Source of the DNA: Bacteroidales bacterium | Lineage (GTDB): Bacteria > Bacteroidota > Bacteroidia > Bacteroidales > UBA932 | DNA length: 64,000 bases | Assembly (NCBI GenBank): GCA_017557535.1 | Contig: JAFYYM010000138.1 | Location: 59,019 to 123,018 of the forward strand | Reading direction: 5' to 3' | Shown here: positions 1-64,000 of the stretch, in pieces | How positions within the stretch are numbered: position 1 is the stretch's first letter | How the letters are laid out: each line of letters opens with the position of its first letter | Notes under the pieces: generated by a model | The model's input: only the letters and a program-made list of their open reading frames with translations | What the model was told of the DNA's origin: nothing | The model's database searches: none | Translations under genes and position numbers: made by a program

Positions 1-236
1 GCCTGGGACTTTTCAATCCCATTCGTCTCGGAATAGAAGTCCACTAGGAGGCTGTCATTCTCCTTCCATCGCTGACGGAAAGAAAGACGGCGATACGGTG
101 GATTGATGGTGTAGCCCTTGTCGGAGAAAGTGGATGGCATCAACTCAGAGACGAACGTTCCCAATCCAGGCAACGTAACTTCATCATTGTCAAGAATCAA
201 ATCCTTGACTATGTTGGAAAAGAGGTCAATGTCCAT
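1..236 (-). CDS. HU/CCDC81-type DNA-binding domain protein (3' end off window)
   Basis: Reading leftward from an ATG at 236, the frame stays open to the window edge (about 78 residues). It begins MDIDLFSNIVKDLIL and carries the pattern LPGLGTFV, followed by INPPYRRLSF. This matches the N-terminal HU-like CCDC81 domain of Bacteroidetes proteins that often continue into a membrane segment and a C-terminal SPOR domain. Only the N-terminal domain is visible, so the full architecture is unknown. An AAAGAG stretch lies just before the ATG, and a -7 type box (TATATTTG) lies at 259-266 on the same strand. Family assignment is from motif memory. Confidence 0.7.
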   Translation of the reverse strand, partial: MDIDLFSNIVKDLILDNDEVTLPGLGTFVSELMPSTFSDKGYTINPPYRRLSFRQRWKENDSLLVDFYSETNGIEKSQ

Positions 237-258
237 CTCTTTGCAGTGATTATAAATA

Positions 259-266
259 CAAATATA
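259..266 (-). promoter_or_regulatory. Probable -7 box for the HU/CCDC81 gene
   Basis: The minus strand reads TATATTTG, a perfect match to the Bacteroides -7 consensus TAnnTTTG, about 22 bases before the ATG at 236. A TTTG further upstream (281-284) is closer than the usual 19-20 bases, so the -33 element is uncertain. It lies back to back with the tRNA-Asn promoter. Confidence 0.5.
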
Positions 267-288
267 CGTAAAAAAACATACAAAAAAA

Positions 289-319
289 TTTGGAGAAATG
301 TCTTTTTGTTGTACCTTTG
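289..319 (+). promoter_or_regulatory. Promoter of tRNA-Asn (-33 TTTG, -7 TACCTTTG)
   Basis: TTTG at 289-292 and TACCTTTG at 312-319 are separated by 19 bases, fitting the Bacteroidetes housekeeping promoter consensus. Transcription should begin near 323-327, about 18 bases before the mature tRNA. This is the cleanest full promoter in the window. Confidence 0.7.
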
Positions 320-342
320 CAATCCCGAAAGGGACATAACCT

Positions 343-416
343 TCCTCAATAGCTCAGTTGGTTAGAGCACCTGACTGTTAATCAGGGGGTCGTAGGTTCA
401 AGTCCTACTTGAGGAG
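343..416 (+). tRNA. tRNA-Asn (GTT anticodon)
   Basis: A 74-base cloverleaf can be drawn by hand. Acceptor strands TCCTCAA (343-349) and TTGAGGA (409-415) pair over 7 bp, with discriminator G at 416. The D arm contains AGCTCAGTTGGTTAGAGC. The anticodon stem CCTGA/TCAGG encloses loop CTGTTAA with anticodon GTT, and the T arm contains GGTTCAAGTCC. The CCA end is not encoded. It has its own promoter and terminator, and no integrase gene or duplicated 3' end marks an integration site. Confidence 0.97.
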
Positions 417-426
417 CTCCTCTATT

Positions 427-458
427 AAAGCACTTACGGAAACGCAAGTGCTTTTTTT
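427..458 (+). terminator. Intrinsic terminator of tRNA-Asn
   Basis: AAAGCACTT (427-435) pairs perfectly with AAGTGCTTT (446-454) around a 10-base loop, and the T run continues to 458. It lies 11 bases after the tRNA. Confidence 0.9.
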
Positions 459-492
459 ATGATTATTACTATCTTAGTACAAACTAATAAGT

Positions 493-1062
493 ATGATTCA
501 GTCTAAAGAAGATTTGTATCACTATCTCAAACAAGATAGAATAATGAACTGGGCAGATGGAAAAGTTGACCTCATCCATGCGATCAAGAATGTCATTCTC
601 CCTAATAAAAGACTCAGATACCTGCGTATTCTAAGAAAGGCCGAGTATTATACCAACAACAATAACGTATTACAATATTGGTATCAATACAGATTACTCA
701 GATTAGGATTAAGACTTGGCTATTCTATTCCGATTAATGTATTTGGCCCAGGGCTCTCGTTACCTCATTATGGGACAATCATTGTGCATATTAATTCCAA
801 AATCGGATCAAACTGCAGGTTACATGCATGCGTGAATATTGGCGCGAAAGGAGGAAAGGCGCCGACATTGGGCGATAATGTATACATAGGACCCAGTGCG
901 GTAGTATTTGGAGATATACATATCGCGGATAATATTACCATTGGGGCCAACGCTACAGTTAACAAGAGTTTCAATGTCGAAAATGTAGCTATCGCAGGCA
1001 GCCCCGCTCATGTCATAAAAGAGAATGTCCCCAGTTGGGTAGAGCGGCACAACCTTGACTAA
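493..1062 (+). CDS. Serine acetyltransferase-like hexapeptide-repeat protein
   Basis: 189 residues. The second half (about 80-175) is a left-handed beta-helix made of hexapeptide repeats, for example IGSNCRLHACVNIGAKGG, LGDNVYIGPSAVVFGDIHI and ADNITIGANATVNKSF, ending in the typical VAIAGSPAHVI. This is the fold of CysE-type serine acetyltransferases and of acetyltransferases from surface-polysaccharide loci; H92 is a candidate catalytic His. The N-terminal about 75 residues are helical and rich in Tyr and Asn. No polysaccharide or cysteine genes adjoin it, so the acceptor (serine or a sugar) is open. Its stop overlaps by 4 bases the stop of the convergent gene at 1059. Confidence 0.8.
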   Translation: MIQSKEDLYHYLKQDRIMNWADGKVDLIHAIKNVILPNKRLRYLRILRKAEYYTNNNNVLQYWYQYRLLRLGLRLGYSIPINVFGPGLSLPHYGTIIVHINSKIGSNCRLHACVNIGAKGGKAPTLGDNVYIGPSAVVFGDIHIADNITIGANATVNKSFNVENVAIAGSPAHVIKENVPSWVERHNLD

Positions 1063-2111
1063 CGCATATCTCGTAAGCGGACGTCGATTCCGGGAAGACG
1101 GGCAGGCAGCGAAGATATGTCTGTCTGGCCGAAATGATAGGGAATCAGCACTTTAGGCTTAAAAGAGAGGGCGGCGGACACGCACTGGTCAACTGTCATG
1201 GTATAAGGCTGGTTGACAGGCAGCAAAGCCACATCAATACCCTTAAGGTCAGCCATCTCAGGCACATCCTCAGTGTCACCCGCCACATAGACCCTCAATC
1301 CATCCAGAGTCAGCACATAGCCGTTGCCATTGCCCTTAGGATGGAATTTCTCTCGACCAGGCGTGGTGTTATATGCCGGAACCACCTCAACTTTCACACC
1401 CTTCGCGAGTTCCTTCGAATCTCCATTGCTCAGCACCTCCCCCTTGCCGATCTTGCCTTGGCTCGTACCATTAAGGAACAGCACCGTATTGTCCCCAGTC
1501 AGAGCCGAAATGGCCGCTTCATCCAGGTGGTCTCCATGCTCGTGGGTGACGAATATATAGTCGGCTTTAGGAAACTCCGCCGAATAATCAGTGAGCTTTC
1601 CATACTCGCCGACCGGATCGAACTGGATGGAGAGTCCGTCATAGCTAACCTCAAGGGTGCCATGTTTTATCAAGGTTAGCTCCACGACTTTACCTCCGGG
1701 AGTCTGAAAGCGTTCGACCTCATACTTGGTGACAGGCTTTCCAGCCTCTGTCCAAGCCAAATAACCGCCCGTGAGGTTGAACACCTCAAAACCGGCCTTA
1801 GACAACGCTTCGGCGGCTTCAGAGGCTCTTCTGCCACTACGGCAATAAATGTTCAGCGGAGCTGACTTGTCATAAGCGGAGGAAACTTTATCAATAAAAA
1901 GAGAGTCGTACCAGTCATGGTTGACAGCTCCGCGGAGGTGGCCCTCAGAGAACTCCTCAGGAGTCCTGACATCTATCAGCCGCACAGGATCAGGGGTGTC
2001 GATTCTCGCGGAGAAACCATTGACATCCAAATTGGTATAATTAGCCTTGCACGAGAAAAGGCCGAACAGGGAGAAAGCCATGATGGAAAAAATGAATTGG
2101 CGCATATCCAT
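1059..2111 (-). CDS. Rhodanese plus metallo-beta-lactamase (UlaG-like) fusion lipoprotein
   Basis: 350 residues in three parts. First is a lipoprotein signal peptide ending at LFSC (C21). Second is a rhodanese domain at about 28-128 with active-site loop CRSGRR (Cys90) and the LIDVRTPEEFSEGHL strand. Third is a metallo-beta-lactamase fold domain at about 140-350 with the metal motif THEHGDHLD (189-197), GDTED and IPYHFG near the end, like UlaG-type hydrolases. Persulfide dioxygenase-rhodanese fusions are known, but there the MBL domain comes first and is of the glyoxalase II type; here the order is reversed and the MBL type differs. A periplasmic or membrane-anchored location is inferred. It probably ends the operon that includes the TonB receptor upstream. 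Confidence 0.85.
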   Translation of the reverse strand: MDMRQFIFSIMAFSLFGLFSCKANYTNLDVNGFSARIDTPDPVRLIDVRTPEEFSEGHLRGAVNHDWYDSLFIDKVSSAYDKSAPLNIYCRSGRRASEAAEALSKAGFEVFNLTGGYLAWTEAGKPVTKYEVERFQTPGGKVVELTLIKHGTLEVSYDGLSIQFDPVGEYGKLTDYSAEFPKADYIFVTHEHGDHLDEAAISALTGDNTVLFLNGTSQGKIGKGEVLSNGDSKELAKGVKVEVVPAYNTTPGREKFHPKGNGNGYVLTLDGLRVYVAGDTEDVPEMADLKGIDVALLPVNQPYTMTVDQCVSAALSFKPKVLIPYHFGQTDISSLPARLPGIDVRLRDMR

Positions 2112-2128
2112 GAAAAGTAATATGCGCC
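2099..2128 (-). promoter_or_regulatory. Inverted repeat over the start codon of the rhodanese-MBL gene
   Basis: GGCGCATAT (2099-2107) and ATATGCGCC (2120-2128) are perfect 9-bp inverted arms around a 12-base spacer. The annotated ATG (2109-2111) is in the loop, and a second in-frame ATG (2103-2105) is inside the stem. It could be a DNA operator or an mRNA hairpin limiting initiation. Confidence 0.4.
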
Positions 2129-2159
2129 AATATAGTTATTTATTTCCATAAGAATCTCA

Positions 2160-4169
2160 TCAATCAGAAATTATGGGGATTTCCAGTTTGAGGGTTATGT
2201 TACGGCCGGGATTATGGATCCCGACATATTTCAAGCGGCTCAAGTGATCGAAATACACTTCATCAGTAAGGTTGTCGGCTATAAGGCTCACTGTCGCGAC
2301 CCGTCTGCCCTTACGCATTATGTCAGTTGCCGCCGAGGCTCCGAGAAGGGTCACCGCCTCAGTTAAAGTCTCGGTGCCAGGCAGGAAATGATCTTGTGCT
2401 TCACGGTGATCCACCCTAAATGATATATAACTGTTATTCAACACCTTCCCGCTATGAGTAATCTCCCATTTTACCTCCGCACCCAGTCTGGGAGCCGGGA
2501 TGAGGGGAAGGTCACCTTCATCGGAGGTTCCCCTGACAAATGAGTATGACGCACCAATATGCAGGCTGTGGACGGGATGGTAGTCAACTGAAGCTTCCGC
2601 ACCTCGAAGGACAGCATTACCAGATGTATAGGCATAGACATCCCTATCTTCGAGAACATCACCTGTGCGGCGGGCATAGATGTAATTGTCTATCTTATTC
2701 CGGAACAGGGCGATGGTGATAAAGAAGTGATCTGTCGTCCAGTCAGCGCCGAAGTCGGTCTGAAGGCTGAACTCCGGATTCAATGCGGAGGATCCGATCT
2801 CATACCTCAATGTGCCTTCGTGAACTCCATTGGAGGCCAACTCGCTCAAGTTTGGGGCCCTGAACCCCCGAGCCAGATTAGCCCTGACATTAATATTCCC
2901 GAAAGGAGTGTAAACCGCCCCGAGACTTCCTGTAAACCCCTTGAAATCACGGCTGAAGTCCTTGAACTTATCTCCTAGGCCGATGCTGTGAAGATGCCTT
3001 ATGTCGCCCCTGAGGCCACCAGAGAAATGGAATTTCCCCAACCCTTTAGACGCCGTGGCAAAAAGCCCGGCATCGACCAGTTTGTAAGCGGGAATGAGGG
3101 CTTCCTCCCCGAGATTGTCACTTGTCTGGAACATTCCTCCCAAGCCGGTGGATAAGATCCATCCGTCAATATTCCCGGAAATATACTTCAAATCGTAATT
3201 CAAGGTGTTGAGTTTGAAGTCCAACTCCGCCTCTTCTTCCTCCTCGTACTCCTGACGACGGTTCTGCTGGATACCCACCAAAGCCTTCACCCTGCCTTCT
3301 CCGACTCTTATGCTGTTGTCCAAAGCGGCTTTGTAGTGATGGACATGCTGGAAAGGGAGCTCAACGGAATAACCGGTCGGCCCGCTCAAAAGCCCATCCT
3401 CAAAACCTTCAATCATCCCGGGGATGAGACGGTAATATCCAAGAGTCAACCGTGAGAAGCCCCACTTGCGGTTTGTCGCCAGCTTTCCTGTCAAAGCCCT
3501 CTCACGGAATTGGGAGCCAGGGACTAGTCCCTCGGAAGCGTTCCTGTACGAATGGGCATATTTGTCACTGAAACGCAGATCCCAAATAAGGCCACCGGAA
3601 TTACCGGCATGAGAGACGCTATATGCGGCCAAGCCATTGTTACTTTGATATTCGCTTGACAATCCGGCAGAGAAGGTTCCGGGAGCCATATTCGGGTCGG
3701 GATGGAATATGATAACGCCAGCCATGGCATCAGAGCCGTACATCAGACTCGCGGGTCCTTTAATGATCTCAACATTGTGAACCCCATTGGCGTCGACTTC
3801 GATTCCATGCTCATCGCCCCATTGCTGTCCCTCCTGACGAATGCCGTCTGAGATAACGACGACTCGATTATACCCAAGGCCGCGGATGACGGGCTTCGAT
3901 ATTCCAGAACCCGTAGTGACTTGACTCACACCTGGTTCCCTTGATATGGCATCTATGATGTTGCCTGAGGCCACCGACCTCAGCTCCTTGAAATCCAGAA
4001 GGCTCACGGCTGAGGATGTCTCCCCTAATTTGCTCTCACCTGTCAACCAGGTGACGATAGACTCATTCAAACGCAGATGCCGCGAGAAAACATCTGTCGA
4101 GTCCTGGGCGTGAATAATGGAGATTCCACCCAAAAGAAAGACAGAAAACGCCAGTAACCTTAGTCTCAT
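2160..4169 (-). CDS. TonB-dependent outer membrane receptor
   Basis: The chosen start at 4169 gives a normal signal peptide (MRLRLLAFSVFLLGGISIIHA, cleaved before Q). The same frame extends upstream to an ATG at 4247 that overlaps the previous stop as ATGA, but that adds a second hydrophobic stretch before the signal peptide. The plug domain follows directly, with the patterns GISKPVIRGLGYNRVVVISDGI, QQWGDEHG and GPASLMYGSDAMAG, then a 22-strand-type beta barrel ending in the typical aromatic-rich C-terminal region. There is no N-terminal carboxypeptidase-like domain and no SusD partner, so a metal or small chelate is likelier than a polysaccharide. The QWGDEH plug motif resembles metal or haem receptors of the ZnuD type, but the ligand cannot be assigned. 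Confidence 0.88.
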   Translation of the reverse strand: MRLRLLAFSVFLLGGISIIHAQDSTDVFSRHLRLNESIVTWLTGESKLGETSSAVSLLDFKELRSVASGNIIDAISREPGVSQVTTGSGISKPVIRGLGYNRVVVISDGIRQEGQQWGDEHGIEVDANGVHNVEIIKGPASLMYGSDAMAGVIIFHPDPNMAPGTFSAGLSSEYQSNNGLAAYSVSHAGNSGGLIWDLRFSDKYAHSYRNASEGLVPGSQFRERALTGKLATNRKWGFSRLTLGYYRLIPGMIEGFEDGLLSGPTGYSVELPFQHVHHYKAALDNSIRVGEGRVKALVGIQQNRRQEYEEEEEAELDFKLNTLNYDLKYISGNIDGWILSTGLGGMFQTSDNLGEEALIPAYKLVDAGLFATASKGLGKFHFSGGLRGDIRHLHSIGLGDKFKDFSRDFKGFTGSLGAVYTPFGNINVRANLARGFRAPNLSELASNGVHEGTLRYEIGSSALNPEFSLQTDFGADWTTDHFFITIALFRNKIDNYIYARRTGDVLEDRDVYAYTSGNAVLRGAEASVDYHPVHSLHIGASYSFVRGTSDEGDLPLIPAPRLGAEVKWEITHSGKVLNNSYISFRVDHREAQDHFLPGTETLTEAVTLLGASAATDIMRKGRRVATVSLIADNLTDEVYFDHLSRLKYVGIHNPGRNITLKLEIPIISD

Positions 4170-4243
4170 CTCCCGGGAGATGATCTCATAGATGCCCCAA
4201 AAGCAGGAAAGAGTGGCCACTCCAACTATCAAACCACTGAGAT

Positions 4244-4765
4244 TCATTTACTTCTATCATTAAGAATCTTCTGGAAGGCGAGTCTCTCGTCTCCTGACGC
4301 CAGATAGATTATGCCACAATACGTGAACCCATGTTTGGCGATATTGTGGCGCATTATAGAATTGTCCCTATGGGTGTCGATCCGGATATTAGGATCTTTT
4401 GAGAAGCAGAATTCCATGATGTCTGAGAAAACCCCATGGACATCCGGATAGCTCGCGATCCGGTGTATCACATGATAAGGCATTGTATCATCCACCCACT
4501 TTCCCCCTTCGATATAGCTATATGTGGACTCCGGAGATGGAAGAAAGGCGAAATACCCGGTTATCCTGCCGTCGTCCTCGATGACAAAGCCACCTCTCCT
4601 TTGGATATCGGATAGGATGGCCTCCCGTGAAGGATAGTTGTCAGACCATTGGTTCATATTCCCGTCAGAGCGCATGATTCCCTTGGCGGCATCAAGGACG
4701 GGCATAATCCCATCCAAATCAACCTCCGTGGCCTCTCTGATAATTCTACTTTGACGAGTCATCAA
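4244..4765 (-). CDS. GNAT-family N-acetyltransferase
   Basis: 173 residues. Patterns such as IREATEVDLDGIMPVLDAAK at the start, ITGYFAFLP mid-protein and the terminal HGFTYCGIIYL fit the GNAT acetyl-CoA-dependent acetyltransferase fold; the late motif in which the residue before Gly-x-x-x-x-Gly binds CoA is degenerate. The substrate is unknown. It is the first gene of a minus-strand group with the TonB receptor. A -7 type promoter box sits at 4770-4777, immediately before the start. Confidence 0.75.
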   Translation of the reverse strand: MMTRQSRIIREATEVDLDGIMPVLDAAKGIMRSDGNMNQWSDNYPSREAILSDIQRRGGFVIEDDGRITGYFAFLPSPESTYSYIEGGKWVDDTMPYHVIHRIASYPDVHGVFSDIMEFCFSKDPNIRIDTHRDNSIMRHNIAKHGFTYCGIIYLASGDERLAFQKILNDRSK

Positions 4766-4769
4766 GCTG

Positions 4770-4777
4770 CAAAGATA
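4770..4777 (-). promoter_or_regulatory. -7 box TATCTTTG upstream of the GNAT gene
   Basis: The minus strand reads TATCTTTG, a consensus TAnnTTTG box ending 4 bases before the ATG at 4765. The transcript would therefore have almost no leader. Confidence 0.5.
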
Positions 4778-4785
4778 GAAAATTA

Positions 4786-5892
4786 ATGCATATATTCGCG
4801 ACTGTGTTACTCAGTGATTCTAGACCACATTATGACATCCTGGACGGCCTGCGAGGAGTCGCGGCCCTGATCGTCATTGTCTACCATGTATTCGAACTTT
4901 TCCCCCAGACCCCGGTACCACACGGCTACCTGGCAGTGGATTTCTTCTTCATCCTCTCCGGTTTCGTGATCGGCTACGCCTACGATGGGAGATGGGGCGA
5001 GATGACCACCGGAGGCTTCTTCAAGCGTCGTCTCATCAGGCTGCATCCAATGGTCATCATGGGAGCGGTCATCGGTGCGGTCACTTTCCTCATCCAAGGG
5101 AGCGCCCAATGGGATGGGACACGGGTCGGCACTGGCTGGGTGATGCTGGCTATGCTCTGCGCGATGTTCATGATACCGGCGGCTCCCGGAATGGCGAGAG
5201 AAGTGCGTGGCAATGGCGAGATGTTCCCACTCAACGGCCCTTCATGGTCACTTTTCTTTGAATATATCGGGAATATTCTCTACGCCATCCTGCTCAAAAG
5301 GCTTTCGAAATGGGCTCTGGCAGCCATCTGCGCCATCTCTGGAGTCTTGCTGGCCTTGATCGCCGCCCATGACGGATTCCTCGGGGTGGGCTGGTCTTTC
5401 ATCGACGGAGGCTTCTGGGGAGGTCTTGTACGGATGCTTTTCCCCTACACAGCCGGAATGTTGATGGCAAGAGTCTTCAAGCCCGTCAAGGTGAGGAAGT
5501 CTTTCCTTCTCTGCTCAATCATGCTCCTGGCGGTCGCCCTGCTTCCCGCGATTGGCGGGCAGGCATGGAGGAACGGGCTTTTCGAGGCATTCTGCGTGAT
5601 CGCGGTATTCCCCTGCATGGTTTGGCTGGGAGCATCCGACAGTTCTTACAGCGAAGGAACAAAAAAAGTATGCGCCTTCCTTGGAGACCTGTCATATCCC
5701 CTTTACATGGTCCATTACCCGGTTTTCTACTTGTATTACAATCACATAGGTTTCGATGGGAACGGAGTTTCAAAGACATTCTCCGAGGCTTGGCCAGTCG
5801 CTCTATTAACAGTGGCTGTCAGCCTAACTCTCGCCCTCTTCTGCATGGGATTCTATGATAAACCTATCCGGAAGTATTTGGCTTCCAAATAA
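4786..5892 (+). CDS. Acyltransferase 3 family membrane protein
   Basis: 368 residues with about ten predicted membrane segments. The N-terminal motif DILDGLRGVAALIVIVYHVF, containing the conserved Arg and His, is the signature of acyltransferase family 3 (OafA/NodX type), and FKRRLIRLHPM follows as in this family. Such enzymes move acetyl or other acyl groups onto extracytoplasmic sugars. No glycan assembly genes adjoin it, so the acceptor is unknown. The PAP2 phosphatase follows after 10 bases and is probably co-transcribed. Confidence 0.87.
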   Translation: MHIFATVLLSDSRPHYDILDGLRGVAALIVIVYHVFELFPQTPVPHGYLAVDFFFILSGFVIGYAYDGRWGEMTTGGFFKRRLIRLHPMVIMGAVIGAVTFLIQGSAQWDGTRVGTGWVMLAMLCAMFMIPAAPGMAREVRGNGEMFPLNGPSWSLFFEYIGNILYAILLKRLSKWALAAICAISGVLLALIAAHDGFLGVGWSFIDGGFWGGLVRMLFPYTAGMLMARVFKPVKVRKSFLLCSIMLLAVALLPAIGGQAWRNGLFEAFCVIAVFPCMVWLGASDSSYSEGTKKVCAFLGDLSYPLYMVHYPVFYLYYNHIGFDGNGVSKTFSEAWPVALLTVAVSLTLALFCMGFYDKPIRKYLASK

Positions 5893-5902
5893 TTAAATAG
5901 CC

Positions 5903-6631
5903 ATGAAGAGATTCCTTTTAATAGCTCTGGCCGCCAGTCTCATATTCTCGGCTCCGTGCCTTGCCCAGTCTTCAAACAAGGTTGAGAAAGCTAATTATTT
6001 CCTCACAGCGGAACAAATGCCTGAGGTGACAAAGTTTCTGCCTGACCCTCCAGCCTTCGGTAGCGGGAAGTTCATCTCCGACAGCCTTGTCTACGAGGAA
6101 GGCAAAGCGCTCCGGGACACTGAGCGAGGACGTATTGCCGTAGAGGATGCCAAGACGTCAATCAGGTATATCCTCAAACGTTTCTCTCCGGCCATGGAAA
6201 GGGAGCTGAACCCTGAGGCGTACCCCGCTCTCGCGGATTTTGTCTTCCGCACTTACACCACCGCGAGACTTTCCATCACATACGCCAAAGATTATTACCA
6301 CAGGCAGCGTCCCTACCAGCACTTTGAAGAGCACACCCCTGTTCCTGAGAAAGAGGATATGAACGATTTCACCTCCTATCCCTCGGGCCACACAATACGA
6401 TTCTGGACCGCCGCGCTGACGCTGGCAGCGCTTGACCCCGCCCATCAGGATGAGATCCTGAAGACCGGATACGATATGGGGCAGAGCAGAACTATCGTCG
6501 GGTTCCACTATCAGTCTGATGTCGATGCCGCCAGGCTTGCGGCCAGCGCCGCCTACGCTCGCCTCAGCGCCGATTCCGCATGGCGGAAGGCGTTCAAGAA
6601 GGCGGCAAGGGAACTTAATAAGAAACGCTAA
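5903..6631 (+). CDS. Secreted PAP2-family acid phosphatase
   Basis: 242 residues with a signal peptide (MKRFLLIALAASLIFSAPCLA). The full PAP2/class A acid phosphatase signature is present: K129-x6-R136-P137, SYPSGH (158-163), and SR (195-196)-x5-H202-x3-D206. It resembles PhoN-like periplasmic non-specific acid phosphatases rather than multi-span lipid phosphatases, since the mature chain shows no clear membrane segments. It would release phosphate from organic monoesters. Its stop overlaps that of the convergent DUF1295 gene by 4 bases. Confidence 0.9.
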   Translation: MKRFLLIALAASLIFSAPCLAQSSNKVEKANYFLTAEQMPEVTKFLPDPPAFGSGKFISDSLVYEEGKALRDTERGRIAVEDAKTSIRYILKRFSPAMERELNPEAYPALADFVFRTYTTARLSITYAKDYYHRQRPYQHFEEHTPVPEKEDMNDFTSYPSGHTIRFWTAALTLAALDPAHQDEILKTGYDMGQSRTIVGFHYQSDVDAARLAASAAYARLSADSAWRKAFKKAARELNKKR

Positions 6632-7569
6632 CGGGCCGCTTTCCAGGGGAAATACCTGGAGACACTCGCCCGGTAAGTGGCATATTCAGGATACTTGCTT
6701 CCACTGATCTGCTCTCCGAGGGCTGAGCTTCCAAGGAAAAGGACGACCAGAAGAAGCGCCCCTATGACACTCCAATTGAATATTCCTATTCCGGCACCGA
6801 TCGAGAAGATATAGAATGATATCCATATCGCTTGCTCAGCGAGATAATTGGGATGGCGGCTCAGGCCCCACAGGCCGGTAGTGTTGAATCCTTTATTGTA
6901 GGGGGCTGGAAGATCCTCTAATTGACGTCCCTCCCCTATCATCGCCCATTTGCGGGACTGGAAGTCCCACTGCTGCTCATCAGCGATTGTCTCGTAGATG
7001 ATGAAAGCCAGCATCAGGACAGCCGCGATGGCGTCCACAAGGCCGAACGACGCCGCCGAGCCCATTGAGACGAGGGCCGGGAAGGTTATCATCAGCACAA
7101 GAGCGTTCTGGTAGATGGAGATGAAAAGGAGGTCGAAGAGCATCCAGGCCCAACGCTTGCGGAAAGCTGGACCGCTTCTTACAATGCTCCACCTGTAGTC
7201 CTCCGCCCCTTCCCAGAACTTGAGCCTGTAAGCGCCTTTACGAGCGAAGTTGAAGGTGAGCCTGGCGCCCCAGAGCGTGGCGAGGACAGCCATCACGACA
7301 AGGCGTGCGGTGAAACCACCTTTAGCTGCTATAATCCAGGTATACGCGATAGGAAGCAGGCTCCAGAGCTTGTCCATCTGCGAATTGTTTCCGGTGATCT
7401 CACCCACGATGAAGCAATACGCGGCCGAGCACCCGGCGATAATACCCAGGATTTTGAGAGTGTCTAGCTGGGTAGAGTCAAGGGATGGGCCCACATGAAT
7501 ATAAAGGAGCGGGCAGACGATGAGCGACAAAGCAAGCAGAGCGCCCATCAGGGGGATGTTCATTTTCAT
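6628..7569 (-). CDS. DUF1295 family membrane protein (steroid 5-alpha reductase-like)
   Basis: 313 residues with about eight membrane segments. The C-terminal WGLSRHPNYLAEQAIW motif is typical of the DUF1295/isoprenylcysteine methyltransferase-like and steroid 5-alpha reductase-like group; ADEQQWDFQSRKW and LWSLLPIAYTW are also family-like. The substrate is unknown, probably a lipid or isoprenoid. It follows the second GH16 gene by 18 bases on the same strand, so it may be read through from the PUL, though its function does not suggest glycan work. Confidence 0.83.
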   Translation of the reverse strand: MKMNIPLMGALLALSLIVCPLLYIHVGPSLDSTQLDTLKILGIIAGCSAAYCFIVGEITGNNSQMDKLWSLLPIAYTWIIAAKGGFTARLVVMAVLATLWGARLTFNFARKGAYRLKFWEGAEDYRWSIVRSGPAFRKRWAWMLFDLLFISIYQNALVLMITFPALVSMGSAASFGLVDAIAAVLMLAFIIYETIADEQQWDFQSRKWAMIGEGRQLEDLPAPYNKGFNTTGLWGLSRHPNYLAEQAIWISFYIFSIGAGIGIFNWSVIGALLLVVLFLGSSALGEQISGSKYPEYATYRASVSRYFPWKAAR

Positions 7570-7587
7570 TTAGTGAAGAGTATTTGC

Positions 7588-8343
7588 CTACTTCGCTTCG
7601 TAAACCCTCACGTAGTCGACCTCCATGTAGGTGCCGTCTATGGCGTCTGTGACTTCTCCGGCCCAGGCGAGCACGGCCATGCTGAGCAGCAAATTGGCTG
7701 GAGAGAAGGAGAACTCGTTCTTGGAGCGCCTGATCTCCCTTCCGTCAAGGAAGAACACAAACTCCTCAGGAGTCCATTCAAGGCCGAGGATATGGAAATC
7801 TTGAGAAAAGTCTATGTCCTCGTATGTGAAGACCTTATGGAAAGACTGGTGAGGCTGATCGGTCCAATTGTGAATGTTCGTGTTGACCTCATGCGGGTAA
7901 TGTCCTTCGTTGATGTCAATCTCAAAACGTTTCCCTTCCGTGGGTGCGGGAGAATCCTGGAGAGTCATCAGCCAGAAAGAGTTGTTGGTGCCGGTAGCAT
8001 TGGCATATTTGTAACGGCATTCAAAAAAGCCGAACTTGAAGAGACGCTTCGTCCAGATGCTGCCGGAAGTCCAATCCTGGCCGCCACGGCTTTCCTTATG
8101 GTTCACAAGGCGGACAGTCCCGTCGCCGACTTCAACATTCTCAGGCCAGCGGCTGCAGAGTGTGTGAGTGGTGGGGCCATTTGCCGAATTCCAGTTCTGG
8201 AGCAACTGGTCACGGGTCTTATAGTCGAATTCATCGGCCCAAACAAGTTTGTACTTGCTCTCGTCCACAAATCCATACTCAGGCCTCTTTTGGCATGACA
8301 TAACGGCCATCGCCACAGTCAGGATGAAAAACAATCTCTTCAT
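7588..8343 (-). CDS. GH16 family glycoside hydrolase lipoprotein (copy A)
   Basis: 251 residues. A lipoprotein signal peptide ends at MSC17. The GH16 catalytic motif EIDINE is at 141-146 (nucleophile E141, assisting D143, acid/base E146), and the jelly-roll strands end in YMEVDYVRVYEAK. GH16 enzymes retain configuration and cut beta-1,3 or beta-1,4 linkages in glucans, galactans or keratan/poly-LacNAc chains. With a GH20 hexosaminidase in the same PUL, an endo-beta-galactosidase acting on a host-type or similar glycan is plausible but unproven. It starts one base after copy B ends, so the two are surely co-transcribed. Confidence 0.92.
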   Translation of the reverse strand: MKRLFFILTVAMAVMSCQKRPEYGFVDESKYKLVWADEFDYKTRDQLLQNWNSANGPTTHTLCSRWPENVEVGDGTVRLVNHKESRGGQDWTSGSIWTKRLFKFGFFECRYKYANATGTNNSFWLMTLQDSPAPTEGKRFEIDINEGHYPHEVNTNIHNWTDQPHQSFHKVFTYEDIDFSQDFHILGLEWTPEEFVFFLDGREIRRSKNEFSFSPANLLLSMAVLAWAGEVTDAIDGTYMEVDYVRVYEAK

Positions 8344-8344
8344 G

Positions 8345-9100
8345 TCACTTCGCTTCGTAAACCCTCACGTAGTCGACCTCCATGTAGGTGCCATCAATAG
8401 CGTCGGTGATTTCACCGGCCCACTTGATTATGGCCATGCTGAGAAACACGGGAGCGGGAGAGAATGAGAACTCGTTCTTGGAGCGCCTGATCTCCTTACC
8501 GTCAAGGAAGAACACAAACTCCTCAGGAGTCCATTCAAGACCGAGGATATGGAAGTCTTGAGAGAAGTCAATATCATCGTAAGTGAAGCCCTCATGGAAA
8601 GACTGATGAGGCTGATCTGTCAAATTATGGATAGTCGTGGTGACCTCGTGCGGATAATGTCCTTCGTTGATGTCTATCTCAAAACGCTTTCCCTCGACAG
8701 GATCGGGAGCATCTGGGCGACTCGTCAGCCAGAAAGAGTTGTTGGTACCGGTCGCGGCGGCATACTTGTAACGGCATTCAAAAAAGCCGTACTTGAAATC
8801 ACGCTTCGTTGAGATGCTGCCGGAAGTCCAATCCTGGCCTCCACGGCTTTCCTTATGATTCACGAGTTTGACAGTCCCGTCGCCGACTTCAACATTCTCA
8901 GGCCAACGGCTGCAGAGTGTGTGAGTGGTAGGACCATTCGCCGAGTCCCAGTTCTTCAGCAACTGGTCACGGGTCTGATAGTCGAATTCATCGGCCCAAA
9001 CAAGTTTGTACTTGCTCTCGTCAACGAATCCATACTCAGGCTTCCTGTGGCATGACATCACGGCCATCGCCACTGCCAGGATGATGAACAATTTCTTCAT
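8345..9100 (-). CDS. GH16 family glycoside hydrolase lipoprotein (copy B)
   Basis: 251 residues, the same length as copy A and about 86% identical by hand comparison (about 35 differences). It has a lipoprotein signal peptide to SC17 and the same EIDINE catalytic motif. The differences cluster around residues 97-103, 125-134, 153-159 and 216-225 rather than being even, which suggests that cleft loops have diverged, perhaps for a different side chain on the same backbone. It follows the SGNH-GH106 gene by 18 bases. Confidence 0.92.
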   Translation of the reverse strand: MKKLFIILAVAMAVMSCHRKPEYGFVDESKYKLVWADEFDYQTRDQLLKNWDSANGPTTHTLCSRWPENVEVGDGTVKLVNHKESRGGQDWTSGSISTKRDFKYGFFECRYKYAAATGTNNSFWLTSRPDAPDPVEGKRFEIDINEGHYPHEVTTTIHNLTDQPHQSFHEGFTYDDIDFSQDFHILGLEWTPEEFVFFLDGKEIRRSKNEFSFSPAPVFLSMAIIKWAGEITDAIDGTYMEVDYVRVYEAK

Positions 9101-9118
9101 GTCTCAAATTATTAATTA

Positions 9119-12100
9119 TCAATTATTTACTATCAATCGCACAGGGCCGATAAGGCCGGAGGCGGGCAATTCCCATTTCTGAATATCGACCCACTTCCAG
9201 GAGATGAATGTCTTTCTGGCGGAAGGACGGGCCGTGTGGTTCACGACCCAGTCGGGTATCTTCTCCAGGCAGACGCCGGGAGCGGTGGACAAAGTGTTGG
9301 TTGTCCATTCGACATCATCCGGTAGATAGCTGTCACCCACGAGGGCGTTGACCCATGTATTGGCGACTACCACGCGGACAGTGTTGGAGCCCGTATTCAG
9401 GTACTTAGTCACATCCAAGGAATATGGATATTTCCACAGTGTGCCAACCTCCTTGCCATTCACGATCACCTTCGCGGCAACTTCAACCCTGCCCAAGTCA
9501 AGAACACATCTCTCCCCTGCTCCGATAGCGGGCATGTTGAAGGTCTTCTCATAAGCGATGTCTCCGGAATAATACTTCCATTCCTTGTTGTCAGACTCGC
9601 TGAGATCGGAAAGGGTCGGCACCTCGAATGCCTTTCCGGACATCTGCTCATCCACGAGAGTCATCGTCCAGTCGCCAGAGATGTCGATCATACTCGCGCT
9701 CTTTGTAGTGGGCACAGTGGTGGAGGGAACTTCGAATGGCCTGCGGAATACGACGAACACTGATCCGGCCCTCTCAAGATTCATCTTAACCCTGATGCGT
9801 CCATCAGGTGTCTTCTCGTAATCGGCCACAGTTGACACCTTCCCTTCAGAAGCATCCCAGAACTCGGGAATATAGTCCTTCACATTGAATATGGCATCAA
9901 AGACAGCCTCATTATTCTCCTGCTGGTTGCTTACGAAATAAACATCGGAGGTCTCCCCTTTGCGGTGGATATACTCGATCCCATTGCCAGGGTACATCGT
10001 CTTTTCCCTCAATGTCAAGTTCTCAATCTCAAAATCGGGAAGAATGTCGTTCTCCAGGAGGAAGTCCTTAAGTGAGCCGGAGTTCTTCTTTGTCATATAC
10101 ACCCTAGCACCCTTCGCGATAAGAGCTTCTATCTTCTCCGCTATCACGGGACGCATGAATTCAAGATCCTTGACCACCATGACTGAATAACTCATCCCTG
10201 AGGGCATAACCAGGCGGTGATCCTTGACAACTATTGAATCGAGGAGTTCCGTGGCGCAGAAATCATAATCATATCCGATAGGAACCTCAGGTCTGAGTTT
10301 CTCCCGGGTTTTGGGTCTCGCGGGCGCATCCTCACCCATGAAGTAGAGCACATCGATCATCGGAGTCCCCTGCTGAAGCATATACTGGCATCTGGCGACA
10401 TAGTCAGACCAAGGCCTCGCCATTGCCCACCAGGTATTCTGCTTATTGAACAAAGGGCCATAATAACCGAGCGTGAAACCAGGCTTCAGCCCATAAGGGT
10501 CATGGACATAACTATGGAGCCATAATTGGTTCACGCCCTGGCAGAAGAAATAATCGCCCTGAGTCTTCAACTCACGGGGATAGACGGCGAACACATCGCG
10601 GCCTGAGGTGGTGAAAGCCTCTGACCCGACAACCGGCTTGCCACCTAGATGGGCAAGCGATGAGGCGAGTTTGTTGGAGCTTACTTCAGTGGCTCTACGA
10701 GCCCAGAACTCTCCCACATACACATCAGCATTATGAGCGATGGTGAACTCGTTGGTGTTTCCCATTGATCCATAAGGCTCGACAGAGAACTTGACACCGT
10801 TCTCATGGCATTTCCTTGAGAACGTGCCATAGAAGTTGTTGTTAATCATATGGTTGATGACCAATCGATAGTCCCAGAGGAACCTCTCGGTGGCCTCCGT
10901 GCTGTCAAGAACCCTTCCAGTGATGGCGGGAAGATACTTCCTGATGTCATAGCCCATCTCCTTCTTGAACTCATTCTCAAAGCCCTTCGTCCAGTTCTGG
11001 TGACCGGCCTCATAACTGTCTATTTCCACTAAGGAAATGTTTGACTCAGGATTAACTACATCTTTAGTGATCGAGTGGTCCCAATAGAATTCAACAGCCT
11101 TGGCGCTCATTTTGTCAATCTCCAGGCCTCGACCGTCCGGCGGTGCGGGATGGTTCTGGACACCGATCGGCTGATATCCGACACGCAGGATGGTCCAGTT
11201 GCCCTTCGGCGCCTTCCACCTGAGTACACCGTCGGCATCCATAAACTCTGTGATGTCTATGATGTCTTCCATCTTGACCACATCACCTGCAGGTGCCTCC
11301 CTGTGGTCAGGCACATATTCCGTCAGTTTGTATGTCTGAAGACCGACCTTGCCCCACCAGTCCGTGATGTGATACGGCTCTCCCGCCAACTCACCTGCCG
11401 GAGTCGGGAACGCGAACACGGCAAGATCCCTATAGTATCCACGGACTTTCTCCCTGTCCACGAAATAACGCTTATTACGCTCGGGATCCTTCTGCATGTC
11501 TCGCTCGATTCCAAGCGCTGGCACAGGAATTTCCAACTGGAGTTCCAATTTCTTACGTCCTGTGACTATCTTCTCGGTCCACACAACTTCCTGCATGGCC
11601 AGGTCAGGAGTCACCCAAGGGCCTCCGGAGACGCCCCAACCGGCTCCCTGAACAACACCCATCTCGAGATCAAGACGCTTGCACTCCCTCTGCATGTATC
11701 TGTACATGTCCCACCACTCGGGGGTCATATAACCAATAGGTCCATCGCACATGCCCTCTGCGACATTGAACAGAGTCAAGCCTCCGAATCCGGCTTCCTT
11801 AAGCGCCTCAAGGTCTTTGGTGAGGCCTTCTTTCGAGACATGCCCGCTCTGCCAGTGGAAGAAACACTGCATCCTGGCGTCGCGGGGAGGATTGTTGAAA
11901 TCAGATTCAGTCCATGTGGCATGCGTCAAGTTGAAATTCTTATTGCTGTGGACAGGGGCGCCCATAATGGGCTTGAGCGCCTCGAACCATTCCTTGGCAA
12001 TAATCTCCGCCCCTTGATATGTGGTGTGAACCTTGTCAGCTATAGACCCGGTCCTCCAATCATAGTTTCGCTTGACATCCACAAGGATCAAATGGCTGTC

Positions 12101-12622
12101 GTTGAGACTCTTGACCATTTTGACTATGGCCTTGTTCAAGTCAGGGATATATGAATACTTAGGGAGTTTTCCGACCTCAATGACCTGAGCCACAAGAATC
12201 TTCACGTCAGGATTGATCCTCTCGATCTCGCTTATTATGGTCTTGTAGGCCTCGATAATGCCTGGGACCGGCTTCTCTTCGATAAAATGATTGTGCCCGG
12301 AATGAAGCAGCACTATATCAGCCGGATTGTCACCGTAGAATTTCCGAATGTTCTCCGCGATGAATTCCGCTGTTCTCCCGCCGAAACCGCAATGGCGGAC
12401 AGTCCCGATGTCGTCATAGGTCCTGGCGTTCGGGCCCACGAATTCGAAGTCGTACCCTGTCTCGTTCAGCATCTTCCACAATGGATAGTGATATGAGGTG
12501 AAGGTATCTCCTCCCTGTGTGAGCGAATCACCGAGACACATGATGGTGTAATGGTTGCTCTTTTCCGGTAATTGCGCGGCAGAAAGCACCAGCACAAGCA
12601 TCCCTAACACGAATCTTCTCAT
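9119..12622 (-). CDS. SGNH esterase - GH106-like glycosidase fusion
   Basis: 1167 residues. After a signal peptide, residues about 25-220 form an SGNH/GDSL hydrolase: GDSLTQGG with Ser33, the LLHSGHNHF block, and DKVH (Asp196, His199). From about 240 the chain matches GH106-type alpha-L-rhamnosidases: NNPPRDAR, FHWQSGHVSKEGLTKDL, GFGGLTLF, GAGWGVSGGPWV, and a C-terminal beta-sandwich region with VIVNGKEVGTLWKYPY as in GH2-like sugar-binding domains. The protein would remove acyl groups and then terminal alpha-L-rhamnose, or a related deoxysugar, from the same chain end; the exact sugar is inferred. It is a PUL member between the GH20 and GH16 genes. Confidence 0.87.
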   Translation of the reverse strand: MRRFVLGMLVLVLSAAQLPEKSNHYTIMCLGDSLTQGGDTFTSYHYPLWKMLNETGYDFEFVGPNARTYDDIGTVRHCGFGGRTAEFIAENIRKFYGDNPADIVLLHSGHNHFIEEKPVPGIIEAYKTIISEIERINPDVKILVAQVIEVGKLPKYSYIPDLNKAIVKMVKSLNDSHLILVDVKRNYDWRTGSIADKVHTTYQGAEIIAKEWFEALKPIMGAPVHSNKNFNLTHATWTESDFNNPPRDARMQCFFHWQSGHVSKEGLTKDLEALKEAGFGGLTLFNVAEGMCDGPIGYMTPEWWDMYRYMQRECKRLDLEMGVVQGAGWGVSGGPWVTPDLAMQEVVWTEKIVTGRKKLELQLEIPVPALGIERDMQKDPERNKRYFVDREKVRGYYRDLAVFAFPTPAGELAGEPYHITDWWGKVGLQTYKLTEYVPDHREAPAGDVVKMEDIIDITEFMDADGVLRWKAPKGNWTILRVGYQPIGVQNHPAPPDGRGLEIDKMSAKAVEFYWDHSITKDVVNPESNISLVEIDSYEAGHQNWTKGFENEFKKEMGYDIRKYLPAITGRVLDSTEATERFLWDYRLVINHMINNNFYGTFSRKCHENGVKFSVEPYGSMGNTNEFTIAHNADVYVGEFWARRATEVSSNKLASSLAHLGGKPVVGSEAFTTSGRDVFAVYPRELKTQGDYFFCQGVNQLWLHSYVHDPYGLKPGFTLGYYGPLFNKQNTWWAMARPWSDYVARCQYMLQQGTPMIDVLYFMGEDAPARPKTREKLRPEVPIGYDYDFCATELLDSIVVKDHRLVMPSGMSYSVMVVKDLEFMRPVIAEKIEALIAKGARVYMTKKNSGSLKDFLLENDILPDFEIENLTLREKTMYPGNGIEYIHRKGETSDVYFVSNQQENNEAVFDAIFNVKDYIPEFWDASEGKVSTVADYEKTPDGRIRVKMNLERAGSVFVVFRRPFEVPSTTVPTTKSASMIDISGDWTMTLVDEQMSGKAFEVPTLSDLSESDNKEWKYYSGDIAYEKTFNMPAIGAGERCVLDLGRVEVAAKVIVNGKEVGTLWKYPYSLDVTKYLNTGSNTVRVVVANTWVNALVGDSYLPDDVEWTTNTLSTAPGVCLEKIPDWVVNHTARPSARKTFISWKWVDIQKWELPASGLIGPVRLIVNN

Positions 12623-12634
12623 AGAATAATTATA

Positions 12635-14602
12635 TTAATTAACTACAATCTCATCAATCTGTAATGCGGAGTGGCCTGGAGCTGGATCCCTGTGAGCCAC
12701 GAATCTGACGTACCGAGCCTCCACATTGACCGGAGCCCCGAAGTCCATATAGTCTCCAGTCACCTGGGCCTCATCCCTCATGCGGTAAGTAGACTCACCG
12801 CATTTCTCGAAGTCCTTCCCGTCTTTTGAGACAAACATCTCGACCTTGACGGGAAAAGCCACTGAATGAATCCTCTGGGAAAGGAATGTGGCGCCGATAT
12901 AGTGGATAGGCGTAACCTTCTCAAGGTCAATTGTAACGTCGATATCACAATAGAACCTCTGCCATCTACGGTCCTTGAAAGACCATGTGCCGAAGAGCCC
13001 GTCTGTGAGGGCTGTCTCGCCGGTCGAAGGATACCAGTATGTATCCCAACCGTGTCCTTCAGCGTATTTGACAGGCTTGCCGACAGCGAGATGCCTTACC
13101 GGATGAGTCGCCTCATAACGGTCACCATATTCATTGGCAAGGTCAAATGTGCCATATCCCATGCCCTTGAAGGTGTCCAACAGCACTAGCGCCCTCTCAC
13201 GGAAATCAGCATAGTCAGAGCATCTCTCATGAGGGGACCATCCGATTTCCGCCGTGGCGAAGGCCCTGGGATAGAGCAAATATTCAGAATACTCGCCTGC
13301 TGGGGAATATTCCGTCCACAGGCAGCACTGAACTCCGAGCACATGATGACGATCCTCGGGCTTGACCCATGGCTCCATAGGGTCGAAATCATACGCGACC
13401 TTCAGAGGCAAATACGTGGCGAAGGCGGCAGGAACCTTAAAAGGAGCGTCCTGAGGGTAATTGAAATAGCAATGGGTATCCGGGGTAAGGATTATGTCGT
13501 GACCATGAGGCATAGGCTTCTTGCCATCCTCCGTCTCACGCGACATCACCACCGCATCATCAGGAAGGCCGCCATGCGTGATCTCATCCCAGCCCAGAAG
13601 CCTCCGGCCTTTGCTTTTCAGGTATTCAGCCATCCTGTGGTTCATATAACCCTGCAGCTGGGCGACATCCGTGAAGCCTTCCTGCTTCATGAGGGCCTGG
13701 CAATGAGGACATTTCTTCCATGCGCTCCGGGAAGCCTCGTCACCACCGATATGAATCATTTTTGAGGGGAAAAGCTCGATCACCTCATCGATCACAGACT
13801 CAAAGAACTTGTATGTAGCGGGATTGGACGGGCACATGTCGCTGTTGAAGACTTTGTTGCCGGCGGCATCCTCGCACGCTAGCTCAGGATACGCGACAAG
13901 AGCCTCATTGCTATGCCCGGGAAACTCGATCTCGGGTATGACTTCCATATGGAGTTCAGCGGCACGCGCCACTATTTCCCTACAATCTTCCTTAGTAAGG
14001 TATCCCCCACTCGCTCCCGGCGCCCCTTCCTCAGAATAGCGTCCACCTGACTTGGTCCACTCCTCGTAGGTCTCCCCTATCCGCCAAGCGGTCTTGCGGG
14101 TGAGCTCGGGGTAACTGTCAATCTGGACGCGCCAGCCGGCGCCATCCACAAGATGAATATGAAGGACATTCATCTTGAGAAGAGCCATCGCATCCATTTC
14201 CTTGAATATCCACTCCTTGTCACCATAATTACGGGATATGTCAAGCATCAGGCCCCTGTATCCGAACCTGGGCCAATCGGTGATGACGCAATACTGAAGC
14301 GTATCGGAAACGGCCCTCATCTGAGCGAGGTCCTGACGCGCATAGAACGCTCCTGTCTCAGTGACCGAGACAATCTCAATCCCTTTCTTACCGATTGTCA
14401 GCCTGTATGCTCCCTCTTTTGACCACTCAGGAAGATCCTTCGTCTCACGAATGAACTTGCGGTCGGCCACCTTGACTTTAACCTGAACGTTGTCGGAATA
14501 AACAAGCTGCCCCTGCCCGGTAGTATAATCCACCGGTTTCGGGATGATCGACTGAGGGCCGGCCACAAGCAGCAGAGTGAGAAAAAAAGAGAGAATGTGC
14601 AT
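12635..14602 (-). CDS. GH20 beta-N-acetylhexosaminidase
   Basis: 655 residues. It has a signal peptide, then an N-terminal GH20b-like domain starting IIPKPVDYTTGQGQ. The TIM barrel carries GLMLDISRNYG, HIHLVDGAGWRVQI and the catalytic motif HIGGDEA (284-290; D288 orients the substrate N-acetyl group, E289 is the acid). A C-terminal discoidin-like carbohydrate-binding region covers about 530-655. The enzyme removes terminal beta-linked GlcNAc or GalNAc. It lies in the PUL operon, 12-17 bases from both neighbours. Confidence 0.95.
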   Translation of the reverse strand: MHILSFFLTLLLVAGPQSIIPKPVDYTTGQGQLVYSDNVQVKVKVADRKFIRETKDLPEWSKEGAYRLTIGKKGIEIVSVTETGAFYARQDLAQMRAVSDTLQYCVITDWPRFGYRGLMLDISRNYGDKEWIFKEMDAMALLKMNVLHIHLVDGAGWRVQIDSYPELTRKTAWRIGETYEEWTKSGGRYSEEGAPGASGGYLTKEDCREIVARAAELHMEVIPEIEFPGHSNEALVAYPELACEDAAGNKVFNSDMCPSNPATYKFFESVIDEVIELFPSKMIHIGGDEASRSAWKKCPHCQALMKQEGFTDVAQLQGYMNHRMAEYLKSKGRRLLGWDEITHGGLPDDAVVMSRETEDGKKPMPHGHDIILTPDTHCYFNYPQDAPFKVPAAFATYLPLKVAYDFDPMEPWVKPEDRHHVLGVQCCLWTEYSPAGEYSEYLLYPRAFATAEIGWSPHERCSDYADFRERALVLLDTFKGMGYGTFDLANEYGDRYEATHPVRHLAVGKPVKYAEGHGWDTYWYPSTGETALTDGLFGTWSFKDRRWQRFYCDIDVTIDLEKVTPIHYIGATFLSQRIHSVAFPVKVEMFVSKDGKDFEKCGESTYRMRDEAQVTGDYMDFGAPVNVEARYVRFVAHRDPAPGHSALQIDEIVVN

Positions 14603-14619
14603 GGGATGATGATTATGAT

Positions 14620-16521
14620 TTATGGCATATCAAAGCCTTTCTTGCCTGTTCCCTTAAGAAGAAGTTCCTTAAGTTCAGGGAGATAGCTCTCGTAGACTCC
14701 CCGAGGAGTTGTATTGTGCTGTTTGCACAATGAGGCGGCGGAACCAACAACCTCGCCCATCATCCCGATGGTGCGGGACACCCTGACCGTACCGAGGACA
14801 ACGTGGGTCACACTGATGTCACGGCCCGCCATGAACAGGTTATCGATATTGCGGGAATAAAGGCAGCGGTAAGGCACAAAGTACTCCTGATGGCCGGCAT
14901 TGATGCTGATGGCCAGGAAAGGCTCGTCATCGACTCCTTCGATAGGTTTCGGATAATGCAGGTCCATACCCCAGGTGGTGGCTACGACAGCGTCGTCATA
15001 TTCCACCTGATCCCTAACATCCTGCTCCTTGAGGATCACATCGCCAAGAAGCCTGCGGGATTCACGCTTTCCACCGATGTAAGCCACCCACTCAAGCGCT
15101 TTATCCGCATATTCTTCTTTTCCGGAATAGTGGTTCTTCAGATAGGACCAATTGCCGTAGACGGCACGGAGAGCATGGTCACGAATATACTCGATCTCAG
15201 TGATCTGATCGTTGTTGAGGCCAGATTCCCAGTCCCAGTTGCCCCTCAACATAGGCTGGCAAGTGTTGTCATTGAACTGGATGGCCCATGGGCACTCGGG
15301 GAACGAGCTTTCCTCAGGCTTCGCTTCCGCATACCACATTACGGATGTGCCCATAGTAAGATCGTCGGCGACCTCAGGTGCTGTAGGCTCGCCGGTCTCG
15401 GCCTTGCTCTCACGCCCCATCCTGAAGTCGGCTCCGGCCATAAAGCCAAGATTACCATCACCGGTGCAATCAGCGAATAGAGCGCCCTTGAATATGGTTT
15501 CCTTGCCGGTCTCAATATCTTTGCCTATAACAGCCTTGATCTTGTTCCCGCTCATTTTGGCCTTGATGACCTCGGTATTGAGAAATAAGGTGATATTCTT
15601 CTCGCCCTTGACAAGATTCATCTTCTTATCATCCTCATAGTTCCCCGCCGGTCCGGCATTTGACTGCATTTTCTCGGGATACTTGTCCATAATGGTCTGA
15701 AGAACCTTCAAACGGGCGGTGTCGCCATCGTTCTTCGCCTCTCTTAAGAGATAGCTTTGGACACCTCCTACCTCATCCATCATGGCACCAAGGTTAGTAT
15801 AGGGAGGACGGCGGACAAAACCTGTCATGCCGACACGGATCTCCGAGCTGTTGTTGCCTCCGAGCAAAGGACGGTTCTGAATCAAGGCAACCTTGCATCC
15901 GAGACGCGCTGCGCTGACGGCCGAGCATATACCTCCTACACCTCCGCCTACGACAACAAGATCATAAGTGCCGCCATCCTCAGGCTTTCCTATGCCCAGC
16001 AGTTTATGGCGCAGTTTATCAAGGGCTGGAACGTCATTGACAGGCGCGACGGCCTCGAGATCACGGGTCAGATAGATGACATCGCAGCGACCTTCGAATC
16101 CTGTCAAATCGTGCAGCGCGATCTCATTCTCACCCTCGACCAAGGTAACGACACCGCCGTCCTGCCAATCCCAGTCGGCCGATTCCGTACCGAAAGTGGC
16201 ACTGAGAGCATTGCCGTTTAGCAGAATCTCGAAGCGTCCCGGAGAACCTGCCTTGCCGAATGATTTCACCCAGTCACGGGTGCGCACCCAAATGCGGTAG
16301 TCCCCTGCCTTGCCGACCTCGAAAACGGTCTTGGCATCAGCAACTGGGATACCCATTCCATGGGCCAGAAGATAGGGTGAACCCATCGTGACATCTGACT
16401 GGTTGTCAATGACCCAACCACCCTTCTCGCCGAAACTCTCGGCTTCAATCATTATATCGGGATTACCCTGGCATGCCACGAGTATGGCAGCGAAAGCCAG
16501 TGCGTTGAGGACTCTCTTCAT
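14620..16521 (-). CDS. Secreted FAD-dependent oxidoreductase with N-terminal carbohydrate-binding-like domain (copy 1)
   Basis: The start at 16521 gives MKRVLNALAFAAILVAC, a clean lipoprotein signal; the frame also runs 12 codons further upstream into the GH97 stop. Residues about 20-155 form a beta-sandwich beginning with EAESFGEKGGW, resembling CBM6/35-type modules. The rest is an FAD_oxidored flavoprotein with Rossmann motif VVVGGGVGG (about 189-197) and a C-terminal FAD loop NLFMAGRDISVTHVVLG. Homologues are sometimes labelled xanthan lyase, which the fold does not support. An oxidation of a sugar hydroxyl, or another redox step on a glycan, is inferred from the module and PUL context; the electron acceptor is unknown. 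Confidence 0.85.
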   Translation of the reverse strand: MKRVLNALAFAAILVACQGNPDIMIEAESFGEKGGWVIDNQSDVTMGSPYLLAHGMGIPVADAKTVFEVGKAGDYRIWVRTRDWVKSFGKAGSPGRFEILLNGNALSATFGTESADWDWQDGGVVTLVEGENEIALHDLTGFEGRCDVIYLTRDLEAVAPVNDVPALDKLRHKLLGIGKPEDGGTYDLVVVGGGVGGICSAVSAARLGCKVALIQNRPLLGGNNSSEIRVGMTGFVRRPPYTNLGAMMDEVGGVQSYLLREAKNDGDTARLKVLQTIMDKYPEKMQSNAGPAGNYEDDKKMNLVKGEKNITLFLNTEVIKAKMSGNKIKAVIGKDIETGKETIFKGALFADCTGDGNLGFMAGADFRMGRESKAETGEPTAPEVADDLTMGTSVMWYAEAKPEESSFPECPWAIQFNDNTCQPMLRGNWDWESGLNNDQITEIEYIRDHALRAVYGNWSYLKNHYSGKEEYADKALEWVAYIGGKRESRRLLGDVILKEQDVRDQVEYDDAVVATTWGMDLHYPKPIEGVDDEPFLAISINAGHQEYFVPYRCLYSRNIDNLFMAGRDISVTHVVLGTVRVSRTIGMMGEVVGSAASLCKQHNTTPRGVYESYLPELKELLLKGTGKKGFDMP

Positions 16522-16525
16522 ATTA

Positions 16526-18403
16526 CTATTCTTTTGTAAGCTTCGCCAGATATCCACCGTTAGCCTTGAGCGTCACGGCGATCTCGTCTCCAGAGGAGAT
16601 CGCCTTCTCGGATACGATCATATTCTTATCCGCATCGTCGGCCAGGTCGTCGTTGACCTCTGACAGCAGCCATTTCCCTTCTTTGAGGAAGTCGGTCTTG
16701 ACGCTGACCTGCTTGCCTTCCCTGCCGTTCAGGATCACGATGTACCAGTCTTCGCCGTAGCGGCGTGCCATGAGGGCGCGGTCAGCAATGCTGCTGCCCG
16801 GAAGGATGATCGTCTCATCCCACTGGGTGGGCAAGGCTTTGAGGAAAGGATGGACTTTCTTGATTATAGGGTTGTTGACAAGGGTGTCCGCCTGTTCGGC
16901 TACTACGGTGAGGGGAGACGTAAAGGCGAATGCCGTCGCAAGCTGGTGGGTCCAGGTAGTGTTGCCGGGGTTCGAGAATCCTATGGGGGTATAGTCGCTG
17001 TTGTTCAGCACGCAGCGGGTGAAGATCAGGGCGACGTTGTGGTTCGAGGGGATGGGCTGGTTCATGGTGTTCAGCTCCAGGCCCCTGATGCCTTCACGGG
17101 TGATCTCGTTGGGATAAGTCCTGAACTCGCCGGTTGCAGACTGTATTCCGTGGAAATCGATCATAAGTTTGTGCTCTGCTGTCTTCCTCATCACCGCCTC
17201 CTCGAATTCGATGAGTTGCTTGGCCTCGCTGTCCATGTAATCGACCTTGACACCCGCGGCACCGCTCATCTTGACGGAGTCGAGATAGTGGTCGATCGCA
17301 GCATAGTCGTTTTCTGGAATATTGATGCCGTTGCAGCGCTTCCAGACAATGACCTTGACGTTCCTGGCGGCGGCATATTTGCAGAGTTCCTTGAGGGTCT
17401 GCCATTTGTCAGGCCAGCGTGTCTCCCAGGGATCGTCGATGATCGTGTATTCATAGCCCAGTTCCTGGGCGATGTCGATGAAATGGCGCTCGTAAGGGAT
17501 GGTCAGGTACTCGGGACGCCTGTAAGACGACCAGATGGTCCAGACGCTGCGTCCCGGCTTGATATAGCTCATGTCCGCGAAGAGTTCGGGATCCGGAGCC
17601 GGGTTGAGGTTGGTCGGAAGGTCGCTGTTGACAAGTTCGTTGAGGTCGTCGGCAAGGATTATCGTGCGCCATGGAGTCTTGCCGTCGCCCTTGATGTCGA
17701 AACCCTTGTCACCTTCAGTGAAATTGGTGACCATCGACCCGTCCGCCATGCATTCCAGACGCATCCCGCTGTAGTCGTAGAGCGCCGATTCGGTGAGAAG
17801 CATGTATCGGTCACCGGGAAGTTCGAAGGTCATGAGGCCTCCTTGGACAGGGCCTTGCGAGGATATGCAGTACAGGCTGTCCGTGACCGTCCTCAGCCAC
17901 TCGCCTGCGTATGTCTTCAGCTTATAGTTAGAATCACGCTCGAAGAACCAGACCGGAGTCTTGCGGGGAAGAGTGAAGGTGGTGAGTTCCCTGTCGACGT
18001 GGAGGGTGTGGTCTTCATCGAAAAGGTAGCGGAAGGCGAAGCCGTCGTCATACACGCGGGCCTGCCATTGGAAGTCAAGTCCGGGTCCTTTTATGTCATA
18101 GGTATATTCGACGGCCTTGTTGACCGCGATGTTGTGGAAACCTCGGGTTTCGTATCGCTCGTCGATCTTCCTGACTTCGGCCAGCTTGACGGTCACGTCC
18201 TCGCCCACCGTCTTTCCGTCGATGACGAATCCCAGACGGGATTTCTCGATGACCGTGCTGCCGCGGAAACCCACTTCATAGAAGAGTTTTCCGTCCTCTT
18301 CGAAAAGACGGGCGCTGACACTTTTGTCAGGGCTCTTCATCACGCCCGTTGTGCAGGAAACGGACATCGCAGCGATTGCCAGGAATACAATTGTTCTTCT
18401 CAT
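16526..18403 (-). CDS. GH97 family glycoside hydrolase
   Basis: About 625 residues; the start at 18403 gives a lipoprotein signal MRRTIVFLAIAAMSVSC, with an alternative ATG three codons upstream. The N-terminal beta-super-sandwich (to about 270) and the (beta/alpha)8 barrel beginning GRSVWTIWSSYRRP are typical of GH97. The barrel has IIDDPWE, AGVKVDYMDSE, DFHGIQSATGEFRTYPN and NEITREGIRGLE. GH97 includes inverting alpha-glucosidases (SusB) and retaining alpha-galactosidases; the Asp in VKVDYMD (391, counted from the upstream ATG) favours the retaining type, so an alpha-galactosidase-like activity is the better guess. It lies tightly between two FAD oxidoreductase genes (4 and about 14 bases), suggesting linked function. 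Confidence 0.93.
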   Translation of the reverse strand: MRRTIVFLAIAAMSVSCTTGVMKSPDKSVSARLFEEDGKLFYEVGFRGSTVIEKSRLGFVIDGKTVGEDVTVKLAEVRKIDERYETRGFHNIAVNKAVEYTYDIKGPGLDFQWQARVYDDGFAFRYLFDEDHTLHVDRELTTFTLPRKTPVWFFERDSNYKLKTYAGEWLRTVTDSLYCISSQGPVQGGLMTFELPGDRYMLLTESALYDYSGMRLECMADGSMVTNFTEGDKGFDIKGDGKTPWRTIILADDLNELVNSDLPTNLNPAPDPELFADMSYIKPGRSVWTIWSSYRRPEYLTIPYERHFIDIAQELGYEYTIIDDPWETRWPDKWQTLKELCKYAAARNVKVIVWKRCNGINIPENDYAAIDHYLDSVKMSGAAGVKVDYMDSEAKQLIEFEEAVMRKTAEHKLMIDFHGIQSATGEFRTYPNEITREGIRGLELNTMNQPIPSNHNVALIFTRCVLNNSDYTPIGFSNPGNTTWTHQLATAFAFTSPLTVVAEQADTLVNNPIIKKVHPFLKALPTQWDETIILPGSSIADRALMARRYGEDWYIVILNGREGKQVSVKTDFLKEGKWLLSEVNDDLADDADKNMIVSEKAISSGDEIAVTLKANGGYLAKLTKE

Positions 18404-18417
18404 TATTAACATGTGGT

Positions 18418-20397
18418 TTATTTCGTTCCGGGAATTCCGGTTGTCATACAGTCTTTAAGTTCGTCAAGGTAGTCCGTGTAGACGGAACGGGGAAGTGAGC
18501 CGTGATCCTTGCAGATCTTGGCGGCCATGCCAGTGACTTCACCGGCCATGCCGAGGGTGAATTGCACCCTTACGGTACCGAGAGCCAGATGCGACACGCT
18601 CATGCACCTGCCGCCGATGAAAAGATTGTCGATGTTCCTGGAATAGAGGCAACGGTAAGGGACATGATAACGGTCCACCCTGTCTTTGGAGAAGGTCGTG
18701 ACCCACTCCCAGCCCGGATACCTTGCGGCGTTGTCCGGACGGGCCGTGTGGACGTCTATGGTCCAGGTCGACGTGAAGCTTGCATCCTCGTACTCCTTTT
18801 TCGACATGATGTCCGACTCTGTCAGGATGACATCGCCCAGGAGCCTCCTGGACTCCCTTTTCATGCCGATGTGCTGGACATAGTCGAGCCTATAAGGAGC
18901 ATAATCAGGATCGTAATTCTTGAGATAGGCCCAGTTGCCGTAGATTGCGCGAAGGAGGTTGTCCCTCACGAGTTCGGCCTCAAGGGCGTTGTCGATCTCC
19001 AGTCCGGTCTCCCACCACCAGTCGCCGGCGGTGCCATTAATGTGATAGGCCGAATCAACTTGGATCGCCCACGGAATCTCATCAGGCTTAGGGAAAGTCC
19101 CGGCATCGGCACGGGGGAAAGAATACCACCACAGAGTCAATCCCTGCGTCTTTTTGTCCGGCACTTCCGGCGCGGATGGCTCGTTTGCGAAGTCCTTGCC
19201 CTCACGGCCGATGGCAAAATCCGCTCCGGCGATATAACCGACTGCCCCGTCGCCGGTGCAATCGGCGAACAACGTGCCGCTGAAGGAATATTCCTCTCCA
19301 GTGCCGAGGTCTTTCCCGGTGACGCTGCTGATCCTGGAGCCCTTCTTACGAACCTTATAGACCTGAATGTTCTGATACACCCTGACACCGGCTTCCTTTA
19401 GGATCCTTTCCCTGCGGATTGCGCTGTTCTTGCGGATGTATTCCTCCCGGAGTGCTTTCAGCTCCCTGCTGTCGGTGATTTCCTCGCCGGCCGCCCTTAA
19501 TTTCCTCTCCGTGTCGAGGATGTCCGACGAGCGCTCATCCGTCACCGGCTGCCTCAATTCGTCACTGAAGGCCACGTCATCGTTATGCAGCCCGCCGGTA
19601 CCGGTCGGATCGGAACCGTGCATCTTGAGAGCAACATCCTTCTGTGAAGGATCGAGACCCACCATCTCGCAGGTGAGCCGTCCCAACTTGGGATAGAGGT
19701 TCTTGAAACCGACGCCGCCGATACCTGTAAATAGCTGTGCGTTACCGCCCAGCCAGGGCAGATTGTCGATCAGGATGACATTCAGTCCATATCTTGCGGC
19801 TGTCAGTGCAGTGGAGCATCCCGCGATGCCTCCTCCTACTACGACCAGGTCGGCCTTGGGTTCATTCCGGGTCCCGGCCACGCCGGTCCATTTCCGACGC
19901 TTTCCGTCGAGCGACAGGTAATCGCCTGAGGGCGCCCTCTGCTTCTTTGTGAAATATAAGGCATCGACTCGTCCGTCGAATCCCGTGAGGTCCTTCAGCG
20001 AGAGGGTCGCCTTTTCATCCAGGTCTACGCATCCGGCGTATTGCCACCCCCAACTGTCACCCTTCGTGCCTAGGGTCTCGGGAAGCACCTTGCCGTCGAC
20101 GGCAATCCGGAATGCTCCCGGGCCCTCTCCCTCATACCAGGGAGCTGTCCAGTTGTAGGTACTGGCATAGACATGGTACCTGCCGGGAGAACGGACGGAA
20201 AGAGTCGTCGTCGCATCCTCGACCGGAGTGCCCTTGCCGTGTGCGAGAAGATAGGATGAATGGATCTTTCCGAAAGCCTGATGGTCGGAAAGCCATCCTC
20301 CCTTGTTGTCAAATGATTCAGTTTCGACAAGAAAACTGCCACCTGTGCACGACACGACAAGCAACGCGAGGACTATGAACGCGCCTGATCTGTTCAT
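18418..20397 (-). CDS. Secreted FAD-dependent oxidoreductase with N-terminal carbohydrate-binding-like domain (copy 2)
   Basis: 659 residues, with the same architecture as the gene at 14620: lipoprotein signal (VVSC17), beta-sandwich with ETESFDNKGGW at about 24-155, and an FAD_oxidored domain with VVVGGGIAG (185-193) and C-terminal NLFIGGRCMSVSHLALGTVRV. It is clearly a paralogue but much diverged; this copy carries a long charged helical insert (about 270-330, rich in Arg, Glu and Asp) that looks different in copy 1. It is the first gene after the susD terminator hairpin, so its expression probably depends on read-through or a weak internal promoter. Confidence 0.85.
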   Translation of the reverse strand: MNRSGAFIVLALLVVSCTGGSFLVETESFDNKGGWLSDHQAFGKIHSSYLLAHGKGTPVEDATTTLSVRSPGRYHVYASTYNWTAPWYEGEGPGAFRIAVDGKVLPETLGTKGDSWGWQYAGCVDLDEKATLSLKDLTGFDGRVDALYFTKKQRAPSGDYLSLDGKRRKWTGVAGTRNEPKADLVVVGGGIAGCSTALTAARYGLNVILIDNLPWLGGNAQLFTGIGGVGFKNLYPKLGRLTCEMVGLDPSQKDVALKMHGSDPTGTGGLHNDDVAFSDELRQPVTDERSSDILDTERKLRAAGEEITDSRELKALREEYIRKNSAIRRERILKEAGVRVYQNIQVYKVRKKGSRISSVTGKDLGTGEEYSFSGTLFADCTGDGAVGYIAGADFAIGREGKDFANEPSAPEVPDKKTQGLTLWWYSFPRADAGTFPKPDEIPWAIQVDSAYHINGTAGDWWWETGLEIDNALEAELVRDNLLRAIYGNWAYLKNYDPDYAPYRLDYVQHIGMKRESRRLLGDVILTESDIMSKKEYEDASFTSTWTIDVHTARPDNAARYPGWEWVTTFSKDRVDRYHVPYRCLYSRNIDNLFIGGRCMSVSHLALGTVRVQFTLGMAGEVTGMAAKICKDHGSLPRSVYTDYLDELKDCMTTGIPGTK

Positions 20398-20420
20398 GGA
20401 AAAGGATGGGTCGATGTAAA

Positions 20421-20462
20421 AATAAAAAGCGGAGGAAGAGGTTTCCCCTTCTTCCTCCGCTT
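20421..20462 (-). terminator. Strong hairpin terminator after susD
   Basis: Arms at 20427-20439 and 20450-20462 pair perfectly over 13 bp with a 10-base loop. On the minus strand the stem is followed by TTTTTATTTTT. It begins about 10 bases after the susD stop and is 24 bases from the next PUL start codon, so it should lower expression of the downstream enzyme genes relative to susCD. Confidence 0.85.
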
Positions 20463-20471
20463 GAATGATGA

Positions 20472-22184
20472 TTAGTTGACGCTTGAGTAGCCGGGATTCT
20501 GAGTGAGGTTCGGGTTAAGGAGCTGCTCTCTCTGAGGAATGGGCCACAGGTAGTCGCGCGAAGGGTTGAACTTCTGGTTCAGGATGATGCGGTAGTCGCT
20601 AGACGGGTGAGGTACATAGCTGTTGTAGTTATAAACAGGATCACCGTTCTCATCAAACGTGACATCCGGCCAATCAGTCCAAGCGCCCTTGAAAGGACGT
20701 CCCAACTTAGGTGCGTTCAGAACCTTCTCCGAACTCTTCCAACGACGGATATCATTGAGACGCAGGCTCTCCATCGCAAGCTCGATCTTGCGCTCATGGC
20801 GGACCGCCTTGCGAAGCTCTGCCTGGGTGGTTGCAGTGACTTCCGGCATCATGACATCCGGACGCTGGCGGATCATGTTGATGGCCTTGCGGCCCTCCTC
20901 CAGGTCGTTGGTCTCGATGCAGGCCTCGGCATAAGTCAGGACGACCTCAGCATAGCGGCAGAGATAGAAAGGATTCTGGCACTTGTTATTGGATTTTCCG
21001 TACTTCTCAGCCTCCATGTACTTCCTGGGAAGATAGCCGGTGAATGAGCAATACTGGGTGAAGGAATAACTGTCTTTGTTGGTGACATAAGCCTTCGCGC
21101 TGTAATCCCAGACCTGGACGCTATCCATATGTGTGTCAAAATAAAGATCGTGGAGGATATCACCAGGCACATAGCAAGAATAGTGGAGACGAGGGTCACG
21201 GTTGTCAAAGCGGGTCGCCTTGTTGAAGAGAGGAGACTCGTCGATGTACTTACCGTCTGTGCACTCGTAAGAGTCGAGCAGATGCTCTGTGGGAACAACA
21301 GTGCACCAGCCGCCTCCGGCACGGGACTCACCAAAGAGGAGAAGCTGATGAGTACGGTTGGCGTTAAGGTCGTAATCCCATGCGAAGATCATCTCCTTGT
21401 TGTCAGCGGAGCGCATCACATCCTCGGAGAAGAGGGTCTCGTACTGAGGATAGAGAGAATACTCGCCGGAAGTCATAATGGCCTTGGCTGTGGACTTCGC
21501 GGTTGCATAGTCACCGGAGTAGAGAGCGGCCCTTGCCTTGTAGGCCATGGCGGCACCCCAAGTCGCGCGGCCGAGGGTCTTGACGGAAGATCCCTTCAGG
21601 TAGTTAGCCGCCTTGTCAAAGTCGGAATAAACGTTCTGCCAAATCTGTGCGGCTGGACTACGGGGAATATCGAGAGCTTCATCAACAGTGTTGACAGGCA
21701 CATCGGTATAAGGGACATCTCCAAAGTTGGCGACCAGGTTCATGTAATAGTAACCCCTGAGGAAATACACCTCACCGAGATACTGGTTGAGTTCCCTCTC
21801 AGTCATGCCGAGGTCGGCGTCTCCTGTCATCTTACTTATCATAAGATTGCATCGACCGATTCCGACATAGGCGTTCTTCCAGACAGTGTTGGGATAGTTG
21901 TGGGTGAAGTCCATGGCTCCGCCGAGGACCTCGTCAGAAGCGGAATTTCCACGAAGCCATACGGTTTCGGTGAGTCCATCCCAGGAATAGACGAAGTCTC
22001 CATAACCTCCCACGAAGAGGTTCACCTGGGCATAGCACGCGTTCACACCACCGGCAATCTCAGTGGCGTTGGTGAAGAAAGTATCGGCTGAAGGCTGGAC
22101 CAGGGACTTACGGACAATCATGTCTTCACATGAAGCCAAAGACAGGACCGCGAGCGATGCGATAATTATATTTCTGAGTTTCAT
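20472..22184 (-). CDS. SusD/RagB family glycan-binding lipoprotein
   Basis: 570 residues. A lipoprotein signal ends at LASC19, followed by acidic residues (ED) as in surface-exposed Bacteroidetes lipoproteins. TPR-like helices follow, including YLGEVYFLRGYYYMNLVANFGDVPY, RATWGAAMAYKARAALYSGDY and EVVLTYAEACIETNDLEEGRK; the terminal YLWPIPQREQLLNPNLTQNPGY is the usual SusD end. It forms the lid of the SusC transporter and binds oligosaccharide at the cell surface. It lies 19 bases after susC and is closed by a strong terminator. Confidence 0.97.
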   Translation of the reverse strand: MKLRNIIIASLAVLSLASCEDMIVRKSLVQPSADTFFTNATEIAGGVNACYAQVNLFVGGYGDFVYSWDGLTETVWLRGNSASDEVLGGAMDFTHNYPNTVWKNAYVGIGRCNLMISKMTGDADLGMTERELNQYLGEVYFLRGYYYMNLVANFGDVPYTDVPVNTVDEALDIPRSPAAQIWQNVYSDFDKAANYLKGSSVKTLGRATWGAAMAYKARAALYSGDYATAKSTAKAIMTSGEYSLYPQYETLFSEDVMRSADNKEMIFAWDYDLNANRTHQLLLFGESRAGGGWCTVVPTEHLLDSYECTDGKYIDESPLFNKATRFDNRDPRLHYSCYVPGDILHDLYFDTHMDSVQVWDYSAKAYVTNKDSYSFTQYCSFTGYLPRKYMEAEKYGKSNNKCQNPFYLCRYAEVVLTYAEACIETNDLEEGRKAINMIRQRPDVMMPEVTATTQAELRKAVRHERKIELAMESLRLNDIRRWKSSEKVLNAPKLGRPFKGAWTDWPDVTFDENGDPVYNYNSYVPHPSSDYRIILNQKFNPSRDYLWPIPQREQLLNPNLTQNPGYSSVN

Positions 22185-22203
22185 AATATTGCGCGATTAT
22201 GTA

Positions 22204-25200
22204 TTAGAATCTGACTTCAACACCGCAAGTCCATTGACGGTTGATAGGATATGAGCTTTCCGTGGAGAAATTAGCTTCAGGATCCATACCCTTGATACCA
22301 TAATGGTCGATGGTGAACACATTGGTGCCGGACACGAAGAGGCGGCAGCTGCTGATGAAATTGCTCTTGTCGAACCACTTGGAAGGCATTCTGTAGCCAA
22401 GCTGGATGCTCTTGAGACGCAGATAGGAAGCGTCCCTTCTCCAGAATGTGCTGACCTTCTGGTTGTTGGTCTGCTGGTTGACTGAGAGTCGAGGAAGTTT
22501 CGCGTTCGGATTCTCATTGGTGCCTTCCTGCCAGTAGTCGAGATGTTCCTTGATAGGAGTGGTCTCGTTCTGGAACGGGTAACGGTAATAACCGCCAATG
22601 TAACCATCACGCTTGCCCACGCCCTGGAAGAACAGGTCAAAGTCGAAACCCTTCCACTGGAAGAGAGCGTCGAGAGAGTAGGTGTAACGAGGGATGGTGT
22701 TACCGATGACGGTACGGTCCTCATCATTGACCTTTCCGTCACCGTTCAGATCCTTGTACCTGATGTCACCACCCTGGAGGACACCCCACTGGGCAGGAGC
22801 CGCCTGAGCCTCAGCCCAGGAAGGGAACAAACCATCCGCCTCAAGTCCGTAAAGAGAGCCGATAGGATAGCCCTCGAGGTTCGCTGTAGGTGTGCCTATG
22901 CTGCGGTTGCCGTTCATGTCGATGATCTTGTTATGGACATCGGCGAGGTTGGCGGTGAGGCGATAGCTGAAGTCACCCTTGACGTCAAACCAGGTAGCCG
23001 TGAAGTCCCATCCCTTGTTCTCGACTACACCGACATTCTGGTAAGGACTGTTGGTGTAACCCATGATGTATGGAATGTCCTTGCCCATGAGGATGCCGTT
23101 GGTGGTCTTCTTGTACATGTCGAAGGACAGGTTGAGTTTGTTGAACAGGGCGAGGTCGATACCGACATTGAAGTCAGTGGTCTTCTCCCAGGTAAGGTTC
23201 TGGGTCGCGTATTCAGAAACAGAGTATGCCGCTGTCGGTTCTCCGCCGAACACGGCGTAAGAAGTCGTGTTGACGTTAAGGGCGGTAGCGTAAGCGCCGA
23301 CACCCTGCTGGTTACCGAGGTGACCATAGGAGACACGGAGTTTACCGTTGTTCAACCAGCTGTCAGCCCAATCCATGAAGCTTTCCTCAGAGAATCTCCA
23401 ACCCACTGAGAATGAAGGGAAGACGCCCCATCTGTAACCCTCGGCGAAACGGGAGGAACCGTCGTAACGGACATTGGCCTCGAAGAGGTACTTGGTGGCA
23501 TAAGCGTAGTTGAAACGACCAAAGTAAGACATAAGGGCCCACTCGCTAGCGGTACCCGAAGCCTTCTGGTTGGTCACATCGAATGCGTTGATCTCCTGGA
23601 ACTGAGGGAAGATGTTGCCATCGCGGTAACCATATAGATAATCATAGTGGTATGTCAGATACTGCCAACCAGCCATGGCGGAGATGTCATGCTTGCCTAG
23701 CGAGACATTATAATTCGCCAGGATATTGCTGTCGTACTCCTTCTCCCTCTCATTTGTCTGGGAGATGCTGTTGGGATTAGTCGGAGACCAGTTAACCTCA
23801 CCTGTCTTGTAGTTGTACAGGGTAGGATATGTGGTGACATTCTTCGCATCATGGGTGTTCCACTTCGGAGCGAAGGAGAAATCGACACTGAGGCCCTTGA
23901 CAGGAGAGAGAGTGAGGGCGAAGCGGCCCATCATCTCACTCCATTCCTGCTTGCGGGGCATGTAATTATCCTCGATAAGGTGGCGGGGGTGAGGGGTTCC
24001 GGAATAGTTGCCGGCCCAGACGCCATTAGAATACTTTGTGGCATAGATAGGGGCCTGACGGTATAATTCCTGAAGTCCGACGCCATTACCATAAGGAGTG
24101 TCATATGTGCGGCGCCTCACGGAGATGTCAGCGCTCAGGGATGCCCAGTCACTTAGGTAATACTTATTATTGGAACGGATACCATAACGGCTGAAGTCAA
24201 TGTTCTTCATATTACCGTCACGCCAGGTATAGTTAAGGGAAGTATTTGTAGAGAACTTCTCTGTACCGGTCTGAATGCCAAGATAATGCTGGGTTTCGGT
24301 AGCGGGCTTGAGAACCTCTTCAATTATATTGGAGTTAGGGTAGGTGTCACGGTCAGTGGAAGTCTTCCAGGTCTGGATTTCCTGGTCGCTCCAAAGGTGA
24401 CCGCCGGGGGTCCCGTCAGACTTACGGGTATCATTGGCGTTGGCGTCATTACGCATCGTCAGATACTCCCACGCATTCACGAGATGAGGGGTGGTGATAA
24501 TGTTTGACGTGGAGACCGTACCCTTGTAAGTGACCTTTAAATCGTTGCTCCTGCCATGCTTGGTGGTGATGAGGATAACTCCGTTAGCGGCTCGGGATCC
24601 GTAGATGGCGGCCGAGGCGGCGTCCTTAAGGACAGACACGCTCTCGATGTCGTTGGGGTCGAGACCGCTCATTGAGCCGGCGACACCGTCGATAAGGATG
24701 AGAGGATCATTGTTGTTGAGGGTTCCGATACCTCTGACTCGCATGGTGGCATTGTCAGGCTCACCAGAAGAGGTGGTTACGGTAAGACCGGCGGCGACAC
24801 CCTGTAGGGACTGGGCTGTGGACATCACGTTCTTGAACGCAAGATCCTCACCCCTTACGCTCGAGACGGCGCCGGTCAGGTTGACCTTCTTCTGGACACC
24901 GTAACCGACGACGACCACCTCGTCCAAGTTGGTTGAGTCCTGCTCGAGGATGACAGCCATTCCGTCAGCGGCGGTGACAGTCTTTGTCGCATAGCCGATG
25001 CAGGAGACCTCGAGATTCGTCCCTGCCGCGACGTTGATCTGGAATTCACCTTGTACATCGGTGACGGTTCCTCTGGTCGTCCCAGGGACGAGCACGGATG
25101 CGCCGATGACGGGTGTTCCATCCGGTTCGACTACTTTGCCCTTGACAGGCCCCTGCGCATACGCGGCACCTGACATGAACAAAGCGACACAAGCCAACAC

Positions 25201-25242
25201 GGAAATAATCGCCTTGCGACTCTTTTCGAAAATAGATTTCAT
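22204..25242 (-). CDS. SusC/RagA family TonB-linked outer membrane transporter
   Basis: 1012 residues. A signal peptide ends AAYAQ, followed by a carboxypeptidase-like regulatory domain (GKVVEPDGTPVIGASVLVPG), a TonB box region with DEVVVVGYG, a plug with the SusC signature (MRVRGIGTLNNNDPLILIDG and AAIYGSRAANGVILITTK), and a 22-strand barrel. It imports oligosaccharides released at the surface by the PUL enzymes, powered by TonB. There is no N-terminal STN domain, so direct anti-sigma signalling through this protein is unlikely. Its promoter region at 25281-25378 is duplicated upstream of the GH92 gene. Confidence 0.97.
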   Translation of the reverse strand: MKSIFEKSRKAIISVLACVALFMSGAAYAQGPVKGKVVEPDGTPVIGASVLVPGTTRGTVTDVQGEFQINVAAGTNLEVSCIGYATKTVTAADGMAVILEQDSTNLDEVVVVGYGVQKKVNLTGAVSSVRGEDLAFKNVMSTAQSLQGVAAGLTVTTSSGEPDNATMRVRGIGTLNNNDPLILIDGVAGSMSGLDPNDIESVSVLKDAASAAIYGSRAANGVILITTKHGRSNDLKVTYKGTVSTSNIITTPHLVNAWEYLTMRNDANANDTRKSDGTPGGHLWSDQEIQTWKTSTDRDTYPNSNIIEEVLKPATETQHYLGIQTGTEKFSTNTSLNYTWRDGNMKNIDFSRYGIRSNNKYYLSDWASLSADISVRRRTYDTPYGNGVGLQELYRQAPIYATKYSNGVWAGNYSGTPHPRHLIEDNYMPRKQEWSEMMGRFALTLSPVKGLSVDFSFAPKWNTHDAKNVTTYPTLYNYKTGEVNWSPTNPNSISQTNEREKEYDSNILANYNVSLGKHDISAMAGWQYLTYHYDYLYGYRDGNIFPQFQEINAFDVTNQKASGTASEWALMSYFGRFNYAYATKYLFEANVRYDGSSRFAEGYRWGVFPSFSVGWRFSEESFMDWADSWLNNGKLRVSYGHLGNQQGVGAYATALNVNTTSYAVFGGEPTAAYSVSEYATQNLTWEKTTDFNVGIDLALFNKLNLSFDMYKKTTNGILMGKDIPYIMGYTNSPYQNVGVVENKGWDFTATWFDVKGDFSYRLTANLADVHNKIIDMNGNRSIGTPTANLEGYPIGSLYGLEADGLFPSWAEAQAAPAQWGVLQGGDIRYKDLNGDGKVNDEDRTVIGNTIPRYTYSLDALFQWKGFDFDLFFQGVGKRDGYIGGYYRYPFQNETTPIKEHLDYWQEGTNENPNAKLPRLSVNQQTNNQKVSTFWRRDASYLRLKSIQLGYRMPSKWFDKSNFISSCRLFVSGTNVFTIDHYGIKGMDPEANFSTESSYPINRQWTCGVEVRF

Positions 25243-25280
25243 GACGCTTTAGTAAAAATTAGTGATTAAAGAGATTAGAT

Positions 25281-25378
25281 GGTTATTGTTCTAATTCCTA
25301 TTTCATAAGCATTGTCAATTGCAAAGTTAGCAAAATATATAACAGATTGCGCAAAAAAGGTTTATTATGCGCAATCTG
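25281..25378 (-). promoter_or_regulatory. Promoter and inverted-repeat operator of the susC operon
   Basis: On the minus strand a -7 box TAACTTTG lies at 25322-25329. Upstream, perfect 11-bp inverted arms CAGATTGCGCA (25343-25353) and TGCGCAATCTG (25368-25378) with a 14-base spacer flank the expected -33 region (a T-rich TTTTTTG). The leader downstream (25281-25318) is nearly identical to that of the GH92 gene. A start near 25316 would give a leader of about 70 bases. Confidence 0.7.
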
Positions 25379-25388
25379 CCCCCCCCCC
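25379..25388. repeat. Ten-base C homopolymer next to the operator
   Basis: Ten consecutive C (G on the transcribed strand) directly abut the distal operator arm of the susC promoter. Such tracts are prone to slipped-strand length change. Confidence 0.9.
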
Positions 25389-25467
25389 GGTTACATAAAA
25401 CCGCAAAACAATATTTATTTTTACATTTAGAGGATTCCCACCAAGTCTTTGCTCTCGGGGTCATTGA

Positions 25468-28400
25468 TCACCGAGGCTCGTCTGTCATTTCCACTACCAG
25501 CTCTCCTCCAGAGAGGATCTCAGAGGCTGGAATAAGGAAACTCTCTAATTTTTTCCCGTTTAAGCGGGCCTCTTTCACATAAATATTCTTTCTGGAGGCG
25601 TTAGGGGCCTTTATGACAAATTGTTCCCCACGACCGTATCGACCGCCCAGGTTTATTTTCACTTCCTTGAAGAATGGGCTGCCCAACTCGTAACTCGGCT
25701 CGGCTGAGCAGCCTCCATCTGTCTGGAAAAGCCCCAAGGAGGCCATGACGAGCCAAGCGCTCATTTGTCCTTGATCCTCGTCTCCGAGCCAGCAGTTGGA
25801 AGACTCGTAGCCATAGAAGCGGTCTAAAATCGCCCTGCTCCATTTTTGGGTTCTCCAACCCTCGCCCACGTGATTAAATAAGAAAGCGAAGTGCATTGAC
25901 TGCTGGTTTCCGTGCGCTACAGGATATGCCTCAGGCCGCCCGCTGGGAGCGCAGTAGCGGAATCTATAACTCTCGTTAAACCCCCATTCCAAACGCTCTA
26001 TGAAGCGGTCTTTGCCGATCCATTCAGCCAAGCCGGGGACATCTTGCGGAACAAAGAAAGTGAGCTGCCATGCACTACCCTCGACATACTGATTGAAAGC
26101 CCCGCTTTTGAAAGGATCAAAGTCCGGGAGCCATACCCCTGAACTGTCTTTCAGATGGCAATACCCATCCTCACGATTCACGGCGTTTCTCCACCAAGTG
26201 CCACGATCGGAGAAAAGTTCATACTCTTCCTTTTTACCGAGGCTGAGAGCCAACTGGGACACCGTCCAGTCATCAAAACTATATTCCATTGTATTGGAGA
26301 ATATGCCGATATCGTATGGGACATAATGATATTTTTGATAAGACACTAAATCCTTGTTCCCGGCGAAGCCGCGGCCGACTTTCGCGGCTGGAGTTGTCTG
26401 CATTTTGACAACCGCCTCGAACATTTTATCGATGTCATAATCACGTATACCCATCTGGTATGCGCTTATCATAAGTGGAATCTCATGCTCGCCAACCATA
26501 ATAGGGATAAGCTTCATTCCGGCAGGCCCTTTGCCTAGCCATCCTGTGGCGTCATAGAGGGCCAGCTGGGATTTGACCCAGCGCGAGCTCCATTCTGGTG
26601 TCAGCAGGTTCCATACCTGATTAAGGTTCCAGAATGTGTTCCAGAAAGCGTCACCGCCGAGGGCTCGCATATCAGAATCAGGTAGGGTACGGGTACGCCC
26701 TGAAGGATCCGTCCACCGACCGTCAACATCGCTGAAAGTATTACGGCAGTAAGAACGATATAAATTGGTATAGAAACGTCTCAACTCGCGCCGGTCATCG
26801 CTACTGACCAGAACTCTTGACAAGATGTCATTCCACACTTTTTTCTGGTTGGACCGTACGGCATCAAAATTCCAACCGAAAGGTTCGGAAATCTCAGCCC
26901 TAAGGTTATTGTCCGCCCCTTTCGCGTCAACGAAAGACAGTCCGATGCGCATTTGGACCACGTTTTCTTTCTTGGGAGCGAACTCCACATAGCATCCGAA
27001 ATCCTCAGGATTATCCATGCTACAAATGTCTCCAGACCATAGGCCTTTGTCAGACCACCCTGCGAAACCGGCTATGTCCCTGTCAAACTCAATAGTGAAA
27101 TAGATAGTAAAATACTGATCCGCCTCTTTTACCCACATTATGGGGGAGGAATCCTGATCGCAAAACCCTTTAATAGTTCGCGGACCGGTTTTCTCTACCT
27201 GGCAGGATTTGATTGAATAACCGTATTCCGGAGGGATTTTAAGATCGATCATCACCCTTCCTCGCTCTGAATCCGGATAAGTGTAACGTTGGAAAGAGCA
27301 TCGGTCAGTGGCCGTCAACTCTGCTAGGATATCATAATCAGTCAGTTTGACGGAATAATAACCGACGTCCCCCACCTCTGACGACTTGTCGATTCTTGAA
27401 CGGTACCCTTCTATGTGACCGCCAGCTAGCTCAGATTGATCGCCGACCATCGTTTTCAAGGGACCAGTAACGGGCATCGTGCCCAAACCTGCCATTGTCC
27501 ATTCGTGGATATGGCTGAATGTCCCAATACTCTCAATGACAGAATCGTATCCGCTTTGCCAGCCCGGGTTCTGATTATCAGGACTTAGCTTAACCATGCT
27601 AAAGGGCATCCATGGCCCTGGGGCGAGCATCCATCTAGAACGGCCCGTACCCATCCGGGTGTCTATATAATCCGCGGGAGTGACAGGATCTTGAGGGCTT
27701 CTTGTGACCTTCCCTTTATGGACTGTCTTTCCGTCCACTTTCACTTCATAAGAGGATATCTTAGAATCCCGGACCGCTGGCATAGGTACCTCAAGCTCAT
27801 AACTCCCGTTTTCCAAGTGCTTGGAATATAATTCCTCGCCATCCAAAAAGACGCTCAATAGAGGACGTCCTCTAAGATGCTCGATTTCCACAATTAGCGG
27901 CTGAAATGTCCCGTCAAAGCTAAGATAAGACGCCGGCCTCACATTCTTGACATACACGTCCGGGAAAGAGGAAGCCACCTTTGTCCCGGAAGGTCCTTCT
28001 AAACGTATGTCATCAAAAACGACCCAGCCACCCTCCAGGCTGTAAATCTGGATCTCGTTGTGGCCTAGATGAATATCTTCATCGTTTAGAGGAATTGCCA
28101 GAGAATGTGGATTGCCGTTGGCTAGACCTGTCGTTAAGGCGTCCTCGCTTAAACCTTTCGGTAAAGCGTATTTGAATGCTTTCCCGTTCACCGCGACCTT
28201 CAATAGCGGCGGTGTTTTCGGATGAATCTCAGTGAAATCTAAAATCAAAGACCAACTACCTTTTCCTTTTCTCAGAATCTCAAAATAGATATTCTGGAAA
28301 CAGGATCTGGCGACGGAGAGACCCTCGAAACCACTCCATTTGTCTGCCGGCCCGGGCAACACATACGGGAAATCATGTTCAACAGAGGACTCACCTATAA

Positions 28401-28596
28401 GGAAATAACGGTCTTCCCAGCCGAAGTCGTTATCTATATACTCTTTATATTTGTCAGGGGCCAGAGCGAACTCTCCGGCGGATTTATCTTGTATGCCAAT
28501 CTGCCATATTATAGAGGATCGCCTTGCTGAGATATTGGCGCTTATAATAATAAAGAAGATGAGAATTGTCGACCGGAGTTTTATTGTATAGCTCAT
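25468..28596 (-). CDS. GH92-like glycoside hydrolase (alpha-mannosidase family), divergent
   Basis: 1042 residues. A signal peptide is followed by a domain at about 27-200 starting IIWQIGIQDKSAGEFALAP, which resembles the carbohydrate-binding domain of family 4 rhamnogalacturonate lyases. An Ig-like linker leads to the GH92 catalytic region from about 308 (PFSMVKLSPD near 331, GGDAFWNTFWNLNQVWNLLTPEW). The acid-containing motif is EGSAW (Glu839). Several landmarks differ from canonical members: GNQQSMH at 896 replaces GNEP-type, GDED at 938 replaces GNDD, and the GYH motif region reads MVGEHEIP. GH92 enzymes are calcium-dependent inverting exo-alpha-mannosidases; substrate specificity here is uncertain. 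It has its own promoter, a copy of the susC one. Confidence 0.85.
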   Translation of the reverse strand: MSYTIKLRSTILIFFIIISANISARRSSIIWQIGIQDKSAGEFALAPDKYKEYIDNDFGWEDRYFLIGESSVEHDFPYVLPGPADKWSGFEGLSVARSCFQNIYFEILRKGKGSWSLILDFTEIHPKTPPLLKVAVNGKAFKYALPKGLSEDALTTGLANGNPHSLAIPLNDEDIHLGHNEIQIYSLEGGWVVFDDIRLEGPSGTKVASSFPDVYVKNVRPASYLSFDGTFQPLIVEIEHLRGRPLLSVFLDGEELYSKHLENGSYELEVPMPAVRDSKISSYEVKVDGKTVHKGKVTRSPQDPVTPADYIDTRMGTGRSRWMLAPGPWMPFSMVKLSPDNQNPGWQSGYDSVIESIGTFSHIHEWTMAGLGTMPVTGPLKTMVGDQSELAGGHIEGYRSRIDKSSEVGDVGYYSVKLTDYDILAELTATDRCSFQRYTYPDSERGRVMIDLKIPPEYGYSIKSCQVEKTGPRTIKGFCDQDSSPIMWVKEADQYFTIYFTIEFDRDIAGFAGWSDKGLWSGDICSMDNPEDFGCYVEFAPKKENVVQMRIGLSFVDAKGADNNLRAEISEPFGWNFDAVRSNQKKVWNDILSRVLVSSDDRRELRRFYTNLYRSYCRNTFSDVDGRWTDPSGRTRTLPDSDMRALGGDAFWNTFWNLNQVWNLLTPEWSSRWVKSQLALYDATGWLGKGPAGMKLIPIMVGEHEIPLMISAYQMGIRDYDIDKMFEAVVKMQTTPAAKVGRGFAGNKDLVSYQKYHYVPYDIGIFSNTMEYSFDDWTVSQLALSLGKKEEYELFSDRGTWWRNAVNREDGYCHLKDSSGVWLPDFDPFKSGAFNQYVEGSAWQLTFFVPQDVPGLAEWIGKDRFIERLEWGFNESYRFRYCAPSGRPEAYPVAHGNQQSMHFAFLFNHVGEGWRTQKWSRAILDRFYGYESSNCWLGDEDQGQMSAWLVMASLGLFQTDGGCSAEPSYELGSPFFKEVKINLGGRYGRGEQFVIKAPNASRKNIYVKEARLNGKKLESFLIPASEILSGGELVVEMTDEPR

Positions 28597-28613
28597 AGGA
28601 GGGGAAAATATGT

Positions 28614-28710
28614 GGTTATTATTCTAATTCCTATTTCATAAGCATTGTCAAACCCAAAGTTAGCAATATATATAACAAATCGCGCAAAAAGGTTTTTTAT
28701 GTGCGCATTC
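28614..28710 (-). promoter_or_regulatory. Promoter and operator of the GH92 gene (copy of the susC promoter)
   Basis: -7 box TAACTTTG on the minus strand at 28655-28662. The leader 28614-28651 matches 25281-25318 with about one mismatch in 38. Upstream, imperfect inverted half-sites ATCGCGCA (28679-28686) and TGCGCATTC (28702-28710) occupy the same position as the perfect arms at susC, with a spacer one base longer. A weaker version of the same operator is inferred. Confidence 0.65.
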
Positions 28711-28743
28711 CACCCCAGGTACTTGATCCGCGAAACAAGTAAT

Positions 28744-28774
28744 AAAAAAAGCGCCTGCGAACGCAGACGCTTTT
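28744..28774 (-). terminator. Terminator of tRNA-Ser
   Basis: GCGCCTGCG (28751-28759) and CGCAGACGC (28762-28770) form a 9-bp stem with one G-U pair. On the minus strand it is followed by seven T (28744-28750), and on the plus strand by TTTT. It lies 3 bases after the tRNA-Ser 3' end. Confidence 0.88.
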
Positions 28775-28777
28775 ACG

Positions 28778-28862
28778 CGGAGGCGGAGGGATTCGAACCC
28801 CCGGAACGTTGCCGTTCAACAGTTTTCAAGACTGCCGCCATCGACCACTCGGCCACACCTCC
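28778..28862 (-). tRNA. tRNA-Ser (TGA anticodon)
   Basis: 85 bases on the minus strand with the long variable arm of tRNA-Ser. Acceptor GGAGGTG pairs with CGCCTCC (one G-T wobble), and the discriminator is G. The D arm begins TGGCCGAGTGG. The anticodon stem CAGT/ACTG encloses the TGA anticodon (CTTGAAA), the variable stem contains GAACGGCAACGTTC, and the T arm contains GGTTCGAATCCC. CCA is not encoded. No integrase gene adjoins it. Confidence 0.97.
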
Positions 28863-28909
28863 AATATTTTGCAGCGGCAAAGATAAAGATAAAAACCTTC
28901 CCGCCAAAA

Positions 28910-29563
28910 TTATTTCGTCCTGACTTCCTTCTTATCCTTCTCGGGCTCGTCACCTCTGGCGAAAAACTTATACTGGAAGAATATCATATACAGGGCCCCC
29001 ACCGTCACGCAACTGTCGGCGAAATTGAATACCGGGGCGAAGAATAAAAATTCATTACCTCCGACGAATGGCATCCATGAGGGCCATGTCGTGTCAATGA
29101 TCGGGAAATAGAACATGTCCACGACCCGCCCGAACATGAAAGGGGCGTAATTGAATATGATTCCGTAGAAAAGACTGTCGATGATATTCCCGAAAGCACC
29201 GGCGGTTATCAGGACGAGACCCCAGAGCACTCCCGTCGGTACCTTTGGTGTACCATCCTCCAGGAGAACCTGGGCGCCGCTGTCATCAACGGATTTGCGT
29301 ACAAGGGAAGTTATCCACCAGCACAGGGCAGCGAAAAGCCCTATCCTGAAAAACGAGAGCAGGAATTTACCTACAGCACCACCGAACTTCATTCCAAAGG
29401 CCATGCCCTCATTCTCTATGAAAAGGATCTGGAACCAATTGCCTATCACATAGATATGCTGGCCGATCTCCATGTTTGTCTTCACCAAGATCTTGATGAT
29501 CTGGTCAATCACCACAAGGAGAACACCCAGAAGAAGGAATCTTTTACCTTTGGAGATACTCAC
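28910..29563 (-). CDS. lspA: Lipoprotein signal peptidase (signal peptidase II)
   Basis: 217 residues with four membrane segments. The catalytic aspartates are in GNIIDSLFYG (about 128-138) and FNFADS (about 182-187), and the N-terminal VVIDQIIK motif is typical. The enzyme cleaves prolipoprotein signal peptides, needed for the many lipoproteins in this window. Translation starts at a GTG whose G is shared with the TAG stop of the upstream TraR/DksA gene, so the two are translationally coupled. It is the last gene of the ileS operon. At 217 residues it is longer than proteobacterial LspA because of a loop after the second segment, as usual in Bacteroidetes. Confidence 0.96.
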   Translation of the reverse strand: MSISKGKRFLLLGVLLVVIDQIIKILVKTNMEIGQHIYVIGNWFQILFIENEGMAFGMKFGGAVGKFLLSFFRIGLFAALCWWITSLVRKSVDDSGAQVLLEDGTPKVPTGVLWGLVLITAGAFGNIIDSLFYGIIFNYAPFMFGRVVDMFYFPIIDTTWPSWMPFVGGNEFLFFAPVFNFADSCVTVGALYMIFFQYKFFARGDEPEKDKKEVRTK

Positions 29564-29994
29564 TAGTTGCGGCCTTTTTTGGCAAGCATTTCCTTGGCCT
29601 CAACAGTCAAGGTGGCATGAGGCACAAGACGAAGCCTCTCTTTCGGGATCAACTTACCCGTCACACGGCACACGCCATAAGTCTTGTTCTCAATCCGCAC
29701 AAGGGCAGCCTCAAGATTCTGGATGAACTTATACTGCCTTTGGGCGAGCTGACTGGCCTCCTCCTTGGAAAGCTGATACGCACCGTCGTCCTCAACCGTC
29801 TTGAAGGAAGGGGTCGTGTCCTCGATGTCGTTGCTCCCATTGTGCATAATCACCTTGCGAAGGGTGTTATATTCCATCCTTGCCTTCTCGAGCTTATCGT
29901 TGATGATGACCTTGAACTCAGCTAGTTCCTCATCGCTGTAACGTGTCTTCTCCACCTCGGGTGTCTGCACGTTCTCTTTTAAATCCTCTGACAT
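29563..29994 (-). CDS. TraR/DksA family zinc-finger-like regulator
   Basis: 143 residues. An N-terminal acidic region and a coiled-coil helical segment (EEASQLAQRQYKFIQNLEAAL) are followed by YGVCRVTGKLIPKERLRLVP, the C-terminal zinc-finger region of the DksA/TraR family. As is common in Bacteroidetes, only one Cys of the four-Cys finger remains, so zinc binding is doubtful. The expected role is modulation of RNA polymerase through the secondary channel. It is 9 bases after ileS and overlaps lspA by one base; the ileS-traR-lspA order is widespread in Bacteroidales. Confidence 0.9.
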   Translation of the reverse strand: MSEDLKENVQTPEVEKTRYSDEELAEFKVIINDKLEKARMEYNTLRKVIMHNGSNDIEDTTPSFKTVEDDGAYQLSKEEASQLAQRQYKFIQNLEAALVRIENKTYGVCRVTGKLIPKERLRLVPHATLTVEAKEMLAKKGRN

Positions 29995-30003
29995 TGCAAT
30001 AAA

Positions 30004-33000
30004 CTAAATCAGGTTGTATACTCTTCTCAGCACCATCCTCAAAGTTCCCTCATCCCACTCGACATCGACAGCCTCCTTCGGGGCATCTTCCCTATTCCTG
30101 ATCCCGATTGAGAGCGCCAGGGTCTGGGCTGAGACATAATCATTGTAAATCCGGAGAGCGGACTCGACTTCGTCGCGAACGTTTCCGTCTGCAAATATAA
30201 TAACTTCTATCTTATCAGTGACATCGAATCCACTGTCTTTTCTCAAATTCTGGATCCTGTTGATAAGTTCTCTCGCAACTCCTTCTTTTTTAAGTTCTTC
30301 CGTAACTTGGACATCAAGAGCTATCGTGAGAGGACCTTCTGTGGCGACAAGCCATCCGGGCATGTCCTCGGAGGAAATCTCATAATCGGACGGGCCAAGC
30401 GTGACATCTCCGGAAGGAAGGTTCAAGACATATTCAGAGCCAGCCGCCTGGGCGTTTTGTATGGCGGATATCGTGGCCTGATCGAGAGAAGCGAAAGCCC
30501 CTGCGATCTCCTTCATCTGCTTGCCATAAACCTTGCCGAGAGTCTTGAAGTTCGGCTTGATCTTCTTGGTGATGATCCCGGTGGTGTCGGAGATGAACTC
30601 CGCCTCCTTGACATTCACCTCACCAAGTATTATTCCCTTGACCTGCTCGAGCTGCGAGCGCACCTTGTCTGAGATGACGGGGATGACCAGCTTGGACAAC
30701 GGCTGACGCACCTTGATGGAAACCTTCCTGCGGAGAGCCAGAACCATGGAGGTGGCTTTCTGGGCCAACGCCATCCTTTCCTCAAGGTCCGTGTCGATGA
30801 CAGACGGATCCTTCTCCGGCATGAGGACATAATGGACAGACTCCTCCCCGTCCGGAACAAGGTCCAAATACAGGCGATCCATGTAGAAAGGAGCAATTGG
30901 CGCAGACATAACCGCCACATCCACAAGAACTTCCATCAAAGTTTGATATGCCGAGAGCTTGTCCTGATTCATCTCGCCGCCCCAGAAACGCTTACGGTTA
31001 AGGCGGACATACCAGTTGCTCAAATCGTCGCAAACGAAATCCTGGATGAGACGGCCGGCGGTAGTTATGTCATAATCCTCATAAGCGTCCTTGACTTTTC
31101 CCTTCAGGGAATTGAGTGAGGAAATTATCCACCTGTCTATCTCAGGACGATTTGAATAATCCACCTTCGGCGCCTTAGGATCGAAACCATCAACATTGGC
31201 GTAAAGGGCGAAGAATGAATATGTGTTGTACAAGGTCCCGAAGAATTTCCTTCTGACCTCGTCGACTCCAGCCTCATCAAACTTCAAGTTATCCCAAGGC
31301 TGCGCATTGGTAAGCATATACCACCTGAGAGCGTCCGCACCATATTTGTCGAGTTCCACGAAGGGATCGACTGCGTTGCCCAGACGCTTGCTCATCTTGT
31401 TGCCGTTCTTGTCAAGGACAAGACCGTTGGAAATCACTGTCTTATAAGCCGGTGTGCCGCTGACCATCGTGTGGATGGCGTGCAGGGTATAGAACCAGCC
31501 ACGTGTCTGGTCCACACCCTCGGCGATGAAGTCGGATGTGCAGCCGAACTTGTCGGAAGCAAGGTTGCGCAATCCCTCCTGGGCATAAGGCATAGCCCCG
31601 GAATCGAACCAGACATCAATCAAGTCCGTCTCCCTTGTCATCTTCTTACCGGATGGACTGACAAGGAATATGTTATCTACATAAGGCCTGTGAAGATCGA
31701 TCTTGTCATAGTTAGCCTTGCTCATATCCTTAGGATCAAAGCCGTTGTCCTTCAACGGGTTGGAGGACATGACGCCAGCCTCTACCGCTTTATCGATCTC
31801 GGCATATAATTCGGCCGCCGAACCGATGCAGATCTCCTCTTTACCATCCTCGGTGCGCCAAATGGGCAGCGGGGTTCCCCAGAAACGACTCCTGCTGAGG
31901 TTCCAGTCCTGAATGTTCTCAAGCCACTGGCCGAAACGTCCGGTTCCGGTAGACTCAGGCTTCCACGTGATCGTCTTGTTCAAAGCCACCATCTCATCCT
32001 TGACCGCGGTCGTCTTGATGAACCAGGCGTCGAGAGGATAATACAAGACGGGCTTGTCCGTGCGCCATGAATGAGGATAGCTGTGGGTGTGCTTCTGGAT
32101 CTTGAAGCACCTGCCATCCTGCTTCATCATCATGCAAAGGTCGACATCGAGAGTAGGTGCGTCAGCGGGGATATTATCGTCAAAAGCGTTCTTGACATAT
32201 CGTCCGGAGAACTCTTCATACGAAGGATCCACATGTGTCTTGACATACTCAGGATCAAGGTCTTCAAGGCGATAGAACCGTCCCTCATGGTCCACTTGGG
32301 CCTGTCTCTTCCCATCCTTGTCTATCATTATGATGCCGGGAACACCGAAATTGGCGGCAACCTTCTTATCATCCGCACCGAAGGTAGGGGCGATATGGAC
32401 AATGCCGGTACCATCCTCGGTTGTGACATAGTCGCCTGAGATAACCCTGAAAGCCTCACCCTCATCAACGGGTTTGAACCAAGGGATGAGCTGTTTGTAA
32501 CGGATCCCGACAAGATCAGATCCCTTGATCGTCCCGTCAAGGACTTTATAAGGGACAAGTTTGTCTCCTGGTTTGTAGTCCTCGAGCGGAATCTCTGCCG
32601 CCTTGGGGTTGAACCATGCTCCGACAAGTTCCTTAGCCAGCACATAGACAGCCTTGGATCCGGTATAAGGGTTGAACGACAGCACCCGCACATAATCAAA
32701 CCTCGGTCCGACGCAAAGAGCCACGTTGGAAGGAAGGGTCCAAGGGGTGGTTGTCCATGCCAGGAAATACACGGGAACATCCACGCCGGCATAAAGAGCT
32801 TCGGATTTCTCATCACGGATAGCCTCAAACTGCACTGTGGCTGTCGTGTCGGTCACATCCTTGTAGCACCCGGGTTGGTTGAGCTCATGAGAACTCAGGC
32901 CGGTACCGTCAGAAGGCGAATATGGCTGGATAGAATAGCCCTTGTAGAGCAATCCCTTATCATAGATGTTCCTCAGCAGGTACCAAAGGGTCTCGATGTA

Positions 33001-33462
33001 ACGGTTGTCGTAAGTGATGTAGGGATCATTCATGTCCACCCAATAACCGACTCTCTGTGTCATCTCCTCCCACTCTGCGGTGTACTTCATGACCTCCTCA
33101 CGGCAAGTCCTGTTGTATTCCTCAACGGATATCTTGTCACCGATGTCCTCTTTATGTATCCCAAGCTTTTTCTCGACACCAATCTCGACCGGAAGCCCAT
33201 GGGTGTCCCATCCGGCCCGACGGTTGACTTTAAAACCAGTCTGGGTCTTGTAACGGCAAATCGCGTCCTTGATCGAGCGGGCCATCACGTGATGTATACC
33301 CGGTTTGCCGTTAGCGGACGGCGGTCCCTCGAAGAAAATGAACTCGGGAGCGCCCTCCCTCACCTTCAATGATTTCTCGAAGGCATTATTCTTTCTCCAC
33401 CTGTCGAGAATCTCATTTCCTGTCGAAACCAGATCTAGCCCTTTGTACTCTTTGAATGTCAT
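30004..33462 (-). CDS. ileS: Isoleucyl-tRNA synthetase
   Basis: 1152 residues from the ATG at 33462. A longer reading from 33552 is rejected because a promoter box (33522-33529) lies inside the extra part. Class I signatures are GPPSANGKPGIHH (HIGH-type motif) and NKMSKRLGN (KMSKS loop); GWDTHGLPVE and DVWFDSGAMPYA are standard IleRS. An editing domain lies between, and a long C-terminal anticodon-binding and extension region follows without an obvious zinc-binding Cys cluster, consistent with the larger IleRS type of Bacteroidetes. It charges tRNA-Ile with isoleucine and edits valine. It leads the operon with TraR/DksA and lspA. Confidence 0.97.
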   Translation of the reverse strand: MTFKEYKGLDLVSTGNEILDRWRKNNAFEKSLKVREGAPEFIFFEGPPSANGKPGIHHVMARSIKDAICRYKTQTGFKVNRRAGWDTHGLPVEIGVEKKLGIHKEDIGDKISVEEYNRTCREEVMKYTAEWEEMTQRVGYWVDMNDPYITYDNRYIETLWYLLRNIYDKGLLYKGYSIQPYSPSDGTGLSSHELNQPGCYKDVTDTTATVQFEAIRDEKSEALYAGVDVPVYFLAWTTTPWTLPSNVALCVGPRFDYVRVLSFNPYTGSKAVYVLAKELVGAWFNPKAAEIPLEDYKPGDKLVPYKVLDGTIKGSDLVGIRYKQLIPWFKPVDEGEAFRVISGDYVTTEDGTGIVHIAPTFGADDKKVAANFGVPGIIMIDKDGKRQAQVDHEGRFYRLEDLDPEYVKTHVDPSYEEFSGRYVKNAFDDNIPADAPTLDVDLCMMMKQDGRCFKIQKHTHSYPHSWRTDKPVLYYPLDAWFIKTTAVKDEMVALNKTITWKPESTGTGRFGQWLENIQDWNLSRSRFWGTPLPIWRTEDGKEEICIGSAAELYAEIDKAVEAGVMSSNPLKDNGFDPKDMSKANYDKIDLHRPYVDNIFLVSPSGKKMTRETDLIDVWFDSGAMPYAQEGLRNLASDKFGCTSDFIAEGVDQTRGWFYTLHAIHTMVSGTPAYKTVISNGLVLDKNGNKMSKRLGNAVDPFVELDKYGADALRWYMLTNAQPWDNLKFDEAGVDEVRRKFFGTLYNTYSFFALYANVDGFDPKAPKVDYSNRPEIDRWIISSLNSLKGKVKDAYEDYDITTAGRLIQDFVCDDLSNWYVRLNRKRFWGGEMNQDKLSAYQTLMEVLVDVAVMSAPIAPFYMDRLYLDLVPDGEESVHYVLMPEKDPSVIDTDLEERMALAQKATSMVLALRRKVSIKVRQPLSKLVIPVISDKVRSQLEQVKGIILGEVNVKEAEFISDTTGIITKKIKPNFKTLGKVYGKQMKEIAGAFASLDQATISAIQNAQAAGSEYVLNLPSGDVTLGPSDYEISSEDMPGWLVATEGPLTIALDVQVTEELKKEGVARELINRIQNLRKDSGFDVTDKIEVIIFADGNVRDEVESALRIYNDYVSAQTLALSIGIRNREDAPKEAVDVEWDEGTLRMVLRRVYNLI

Positions 33463-33521
33463 ATTTTTCTTTCTAATTTTGCAACCGGAGAGGCCAAAAG
33501 GCGCCCCGATTACTGAAGTTG

Positions 33522-33529
33522 CAAAGATA
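33522..33529 (-). promoter_or_regulatory. -7 box TATCTTTG of the ileS operon
   Basis: The minus strand matches TAnnTTTG exactly. A transcription start near 33515 gives a leader of roughly 50 bases before the ATG at 33462 and decides the ileS start. Confidence 0.6.
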
Positions 33530-33564
33530 GGCATTTCCCTATTATTTATCAATAGAGTACCAAG

Positions 33565-34059
33565 GTGAACATAATCGACATAATCATCCTCTGCTGCCTC
33601 GTTCCGGCCATAATCCGTGGAGTCTCAAAAGGATTCGTGAACCAAGCGTTCTCGCTTCTGGCGTTGATTATCGGCGCTTGGCTCTCATTCAAATTCTCAG
33701 CATCCGTCGGGGATTGGCTGGTCTCTTTCTTTGAGTTGCCTGCAGCTCTGCTCCATGTGATCGCCTTCGCCCTCATCCTTTTGGTCGTTATGTTGTTGGT
33801 TCACTTGGTCGGCAAAGTGATTGAGAAACTCATGAAGGTGGTCATGCTAGGATGGCTGAACAAGCTCCTCGGTGCCTTTTTCGCGCTCCTGAAAGCCGTT
33901 CTGATCATCGGCCTCATAATCCTCCTTTTCGACGCCATCAACACCAATATTCCTTTAGTGCGTGAGGATACAATAAAGAGTTCCATACTATACAGTCCGA
34001 TAAAGGACATCGCAAATATTATATTCCCTTATCTCAAGGAATTGATATTCAAGAAGTAA
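33565..34059 (+). CDS. cvpA: CvpA family membrane protein
   Basis: 164 residues from a GTG start (the preceding bases are CCAAG). Four hydrophobic segments are visible. The N-terminal IIDIIILCCLVPAIIRGVSKGFVNQAFSL pattern and the central LVHLVGKVIEKLMKVVMLGWLNKLLGAFFALLKAV region are typical of CvpA/colicin V production proteins, inner membrane proteins linked to envelope homeostasis. It heads a tight plus-strand group (cvpA, tsaB, rpiB, truB), divergent from ileS. Confidence 0.88.
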   Translation: MNIIDIIILCCLVPAIIRGVSKGFVNQAFSLLALIIGAWLSFKFSASVGDWLVSFFELPAALLHVIAFALILLVVMLLVHLVGKVIEKLMKVVMLGWLNKLLGAFFALLKAVLIIGLIILLFDAINTNIPLVREDTIKSSILYSPIKDIANIIFPYLKELIFKK

Positions 34060-34070
34060 ATAAAAGAATA

Positions 34071-34763
34071 ATGAATAGACTGATCCTGATCGAGACTTCA
34101 ACTTCCCTATGCTCCACGGCAATTGCCGAGGATGGGAAGATAATCTGCGAGAAGATTAGCGACGAGCCGAGGGCACATGCCTCTCTCACAGCCGTGTTCG
34201 TGAACGATATGCTTAAGGAGAAAGAACTGAGAGTGAGCGATTGCGACGCAGTGGCTGTCAGCGAGGGCCCAGGATCCTACACAGGGTTGAGGGTGGGAGT
34301 CTCCACCGCCAAGGGTCTTTGCTTTGGGGCCGGAATACCCCTGATTGCCGTAGGCACCTTGGACACCTTGGTATGGCAAGCTATGGACGAGGGACTGGTT
34401 CCTGAGGGTTGCAAGTATATCGTGCCTATGATAGACGCCCGAAGGATGGAGGTCTACACCGGAGTATTCACGCCCGATGGCAAGCAGGTCTCCCCTACTA
34501 CCGCCGCTATCGTGACCGGGGATTCTTTCCATGACCAGCTGGCCGAAGGTCCGGTTCTCTTCGTGGGAGACGGAGCGGAGAAGTGCGAGGGAACAATCAA
34601 CCATCCCAACGCCTCTTTCGCGAGGCTAGTCCCGAAAGCCTCGGGTATGGTGAGACCGGCCACAGAGGCCTTGAAGGGTTGTGATTTCAAGGACGTGGCC
34701 TATTTCGAGCCTTTCTACCTGAAGGAGTTCGTCACAACAGTGAGCAAGAAGAAACTGTTTTAA
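34071..34763 (+). CDS. tsaB: tRNA threonylcarbamoyladenosine biosynthesis protein TsaB
   Basis: 230 residues with an ASKHA fold. It begins LILIETSTSLCSTAIAEDGK and contains SEGPGSYTGLRVGVSTAKGL, both hallmarks of TsaB, followed by PMIDARRMEVYTGVF. It is a non-catalytic partner of TsaD in making t6A37 in ANN-decoding tRNAs. It lies 11 bases after cvpA and 10 bases before rpiB. Confidence 0.96.
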   Translation: MNRLILIETSTSLCSTAIAEDGKIICEKISDEPRAHASLTAVFVNDMLKEKELRVSDCDAVAVSEGPGSYTGLRVGVSTAKGLCFGAGIPLIAVGTLDTLVWQAMDEGLVPEGCKYIVPMIDARRMEVYTGVFTPDGKQVSPTTAAIVTGDSFHDQLAEGPVLFVGDGAEKCEGTINHPNASFARLVPKASGMVRPATEALKGCDFKDVAYFEPFYLKEFVTTVSKKKLF

Positions 34764-34773
34764 ACATTATACC

Positions 34774-35202
34774 ATGAAGATAGGAGTTGCCGGAGACCAT
34801 GCCGGCTATGAGTACAAGAACAGGCTCGCCGAGCTGTTGACAAAGAAAGGTCACGATGTCGCCGACTACGGTACTTACTCTGAGGTCAGCTGTGACTATC
34901 CTGACTATGCACATGCCCTGGCGGAGGCTGTCCAGAAGAAAGAGGTTGACCTGGGGATAGCCCTTTGCGGTACGGGCAACGGGATGGCCATCACCCTCAA
35001 CAAGCACAAGGGAGTCCGGGCCGGATTGGCCTGGAACAGCGAGGTCGGGCGGCTTGTGAAAGCCCACAACGACGCCAATGTGCTGGTCTTGCCCGCACGG
35101 TTCATCTCTTACCAAATGGCGACCCGCATCGTCAACACATGGCTCTCGACCCCAGTTGAGGAGGGGCGTCATCAGCGCAGGAGAGATAAAATCGACATTT
35201 AG
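34774..35202 (+). CDS. rpiB: Ribose-5-phosphate isomerase B
   Basis: 142 residues. GVAGDHAGYEYKNRL at the N terminus and CGTGNGMAITLNK, with the catalytic Cys, are diagnostic of RpiB/LacAB-type isomerases, followed by R-GL-WN as usual. It interconverts ribulose 5-phosphate and ribose 5-phosphate in the pentose phosphate pathway. Its TAG stop shares a base with the GTG start of truB. Confidence 0.95.
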   Translation: MKIGVAGDHAGYEYKNRLAELLTKKGHDVADYGTYSEVSCDYPDYAHALAEAVQKKEVDLGIALCGTGNGMAITLNKHKGVRAGLAWNSEVGRLVKAHNDANVLVLPARFISYQMATRIVNTWLSTPVEEGRHQRRRDKIDI

Positions 35203-36254
35203 TGGTTTTGGACACAAGCGCTTTTATCGCTGATGCCAGGATGGCAGGAATAGCCTTGTCGGGAAGCATTGATGACTACCCCGACGGGATAATCATTCCG
35301 GTCGACAAACCTTACAGATGGACTTCCGCCGATGTGGTCCGGAAGATCAAGTGGGCGGCTTGCAAGCATTTCGGCAAGAAGAACCTCAAAGTCGGACATG
35401 CCGGCACATTGGACCCGCTTGCGACAGGGGTCTTGCTCGTATGTGTCGGGAAAGCCTGCCGCCTGGCGGAGAATCTCCAGAAAGAAGAGAAGGAATATGT
35501 GGCCGGAATCTCATTCGGGGCCACAACTCCCTCATACGATTTGGAGAAGGCTGTAGACAAACTGTATCCTGTGGACAATGTCTCGGAGAAGACAGTGCGT
35601 GAATCGCTTCCCCGGTTCATCGGGGAGCAGGAGCAAGTGGCTCCTTTGTTCTCGGCAAAATCCGTGGATGGGGTGAGGGCATATGAGCTTGCACGGAAAC
35701 AGTTTAAGGATAAGGGATTAGCCAAGACTGATGTCATCGAGGGTTTCGACCATTCGGTCGCAGAGACTCTTCATGTCCAGAAGATAAACATTTACGACCT
35801 GGAACTTCTGGCTTTTGAGCCGGGAGGATTTTCGAGGGCCGGGGCACTGCTGAACCTGGGCCGCGTCCATCCTCGCTACGCTGCGGCTGAGTACGGCCCA
35901 GATTCAGCGGTGCCCCAGCCAAGCGACGATACCGACCAATGCGGCCCAGGTTCAGCAGTGCCCCAGCCAAGCGATGGAACTGTCGCCAAAGGCCCTGACG
36001 GGAGAATTAACGTAGCTGACACTTCGGGGCTGGACTTGCCCCTTGCGACTATCAGGATCGCCTGCTCCAAAGGCACTTATATCCGAGCCTTCGCCAGAGA
36101 CTTGGGCGAGGCTCTCTGCACCGGAGCCCACCTGAATTCACTCCGGAGGACAAAAACAGGCGGCTTCGATGCCGAAACCGCCTTGTCTGTATCGCAAGCT
36201 GTCAGCCTATTCCCTACAAGAAATCAAGAGAAACCCGACGGTCGAGATAATTGA
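35202..36254 (+). CDS. truB: tRNA pseudouridine-55 synthase with an in-frame repeat insertion
   Basis: 350 residues from a GTG that overlaps the rpiB stop by one base. GIIIPVDKPYRWTSADVVRKIK, KVGHAGTLDPLATGVLLV (catalytic Asp71) and IRIACSKGTYIRAFARDLGEAL place it firmly as TruB, which makes pseudouridine 55 in tRNA. It is about 100 residues longer than usual. Much of the excess is residues about 211-275, a Pro/Gly/Asp-rich stretch between core strands encoded by palindromic and tandem repeats (35841-35974), one segment of which also occurs in ftsK. The insertion should fall in a surface loop, so the enzyme is probably active. Its 3' end overlaps the convergent lipoprotein gene by 41 bases. 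Confidence 0.93.
   Translation: MVLDTSAFIADARMAGIALSGSIDDYPDGIIIPVDKPYRWTSADVVRKIKWAACKHFGKKNLKVGHAGTLDPLATGVLLVCVGKACRLAENLQKEEKEYVAGISFGATTPSYDLEKAVDKLYPVDNVSEKTVRESLPRFIGEQEQVAPLFSAKSVDGVRAYELARKQFKDKGLAKTDVIEGFDHSVAETLHVQKINIYDLELLAFEPGGFSRAGALLNLGRVHPRYAAAEYGPDSAVPQPSDDTDQCGPGSAVPQPSDGTVAKGPDGRINVADTSGLDLPLATIRIACSKGTYIRAFARDLGEALCTGAHLNSLRRTKTGGFDAETALSVSQAVSLFPTRNQEKPDGRDN
35841..35974 (+). repeat. Palindromic and tandem repeat element inside truB
   Basis: The 24 bases at 35841-35864 are the exact reverse complement of 35941-35964. The 33 bases at 35894-35926 recur at 35942-35974 with two mismatches, a period of 48 bp (16 codons). The 40 bases at 35859-35898, bounded by GGCC at each end, recur inverted in ftsK at 41317-41356 with two mismatches. 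The whole block is open in the truB frame. Confidence 0.92.
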
Positions 36255-36645
36255 CCCGGTCTCTTGAAACCTGGAGAACACCTTTCACTTTCTCAAAATG
36301 AGTTATGGCATCCTCGAGATTCTGGGGATCCGGAATCCTTATCGCTATGGCATTCCCGATCTTGTAGTCGTAAATGATTGACGCTCCGTATTTTCTTATA
36401 GCCTTCTTGAGAGGCTCCTTCCCTATCTCGATGTCATAGCTGATCACGAGGACATCCCTGGAATACTCCAATCCAGAATCCCTGGGTCTTATCGGAGCGG
36501 CTCCCGGGGCAGGAATATCCGGAGAATCAAAGGAGTCCACCCTGGCCAGCTGCTTCTCTGTCCGGCTCATGGTGCTGCAGCCCGCCAGAATAGCTATCAC
36601 CACTGGCAGGCATACGAGGAAACCGATGGGTCTATTAGTCATCAT
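36214..36645 (-). CDS. Small lipoprotein resembling a subtilase propeptide
   Basis: 143 residues. A lipoprotein signal ends at ILAGC22. After a Pro-rich linker, residues about 60-140 show DVLVISYDIEIGKEPLKKAI, NAIAIRIPDPQNLEDAI and KGVLQVSRDR, which look like the ferredoxin-like fold of subtilisin-type propeptides/inhibitor I9. No protease domain is fused or adjacent. It may be a stand-alone inhibitor or chaperone-like domain, but this rests on pattern resemblance only. It overlaps the end of truB on the opposite strand. Confidence 0.65.
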   Translation of the reverse strand: MMTNRPIGFLVCLPVVIAILAGCSTMSRTEKQLARVDSFDSPDIPAPGAAPIRPRDSGLEYSRDVLVISYDIEIGKEPLKKAIRKYGASIIYDYKIGNAIAIRIPDPQNLEDAITHFEKVKGVLQVSRDRVNYLDRRVSLDFL

Positions 36646-36662
36646 CTTACTTTAGAACCGTA

Positions 36663-37685
36663 TTATTTCCCTGCAAGTTTGAAGCCAGAAGATGCCCATT
36701 CGGTCATAATTCCTTCATCATCGTAGATAAGATATCCCTCCACATCGTCCTTTGAGTCTATGAATTCCTTCGCGGCATCCAACCCTATGACCATGCAATA
36801 TGTGGCGTAGGCGTCGGCTGTGGTCGCGTCGGGAGCCACAATAGTAGCGCTCAAGAGGTTATGGTTGACAGGATACCCCGTACGAGGGTCTATTGTATGT
36901 GAATACTTACGACCGTCTTTCTCATAGTACTTGCGGTAGTTACCGGAGGTGACCACACCACAGCCACTCCCGTCTCCTCGCCATATTCCGTCCAAGTCGG
37001 CGCCGGGGGTCATATTCCCGTCAAATGGCCTATCGATACCAATCGACCAAGGCAAGCCCTTCTGGTTCAAACCTTCGCAATATATTTCCCCGATATCCAC
37101 CAACATGTCTTTAACTCCGATGGAATGGAGGTACTCCGCTATCTTGTCGGATGTGTATCCCTGGGCGATAGCGTTGAAATTCAACTTGGGGCGTATTCCG
37201 GGTCGAAGAGGTTCCATGTCCTCCCCTATCGTGTCCATACCGCAGACGGCCAAAACACTGTCAACTGTTTCCGCGGAAGGGAGCTTGTCGGAAGTGAAAC
37301 CGAAGCCCCATATGTCGAAAAGAGGTGCCGCGGCCACATCCAAGGCTCCTCCTGTCTCGTCATAGAACTTCCTGGATAAAGCGAATATCTCCTTGAACAA
37401 GGCATTTGGCCTCACTGCGGCGCCAGCGTTTAAACGGCTCAACTGCGAGCCTTTGTTGTACCCGGAAAGGGTTGTGTCAATCAAAGTAAGGATGGAGTCC
37501 ACACAAGCCTGGATCTCCATTTGAGACGTTCTCACACCCTTGAGGTTGAATTTCACCGAATATGTCCCTCCCTGGGCGTAACCCGTGAGTTGGCAATATC
37601 CCTTATCCGGAGCGCATGACAGGCAGCAAAGCGAGAGCGTGATCAGCGCCGGAATGACGGAAAAAGTATTCAAAAACCGGTTCAT
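36663..37685 (-). CDS. apbE: FAD:protein FMN transferase (ApbE)
   Basis: About 340 residues from the ATG at 37685; the frame runs 6 codons further upstream. A lipoprotein signal ends at LSC. ApbE landmarks are GALDVAAAPLFDIWGFG, NFNAIAQGYTSDKIAEYL, VDIGEIYCEG and the catalytic region YSHTIDPRTGYPVNH with TTADAYAT. It attaches FMN covalently to Thr residues of Na+-pumping NADH dehydrogenase or Rnf subunits and other periplasmic flavoproteins. A link to the two secreted FAD oxidoreductases of the PUL is not supported, since ApbE transfers FMN. It lies 17 bases upstream of the small lipoprotein gene. Confidence 0.94.
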   Translation of the reverse strand: MNRFLNTFSVIPALITLSLCCLSCAPDKGYCQLTGYAQGGTYSVKFNLKGVRTSQMEIQACVDSILTLIDTTLSGYNKGSQLSRLNAGAAVRPNALFKEIFALSRKFYDETGGALDVAAAPLFDIWGFGFTSDKLPSAETVDSVLAVCGMDTIGEDMEPLRPGIRPKLNFNAIAQGYTSDKIAEYLHSIGVKDMLVDIGEIYCEGLNQKGLPWSIGIDRPFDGNMTPGADLDGIWRGDGSGCGVVTSGNYRKYYEKDGRKYSHTIDPRTGYPVNHNLLSATIVAPDATTADAYATYCMVIGLDAAKEFIDSKDDVEGYLIYDDEGIMTEWASSGFKLAGK

Positions 37686-37802
37686 TATTGCAATTATAAG
37701 CATTTACAGGAGAATTATCGGTGTACTTGGACTGGTTTTTGCTGAAAGACTACTGTTTTCGCGAATTTTATACGATATTTGCATGTTCAAGTCAAGACTC
37801 AT

Positions 37803-38792
37803 ATGAGATTTAAAAGCATATTACTCCTTTTGTCCGCGGCTTCAATCGCCATCCTTCCTTCTTGTCACAAAAAGGATGATGACACCGAGACTGACCCGTA
37901 CCTCGACGGAACTGTCTCGTTCTCCTTCCCCTCTTTCGTAAAGGTCGGGGAACAATTGACAGTCACGCCCAAAGGAGCCGTCAATCCAACCGGCGATGTC
38001 GGTTACTACTGGTACTCCACTTGGAACTCATCCAGAGACACTGTGAAAACTGAGAGTGGACCCGGGGATGGTTCTTGGACTATGACCGTTCCCCTTGAGA
38101 CAGGTGTTTACACTCTCACTGTGGGGGCCTTCGCCGCAAATTACTCAAGTATTTCCTCATATAAGAAATTCACTGTTGTGGATCCCTCCATTGAAGGTTC
38201 CTTGAAAGGCGCCGGTTACCAGACCGATTCAAGCCTGTTGGATCAAAGGGATAATGGGGTATATTACTTGACTACCGCCGGAGATAAGGTCTGGATGCAG
38301 AACAACCTTTATTATTCCGGTTCCGGAGTCTCTTATGAGAATAGCGTGGCGATGGACCCCATAGTCGGAAGGTTCTATACCTGGAACGAGGCTGTCTCGG
38401 CTTGTCCTGAGGGCTGGCGTCTCCCGACCGATAAGGAATTTGCGGCCATGACCGGAGCTTCTGGAGAAACACTCTCTGACGTTGCCGGATCATTGATGGC
38501 GGACGCCACTTTCAATGGCCAGAAGCTTTGGACTTTCTGGCCCGAAGTGAAGATCACCAATTCCGCGAAATTCTCCGCCATCCCGATAGGATATGCCATC
38601 GACCAGGAGGGATACATGAAGTTCATGGGGTCAAGCCAGTACGCGACATTCTGGACCTCGGACAACTCCGAAGACATAGCCCTATACCGCTACCTCTACG
38701 TCGCCAATAATGACATCTATCTCGGTTACGGAGACAAAGAGTCTTTCCGAGCCTCGGTACGTTGTGTGAAAGATGCGAAAAACGGGGAGTAG
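37803..38792 (+). CDS. FISUMP-domain surface lipoprotein
   Basis: 329 residues from the ATG at 37803. A lipoprotein signal ends at LPSC, followed by HKKDDD, an acidic run typical of surface-exported Bacteroidetes lipoproteins. Residues about 35-135 form an Ig-like/PKD-like domain (GVYTLTVGAFAAN). The C-terminal part (about 150-325) is a FISUMP (Fibrobacter succinogenes major paralogous) domain: GDKVWMQNNLYY, GRFYTWNEAVSACPEGWRLP, FWTSDNSEDIALYRYLYV and RASVRCVKD. The function of this domain is unknown; it is fibre-surface associated in rumen bacteria. It is convergent with the LolA-like gene 2 bases away. Confidence 0.88.
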   Translation: MRFKSILLLLSAASIAILPSCHKKDDDTETDPYLDGTVSFSFPSFVKVGEQLTVTPKGAVNPTGDVGYYWYSTWNSSRDTVKTESGPGDGSWTMTVPLETGVYTLTVGAFAANYSSISSYKKFTVVDPSIEGSLKGAGYQTDSSLLDQRDNGVYYLTTAGDKVWMQNNLYYSGSGVSYENSVAMDPIVGRFYTWNEAVSACPEGWRLPTDKEFAAMTGASGETLSDVAGSLMADATFNGQKLWTFWPEVKITNSAKFSAIPIGYAIDQEGYMKFMGSSQYATFWTSDNSEDIALYRYLYVANNDIYLGYGDKESFRASVRCVKDAKNGE

Positions 38793-38794
38793 GA

Positions 38795-39445
38795 CTATCT
38801 CAAGTCGGTAACGACATAAGAATCATCAAGGGTCTTTTCGTCAAAACGGAAAGACTCTTTCGTTTCCAGCCTGTCTGAGAACGTGAAGTCATTGATAATG
38901 AACTCGGAGACAGAGTCATCATTCAGCTTCACCTCCGCTCCAACGAGAACCGTGGTCCCGCTCTTGAAGAAAAGTTTGAGCTCTTTAATATCCATTGAGT
39001 ACTTCCCTTTGTTCACCGGAGAAAGGGTCGAGACATCAACGGTTTTCCCCTGGAACTTACCAGCCTCGAAAGACACTTCCTCAAAAGCGGAGTCGACAGA
39101 CGTGATCATGAGAGCCGGATTAGTTGCGTAGATGTCAGCGGATTCCTCAACTGTCTCCACCAAGGCCTCCTCGGCCACTCTGTCAACAGTCCATCTGAGA
39201 CTACCGTCACACCAGACCTCCAATCCGTTGCCGTTCAGGACAAAAGCGTTATCCTGCACACGGACATCACCAGCGCCGGTCATCTTGGCGCTTGATCTCG
39301 ATGTCCGCATCGTGAAGGAATATTCAAACGAGACAAGTGAGGATGACACCTTGTCGATGAAAGACGCCAGAGTCTTGCTTTTCGCTCCTGAAGGAGAGAC
39401 GAAAGCAAAGATTAGGGCAAACGCTATGATGATATTCTTTCTCAT
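38795..39445 (-). CDS. LolA-like periplasmic lipoprotein carrier
   Basis: About 216 residues with signal peptide MRKNIIIAFALIFAFVSPSGA. The mature part shows the LolA/LppX half-barrel pattern: FEYSFTMRTSRSSAKMTGAGDVRVQDNAFVL, GLEVWCDGSLRWTVDR and LKLFFKSGTTVLVGAEVKLNDDSVSEFIIND. It would ferry lipoproteins from the inner to the outer membrane. It follows ftsK by about 40 bases on the same strand, a common Bacteroidetes arrangement. Confidence 0.85.
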   Translation of the reverse strand: MRKNIIIAFALIFAFVSPSGAKSKTLASFIDKVSSSLVSFEYSFTMRTSRSSAKMTGAGDVRVQDNAFVLNGNGLEVWCDGSLRWTVDRVAEEALVETVEESADIYATNPALMITSVDSAFEEVSFEAGKFQGKTVDVSTLSPVNKGKYSMDIKELKLFFKSGTTVLVGAEVKLNDDSVSEFIINDFTFSDRLETKESFRFDEKTLDDSYVVTDLR

Positions 39446-39484
39446 GATAACCATGGGAATTGCAGAAGTTGTGCCAGAAAAAGA

Positions 39485-41989
39485 TTATTGGTTCCTGAAG
39501 GACTCCAGGACCTTCTCAAGCTCATCCAGACTGCCGATCAGAACCTCACGAGGTTTGGATCCGGACTGAGGGCCGACGACTCCGGCGGCCTCGAGCTGGT
39601 CCATGACCCTGCCAGCCTTGGCATATCCCATGCCTAGACGTCTCTGCAGGTCTGATGTGGATCCCCTCTGGTTGATCACAATCATCTTCGCCGCCTCCTC
39701 GAAGCGCTCGTCCAGATTCTTCATGTCCACCAGGCCTCCAGAGCCATCCTCTGTGGAATCCTCGACATCAGGGAGATAATACGGGGTGTTGAAGCTCTTC
39801 TTATAACCTTGCTGCTCACCGATGAACTCGGTCAGTTTGTTTATCTCATCGCTGTCAATAAGGGCACACTGGACTCTCTCCATCTCGACCCCGGCATAGT
39901 AGAGCATATCTCCCCTTCCGATAAGCTTCTCGGCGCCCGGAGAATCCAAGATGGTTGAAGAGTCAATCCTGGAGATAACCCTGAAGGCGATACGGGTGGG
40001 GAAATTGGCCTTGATGAGACCGGTGATCACATCTACAGAAGGCCTCTGGGTAGCCAAGACAATATGGATACCCGCCGCGCGGCCTTTCTGAGCCAGACGG
40101 ATAATCGACGTGGATATGCTGCGGGCCTGGGCCTTGGCGTCCCCGCCTCCTCCGACGGACATTGTCAAGTCGGCGTACTCATCGACAATCGTGACAATAT
40201 AGGGCAGGAACCTGTGACCGTCCGTAGGGAGAAGATGACGTTCCTTGAATTTCTCGTTATATTGCTTGATGTTAGGCACATAAGCCTTACTAAGCAATTC
40301 ATAGCGCTGCTCCATCTCGGCCACAAGAGCCTTCAGCACCTTCTCTGCCTTGTCCGGCTTCTTGACTATGGCATTCTCCAGCTCTTCCTTATCGTCGTTG
40401 GCAGGAAGGACGGCGAGGTAATGGTGCAGAAGACGTCCATAGTGGGAGAACTCGACCATCTTCGGGTCAATGAAGACAAACTTCAGCTCAGAAGGATGTT
40501 TGGAGTAGAGCAAGGATGCGACCATCGCATTCAGGCCAACAGACTTTCCCTGCTTTGTGGCACCAGCAACCAGCAGGTGCGGAGCATCGGCCAAGTCAAA
40601 GACCTTGACTTTCTGATGTATGGTATATCCTATCGCTATCGGGAGCTCCGCCTTGCTGTTCCTGAACAAGTCGTCGTTAAGGACTGCCCGCATAGGCACG
40701 ATCGACGGCTTGTCATTGGCGACCTCTATACCCACGGAGTCGGTCAGTGTCACGACACGGACTCCCCTGGCGTGGAGATACATGCCGATATCCTCCTGAA
40801 GCTTCTTGATCTCAGCGATCTTTACCCCGGGAGCCGGATAGACCTTGTAGAGAGTCACAGTCGGCCCCACAATAGCCTTGACATCATTGATCTGGATCCT
40901 GTAATTCTCCAGAGTCGCCCTGATCTTATTGTTGTTTCTTGTGAGTTCTTCCTCGGAGACCTCGTGACGTCCGGTCGCATATTCCTCAAGAAGCTCAAGA
41001 GAGGGGAACTCGTACCTAGGCAGCTCATCACGTACATTGATCGGTTCGAGCTCCTTGGTGATCTCTGTAGAGAGTTCCTCGCCCTTGATAATCTCAAGTG
41101 TATTGTCTTGTTTGACTGGATCCTTCGAATCTTTGCTCTCCGTCCCGGGGGCAGACGGCAGCTCAGATGCCTCGCTTCGCTCGGCCCCACCGCTCGCGTC
41201 GCCTCGCGACGCTCCGGTCCCCCCTCTTACCGTGCCGAGGGTGGCAGGATCTGAGCCTGCCGTCTTCCCCGGGACGGGATTAACGATCGGGGCGGGCCGG
41301 ACAGCCGCCGGGCTTAGGCCGTACTCAGCCGCAGCGGAGCGAGAATGGACGCGGCCGGGCTCGGACGGCTGCCCGGACACATCAGTAGCCAGAGAGGGAT
41401 CTGTGACAGGCTCAGATGCTCCCAGGGAGTCCAGCCATAGGCGGAACTTGTCGCTGGCGAAGAATAGCCACAAAGCTAAGAGCAGCAGAAGGAGCACGAC
41501 CGTTATGACCGGACCGAAAAGATTACGGGACCAACTGACGACAGACTCGCCACACTCGCCTCCAAGCCCACCGCCGAAGACATTTCCCCATCCCGCGAGA
41601 TCAGAAATGAATGAGAGGAGGAAGGAGGCCACAAGCGCCCCGGAGATAGTGAGCAATATGGTCCTGGTCATCGAGTAATGCCACCTGCCGAGAAGCAGGC
41701 GGACAGAGACGGCGAACATGATTAGAATCAACGCAAGACTCCCGAGCCCGAACCACTCACGCACGAGCAAGTTGGCCCATTTGTAGCCAAGTTTACCAGC
41801 GATATTGCTGATCTCCACTGATTTATCTGACACAGGGGCGGCAAGGGCGCTCTGATCCACCTTCCATGTAAACACATAAGAGATGGTTGCCAGGAGGGTG
41901 AAAACAGTGAGAATGGCGACAAGCAGACCGGCTCCTTTAACCAGTCTCTCCTTGTCGTCATCATCCATCGTCTTCCAGAGCCTGCGCAT
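39485..41989 (-). CDS. ftsK: DNA translocase FtsK/SpoIIIE with repeat-derived linker segments
   Basis: 834 residues. Four membrane segments occupy about 20-180, then a disordered linker (about 185-300), alpha and beta motor domains and a C-terminal winged-helix gamma domain (RRLGMGYAKAGRVMDQLEAAGVVGP). Walker A reads AGATKQGKSVGLN, with Lys where Gly is usual at the fifth position; Walker B is IVTIVDEYADL. It pumps DNA toward dif during division and helps XerCD resolution. The linker contains two segments encoded by palindromic repeats: residues about 211-224 (shared with truB) and about 244-278 (core shared with the 61943-62060 palindrome). It lies 2 bases after the DUF4290 gene. Confidence 0.96.
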   Translation of the reverse strand: MRRLWKTMDDDDKERLVKGAGLLVAILTVFTLLATISYVFTWKVDQSALAAPVSDKSVEISNIAGKLGYKWANLLVREWFGLGSLALILIMFAVSVRLLLGRWHYSMTRTILLTISGALVASFLLSFISDLAGWGNVFGGGLGGECGESVVSWSRNLFGPVITVVLLLLLLALWLFFASDKFRLWLDSLGASEPVTDPSLATDVSGQPSEPGRVHSRSAAAEYGLSPAAVRPAPIVNPVPGKTAGSDPATLGTVRGGTGASRGDASGGAERSEASELPSAPGTESKDSKDPVKQDNTLEIIKGEELSTEITKELEPINVRDELPRYEFPSLELLEEYATGRHEVSEEELTRNNNKIRATLENYRIQINDVKAIVGPTVTLYKVYPAPGVKIAEIKKLQEDIGMYLHARGVRVVTLTDSVGIEVANDKPSIVPMRAVLNDDLFRNSKAELPIAIGYTIHQKVKVFDLADAPHLLVAGATKQGKSVGLNAMVASLLYSKHPSELKFVFIDPKMVEFSHYGRLLHHYLAVLPANDDKEELENAIVKKPDKAEKVLKALVAEMEQRYELLSKAYVPNIKQYNEKFKERHLLPTDGHRFLPYIVTIVDEYADLTMSVGGGGDAKAQARSISTSIIRLAQKGRAAGIHIVLATQRPSVDVITGLIKANFPTRIAFRVISRIDSSTILDSPGAEKLIGRGDMLYYAGVEMERVQCALIDSDEINKLTEFIGEQQGYKKSFNTPYYLPDVEDSTEDGSGGLVDMKNLDERFEEAAKMIVINQRGSTSDLQRRLGMGYAKAGRVMDQLEAAGVVGPQSGSKPREVLIGSLDELEKVLESFRNQ
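41157..41261 (-). repeat. Palindromic repeat inside the ftsK linker, related to 61943-62060
   Basis: Outer arms at 41157-41171 and 41243-41261 are inverted copies with a small bulge (both contain CTCAGAT). On the coding strand the inside reads GCCACCCTCGGC, TAAGAGGG, then an internal hairpin around GCGTCGCGAGGCGACGC, then GGGGCCG and CGAAGCG. The same ordered blocks occur in the intergenic palindrome near 62 kb. The segment is translated as Gly/Ser/Ala/Arg-rich linker. Confidence 0.8.
41317..41356. repeat. 40-bp repeat shared between ftsK and truB
   Basis: The plus strand here starts GGCCGTACTCAGCCGCAGCG and ends GGACGCGGCC. It is the reverse complement of 35859-35898 in truB with two mismatches. 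In the coding sense both copies are read in the same frame, giving GRVH-R-AAAEYG in each protein. Confidence 0.92.
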
Positions 41990-41991
41990 CG

Positions 41992-42654
41992 TTACTTCCT
42001 GTTTTTGCGGTTATTCTTCTTACCGCCCTTGCGGTTTTGCCCGTTCATTCCAAGATTGAGCCCCGGACGCGAGAAATTGGAGTCTTGTGATAATTTCGTG
42101 AGTTCCAATCCCTCCGGGACTTTGATCCTGTAGTCGGAAAGCTTCTCGATATCGGCGAAAATCGTCTCGTCAGCGACACTGTCCTTGTTCCAGATCAGAT
42201 ACTGCTGTCTCATATAGATGGCCAGAGCGCGGATCATCGCAGTCTTGACATCACCTTCAGGCTCACCCGCGATAAGATCTATAATGCTCTCGATATTACG
42301 TCCGTAATGATTAGCCCTGACCGGGGACTTATCCAATGGAATGACCAATGGCCTGGCGGCTTTAGCCTCAGGGAGAGGTGCGGGATAAGGAGAATCGATG
42401 TCGAGGTCATAACCAGCGATCATGTAGAGGTGATCCCAGAGTTTCTGCTCATAATTCTCTTGCTGATGAACCTGAGGATTAAGTGTTTCCATCACTTTCA
42501 CCACGGCCCTGGCCTGTTCGCTTCGTTTGGCCTTGTCAGGGATAGTCCTGAGCTGCTCGACCATGATCAGGATATTGCGGCCGTACTCGGGCATCTGCAG
42601 TTTCTCCCGCTCTGTATTATAGAATAATTTTATTGAATCGCCGTTCGCTTCCAT
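41992..42654 (-). CDS. DUF4290 family protein
   Basis: 220 residues from the ATG at 42654; a TTG seven codons upstream would lengthen it. The N-terminal LFYNTEREKLQMPEYGRNILIMVEQL pattern is the signature of DUF4290, a family found almost only in Bacteroidetes. The mid region is acidic and helical, and the C terminus is a strongly basic tail (GGKKNNRKNRK). No function is known. It sits 2 bases upstream of ftsK, suggesting a link to cell division or chromosome handling by context only. Confidence 0.9.
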   Translation of the reverse strand: MEANGDSIKLFYNTEREKLQMPEYGRNILIMVEQLRTIPDKAKRSEQARAVVKVMETLNPQVHQQENYEQKLWDHLYMIAGYDLDIDSPYPAPLPEAKAARPLVIPLDKSPVRANHYGRNIESIIDLIAGEPEGDVKTAMIRALAIYMRQQYLIWNKDSVADETIFADIEKLSDYRIKVPEGLELTKLSQDSNFSRPGLNLGMNGQNRKGGKKNNRKNRK

Positions 42655-42708
42655 CGAATACAAGTTAAGAGTCAATCACGCGAATATACGAAAAACAAAA
42701 CAAACACT

Positions 42709-45207
42709 CTAACGACGAGGAAATACCAAACTGACGATAAAACCCACGACAAAGCAAGTCACGAAGCCAACCGACGAATAAAGCAGCAGGTGGACAGCCT
42801 GTGTGCGGGTGACAATCAATTGGACGAGGATTCCTGTCAGCAATCCCGCTATAGCTCCAGTGGAATTTGCCTTCGGGCATAAGAACCCCAGCAAAAACAG
42901 TCCTCCAAGGCCTCCAAGCAGTATTCCAAGTATTTTGGAGAACTCATCCCACAGGGATTTGACATCCCACGTCGCCATCACCAGGGCGAACACGATTCCC
43001 ACTATTCCTATGATCAATGTGGCGGTTTTCGCAGTCTTCAATGAGGCTGCCGGTCTGCTGATCTTGGAGTGGATATCGGTGATGTATGCGGTTGCCGCAG
43101 AGTTCATCGAGGCGCTGATCGTGGACATCGCTGCCGCGAAAATACCAGCGATAACGAGTCCGAGGGCACCTGTGGGGATATGTAGTGACACATACCACGG
43201 CAATATGGCGTCCGGGTCTGTGACCCCGAGACTCAGTTCCGATGGACGAGCCTTGAAGAACACATAAATCGCGGTACCCACGAAGAAAAAGAGAAGAGTC
43301 GCGGGAACACTCAGGAAAGCGTTGGTGTACACGCTCTTGCGAGCTTGTTTCTCAGTGCTGGTGGTGAGATATCTCTGGACGACCGTCTGGTCTGTGCCAT
43401 ATGTGGTGATATTAGTGAAAACAGTGGCTATCAACACCGTCCAGACCGTGGTCTGACGCAAGTCGAACTTGAGTGAACCCAATGAGAACTTGCCGTCCGC
43501 AGCGGCAGTCGAAACCAACGCCGGGAATGATCCGGGAGTGGCGTGTGCTATGCTGAATACAACCGCCAAAGCGGCACCCAGAAGGACTACCACTTGAAGA
43601 GCGTCCGTCCATGCCACCGCCTCAATGCCTCCCATATAGGTGTAAATCAACGCCAGGATGCCCATAACCGCGATGCACAAGAATATGTCCATACCCGTCA
43701 CGACGTTCAAGGCAATGGACGGCAATAGGAGGACAACTCCCATACGGCCTACCTGATAGAGAATGAATGATAGACTGCAGAGCACCCTGACAAATGGACT
43801 GAAACGCCTTTCCAGATACTCATAGGCCGTCGTCACGCCGAGACTTCTGAACTTAGGGATGAATAAAAGGGTGATGATCGGGACAACCAGCACAATCCCG
43901 AAGTTGAAAAGGAGATAGCTCCAGTCGGTGGCGTAAGTCTTCGCCGGAATCGACATGAATGTTATGGCGGAGAGAGTGGTTCCGAATATACTCAATCCCA
44001 CAATAGGCCATGGAATCCTGCCTCCTCCCTTGAAATAATCGTCGGTGTTTTTCTGCCTTTTCGAGAAATAAACTCCCATCCATGCCAGCAGGCCGAAATA
44101 AAGGATTATCACCATGATGTCGACCCAACCCATGTGACGGGTACGGCCTTCCACGCTCCCGGTTAATATCACCGGAGTGCGCACTCCTGGAGCGACCTCA
44201 CCGCTACAGATCACGAAACTGTTTCCCGAGCGTATTGTGTTTGTGGTCACGGGGATGACATGATCCTCCACAGGAACCGTCATCATTGAGGATGTGACCG
44301 TATGGTAAATCCTGAGAACATTGTCCGGCACAGAGGGGTCCTCGCTCCTTCCTCCAGCCAAGACAATATGGTTCGTGCCGAAAGGAACAGCGCTCCCGGC
44401 CATCACAGGAAACTCCCCTTTCACCGGATTCCATTCACCCAGACGGGGATTCCACGCCCAGCCATCACGAAGGACTTCCCATGGGGAGTCCCCTTCATAA
44501 TTCCTTCCGCTGAAAAGATAGAAGCAATTGTCCAACCCGTCACTTTGGACCGTCCCCACGGCGAAAGCCCTCGGATGGGCATCAGGCCAAGGAAGCTGTT
44601 TGCAGGCCCGCGATTTCAAGTCTAGTGAGAGGAATACATCCAACGCCTTCTGGTCTCCACCCATGGTCGAGATTCCTCCAGCGAGATAGACTTTGGACCC
44701 GATAAGCCCACCTGCCATATTCGAGAGAGGCATTGGCAGTGAACCCCAATCCTCAACAGTTGGTTTCCCCTCAGAGTCAAGGCGGAGTGTCCTGATCTCG
44801 GAGAGACACTCATCTGCACGGCATCCGCCTATGAGCAAGAGGCCCCCGTCGTAAGGCACCGTCACTCCATAAGCGGACTCTTTTCCTAGGACTCCGGGCC
44901 AGCAATGCCAGCCTGAGTCCCGGTCATAAGTGTAAACATCAGAATACCAGACCTTAGGCCCTCCTTCAGAAGGTAATCCGTTGGGGAAATTGGCGCCTCC
45001 GGCGACCACCAGACAATCCCCGATCATCCCTGAATATACTCCCGCCAGACCAAGATTCCCCGCCGTGTCAGACGGTGATGGAGGGAGAGTCGTGGCGGTC
45101 CAGACAATATCTTCCGTGAGAGTCAGATTACCTTTCTGGACACCTGATCCTGTCGAGCAGGAAACCAGGATGCCCAGGACCGCCAGAAGGGCCCAGAAAT
45201 GTCTCAT
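42709..45207 (-). CDS. NanM-like kelch mutarotase fused to a sodium:solute symporter
   Basis: 832 residues. A lipoprotein-like signal (VSC) is followed by six kelch-type blades at about 30-350, each with GG and downstream W/Y, for example GGLLIGGCRADE, GSKVYLAGGISTMGG and NHIVLAGGRSED, as in sialic acid mutarotase NanM. From about 370 to the end come some 13 membrane segments of the SSS family (FGTTLSAITFMSIPAKTYA, TFMSIPAKTYATDWSYLLFN, GGIEAVAWTDALQVVVLLG). The periplasmic kelch part would convert alpha to beta sialic acid before Na+-driven uptake by the attached porter. It lies 3 bases after nanA, supporting sialic acid as substrate. Confidence 0.92.
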   Translation of the reverse strand: MRHFWALLAVLGILVSCSTGSGVQKGNLTLTEDIVWTATTLPPSPSDTAGNLGLAGVYSGMIGDCLVVAGGANFPNGLPSEGGPKVWYSDVYTYDRDSGWHCWPGVLGKESAYGVTVPYDGGLLLIGGCRADECLSEIRTLRLDSEGKPTVEDWGSLPMPLSNMAGGLIGSKVYLAGGISTMGGDQKALDVFLSLDLKSRACKQLPWPDAHPRAFAVGTVQSDGLDNCFYLFSGRNYEGDSPWEVLRDGWAWNPRLGEWNPVKGEFPVMAGSAVPFGTNHIVLAGGRSEDPSVPDNVLRIYHTVTSSMMTVPVEDHVIPVTTNTIRSGNSFVICSGEVAPGVRTPVILTGSVEGRTRHMGWVDIMVIILYFGLLAWMGVYFSKRQKNTDDYFKGGGRIPWPIVGLSIFGTTLSAITFMSIPAKTYATDWSYLLFNFGIVLVVPIITLLFIPKFRSLGVTTAYEYLERRFSPFVRVLCSLSFILYQVGRMGVVLLLPSIALNVVTGMDIFLCIAVMGILALIYTYMGGIEAVAWTDALQVVVLLGAALAVVFSIAHATPGSFPALVSTAAADGKFSLGSLKFDLRQTTVWTVLIATVFTNITTYGTDQTVVQRYLTTSTEKQARKSVYTNAFLSVPATLLFFFVGTAIYVFFKARPSELSLGVTDPDAILPWYVSLHIPTGALGLVIAGIFAAAMSTISASMNSAATAYITDIHSKISRPAASLKTAKTATLIIGIVGIVFALVMATWDVKSLWDEFSKILGILLGGLGGLFLLGFLCPKANSTGAIAGLLTGILVQLIVTRTQAVHLLLYSSVGFVTCFVVGFIVSLVFPRR

Positions 45208-45210
45208 ATT

Positions 45211-46119
45211 CTAGAACCTGTTTTTGAACTCCTCGAACTTGGTTGCGGGAAGTTCCTGAAGGAAAGCCTGATAGCGCTCACCTTCGAGGGTGTTGAGAGG
45301 TCTTCGGCATGGTCCAAGATCCAAACCGGCGGCCCGCATGAAAGCCTTTCCGGTCCCGCTGCCGTATTTATCAAGCAGCGTTATCAGACGCACCGACTCG
45401 AATTGGAGAGCCGCGGCCTTCTTGATATCCCCAGCCTGGAAGGCCTTGGTGATGGCTGTATACAAAGGAGCCATATAGCCATAAGTGCTGCCGATGAAAG
45501 TGTCGGCGCCTATCGACAACGCCTCCAGAAGCATCTCATCCCTACCCCACATGATGCTATACTTGCGGTTCTTGAACTCAAGACATAGCTGGTAGTCCAT
45601 CATGTTCTCGTCGGTGTACTTGATGCCAGCGAAGTTCGGGACAAGGGAATCGACCTCCTCGAGGAGGCGGATCATCGGGAAAGCCACCTTAGTCAAGATT
45701 GGGATGTGATAGAAGAAGAACGGCATATCAGGGACGGATGAAGCCACTTGGGCGATAGTCAACGCCAAATCTTTCACCGTAGCCGGCCTCTGGTAATATG
45801 GAGCCGTCATGGCGACGGCGTCCAACCCGACACTTTGGGCGTGACGGGCCAACTCAACGCAATCACCGACACTGGTCCCTCCCAGGAAACCGATCACAGC
45901 GAAATCTCCGTCACGCTGCTTGGACCATTCCTCGAACAAGGACTTTTTCTCCGGCATGGTCAACGAAGAACCTTCGCCTGTGGTTCCACAGGCGAAGACT
46001 CCGCTGACTCCATTGCTCTTGTAAAAACGCGCCTGATCGGCGACTTTCCCCAAATCCACATTCCCGAGCTCATCAAAAGCCGTGAAAGGAGCGCAAACAA
46101 GACCTTTAATCATACTCAT
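45211..46119 (-). CDS. nanA: N-acetylneuraminate lyase (DapA/NanA superfamily)
   Basis: 302 residues, a TIM-barrel class I aldolase. [13 protein letters not shown] is the pyruvate carboxylate-binding loop, the FFYHIP Tyr is the proton relay, and [14 protein letters not shown] contains the Schiff-base Lys (NAL-type GIKYT). [11 protein letters not shown] matches NAL better than dihydrodipicolinate synthase. It splits N-acetylneuraminate to N-acetylmannosamine and pyruvate. It overlaps the upstream rubrerythrin gene by ATGA and is followed by the NanM-symporter fusion. No sialidase gene is in the window. Confidence 0.9.
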
Positions 46120-46667
46120 TTGAAATAACGCTTGAGAAGCCCATAGAAACCAGCCCCGTGACGAGCCTCATCCTTGGCCATCTCATGAACCGTGTCATGG
46201 ATGGCGTCATATCCGAGCTGTTTCGCCCTGGTGGCTATAGTGAGTTTGCCCTCACAAGCTCCGGCCTCGGCCATGTAGCGTTTCTCAAGATTGGTCTTGG
46301 TGTCCCACACGACCTCGCCGAGTAGCTCCGCGAACTTTGAAGCGTGATCGGCCTCCTCGAAAGCGTAACGCTTGAAAGCTTCAGCGATCTCAGGATAGCC
46401 TTCCCTCTCAGCCTGGCGGCTCATCGCCAGATACATGCCGACCTCGGAGCACTCTCCCGTGAAATGCTCCCTGAGTCCCTGGATAATCTCCTGGTCCTCT
46501 ACTTTGCCGTCTCCAATATGATGCTCACATGCCCACTGAGGCTTGCCGCCATCATCCTTTATCTCAACGAATTTGCTAGCGGGAGCCTTGCACTGGGGGC
46601 AGCGCTCCGGCGGAGTGTCGCCCTCATGGACGTATCCGCATACTAAACATCTGAATTTCTTTTTCAT
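46116..46667 (-). CDS. rbr: Rubrerythrin with N-terminal rubredoxin domain
   Basis: 183 residues from the ATG at 46667; an in-frame upstream extension to 46691 abuts the promoter box at 46691-46698 and is rejected. The N-terminal rubredoxin-like centre is [20 protein letters not shown] (two CxxC pairs). The ferritin-like diiron domain follows with helices carrying E/ExxH motifs ([23 protein letters not shown]). It reduces peroxide in anaerobes. The reversed domain order (rubredoxin first) is a known subtype. Coupling by ATGA to nanA is unexpected functionally. Confidence 0.93.
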
Positions 46668-46690
46668 GACAATAATTAAAGAGTGTTTCA

Positions 46691-46698
46691 CAAATATA
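46691..46698 (-). promoter_or_regulatory. -7 box TATATTTG of the rbr-nanA transcript
   Basis: Exact TAnnTTTG match on the minus strand, 24 bases before the rubrerythrin ATG at 46667. The transcript starting here could continue through nanA, the kelch-symporter gene and perhaps DUF4290-ftsK. Confidence 0.55.
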
Positions 46699-46747
46699 AT
46701 AACTATTTTCCATTATATCTGTACCCTGATTTGGCACAAACATAGTT

Positions 46748-46755
46748 TATCTTTG
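46748..46755 (+). promoter_or_regulatory. -7 box TATCTTTG of the addBA-like operon
   Basis: Exact TAnnTTTG match, 42 bases before the ATG at 46798. A TTTG at 46730-46733 is only 14 bases upstream, shorter than the usual spacing, so the -33 element is uncertain. Confidence 0.5.
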
Positions 46756-46797
46756 CGAAACCGAGGATTGTGATTATCTTTATGAAGAAGTAGTGAT

Positions 46798-49692
46798 ATG
46801 ACACCTTTTCTGAAACAAGTGGCTGACCATTATATGGCCTCCGGGGACATCTCCTCCAGATGTCTCATATTCCCCAACCGTAGAAGCCAGGTGTTTTTCA
46901 AGAAATACCTTGGCGAGGCTGTGGCTGCCGCAGGTTCGCCCATAATCGCTCCTGAGTTACTGACCATCAACGACTTCTTTTATAAGATCTCAGGATCTCA
47001 AGCCAGCGATAGGATCAGCCTCCTGCTGGATCTGTATGACTGCTACAAAGCTTTGAATCCCGCCGCCGAACTCCTGGACGAGTTCATTTTCTGGGGCGAC
47101 GTGATTCTGGGAGACTTCGATGATGTTGACAAGTATCTTGTCGATCCCAAACGGCTCTTTACCAATGTCAAGGAGTTCCGGGAGATCCAGGACTCATTCT
47201 CATACCTCTCCGAGACCCAGAAAGCCGCCATGGAGCGCTTTGTACGCCATTTCAGGACTCCTGCCGGAGATTCGGGTAACGGAAGCGGGAATATGAAGGA
47301 GCGGTTCCTGCAAGTCTGGAATATCCTTCTCCCTCTCTATGAGAACTTCAGGGCGGTCCTTTCCTCCAAGGGAATGTCTTATGAGGGAATGACTTACAGG
47401 AATCTGGTAGACAGACTCGAGACTGAGCCGGTCACCGATGTGCTCAGTAAGTCTTTCCCCAACGTTAAGGAATTCGTGTTTGTCGGATTGAACGCCCTGA
47501 ATGAGTGCGAACGTACCGTGGCACGCAAGATGAAAAATGCCGGGATAGGTTCTTTCGTCTGGGATTTCCAAGGCGGGCTCCTCAAGGATCCCAGAAACAA
47601 CGCCTCGCTTTTCATGTCCCGGAATATCAGTGATTTCGGCCAAGCTTTCCAGCTTGATGACCAAGGCGTCAGCACTCCTGAGATCGAGGTCATAAGCGTA
47701 CCTTCCTCGACAGGGCAGGCAAAGCTTCTCCCTTCCATATTAAGAGACGACACCTACGCCGTGATACTCCCGGACGAGAACCTCCTTATTCCGGTCCTGA
47801 ACTCTATACCTCCAGAAATCAAAGACATCAACGTGACCATGGGGTATCCTATGAAAGGAAGCGCGTTCTTCGATTTCATGGGCCTGGTCGCGGCCATGCA
47901 GAACCGTCTGCGGCCAAAAGACGGGAAATGGTACTTCTATCATAGCCACGTCTGGGCGATTTTCTCCTCCGGCCTGTTCAAGCGGATCACGGCAGAAGAC
48001 CAACAGACAAAGGAGATAGTGGAGACGGTGAAAAAAGAAGCCAAATACTATATCCCGGAGGAAGACCTGACAGGCACCAGCTTTCTGGATTTGATATTCA
48101 AACCGATAGTCAAGGATAATACTCACGTCTCCAAGGCCCAGACTAGGAGCTATGCCGGATATCTCAAGGATATGATCAAGGGGCTCGCTTCATTGATGTC
48201 AGCTGATCCAGACATGGCTTTTGAGCTGGAGTTCGCCAAGAAAGCGTACAACTCTATCAACCAATTGGTAGACAAGGATCTGGAAGTGTTGCCGGCCACC
48301 TTCTCCAGGCTTTTGGACCAACTGCTGTCCCCAATGTCAGTCCCGTTCAACGGAGAGCCGCTCAAAGGTCTACAGATCATGGGGCCTCTCGAGACCAGGG
48401 CCCTTGATTTCAAGCATCTGGTCATACTCTCTTGCAACGAGGGAGTGTTCCCAAGAAGGGGCGCCAGCGCTTCTTTCATCCCCCCTGAGCTCCGGAAAGG
48501 GTTCGGTTTGCCCACGTATGAGCGTCAGGACGCCATCTGGTCATATTATTTCTACCGTATGATCCAAAGGGCGGAGACCGTCACACTCCTGTATGACTCC
48601 AGGACCGAGGGGTTGAAGAATGGTGAGGAGAGCAGATTCATCAAACAGCTCGAGTATCACTACAACCTGCCGATCAAGAGAAGCCTCGCGAGAGCGGGCG
48701 CGAAGACCCACAGCGATGCCGGGGCTATCCCTAAAACTAATGAGCACGTCCGTATCGTGAAGGACACTGTCCTTTCCGCATCCTCCCTCAAGAACTATCT
48801 CGACTGCCCCGCGAAATTCTATTTCTCCAAGGTGGAAGGGCTCAAGGAGGAGAATGAGGTTGCCGAGGACCTGGACGCAGGGATGCTCGGAGACATCTAC
48901 CACTCCACCATGCAGGCTCTCTACATGGGAGAAGGGGCGATGGATCCGTCCCATGACATGAGTGACCGGGAAAGTAACGCGGCTTTCCCGCGTGCGCTGA
49001 AGGTGATCACAAAGGATTATATTTCCTCATGGCTCAAGCGGAAGGATGACATAAAAAGGAGGGTCAGAAGCCTGATTATAACGCAGTTGCGTTCCCTTGA
49101 GGTCTCCGGAAGGAACTTGGTGTTGGAGAGTATCATCCTCCAATATGTCCTCAAGACCCTGGAGAGGGACAAAGAGATGATGGAAAGACTAGGAGTGGAC
49201 TCATTCAGGATCATAGGCTTGGAGAGGCAGTATTTCGGCGAGATTGACGGATTCAAGTTTGTGGGTTATGTGGATAGGATGGATAGTTTCCTTCCCGGGG
49301 AAGTGAGGATTGTGGATTACAAGACCGGAAAAGTCGAGGATAAGGATGTGGACATCAACGACGACAATGCCGTCAGGACGGCAGAGGAACTGTTCGGGGA
49401 AAATAATGAAAAACGGCCGAGGATCGCTTTCCAGATATTCCTGTACGATATTCTCACCAGGAATGACCCTGATGTCAAAGGGAGCGTCGTAGTGAACTCA
49501 ATCTACCAACCGGCGGTGTTGTTCAAAGAAGGGGTCAGGAACGTGCCCATGTGCGACAAATTCAATGAGGAGGTCTTGGAAAGACTCCACAAGGTTTTGG
49601 GAGAGCTTACAGACACCTCAGTCCCTTGGCGTAGGACCGACGAGGAAAAAACTTGTTCCTGGTGTGATTTCAAAATGATTTGCGGGAGGTGA
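46798..49692 (+). CDS. AddB-like PD-(D/E)XK nuclease/inactive helicase subunit
   Basis: 964 residues. The N-terminal two thirds resemble an inactivated UvrD-type helicase (RCLIFPNRRSQVFFKKYLG, LVILSCNEGVFPRR). The C-terminal RecB-like nuclease contains EVRIVDYKTGKVEDKD. Four Cys fit the AddB 4Fe-4S cluster: one in SLKNYLDCPAKFYF and three in CSWCDFKMIC (C-x2-C-x5-C). With the next gene it would form an AddAB-type recombination nuclease-helicase that resects double-strand breaks at Chi-like sites. It lies 4 bases upstream of the partner. Confidence 0.9.
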   Translation: MTPFLKQVADHYMASGDISSRCLIFPNRRSQVFFKKYLGEAVAAAGSPIIAPELLTINDFFYKISGSQASDRISLLLDLYDCYKALNPAAELLDEFIFWGDVILGDFDDVDKYLVDPKRLFTNVKEFREIQDSFSYLSETQKAAMERFVRHFRTPAGDSGNGSGNMKERFLQVWNILLPLYENFRAVLSSKGMSYEGMTYRNLVDRLETEPVTDVLSKSFPNVKEFVFVGLNALNECERTVARKMKNAGIGSFVWDFQGGLLKDPRNNASLFMSRNISDFGQAFQLDDQGVSTPEIEVISVPSSTGQAKLLPSILRDDTYAVILPDENLLIPVLNSIPPEIKDINVTMGYPMKGSAFFDFMGLVAAMQNRLRPKDGKWYFYHSHVWAIFSSGLFKRITAEDQQTKEIVETVKKEAKYYIPEEDLTGTSFLDLIFKPIVKDNTHVSKAQTRSYAGYLKDMIKGLASLMSADPDMAFELEFAKKAYNSINQLVDKDLEVLPATFSRLLDQLLSPMSVPFNGEPLKGLQIMGPLETRALDFKHLVILSCNEGVFPRRGASASFIPPELRKGFGLPTYERQDAIWSYYFYRMIQRAETVTLLYDSRTEGLKNGEESRFIKQLEYHYNLPIKRSLARAGAKTHSDAGAIPKTNEHVRIVKDTVLSASSLKNYLDCPAKFYFSKVEGLKEENEVAEDLDAGMLGDIYHSTMQALYMGEGAMDPSHDMSDRESNAAFPRALKVITKDYISSWLKRKDDIKRRVRSLIITQLRSLEVSGRNLVLESIILQYVLKTLERDKEMMERLGVDSFRIIGLERQYFGEIDGFKFVGYVDRMDSFLPGEVRIVDYKTGKVEDKDVDINDDNAVRTAEELFGENNEKRPRIAFQIFLYDILTRNDPDVKGSVVVNSIYQPAVLFKEGVRNVPMCDKFNEEVLERLHKVLGELTDTSVPWRRTDEEKTCSWCDFKMICGR

Positions 49693-49696
49693 GACC

Positions 49697-52600
49697 ATGA
49701 TAAAGATATTGAGAGCCTCAGCCGGATCCGGCAAAACATATAGCCTGGCAAAGACATACATCAGGCTTCTGCTATCCGACAGCGACCCGGTCGCCTACAG
49801 GCGCATCTTGGCCGTAACCTTCACTAACAAGGCCACGGATGAGATGAAAAGCCGGATACTCAAGGAGCTGCACCTCCTGGCGACAGATCCGGAAAAGTCT
49901 ACATACAAAAGTGATTTCGTGCCCTCACTCTTCCCCGCCGCTGAGGAACTAAAGAGGAAAGCCGGCGATCTGCTCCTCCGTATCCTCCACGACTACAGCG
50001 CCTTCTCAGTGAGCACGATTGACCGCTTTTTCCAGCAGACCCTAAAAGCTTTTTCCAGAGAGATAGGCCAGTTCGCGTCTTACCAGGTCGAACTGGATCA
50101 GAAATCCCTCGTGGCCGAGACTGTCGACAGGATACTCGATTCCTTGACCGAGGATGACAAAGGCATGCTCAACTGGTTAAGCGACAGCATGATGGAGCAG
50201 CTCGAGAAAGGCGAGAGGCCAAAACTCGAGAAGAGTCTCAATGATGTGGCTAACCGATTGAAGTCAGACGAGCACAGGGCTGTAATCGAGGAAAACGGTA
50301 TAGATGAGGATCAGACCTATTCTAAAGAAAGCCTGACTTCCATGCGGATCTTGATGAGAAGCGTGATCTCCGTTTATGAGAAGGACATGAGGGACGCTGC
50401 GGCTGAAGTGGAGAAAGCATTCTCTGACAATGGGTTATCCCCAAATGACACTTCTCGCGGATTCATAGGCAAAAACCTCTCGAGAATCACCGGGGTGAAA
50501 CCCGGAGACGAGATACTGGATTTCACCGACACGTTTAAAAGAGACGCCGCTGATTTCAGCAAATGGTTCAACAGGAACGACCAACCAAAATATGCGGGTC
50601 TGGAGAGCGCTTTGGCCCCTCCTGTCGCGAGGTTGTTGTCCGTCTACAACACAGGATCAAAAGCTTACCGTACCGCCCGTATCCTCATAAAGCAGATAGG
50701 TGGTCTCGGGATCGCCTCGGAGCTACGGACGGAGTTCCAGACCCTTCTGAAAGAGAAGAACGTGATGAGTATCGATGACTCGAATGTCATCCTCAAGAAT
50801 ATAATCGATGGCGCTGACGCACCTTTCATATACGAGAAGCTCGGGACCCGTTTCGAGCATTTCCTTCTCGATGAGTTCCAAGACACATCCCGGGTTCAAT
50901 GGGACAACTTCAGGCCATTGATAGCCAACAGCGACTCACAAGGATTTGAGAATCTCCTCGTGGGAGACGTGAAGCAGAGTATCTACCGGTGGAGAGGATC
51001 AGACTGGAAACTGATGGCCAAGGATGTGGCCGAACAATTCCCGAGAGCCGGACAAGAAAGTCTTAAAGGCAACTGGAGGAGCCTCAGAGGGCTTGTGGAA
51101 TTCAACAACGACTTCTTCGCCTATGCCGCCGGACGCTTGGACAACAAACACGGATCACAGGAAGCCGGGCTGTCCGTCTCCTCCATATACGGCCAGCGGG
51201 AAGACAACAGGTTCGAGCGCCAAGAGGCAAAGACCAAAGACACCGCGGAAGGCCTTGTGGAGGCGATATTCTGTGATGACGGGGATCAGGACCAGTATAT
51301 TCTCAAGACAATAAAGGACGTTATGAAAGCCGGTGCGCTTCCTGGAGACATAACCATTCTTGTGAGAAACAATACGGAGGGGTCCCATGTGGCGTCTATG
51401 CTTATGGACGAAGGCTATAATGTCATCTCCGATGACTCTCTCCGCCTTAAATCATCTCCCGCTGTCAGGAAACTCGTGTCGCTGCTCGCATCTGTCAGGA
51501 ACCCGGAGGACACCATAGGGTCATTCCTCGCACGCGAGGCAGGCTTTGATGCCGGGGAACTTTCCTACCACTCACTTCCCGATCTCTGCGAGAGATTGGT
51601 GAGGATCCTAAAGGCGGGGGAAGACCGGGAATCGTTCGATAGCGAGACCCTTTATATCCAGTCTTTCATGGACTATGTCCAAGACCATGTGGCGACAAAC
51701 GGCAATTCTCTCGATTCATTCCTGAAGTCTTGGGAAGAAGGTGAGGATCCAAAAGTCAGTTCCCCTTCAGACACCGGGGCGGTGCGTGTCATGACCATCC
51801 ATAAATCCAAGGGGCTGGAGTTCCCTTATGTGATCCTGCCTTATTCCGATAAAGTCGGCTTGTACAGGCCAGGCTCCTCTTGGACGGTTCCGGAAGTCAA
51901 AGGCACCGCCCTGGAAAAAATGGGCAAAGCCGCGTTTGACGTGACGCTGTCTTCCAAGAGCGAGGGGACTTTGTTCGAGGAGGATTACCAGAAAGACCGT
52001 CTGCTCCAGTACATAGACAACATAAACTTGTATTATGTCGCCCTCACCAGGGCCTCAAAAGGAATGACAATCATCTCTGACATAGGTTGTTCCGCTGAGA
52101 GAAGCATGGCTGGGATCCTGTTGGAATACCTTAAGGGCCAAGATCCCCAATCGGGATGTCCATTAGTGTTCCGGAAAGGGGAAATGTACGATTTCACCAA
52201 ACTGGACAGATTGGAGTCCCTCGTCACCGCCAGGGCCTCGGGCTACCCATCCTTCCCCCTTAATCCAGAATCGTCATCAGATGAAGACGGTGAAAGGAGC
52301 CGTTTGAGAATATCTTCCGAGGCGTTGGACTTTTTCACAGAAGAAGGATCCGCGGCTTCTTTGGCCAGGCACAACGGTACAGTTCTCCATGACATCCTCT
52401 CTAGAGTACGGATTCCCTCTGACCTTGTCCCCTCAGTGCGCCAGGCGGTCATCGCGGGGGAACTTGAAGCGTCCCGGGAAAAAGAGATCGAGGCTTTGCT
52501 GGCCGGAAGGATCGCCAGTCATCCGGAATGGTTTCCTGAAAAAGGAGCCAAGATCCTGAATGAGACCTCCTTGATAGACTCTGATGGACGGGAATGGAGG

Positions 52601-52774
52601 CCAGACAGGGTGGTGGTCAAGGATGGGAGCGTGACAATCATCGACTATAAGTTCGGGCTGAAAGATCCCAGATACCGTTCGCAAGTGGCGAGATATGCCG
52701 CCATCTATCGCAGACTCGGCTTCGGGAAGGTCAATGCCTTTCTTTGGTATGTTCCTTCAGACGAAGTTGAATGA
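49697..52774 (+). CDS. AddA-like UvrD/RecB helicase-nuclease
   Basis: 1025 residues. Superfamily 1A motifs in order: Walker A ILRASAGSGKTYSLAKTYI (about 4-22), motif Ia ILAVTFTNKATDEMKSRIL, motif II LLDEFQDTSRVQWDNF, motif IV-like VRVMTIHKSKGLEFPYVILP, and YYVALTRASKGM. The C-terminal PD-(D/E)XK nuclease shows SVTIIDYKFG. It is the motor and second nuclease of an AddAB-type complex. About 1,025 residues is somewhat shorter than Firmicutes AddA, as expected for Bacteroidetes. Confidence 0.93.
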   Translation: MIKILRASAGSGKTYSLAKTYIRLLLSDSDPVAYRRILAVTFTNKATDEMKSRILKELHLLATDPEKSTYKSDFVPSLFPAAEELKRKAGDLLLRILHDYSAFSVSTIDRFFQQTLKAFSREIGQFASYQVELDQKSLVAETVDRILDSLTEDDKGMLNWLSDSMMEQLEKGERPKLEKSLNDVANRLKSDEHRAVIEENGIDEDQTYSKESLTSMRILMRSVISVYEKDMRDAAAEVEKAFSDNGLSPNDTSRGFIGKNLSRITGVKPGDEILDFTDTFKRDAADFSKWFNRNDQPKYAGLESALAPPVARLLSVYNTGSKAYRTARILIKQIGGLGIASELRTEFQTLLKEKNVMSIDDSNVILKNIIDGADAPFIYEKLGTRFEHFLLDEFQDTSRVQWDNFRPLIANSDSQGFENLLVGDVKQSIYRWRGSDWKLMAKDVAEQFPRAGQESLKGNWRSLRGLVEFNNDFFAYAAGRLDNKHGSQEAGLSVSSIYGQREDNRFERQEAKTKDTAEGLVEAIFCDDGDQDQYILKTIKDVMKAGALPGDITILVRNNTEGSHVASMLMDEGYNVISDDSLRLKSSPAVRKLVSLLASVRNPEDTIGSFLAREAGFDAGELSYHSLPDLCERLVRILKAGEDRESFDSETLYIQSFMDYVQDHVATNGNSLDSFLKSWEEGEDPKVSSPSDTGAVRVMTIHKSKGLEFPYVILPYSDKVGLYRPGSSWTVPEVKGTALEKMGKAAFDVTLSSKSEGTLFEEDYQKDRLLQYIDNINLYYVALTRASKGMTIISDIGCSAERSMAGILLEYLKGQDPQSGCPLVFRKGEMYDFTKLDRLESLVTARASGYPSFPLNPESSSDEDGERSRLRISSEALDFFTEEGSAASLARHNGTVLHDILSRVRIPSDLVPSVRQAVIAGELEASREKEIEALLAGRIASHPEWFPEKGAKILNETSLIDSDGREWRPDRVVVKDGSVTIIDYKFGLKDPRYRSQVARYAAIYRRLGFGKVNAFLWYVPSDEVE

Positions 52775-52781
52775 CTTTTTG

Positions 52782-52789
52782 TATATTTG
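52782..52789 (+). promoter_or_regulatory. -7 box TATATTTG upstream of the PMI-like gene
   Basis: Exact TAnnTTTG match 18 bases before the ATG at 52808. It overlaps an upstream in-frame TTG, which therefore cannot be the start. Confidence 0.5.
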
Positions 52790-52807
52790 AAGGTCAGGAA
52801 AACGAAT

Positions 52808-53800
52808 ATGGACAATAACGAAAAGAAATTATACCCTTTTAAATTCCTGGAGGATAGTTCGCAGACGCCTTGGGGCACCATCAGCTATCATATCGCCGAT
52901 CTCGGCTCCGTGGATTCCATGATCGCCGAGGGATGGTTTGGAGGCAACTCGCTTAGCGAGCTGATGGGGACTTATCTGGAGCGCGTGGTTGGAGACGACT
53001 CATTTGAGTATTACGGTCTCCAATTTCCCATTTTGGTGAAGGACATAAAGACCACGGGTTGGCAGCCGCTTCAAGTGAATGTGCCTGACGAGATAGCCGA
53101 GGAGCGTTACGACTCCCTTGGAAAGACCTCTATATGGTATATTCAAGAGGCATCACCTGAAGCGACCTTGTATCTCGGCTTGAAGAGGAATGTTGACGCC
53201 GGTGATTTCTACCGGAGATGCCAGGAAGGCTCGCTCAAGGATATCCTCAATGAGGTGCATCCCAAGGTCGGTGATATGATTCCTGTCAGGCCAGGAACAG
53301 TGTTCGCGGCTGGTCCCGGATTGACTATCGTGGAGATCGGAGAGTGCTCTGAGCTCACCCTGAGCATACACAACTGGGGAATTGGGCTCCCTGACGGAGA
53401 TGACATCCTTCTTGAGGAGGCTTTTGACCTGATTGATTTCAAGCGCTTCTCCCCTGCCCCTCCCTCCGGGGATGACGGATTCAAAGTGACCAGGATGGAA
53501 CTGGTTAACCCGCTTCATATATTCAGTGAGCAGCATGGGGATTTCGCCATCTATCACTGCATCTCCGGCGAGGCGGTAATACAACCTGGTCCGGAAGCAG
53601 ATGCGTTCAGTCCTGTTGACTTCAAGGCTGGGCACTCAATACTCGTCCCCTCGGAAGTCAATGATTTCTTGCTACTTCCGACAAGAGAAGGCACGGTCCT
53701 GCTTGAGGCTGTTTCCGAGAAACGGAATGTCCCGGACTCATACACGGGCTCTTCCGATCAGCCTGACTCACCTGACACTCATGTAAGAAATTGGAATTGA
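52808..53800 (+). CDS. Class I mannose-6-phosphate isomerase homologue lacking its zinc ligands
   Basis: 330 residues from the ATG at 52808, chosen because of the promoter box overlapping the earlier TTG. The cupin architecture of short ManA-type isomerases is clear: LYPFKFLEDSSQTPWGT, FPILVKDIKTTGWQPLQVNVP, GKTSIWYIQEASP, RPGTVFAAGPGLTIVEIGE and SELTLSIHNWG. The canonical metal ligands are replaced: QVH is QVN (Asn91), KTE is KTS (Ser108), and TVHA is TVFA (Phe166), at the family spacing. The C-terminal cupin keeps only general fold motifs. It is therefore probably not an isomerase; a binding or regulatory role is possible. The S4 protein gene follows after 4 bases. Confidence 0.82.
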   Translation: MDNNEKKLYPFKFLEDSSQTPWGTISYHIADLGSVDSMIAEGWFGGNSLSELMGTYLERVVGDDSFEYYGLQFPILVKDIKTTGWQPLQVNVPDEIAEERYDSLGKTSIWYIQEASPEATLYLGLKRNVDAGDFYRRCQEGSLKDILNEVHPKVGDMIPVRPGTVFAAGPGLTIVEIGECSELTLSIHNWGIGLPDGDDILLEEAFDLIDFKRFSPAPPSGDDGFKVTRMELVNPLHIFSEQHGDFAIYHCISGEAVIQPGPEADAFSPVDFKAGHSILVPSEVNDFLLLPTREGTVLLEAVSEKRNVPDSYTGSSDQPDSPDTHVRNWN

Positions 53801-53804
53801 CGCC

Positions 53805-54230
53805 ATGACTGAATCTGACAGGATAGACAAAGTCCTCTGGGCACTCAGGATATTCAAGACCAGGACAGAGGCGACAGAGGCCTGCAAAGGCGGAAAAATC
53901 AAGATTGACGGCTCCAACGTGAAGCCTTCCAGGCTGGTGAAGCCCGGTGATACAATCAGTGTCCATAAGGGGATCATCCAGTATTCGTATAGATTGAGGC
54001 AAATCCCTCCCCATCGTCTTGGGGCAAAGCTTGTCCCTGACTTCGCCGACAACCTCACTCCCCAGGAAGAGCTGGACAAAATGAGAGCTCCCGTAGAGAC
54101 GTTCTTCCTGAAAAGGGACCGTGGGTCAGGAAGGCCCACAAAGAAGGAGAGACGCGAGATGGAGGAGGCTTGGGACAAATTCGACATCGCCGCCCAGTAT
54201 GGCATGGACGATGACGATGACACGGAATGA
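53805..54230 (+). CDS. S4-domain RNA-binding protein (Hsp15-like)
   Basis: 141 residues. Residues about 5-65 form an S4 domain (RIDKVLWALRIFKTRTEATEACKGGKIKIDGSNVKPSRLVKPGDTI), matching heat-shock protein 15-type proteins that recycle stalled 50S subunits carrying nascent chains. The C-terminal extension is highly charged, with KRDRGSGRPTKKERREME and an acidic DDDDDTE tail. It shares the operon with the PMI-like gene. Confidence 0.9.
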   Translation: MTESDRIDKVLWALRIFKTRTEATEACKGGKIKIDGSNVKPSRLVKPGDTISVHKGIIQYSYRLRQIPPHRLGAKLVPDFADNLTPQEELDKMRAPVETFFLKRDRGSGRPTKKERREMEEAWDKFDIAAQYGMDDDDDTE

Positions 54231-54254
54231 GAGACAATACAAACCTTTAATATT

Positions 54255-55391
54255 ATGAGACGGACTTTTATGACTATCATGCTCGCCCTGGCATTCGCCT
54301 GGGCTTCTGGCGCCCAGGAACTCTCCAACTTCGCGAGAGGCGGCCAAAAACCTATCGTTTCCCCTGACATCCAGGGAGACAGCGTGACTTTCTCTCTTAA
54401 AGCCGACTATGCGACAGTCGTCAAGCTTAGCGGCTCATGGATGCCGAATCCTTGGGGCGGAACCATAGACATGACTCGTGGCGAGAACAATGTCTGGTCT
54501 GTGAAGATTCCCCTTCCGGAACCTGAGATCTACACCTACAACTTCGTCGTGGACGGTGTGGCCGTAAACGACCCCCAGAATGTCCTGGTCCAAAGGGACG
54601 GCACAAGGTATCTATCGATGCTCATAGTACCCGGAGCACGGACAGAGAACTATGTGGAGGCAAAGACCCACGGCACTGTGAGTCATCCTTGGTATCAAAG
54701 CGATATCCTTGGATACAGCCGCAGACTCACTGTCTACACGCCCTACGGATATGAGAATAGCCCCAAGAAAAAGTACCCGGTGCTTTATCTCCTGCATGGA
54801 GCCGGAGGAGATGAGGAAGCATGGATCTCAATGGGCAGGACCGCCCAAATCCTCGACAACCTCATTGAGAAAGGATTGGCGGAGCCCATGATCGTGGTCA
54901 TGCCTAACGGCAATCCCGGACAGCAGGCGGCCCGCACCCTGAATATACCCGAGAAAGCCATCAACTGGCGTTCCGAGGAAAACCGCGACGCTTATGTGAA
55001 GAGCCTGTGCACCGAGATAGTGCCATTCATCGAGAAGAATTTCCGTGTGATTCCCAAACCTTCTTCAAGGGCAATCGCTGGGCTTTCGATGGGAGGAGGA
55101 CACACTATTTCCGCCTCGAACCTATATCCGGAATTGTTTGACTATATATGCCCTCTCTCAGCCGCAGGACGCTCCACTCCTGAGCAAGCCGCCGCTTTGA
55201 AGAAGGCTGGAGTCAAGCTGTACTTCCTCGCTTGCGGTAGCTCAGACTTCCTATTCGAAGGCTCCAAGACTTTGGATAAGACCTTGACAGAGCAAGGTCT
55301 AGAGCACACGTTCTTCGTGTCGGAAGGTGGTCACACATGGGCGAATTGGCGCTTGTACCTCAACACGTTCGCTCCGCTCCTATTCAAATAA
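54255..55391 (+). CDS. Secreted esterase with N-terminal E-set domain (CE1-like)
   Basis: 378 residues with a signal peptide (TIMLALAFAWASGAQ). Residues about 40-125 form an E-set/CBM48-like domain (SVTFSLKADYATVVKLSGSW, YTYNFVVDGVAVNDP). Then comes an alpha/beta hydrolase of the esterase D/feruloyl-esterase type: LTVYTPYGYENSPKKKYPVLYLLHGAGGDE, nucleophile elbow GLSMGGG, Asp in SSDFLFEG and His in EGGHTWANWR. It probably removes acyl groups from plant cell-wall or other polysaccharides. It is isolated from the PUL, between housekeeping genes. Confidence 0.9.
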   Translation: MRRTFMTIMLALAFAWASGAQELSNFARGGQKPIVSPDIQGDSVTFSLKADYATVVKLSGSWMPNPWGGTIDMTRGENNVWSVKIPLPEPEIYTYNFVVDGVAVNDPQNVLVQRDGTRYLSMLIVPGARTENYVEAKTHGTVSHPWYQSDILGYSRRLTVYTPYGYENSPKKKYPVLYLLHGAGGDEEAWISMGRTAQILDNLIEKGLAEPMIVVMPNGNPGQQAARTLNIPEKAINWRSEENRDAYVKSLCTEIVPFIEKNFRVIPKPSSRAIAGLSMGGGHTISASNLYPELFDYICPLSAAGRSTPEQAAALKKAGVKLYFLACGSSDFLFEGSKTLDKTLTEQGLEHTFFVSEGGHTWANWRLYLNTFAPLLFK

Positions 55392-55406
55392 ATCTTAGAT
55401 GGGTAG

Positions 55407-57584
55407 ATGAAATTCAGGCTTGAATCGCCATATAAACCCTCCGGAGACCAGCCGGAGGCCATTGAAGGACTCTGTGACGCCCTCATCCAAGGAGTCGGTG
55501 ATGTCACTCTCCTAGGTGTGACCGGATCTGGGAAAACCTTCACGATGGCCAACGTCATCGAGAAGTTACAGAGGCCGGCTCTAGTATTGAGCCACAATAA
55601 AACCCTGGCAGCCCAGCTGTATGGCGAGTTCAAAAGCTTCTTCCCCTCTAATGCTGTGGAGTATTTCGTCTCCTACTACGACTATTACCAGCCCGAGGCC
55701 TATCTCCCGACTACGGACACCTACATTGAGAAGGATCTCAGCATCAATGATCAGATTGACAAACTCCGTCTCAGCGCGGCTTCAGCGCTGATGTCAGGAA
55801 GGAGGGATGTGATTGTCGTATCAAGTGTCTCCTGCCTTTACGGCATCGGCAATCCGGAGGATTTCCACGCCCAGTCCGTGACAGTGAAGAGAGGAGAGAC
55901 CCGTTCGCTCACACGACTCCTTTACCACCTCGTGGACGCCAACTACAGCCGGACAGAGGTGGACTTCAAAAGAGGCACATTCAGGGTCCGCGGGGACACT
56001 GTGGATGTGTTCCTGGGAGGATCTGACGAGGCTGTAAGGATAGAGTTCTTCGGAGACGAGGTTGATTCCCTCTCTCTCATCGATCCCGTTACCGGAGCGA
56101 AAATAGAGGATCTGGATGAGGTTCCTATCTTCCCCGCCACCAATTTCGTCACGACAAGGGAACGGAGCATCAAGGCTGTCAGCATGATCCAAGACGACCT
56201 CAAGGCCCAGGTAGACTATTTCAATGAGATCGGGAAAGGCTTGGAAGCCAAACGCTTACAGCAAAGAGTCGAGAATGATCTAGAGATGATAAAGGAGATG
56301 GGATACTGTCCTGGTATCGAGAACTATTCCAGGTATCTGGACGGACGGGCGCCAGGTCAGAGACCCTTCTGCCTGATTGACTATTTCCCGAACGACTTCA
56401 TCACATTCATCGATGAGAGCCACGTCACTATTCCGCAAATCAGAGCCATGTACGGGGGCGACCACTCGCGGAAATCCGTCTTGGTGGAATACGGATTCAG
56501 ACTCCCGGCGGCGGCCGACAACAGACCTTTGAAGTTCGATGAGTTCAATGCGATCACCGGGCAAAAGATATATGTCAGCGCCACTCCGGCAGACTATGAG
56601 CTAGAACGGTCGGAAGGACTTGTGGTTGAGCAGGTTGTACGTCCAACGGGGCTATTGGATCCCCCGATCGAGGTGCGACCGACCAAAAACCAGGTGGACG
56701 ATCTCGTGGAAGAGATTCGCAAGAGGGCGGAGAATGACGAGCGAATCCTTGTCACTACCCTCACCAAGCGGATGGCAGAGGAGTTGACTGACTATCTGGA
56801 CAGGATTGGTGTGAGGGTCAGATACATCCACTCGGATGTGGACACCTCGGAAAGAGTCGAGATCATCGAGGACTTCAAGAATGGCCTGTTCGATGTGCTG
56901 GTGGGCGTAAACCTCCTCAGGGAGGGGCTGGATATTCCTACAGTCTCACTTGTGGCTATCCTCGATGCCGACAAAGAGGGTTTCCTGCGCTCAGGTAGGG
57001 CTCTCACGCAAACCGCCGGCCGGGCGGCCAGAAATGTGAATGGACTTGTGATAATGTATGCGGATACGGTCACCGACTCTATGGAGGAGACGATCCGGGA
57101 GACCAACCGCCGACGTACTAAGCAGATGGAATACAACAAGATCCATGGGATTACCCCGACCCAGGTGGAGGTCAAGAGGAATATTCTCGCTTCCGAGCTT
57201 TACGGCCCGTCAGATAAGGTAGTCAATCCACGTGTGGCAAACGGCCCGAGCGGGCGTGTCAGTGCCAAAGACTCCGTGTCGGATCCGACTTATATTCCCA
57301 ACCCCAGTGAGCTTGGAAGAGGCTCCATCTCCGTGGGTCTTGGCCACGATTCCAGACGGGAGGGTAACACGGCCTATGTGGATGGATATGTGAAGGCCGA
57401 TCTCGCCGCGGTGCTTCAAGACCCCGTCATACGCTCTATGAGCAGGGAACAGATAGAGAAGACCATAGCTGAGGATAAACGACGAATGGAGCATTCCGCC
57501 GCGGAACTCGACTTCAGCCAGGCGGCAAAGTACCGCGATGAGATGTGGGCTCTCCAGGAATATCTGAAAGTCTGGAAAAACTAG
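55407..57584 (+). CDS. uvrB: Excinuclease ABC subunit B
   Basis: 725 residues. Walker [16 protein letters not shown] (about 36-50), beta-hairpin region [21 protein letters not shown], helicase motifs [12 protein letters not shown] and [31 protein letters not shown], and the C-terminal UVR motif [21 protein letters not shown]. It loads damage onto UvrC in nucleotide excision repair. Between the helicase core and the UVR motif there is a Gly/Ser/Pro-rich linker (about 605-680) that seems longer than usual. Its stop overlaps the convergent rel stop by 4 bases. Confidence 0.97.
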
Positions 57585-59746
57585 ACCCTGCTGACCTTAA
57601 TAACGTGCTTGAGGTTCTTGATTTGGGATATCACCTTATCAAGCTCCATATTGGATGGTACACTGATCCTCATTGTGATCTCATACGTGCCATTGCGGTT
57701 GTTCTCTGAGACATTGAATGACCGCAAAGAAGCCTTGAAACTTCCCACGACCTCAGTGATGCGTCCTATCACGGAAGGCTCAACACCGGTGATGACTTTA
57801 AGGGTGCCCTGGAAACTGCCTCCTGAAGGAGTCTCAGCCCACCGTACCTTCTGGATTCTATATGGATATGTGCTGATCAATCTCGCCGCATTAGGGCAGG
57901 ATATCCGATGTATCTTAATACCTTCCGTCCTCGTCACGAAACCGAACACATCATCCCCAAAGACAGGATGGCAACATTTGGCCATCTTGTAGTCAAGGCC
58001 TCTCAAGTCCTTGGCGTTCAGGACAAGTATGTCGTCAGAAGCATTCCTGCCTGCCCACTCATCTGACCTCGCGCTGATCCTGGCCGCTTCCGCCTCTTTC
58101 GCGGCGTCAACGGCAAGGGCGGCCATCTTGTCATGCTCCTGGATGAAATTCTTGACATCATTCACATCCAGCACCGAGTCCGCGATAGCGGCATAGAAGG
58201 AGTTCTGCGTGTTGTATCTGATCTTCTTGAGATACTCGGAAATCATGTCATCCGGGAACTCAAGTTTCCAGTTCTTTAAGCGTCTACCCAAAAGCTCCCT
58301 TCCAGCGGCAGCCTTCTTATATTCCTCCTCATCCAGTTCCCTCTTGATCCTGCTCCTTGCCTTGGATGTGACAACGAAGCTCAACCAGTCCGGAGAAGGC
58401 TTCTGGTTTTTGCCGGACATTATCTCCACCACATCGCCGGTCTTGAGTTTCTCACGTATGGAGACAGCCTTCCCATTGACTCTCGCCCCGGTACAACGCA
58501 CCCCCAATCCGGTGTGGATATTGAAAGCGAAATCGAGCACCGTCGCGCCAGTGGATAGAATCCTTAGTTCCCCGGTCGGAGTGAACACGAATATCTCCTT
58601 GGACGGGGGCTCCGGAAGATCCTCAGGATTACCCTCGCTTGGATGCTCAAGAGCATATCTGACTGAAGTCAGCCATTTGTCCATCTGAGCCTCGTGCCTG
58701 ACACCCTTGTAGGACCAGTGAGCCGCCTGCCCATTTTCCGCCTCCTCATCCATCCTCTTGGTGCGTATCTGGACTTCTATATATGCCCCACGCCTGTTCT
58801 TGACCGTGATGTGCAAGGACTCGTAACCGTTGGGCTTGGGATTGGTAATCCAATCCCTTAGACGCCCCGTATCCTGCTCATACTCTTTTGTGACGTATGA
58901 GAACACCTTCCAGCAGAGATCCTTCTCAATCTTCGGATCCGGCTCACAATCAATGATAAAGCGGATGGCGAAAACATCGTAAACACCCTCGAAGGGAACT
59001 TTTTGCTTACGCATCTTCGTCCAGATGGAGAAGGCCGCCTTGGTCCTTATCTTAAGCTTATACTTGATTCCCTCGTCCGAAAGCTCTTTCTTCAGCGGCT
59101 GGATGAATTCCATCATAAGCCTCTCACGATCCCTCTCCGTAGCCTTGAGCTTATTAGTGATAGCCCTATACTCAACAGGTTCCGTATATCGGAAATAAAT
59201 GTCCTCCATCTCCCGCTTGATGTTGTAGAGACCAAGCTGGTGAGCGAGAGGTATGTAAAGCATCAGAGTCTCGAGAATCTTATTATCCCTGGAGCTTTTA
59301 GGAAACACATCCAGGTTACGCATGACCTCAAGCCTGTCAGCGATCTTCAGGACCGTGACCCTGGGATCCGCCGAGTATTGAACAATCAGTTTCTTATAGT
59401 TCTCAGCCTCAAGCCTGGTGTCCTTGGGCTTGATTGTCGATATCTTGTTGAGTCCCTCAACCATCTTTACTACATCGACGGGGAAGGTCGGGAGAAGGGA
59501 TTCGTCGCGGTTACCGATTCTCATGGCCTCATGGAGGAAGACCGCGGCGGCGCATTCAGCCGGCAAGCCTATCTCGTCGGTGGCGATCAACGCCACATTC
59601 TCCGGATGCTCCAAAAAAGGGTGGCCATTCTCTCGGGTCTTCCCCGAGAGAGCCTCCGCAGCGGCCTCATAGGCCTTCCTGACAAGAGCTTGACCGTCTC
59701 CGTCGAACTGGGGAAATAATCGCTGGATCCTGTCTTCCATCTTCAA
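57581..59746 (-). CDS. RelA/SpoT family (p)ppGpp synthetase with degenerate hydrolase site
   Basis: 721 residues with HD, synthetase, TGS (about 390-450, [22 protein letters not shown]), helical and ACT (about 645-720) domains. In the HD domain His47 and Asp137 ([11 protein letters not shown]) remain, but the HDxxED motif reads H72-E73-A-M-R-I, losing the metal Asp and the catalytic Glu-Asp pair. The synthetase motifs ([49 protein letters not shown]) look intact. It should make (p)ppGpp in response to amino acid starvation but hydrolyse poorly or not at all; a second bifunctional enzyme would then be needed elsewhere. Confidence 0.93.
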
Positions 59747-59761
59747 AACACTTTAAATCAG

Positions 59762-60787
59762 CTATTTCCCTGTGAATCGGCGAAGATCAAGAGCCCGCTG
59801 GAACTCGCGGGCATTCCTATTATGCTCAGAAAGAGAAGACGCGAACTTATGGGTGCCATCCATAGCGGCACTGGCGCAGAAATAAAGGTAGCCATGCCTG
59901 TCCGGGTTGAGCACGGCGTTCAGGCTGGCCTTGTCCGGGACGCAGATAGGTCCTGGAGGTAATCCCTCATGAAGATAGGTGTTGTATGGTGAGTCAACCT
60001 CCAGATGCTTGTAAAGAATCCTGTTAAGGGTATATCCAAAACAAAAGGCCACGGTAGGATCAGCCTGAAGCCTCATCCCCTGATGCAGGCGATTTAGGTA
60101 AACCCCTGCTATAGAGGGATATTCCGGCTCGTGATTGGACTCTGACTTCACAATTGAGGCGACCACGGAGACTTCCTTAGGAGACAAGCCCTGTGCACTG
60201 GCCAGTCTCAAGTTATCCGCTGTCCAGAAGGCATCGTAGGCGGCCTTCTGCTTGTCCAGAACCTCTTTCATGGAATCAGTCCAATAGACCTGATATGTGT
60301 CGGGAATGAAGAGGGAGAACACATCATCCGGGGAGAAGCCGTATGATGACAGAAGCTCCTTATCCTCAAGGGCTTCCGCCACTGTGGTCGAGTCCATCAT
60401 CATCTGCCGGGAAATCTTCCTGGCTATAACTGATTTCTGTCTCATCGTGCCGGACAGGGTAAGGTTCACAGGAGTTTGCCACCCGGCCTTCAACATTCTG
60501 GGAACATAAACGCTGGGCTTTCCTTTCTCAATCACGTAATGCCCCGGCTTCATATCACTGTCGGACAAAGATGACATCACCCTCTCGAGACTCCTTCGTC
60601 TCATTACAACACTGTCCGGAATAGACAAAGCCACCTTTGAGACCGACATTCCCGGATATATAAACAGATCCGTATCTTTCAAGAAATTAGGCTTACGGTT
60701 ATCACCGTACCACCTTCCTCCGATGGCGCCCGCAGCCACGACAACGGCCAGGGCGGCAATAATCAAAGCTAAAGCCCATTTTTTCAT
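59762..60787 (-). CDS. mltG: Endolytic murein transglycosylase MltG
   Basis: 341 residues. One N-terminal membrane segment (ALALIIAALAVVVAAGAIGG) is followed by a LysM-like region and the YceG catalytic domain: VVASIVKSESNHEPEYPSIAGVYLNRLHQGMRLQADPTVAF, with the catalytic Glu in KSES, then YNTYLHEGLPPGPICVPDKASLNAVLNP. It cuts nascent peptidoglycan strands and sets glycan length. It overlaps the upstream glucosaminidase gene by ATGA, so two wall enzymes are coupled. Confidence 0.95.
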   Translation of the reverse strand: MKKWALALIIAALAVVVAAGAIGGRWYGDNRKPNFLKDTDLFIYPGMSVSKVALSIPDSVVMRRRSLERVMSSLSDSDMKPGHYVIEKGKPSVYVPRMLKAGWQTPVNLTLSGTMRQKSVIARKISRQMMMDSTTVAEALEDKELLSSYGFSPDDVFSLFIPDTYQVYWTDSMKEVLDKQKAAYDAFWTADNLRLASAQGLSPKEVSVVASIVKSESNHEPEYPSIAGVYLNRLHQGMRLQADPTVAFCFGYTLNRILYKHLEVDSPYNTYLHEGLPPGPICVPDKASLNAVLNPDRHGYLYFCASAAMDGTHKFASSLSEHNRNAREFQRALDLRRFTGK

Positions 60788-61905
60788 CTCTTGATCCTCC
60801 TATTGCCTCTCAGCACAATGGTATCACCCTCACTGGGCTGATAACCGGCGTCAAAGCCGTTCATTTTGCGGACACTTGACATCTTGACACCGAATCTCTG
60901 GCAGATTTCCCATAAAGACTGGGAGTCATCCTCAACTATGAACTTATCCAACCCCTTCTGGGACTGCTTCTTCTTGGCCTGAAGATAGACTACGGTCCCT
61001 GGCGGCAGCTCACGGGATGCTGTCAAGTCATTATACTTCAATATCTCCTTAAGGAACAGGCCATATCGGGAAGCGATCGAGGCATAGCTCTCTCCGTCAA
61101 CCGAAGTCACGAACGGGACACCGTTCTTTGAATATGCCTCCCTGGAAAGCGAGAACTTGAATTCCTCAAGTTGGCTCTTGTCAATCCGCTTAGGCTCCTC
61201 GAGGGCGAGAGGCGACTCCGGTATCTTACCCGTCAACTCCTCGACGTCCGCTGCCTTACGCTTGGCCTTACGAGCCGACTTAGAGGCCTTCTTGGCAGCC
61301 TTAGCCTCTTGCTTCGGCTCCTCTTTGTCCTTTTTGCCCTCCTTGATCTCAATGGCTTCCTCTACAGCCTCCGCCTTCTCCTGAAGGTTTTCCACACCAG
61401 CCAGAGGCATGGTGTCATACTCGTAGAGTTTGTAATCCTCGATGTATTTGATCAACTTCCCAGGATAGCCTGGATCAGTGGCATAACCGGCTTTCTTAAG
61501 GCCATAAGCCCATGATTTATAGTCTGTTGTTTCGAAGTCAAAGAGGAATTTGTAGCGATCGCGGTAACGCAGGAAATCCGAGTGGTCACGGAAGGATTCC
61601 TCCGCCGTGTCATACACACGGAAACACTCCCCCTTCGCGTCATCGTCGTGGTACTGCTTCTTCCCGGTCCAGTCCTTATGGCATTTTATCCCAAAATGAT
61701 TATTGCCGTCAGCGGCCAGTGTTGACAAGCCGTAACGGGACTCCAGGATGCCCTGGGCCAGGGTGATGCTCGCTGGCACTCCGCTGCGGTACATTTCCTT
61801 CACAGCTGTCGGAGCCCACTGCACCACATAGTTCTCAATCGGCGACTGCGCTGACGCGACCACAGCCATGAGCCCAACCACCACTGTTATAATTAGCCGT
61901 CTCAT
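60784..61905 (-). CDS. Glucosaminidase-LysM peptidoglycan hydrolase
   Basis: About 373 residues from the ATG at 61905; the frame also runs to a TTG at 61914, inside the promoter box. A signal peptide ends VVASAQ. The FlgJ/AcmA-type glucosaminidase domain at about 20-165 shows PASITLAQGILESRYGLS, the NNHFGIKC motif and YDTAEESFRDHSDFLR. After a Lys/Glu-rich coiled stretch there are LysM-like repeats (about 265-375: YASIASRYGLFLKEILKYN and LWEICQRFGVKMSSVRKMNG). It cleaves beta-1,4 bonds after GlcNAc in the wall and is coupled to mltG downstream. Confidence 0.93.
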   Translation of the reverse strand: MRRLIITVVVGLMAVVASAQSPIENYVVQWAPTAVKEMYRSGVPASITLAQGILESRYGLSTLAADGNNHFGIKCHKDWTGKKQYHDDDAKGECFRVYDTAEESFRDHSDFLRYRDRYKFLFDFETTDYKSWAYGLKKAGYATDPGYPGKLIKYIEDYKLYEYDTMPLAGVENLQEKAEAVEEAIEIKEGKKDKEEPKQEAKAAKKASKSARKAKRKAADVEELTGKIPESPLALEEPKRIDKSQLEEFKFSLSREAYSKNGVPFVTSVDGESYASIASRYGLFLKEILKYNDLTASRELPPGTVVYLQAKKKQSQKGLDKFIVEDDSQSLWEICQRFGVKMSSVRKMNGFDAGYQPSEGDTIVLRGNRRIKR

Positions 61906-61911
61906 ATCATA

Positions 61912-61919
61912 CAAATATA
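61912..61919 (-). promoter_or_regulatory. -7 box TATATTTG of the glucosaminidase-mltG operon
   Basis: Exact TAnnTTTG match on the minus strand ending 7 bases before the ATG at 61905. Transcription would begin at or next to the start codon, giving a leaderless or nearly leaderless mRNA. Confidence 0.5.
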
Positions 61920-61942
61920 ATTATTTTTCGTCATTAACTGAA

Positions 61943-62060
61943 AATCAAAGGTATTCCCTCCAGAACCCGTAGCCACCCTCGGCTCGTAAGAGGGAGGGGC
62001 CCATCGCTGCAGTGATGGGAGGGGCCGCGAAGCGGAGGTTCTGGAGGGAAACCTTTGATT
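61943..62060 (-). repeat. 118-bp intergenic palindromic repeat element
   Basis: Arms 61943-61967 and 62037-62060 are perfect inverted repeats over 24 bases, with a single bulged A at 61953. Inside are CCCTC-GAGGG (about 61976-61995) and CCCATC-GATGGG hairpins. The inner blocks GCCACCCTCGGC, TAAGAGGG, GGGGCCG and CGAAGCG are shared in order with the ftsK insert. It begins at the rnz stop codon, so it may also act as an rnz transcript 3' hairpin. Confidence 0.85.
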
Positions 62061-63001
62061 TATTGATTCTTTACTAGAGGAACGTCAAAGGTGTCGAGAT
62101 CTGAGGCGGCGAAAGTCTCAGGGAATATGGAGCGGCACTCAGCCTCGTAAAGGGATATATCCTTGCCCCTGGAAGAATAATGCCCGACAACCAGTCTCCT
62201 GGCGCCGGCATCAAGTGCGCAACGAGCCGCCTGCAAAGTGGTGGAATGATGACGGGCCTCTGCCATATCGGAGAGTTCCTCCATATATGTCGCCTCATGA
62301 TATAGAATATCCACCCCTTTAACCCATGAAGCCTCCTCCGGAAAAGGAGCGGTGTCCGAGCAATAGGCGTATGACCTTGGCTCAAAAGGCTTATAACCCA
62401 GCTCATCAAAAGGGAGAGTCGTGAATGAACCGTCAGGATTCTCACGTACCACATCCTCTCCCCTCTTGACTGCCGCTATCTCAGAAAGCGATAGGCGATA
62501 TTCATCAATCTTCCACTTCCTCACATTGAACTGAGGATCCCTCTCCCGGAATAGGAATCCGAATGTCTCAATCCCGTGATTGAGCGGGAAGGCGCTCACA
62601 GCCAATGTCTTAGTCTGATAGACAACCTCCGGGGCGCTCATGGTTAAGGGAATATGCCTGATCTCGAAAGATATGCCCTCCCCATAATACGACAGGAAGA
62701 ACTTCAGGAGGGGACCGAAATTGGCGGGAGCATAGATAGTCAAAGGCTTCACCCTGGAGAGCATTCCCATGGTCGACAACAGCCCAGGAAGCCCGAAGAC
62801 ATGGTCCCCATGAATGTGGGAGATGAAGATAGACTCTATCTTCATCGGTGATATATGGCATTCCTGAAGACGTGACTGGACATCTTCCCCGCAATCAATC
62901 AAGAAAGAGCGCCCATGCACTGAAAGTACCTGGGCGCTCTGATGTCTTCCGGCGGTTGGCTTGGCCGAAGCCGTGCCCAGAACCGTCAAAGTGAAGTCCA
63001 T
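62060..63001 (-). CDS. rnz: Ribonuclease Z
   Basis: 313 residues, a metallo-beta-lactamase fold. TVLGTASAKPTAGRHQSAQVL begins the chain, FISHIHGDHVFGLPGLL carries the HxHxDH metal site, then GHYSSRG (the PxKxxN-region equivalent) and ILYHEATYMEE with the conserved HEATF-like motif. It removes the 3' trailer of pre-tRNAs that lack encoded CCA, consistent with both tRNAs in this window lacking CCA. It lies 3 bases after rpsA. Confidence 0.95.
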   Translation of the reverse strand: MDFTLTVLGTASAKPTAGRHQSAQVLSVHGRSFLIDCGEDVQSRLQECHISPMKIESIFISHIHGDHVFGLPGLLSTMGMLSRVKPLTIYAPANFGPLLKFFLSYYGEGISFEIRHIPLTMSAPEVVYQTKTLAVSAFPLNHGIETFGFLFRERDPQFNVRKWKIDEYRLSLSEIAAVKRGEDVVRENPDGSFTTLPFDELGYKPFEPRSYAYCSDTAPFPEEASWVKGVDILYHEATYMEELSDMAEARHHSTTLQAARCALDAGARRLVVGHYSSRGKDISLYEAECRSIFPETFAASDLDTFDVPLVKNQ

Positions 63002-63004
63002 AAA

Positions 63005-64000
63005 TTACTCACCTTTCTCAAGTTTCTCCTTAAGGGCGGCAAGAGCATCGATGTCTCCAAGAGTGGTCTTCTCCAAGTTGGAGTTGATCTTCTTGACAGC
63101 CTTCTTGGTGTTGTCAGCCTCAGCGGTAACCTGGGCCACCTTAGCCTCGCTGTAAGTCCTCACATGAGAAAGGAGGATCCTGCGGGTGCTCCTGCGAAGC
63201 TCGACCACCTTGAAAGGAAGGGTCTCACCGACGATAGCCTGCTTGCCATCCTCCTTGATGAGGTCACGGCTGAAAGCGAAGCCCTCGTCATCACCCTCGA
63301 GCTTGACATTGGCGCCCTTGTCGGTGAGAGAAGCGATGGTACCTTCGACAGTTGAGCCGACAGCGTACTTGCGCTCGATCTCATCCCAAGGATTAGGAGT
63401 GAGCTGCTTGTGACCAAGGCTGAGCTTGTGGTTGGCCTCGTCGAAGTCGAGAATGACAACGTCGATCTCGTCTCCAGGGGAAACCATCTCTGAAGGATGC
63501 TTGATCTTGTTCCAGCTGAGGTCGCTGATGTGGATGAGTCCCTCGACTCCGTCCTCAGGCTCAGCGAAGACACCGAAGTTGGTGATGTTGCGGACAACCG
63601 CCTTGTGGGCGGAACCGACAGGATACTTGTCGCGGATGCTCTCCCAAGGGTTAGGAGTGAGCTGCTTCAGACCGAGGGACATCTTCCTGTTCTCACGGTC
63701 GATGGAAAGGACCTGTGCGCTGACCTCGTCTCCGACCTTGAGGAACTCCTGTGCGCTGTGAAGCCTGGGAGACCAGGACATCTCGGACACATGGATGAGA
63801 CCCTCGACACCGGGCTCGATCTCAACGAAGGCGCCGTAGTCGGCGATGAGGACCACCTTACCCTTAACGGTGTCACCAACCTTGATGTTCTGGTCGAGGT
63901 TGTCCCACGGGTGAGGAGTAAGCTGCTTGTAACCGAGGGCGATCCTCTTCTGTCCGGGATCGAACTCCTTGACGACGACCTTGATCTTTTCGTCGAGGGA
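63005..64000 (-). CDS. rpsA: 30S ribosomal protein S1 (5' part off window)
   Basis: The minus-strand frame is open from the right edge to the stop at 63005 (about 331 residues visible). At least three S1 OB-fold repeats are seen: VGDTVKGKVVLIADYGAFVEI then GVEGLIHVSEMSW; VGSAHKAVVRNITNFGVFAEP then GLIHISDLSWNK; and a divergent VGSTVEGTIASLTDKGANVKL. A fourth ends at the edge, each followed by LG-KQLTPNPW-like linkers. S1 brings mRNA to the 30S subunit. The C terminus (ADNTKKAVKKINSNLEKTTLG) is charged and helical. The start codon lies outside the window. Confidence 0.95.
   Translation of the reverse strand, partial: SLDEKIKVVVKEFDPGQKRIALGYKQLTPHPWDNLDQNIKVGDTVKGKVVLIADYGAFVEIEPGVEGLIHVSEMSWSPRLHSAQEFLKVGDEVSAQVLSIDRENRKMSLGLKQLTPNPWESIRDKYPVGSAHKAVVRNITNFGVFAEPEDGVEGLIHISDLSWNKIKHPSEMVSPGDEIDVVILDFDEANHKLSLGHKQLTPNPWDEIERKYAVGSTVEGTIASLTDKGANVKLEGDDEGFAFSRDLIKEDGKQAIVGETLPFKVVELRRSTRRILLSHVRTYSEAKVAQVTAEADNTKKAVKKINSNLEKTTLGDIDALAALKEKLEKGE

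Follow-up and report, generated by a model that had tools for sequence, protein, structure and literature searches.

A dispersed 83-nt hairpin carried in frame by unrelated Bacteroidales genes resembles Rickettsia palindromic elements

Introduction

Rickettsia palindromic elements (RPEs) and Wolbachia palindromic elements (WPEs), like the repeat described here, are short palindromic repeats that lie in frame within many unrelated genes. Excerpts from the literature compared here describe solvent-exposed placement, insertion sites common to orthologues and several families per genome (PMC10969869, PMC3767692, PMC2229807), and translation of an intragenic palindrome has been shown for Rickettsia guanylate kinase (excerpt of PMC2229807). 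REPs (GTAG and CGTC superfamilies, with RAYT transposases) are likewise short many-copy hairpins, some of them wholly inside the ORFs of conserved genes. According to the portions of PMC3733652 compared, REP-type repeats are found within genes across several phyla, and in three species truB is one of these genes; R. conorii truB carries RPE-1; CGTC repeats are reported from Bacteroidetes; and some REPs sit in longer palindromes. Since REP-type repeats inside genes are reported in several other bacteria, the intragenic palindrome is a kind already known, and intragenic translated palindromes are already on record for Rickettsia (PMC2229807) and as REPs in several other bacteria (PMC3733652; both in excerpt). 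A further likeness, of pattern only, is to template-switched short inverted repeats with homogenised arms and inverted spacers in coding genes; excerpts record this for yeast genes (PMC8604942), with further precedent for both effects of template switching in PMC8794818. New in the Bacteroidales element that we describe are arms that drift yet stay paired, together with frequent inversion in place.

Results

Copies in the window and beyond

We analysed a window of 64,000 nt from Bacteroidales bacterium (UBA932; assembly GCA_017557535.1, contig JAFYYM010000138.1, 59,019-123,018, forward strand), in which an earlier note had described 40-bp segments of truB and ftsK as reverse complements with two mismatches, each beginning and ending in GGCC and read in a GRVH-R-AAAEYG-type sense. 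These observations were borne out: the truB 40-mer (plus strand) and the ftsK 40-mer (minus strand) were identical at 38/40 bases (0 matches in 100 window shuffles), with GGCC at both termini and the translations given in Table 1. The note had also called the segment a palindromic 40-bp element, of which the dispersed palindrome stood and the unit did not. In isolation the 40-mer was weakly palindromic (self-complementary at 20/40 positions in truB and 18/40 in ftsK), whereas the 21-22 nt on each side pair with each other, which makes the 40-mer the core of an 83-nt hairpin and rules it out as the complete element. The ftsK element began at about residue 212 and sat between the 4TM and alpha domains. 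A search of the window for another repeat pattern found none.

Table 1. Coordinates of the element, its parts and its host genes in the window, with predicted insert peptides
Feature	Positions	Strand	Basis or remark
truB host gene (tRNA pseudouridine synthase B)	35202..36254	+	ORF; Pfam TruB_N, TruB_C_2
Whole 83-nt hairpin element in truB	35838..35920	+	Core oriented to read GRVHPRYAAAEYG
Conserved 40-nt core in truB	35859..35898	+	Window self-match, genome copies
5' arm, truB element	35838..35858	+	Pairs with 35899-35920
3' arm, truB element	35899..35920	+	Arm pairing, fold
Partial tandem copy, 48 nt	35915..35962	+	71% to 35867-35914; direct repeat and inverted repeat detection
ftsK host gene	39485..41989	-	ORF; Pfam FtsK_4TM, FtsK_alpha, FtsK_SpoIIIE, FtsK_gamma
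Whole 83-nt hairpin element in ftsK	41295..41377	-	Coding strand reads GRVHSRSAAAEYG
Conserved 40-nt core in ftsK	41317..41356	-	Window self-match, genome copies
Predicted insert peptides in TruB, KsgA or AtpG			GRVHPRFAAAEYG, GRTQPQRSENG, RPYSAAAEREW

The source genome held 17 copies of the 40-mer and 23 copies of a 24-nt core (both at ≤3 mismatches; reversed controls, 0), and therefore the outcome that the earlier note had named as telling against it, two copies only, did not occur. A chance match or ordinary conserved residues were ruled out by the window shuffles, this copy count and the TruB alignment. The element was present in 6/61 sampled genus members and in 1/393 order members (own genome included in each), while the core was not found in 55/61 sampled genus members, several of which are incomplete MAGs. 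A GTDB scan gave at least 108 stretches, and 80 among the matches listed were all from Bacteroidales or Bacteroidia. Two of 116 matches were set aside for too little flank. A second set, rebuilt from all loci and deduplicated, comprised 137 copies at 68 sites; a separate, coarser grouping gave 35 site groups (30 used).

Hairpin structure and arm covariation

At the centre of each element is a core that hardly varies (GTCCATYCTCGCTNCGCTGCGGCTGAGTA), with a closing stem of the GGCCG:CGGCC type and an arm of about 21 nt on either side, and the copies have an arm layout in common: a 2x3 internal loop, 6 bp, a 5' bulge, 6 bp, a 3' bulge and 6 bp. The bulges held fixed places relative to core orientation. 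Integron attC sites likewise keep their fold and bulges while the arms vary, but what they conserve is the outer core sites and not the centre. Between copies of our element, the inner core was 96% identical and the 5' arms 53% on average.

In the first set of 137 copies, removal of those 85% or more alike left 96. From these, L035, L058, L109, L075 and L098 (shifted, chimeric or unclear arms) were omitted for covariation (n = 91 copies) and 7 for arm pairing (n = 89 copies). Paired cells reached 84.0% against 65.3% when shuffled, cells changed on both sides numbered 373 against 125.9, and arm covariation was 0.437 against 0.140 (0/500 shuffles as high in each case; n = 91 copies), with a best slid version of 0.154. 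Of 18 possible Watson-Crick pairs, a copy's own arms made 14.0 and swapped arms 9.3 (n = 89 copies). Watson-Crick pairing fell from 64/89 at -21/+61 to 31/89 at -22/+62, marking an element boundary that was also given by where sequence conservation stops (n = 71 copies). As DNA, the truB element folded with z -5.0 (plus strand) and -5.8 (minus strand), and the ftsK element moderately better than shuffled sequence (z -1.9 and -1.8). On the GRVH strand, A.C mismatches outnumbered G.T by 92 to 41 (89-copy set), an excess spotted in and reported on one and the same data. Six loci compared with Rfam at gathering scores gave no match.

The comparison with REPs is one of contrasts as well as likeness. 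In the excerpts compared, REPs lie mostly between genes and have a GTAG or CGTC tag and a stem of 5-13 bp, whereas here a coding ORF ran through the element in 111/137 copies, and the arms pair over a much greater length with almost no constraint on their sequence. Core positions 5-8 read CGTC in 42/96 dereplicated copies and AGTC in 43/96, GTAG or its complement occurred anywhere in the element in 10/96, and the isolated core formed no 8-9 bp stem (three copies folded). Arms that vary by site around a constant core would be expected if the core alone were mobile and the arms were palindromic target sequences, as for some REPs, and longer palindromes that enclose REP dimers have been described (excerpts of PMC3733652). 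This reading is quite improbable: the arm bulges are fixed in place relative to core orientation, the element-free KsgA loops of two relatives (G089 and G154) showed no palindrome by eye, and the entire 83-nt element was identical at two unrelated sites, in dnaG (L067) and metG (L064) of different genomes (genes named by eye). That pair alone is cited from 294 near-identical pairs with unrelated flanks, which were not counted because the ungapped flank test admitted orthologous flipped pairs; its hosts were shown to differ separately.

Reading frames and host proteins

Most copies lay in frame within genes, among them TruB and FtsK and, named by eye, KsgA, AtpG, MetG, DnaG and PriA. Frame use was scored three times under different rules. 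In the second 137-copy set (6 copies too short for scoring), 95 copies had both flanks confidently coding; of these, 79 stayed in a single frame and had no stop inside the element, none was in frame with a stop, 6 were apparently frame-shifted and 10 had opposite-strand flanks. Frame was kept in 79/85 copies with same-strand coding flanks. Under laxer margins, the flank frames of L074 and L119 agreed but a stop lay in or near the element. The rule strictest by score accepted 39/137 copies (S0 17, A0 8, A1 7, A2 4, S2 3).

Five of six frames were in use, and the 79 confident intragenic copies divided into 40 in the GRVH frame (22.1 expected among open frames) and 39 in four others, which ruled out a single fixed reading frame. 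The idea in the earlier note of insertion in the same frame and orientation thus described the two window copies and, given this division and the inversions below, was no rule of the family. The excess of the GRVH frame and the 96% identity of the inner core would suit a selected peptide or DNA module (an interaction tag, a protein-binding site or an mRNA regulator) in place of a selfish element. We find this very improbable, as the element uses five frames and both orientations, even at one gene, its hosts are unrelated, and the core was missing from the scan of 55/61 genus members, incomplete MAGs included.

Judged by the reading frames, the insert would be translated as part of the host protein. 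A hairpin inside housekeeping genes might instead be taken out of the RNA or passed over by the ribosome, and bypassed palindromes are described from Magnusiomyces mitochondria (excerpt of PMC6649704). Such translational bypassing, with proteins that never contain the insert, appears extremely improbable here: a skipped stretch would need neither an open nor a kept frame, so the stop-free state of 79/79 same-frame copies and the frame kept in 79/85 count against it.

We then compared relatives, which the earlier note had proposed to check for the lack of exactly the inserted residues. The TruB alignment took 20/38 TruB loci, and orthologues were without the element in 14/19 aligned relatives (read by eye), in support of the note; the insertion is not exactly those residues, however, since its unit measures 83 nt and the site was shared by the five relatives whose TruB scored best, three of them with the core oppositely oriented. 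For FtsK, 7/15 loci were used, the other 8 having given no ORF with the motifs applied. KsgA and AtpG alignments contained forms with and without the element among relatives. A structure model of TruB placed residues 210-264 (pLDDT <50) in a predicted low-confidence loop between two strands; the KsgA model (pLDDT 38) was unused, and placement in KsgA and AtpG came from alignments. Other inserts occupied the same KsgA loop in relatives. Short palindromic scars were also seen in relatives. We infer an insertion length of 83 nt plus 1 nt that keeps the frame, because in the nucleotide-level comparisons each relative either was a deletion derivative or had diverged too far to give an exact empty-site junction.

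Orientation and inversion

Both orientations occurred at 14/28 sites shared between genomes. In the deduplicated set, orthologous pairs numbered 80 in the same orientation and 53 flipped (117 and 102 in an earlier count that included duplicate records). In the flipped pairs, the arms fitted better when turned with the core in 42/53, with 9 that did not and 2 ties. At the letter level, whole-element inversion between homologous flanks was seen in L122/L144 (flank identity 93-96%), L070/L105 (91-94%) and L054/L127 (88-90%).

Apparent flips could come from independent insertions, or from replacement by another copy, at hot spots with no inversion in place. The ftsK pair L055/L136 looks like such a replacement (flanks 95-97% identical, arms unrelated), and the KsgA loop with its other inserts would be a fitting hot spot. 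As a general account this is nonetheless unlikely, since in the three inverted pairs one element's arms closely matched the reverse complement of the other's, and the flanks stayed homologous up to 0-3 nt from the element. These pairs fit an element that often inverts where it stands, for which template switching during replication is a possible cause.

If a dedicated site-specific recombinase changed the orientation, the elements would act as very small invertible switches for varying protein loops. The presence of both orientations at one locus (compared between genomes) is what a site-specific invertible element would give, arms turned with the core agree with it, and invertible DNA is common in Bacteroidales. 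We rate this reading distinctly unlikely: the outer arms, where exchange would occur, were without fixed sequence except CCGG at both ends in 71/137 copies; the centre is the conserved part; no conserved recombinase site was found in the inverted repeats (5' arms 53% identical on average); and a separation of ~40 bp is very short for synapsis.

Discussion

The element is best read as a candidate mobile protein-coding palindrome that works like RPEs, by analogy of form. The resemblance proposed in the earlier note, a dispersed palindrome kept in frame in unrelated genes, was upheld. RPEs measure 100-150 nt against 83 nt here and belong to a different clade, the comparison being one of description. 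They are said to lose repeat identity with time (excerpt of PMC6649704), whereas here arm pairing is kept by compensatory change, and the frequent inversion at orthologous sites is not mentioned for RPEs in the excerpts compared.

As to mechanism, we consider it somewhat probable that this is a non-autonomous 83-nt hairpin DNA element that has spread to many sites, is recopied by template switching and decays to scars. Its spread would depend on an enzyme acting in trans, which would recognise the folded strand and not fixed terminal sequences, and insertions that do not break the frame would persist where a loop tolerates them. Once a copy is in place, one arm may be recopied from the other as the polymerase switches template at the hairpin; this would keep the arms paired while they drift and would also invert the stretch that lies between their outer ends. 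With age, copies would decay through internal deletion into short palindromic scars.

Terminal inverted repeats are present as in MITEs, the whole arms being the inverted repeats. A mobilising enzyme was looked for and none was found; as to a link with RAYT transposases, Y1_Tnp matches occurred in 6/6 element-bearing and 40/55 element-free genomes among the genus members scanned for both. Across 125 settings there was no clear target-site duplication, the largest excess outside the paired ends being 18 against 12.0 permuted, at 2 nt. Against template switching, in the yeast cases excerpted the arms are 10-16 bp and the inverted spacers 2-5 bp, whereas here, in one dispersed family at many sites, most of the 83 nt would be recopied with breakpoints at the outer ends; the A.C over G.T excess on the GRVH strand is not predicted by its simple form. 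The replacement-like arms of L055/L136, the stops in or near the elements of L074 and L119 and the moderate stability of the ftsK hairpin also count against the favoured explanation.

More tentatively, the element could belong to a mobile class of a new kind, whose recognition depends on folded-strand shape (fixed loop and bulge layout, divergent arms) and not on terminal sequence, and which flips in place inside housekeeping proteins; we hold this doubtful. Were it true, two alternative loop peptides would alternate over short evolutionary times, and the A.C excess seen on the GRVH strand would identify its complement as the strand that folds during movement.

With relatives that carry the element, lack it, or hold it inverted or scarred, insertion, paired-arm drift, inversion and decay become traceable stepwise. 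If our favoured explanation is right, palindromes that lie inside housekeeping enzymes can stay symmetrical and can turn over, and both the route of upkeep and the tolerance of enzymes for a foreign loop become testable. Within the 48-nt partial tandem copy in truB, we also observed a second 3'-arm sequence.

Spread of the element

The earlier note had pointed to one 40-nt palindromic segment in both truB and ftsK, and the sequence bears this out. The two copies match at 38 of 40 bases (0/100 shuffles), within genes for a 350-aa product with TruB_N and TruB_C_2 domains and an 834-aa product with the usual FtsK domains. A search of the organism's own genome (3.38 Mb, 139 contigs) returned 17 copies of the 40-mer and 23 copies of a 24-nt core, each at ≤3 mismatches, with none for the reversed control of either. 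The core was present in 6/61 sampled genus members, own genome counted, and in 1/393 order members, again the own genome, in a sample with just two other genus members. It also matched 24/24 records that had been chosen as carriers, some of which represent one genome twice. In a GTDB scan, the 80 listed of at least 108 stretches were all Bacteroidales or Bacteroidia records, many of them ruminant samples as judged by record titles. An identical 83-nt sequence lies in dnaG of one genome and in metG of another.

The element mostly keeps the reading frame of its hosts

We scored 137 copies for open reading frames (23 from the own genome and 114 from the GTDB scan, where at least 116 matches included 2 without enough flank). 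An ORF with coding character spans 111 copies and none spans 26. With S denoting the strand that reads the GRVH peptide, A the opposite strand and S0 the GRVH frame, the 111 divide into S0 54, A1 28, A0 18, A2 6, S2 5 and S1 0. A second test, on a rebuilt and deduplicated set of 137 copies, relied on the two flanks alone to assign the frame; 6 copies were too short, 36 had a flank of no confident frame and 95 were scored. Among these, 79 hold one frame through a stop-free element, none holds one frame with a stop, 6 appear frame-shifted, and in 10 the two flanks are coded on opposite strands. At laxer margins, two loci (L074 and L119) agree in flank frames yet contain a stop codon within the element or close to it. 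The GRVH frame was used 40 times, against 22.1 expected under equal use of open frames. Besides TruB and FtsK, hosts in the own genome, identified by eye from sequence, include KsgA and AtpG (two copies each), MetG, DnaG, PriA, IspE, TldD and glycoside hydrolases. Since such enzymes carry the element and the frame is kept, it is most likely translated.

Relatives may lack the insert: by eye, the element is in 6/20 aligned TruB orthologues (own counted) and absent from 14/20, and in carriers it occupies a variable loop. In an AlphaFold2 model of TruB (mean pLDDT 75.5), residues 210-264 score <50 and lie between two strands. In KsgA and AtpG the element is present, absent or a remnant, depending on the relative. 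Short palindromes would arise by internal deletion, as exemplified by a short in-frame palindrome in KsgA of one relative (G158). At about 660-690 of locus L037, where L101 and L051 have the full element, the own-genome sequence is an 18-nt imperfect palindrome (ACCGGCCGACCGTCCGGT), apparently a deletion scar built from the two element ends. The KsgA loop of six loci (L234, L237, L238, L242, L243 and L233) holds other inserts, e.g. VILSEAKNL, LHPQGGLRGVPLR and TATLGTLRGGTGAERSEA, and appears to have received insertions of several elements.

Arm pairing and inversion

A gapless stack of 96 dereplicated copies showed that the 40 nt are a core flanked by two arms. Identity between copies is 96% in the inner core and 53% in the 5' arms, and arms within one copy are Watson-Crick at 14.0/18 positions versus 9.3 with swapped arms (89 copies; lowest copy, 3). 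In a 91-copy alignment the covariation score was 0.437 versus 0.140 shuffled (0/500 shuffles as high), and slid versions of the structure reached at most 0.154. Both-side changes occur in 21/23 pairs, a measure equalled by 5/500 shuffles. Copies share one layout: a GGCCG:CGGCC-type stem is followed by a 2x3 internal loop, 6 bp, a one-base 5' bulge, 6 bp, a one-base 3' bulge and 6 bp. Pairing falls off past -21/+61, giving an element length of 83 nt; CCGG stands at both ends in 71/137 copies, 68 of these 71 being equal in length. On its two strands, the DNA fold of the truB copy is far stronger than shuffled (z -5.0 and -5.8) and that of the ftsK copy moderately above it (z -1.9 and -1.8).

The deduplicated copies occupy 68 sites, 28 of them in more than one genome, and both orientations were found at 14 of these 28. 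Orthologous pairs, which are not independent, comprise 80 in the same orientation and 53 flipped (117 and 102 in a previous tally with duplicates still included). In the flipped pairs the arms match better when flipped with the core in 42, unflipped in 9, with 2 ties. Three pairs have near-same, reverse-complemented arms between homologous flanks (L122/L144, 93-96% identical; L070/L105, 91-94%; L054/L127, 88-90%). At the ftsK linker (L055/L136) the flanks are 95-97% identical but the arms are unrelated, which speaks against a simple flip. These two close relatives carry their elements at one position, with sequence that differs on one side, which looks like replacement of one copy by a different one. 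The flips are unlikely to stem in general from assembly error, because the arms are imperfect repeats of less than read length and many records show the effect.

Template switching between inverted repeats has two known products, arms kept paired and an inverted middle, as outlined in PMC8604942 and PMC8794818; switching between the arms here would keep them paired and invert the middle of the element.

On the GRVH strand, A.C mismatches outnumber G.T (92 vs 41; 23 pairs, 89 copies), with A.C/G.T of 31/14 in sense hosts, 29/19 in antisense hosts and 47/18 with no confident frame. By coarse site groups the A.C excess is 17 to 5 (p 0.017), or 16 to 5 (p 0.027) with the most unequal pair removed, and the RNA fold is more stable on the opposite strand in 28/35 groups. 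This post hoc and modest effect hints that the opposite strand folds in some step.

Comparison with known repeats

By analogy, the element works like Rickettsia palindromic elements (RPEs) as summarized in PMC10969869, PMC3767692 and PMC2229807, the last of which outlines an RPE-bearing guanylate kinase that is produced and active. We do not claim RPE membership: the comparison was with published descriptions, and the element differs from RPEs in length and also in arm behaviour (PMC6649704). According to the summary in PMC3733652, short dispersed hairpin repeats (REPs) entirely within ORFs are known in several phyla, Bacteroidetes contain CGTC-type REPs, and truB hosts intragenic REPs in S. 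maltophilia, E. lithoralis and S. alaskensis and RPE-1 in R. conorii. truB is a host here as in those unrelated bacteria. One place in our core reads CGTC in 42/96 copies and AGTC in 43/96, and an 8-9 bp stem was absent from the core in the three copies folded. Titles and abstract openings of the best-ranked open-access papers described no inverting, arm-covarying intragenic palindromes in Bacteroidales; Porphyromonas gingivalis repeats are presented in outline as intergenic MITEs (PMC5771137).

The dispersal of the element suggests that an enzyme acting in trans would spread it. Y1 transposases were not singled out, a Y1_Tnp match occurring in 6/6 element-positive and 40/55 element-negative genomes. 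In three genomes a weak Y1_Tnp match is found no more than about 4 kb from ksgA (G000:C95:90791, G089:C24:13367 and G071:C41:17083, given as genome:contig:position), possibly as a conserved neighbour.

Other repeats in the window

Another palindrome family is built on the same plan. Its two copies partly share a core (CCACCCTCGGC..GTAAGAGGG..), and their arms differ from one copy to the other yet pair within either copy (z of the DNA fold, -2.7 and -6.6).

Repeat features of the window
Feature	Position	Strand	Location	Remarks
Element, 40-nt segment	35859-35898	+	truB	
Element, 40-nt segment	41317-41356	-	ftsK	
Partial tandem duplication, 48 nt	35867-35962		truB	brings second 3' arm next to element
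Second palindrome family	41157-41266	-	ftsK	
Second palindrome family	~61947-62056		intergenic	
Direct repeat, 300 nt	7590-7889 and 8347-8646			87% identical, 757 nt apart
A+T-rich direct repeat, 93 nt	25271-25363 and 28604-28696			86% identical
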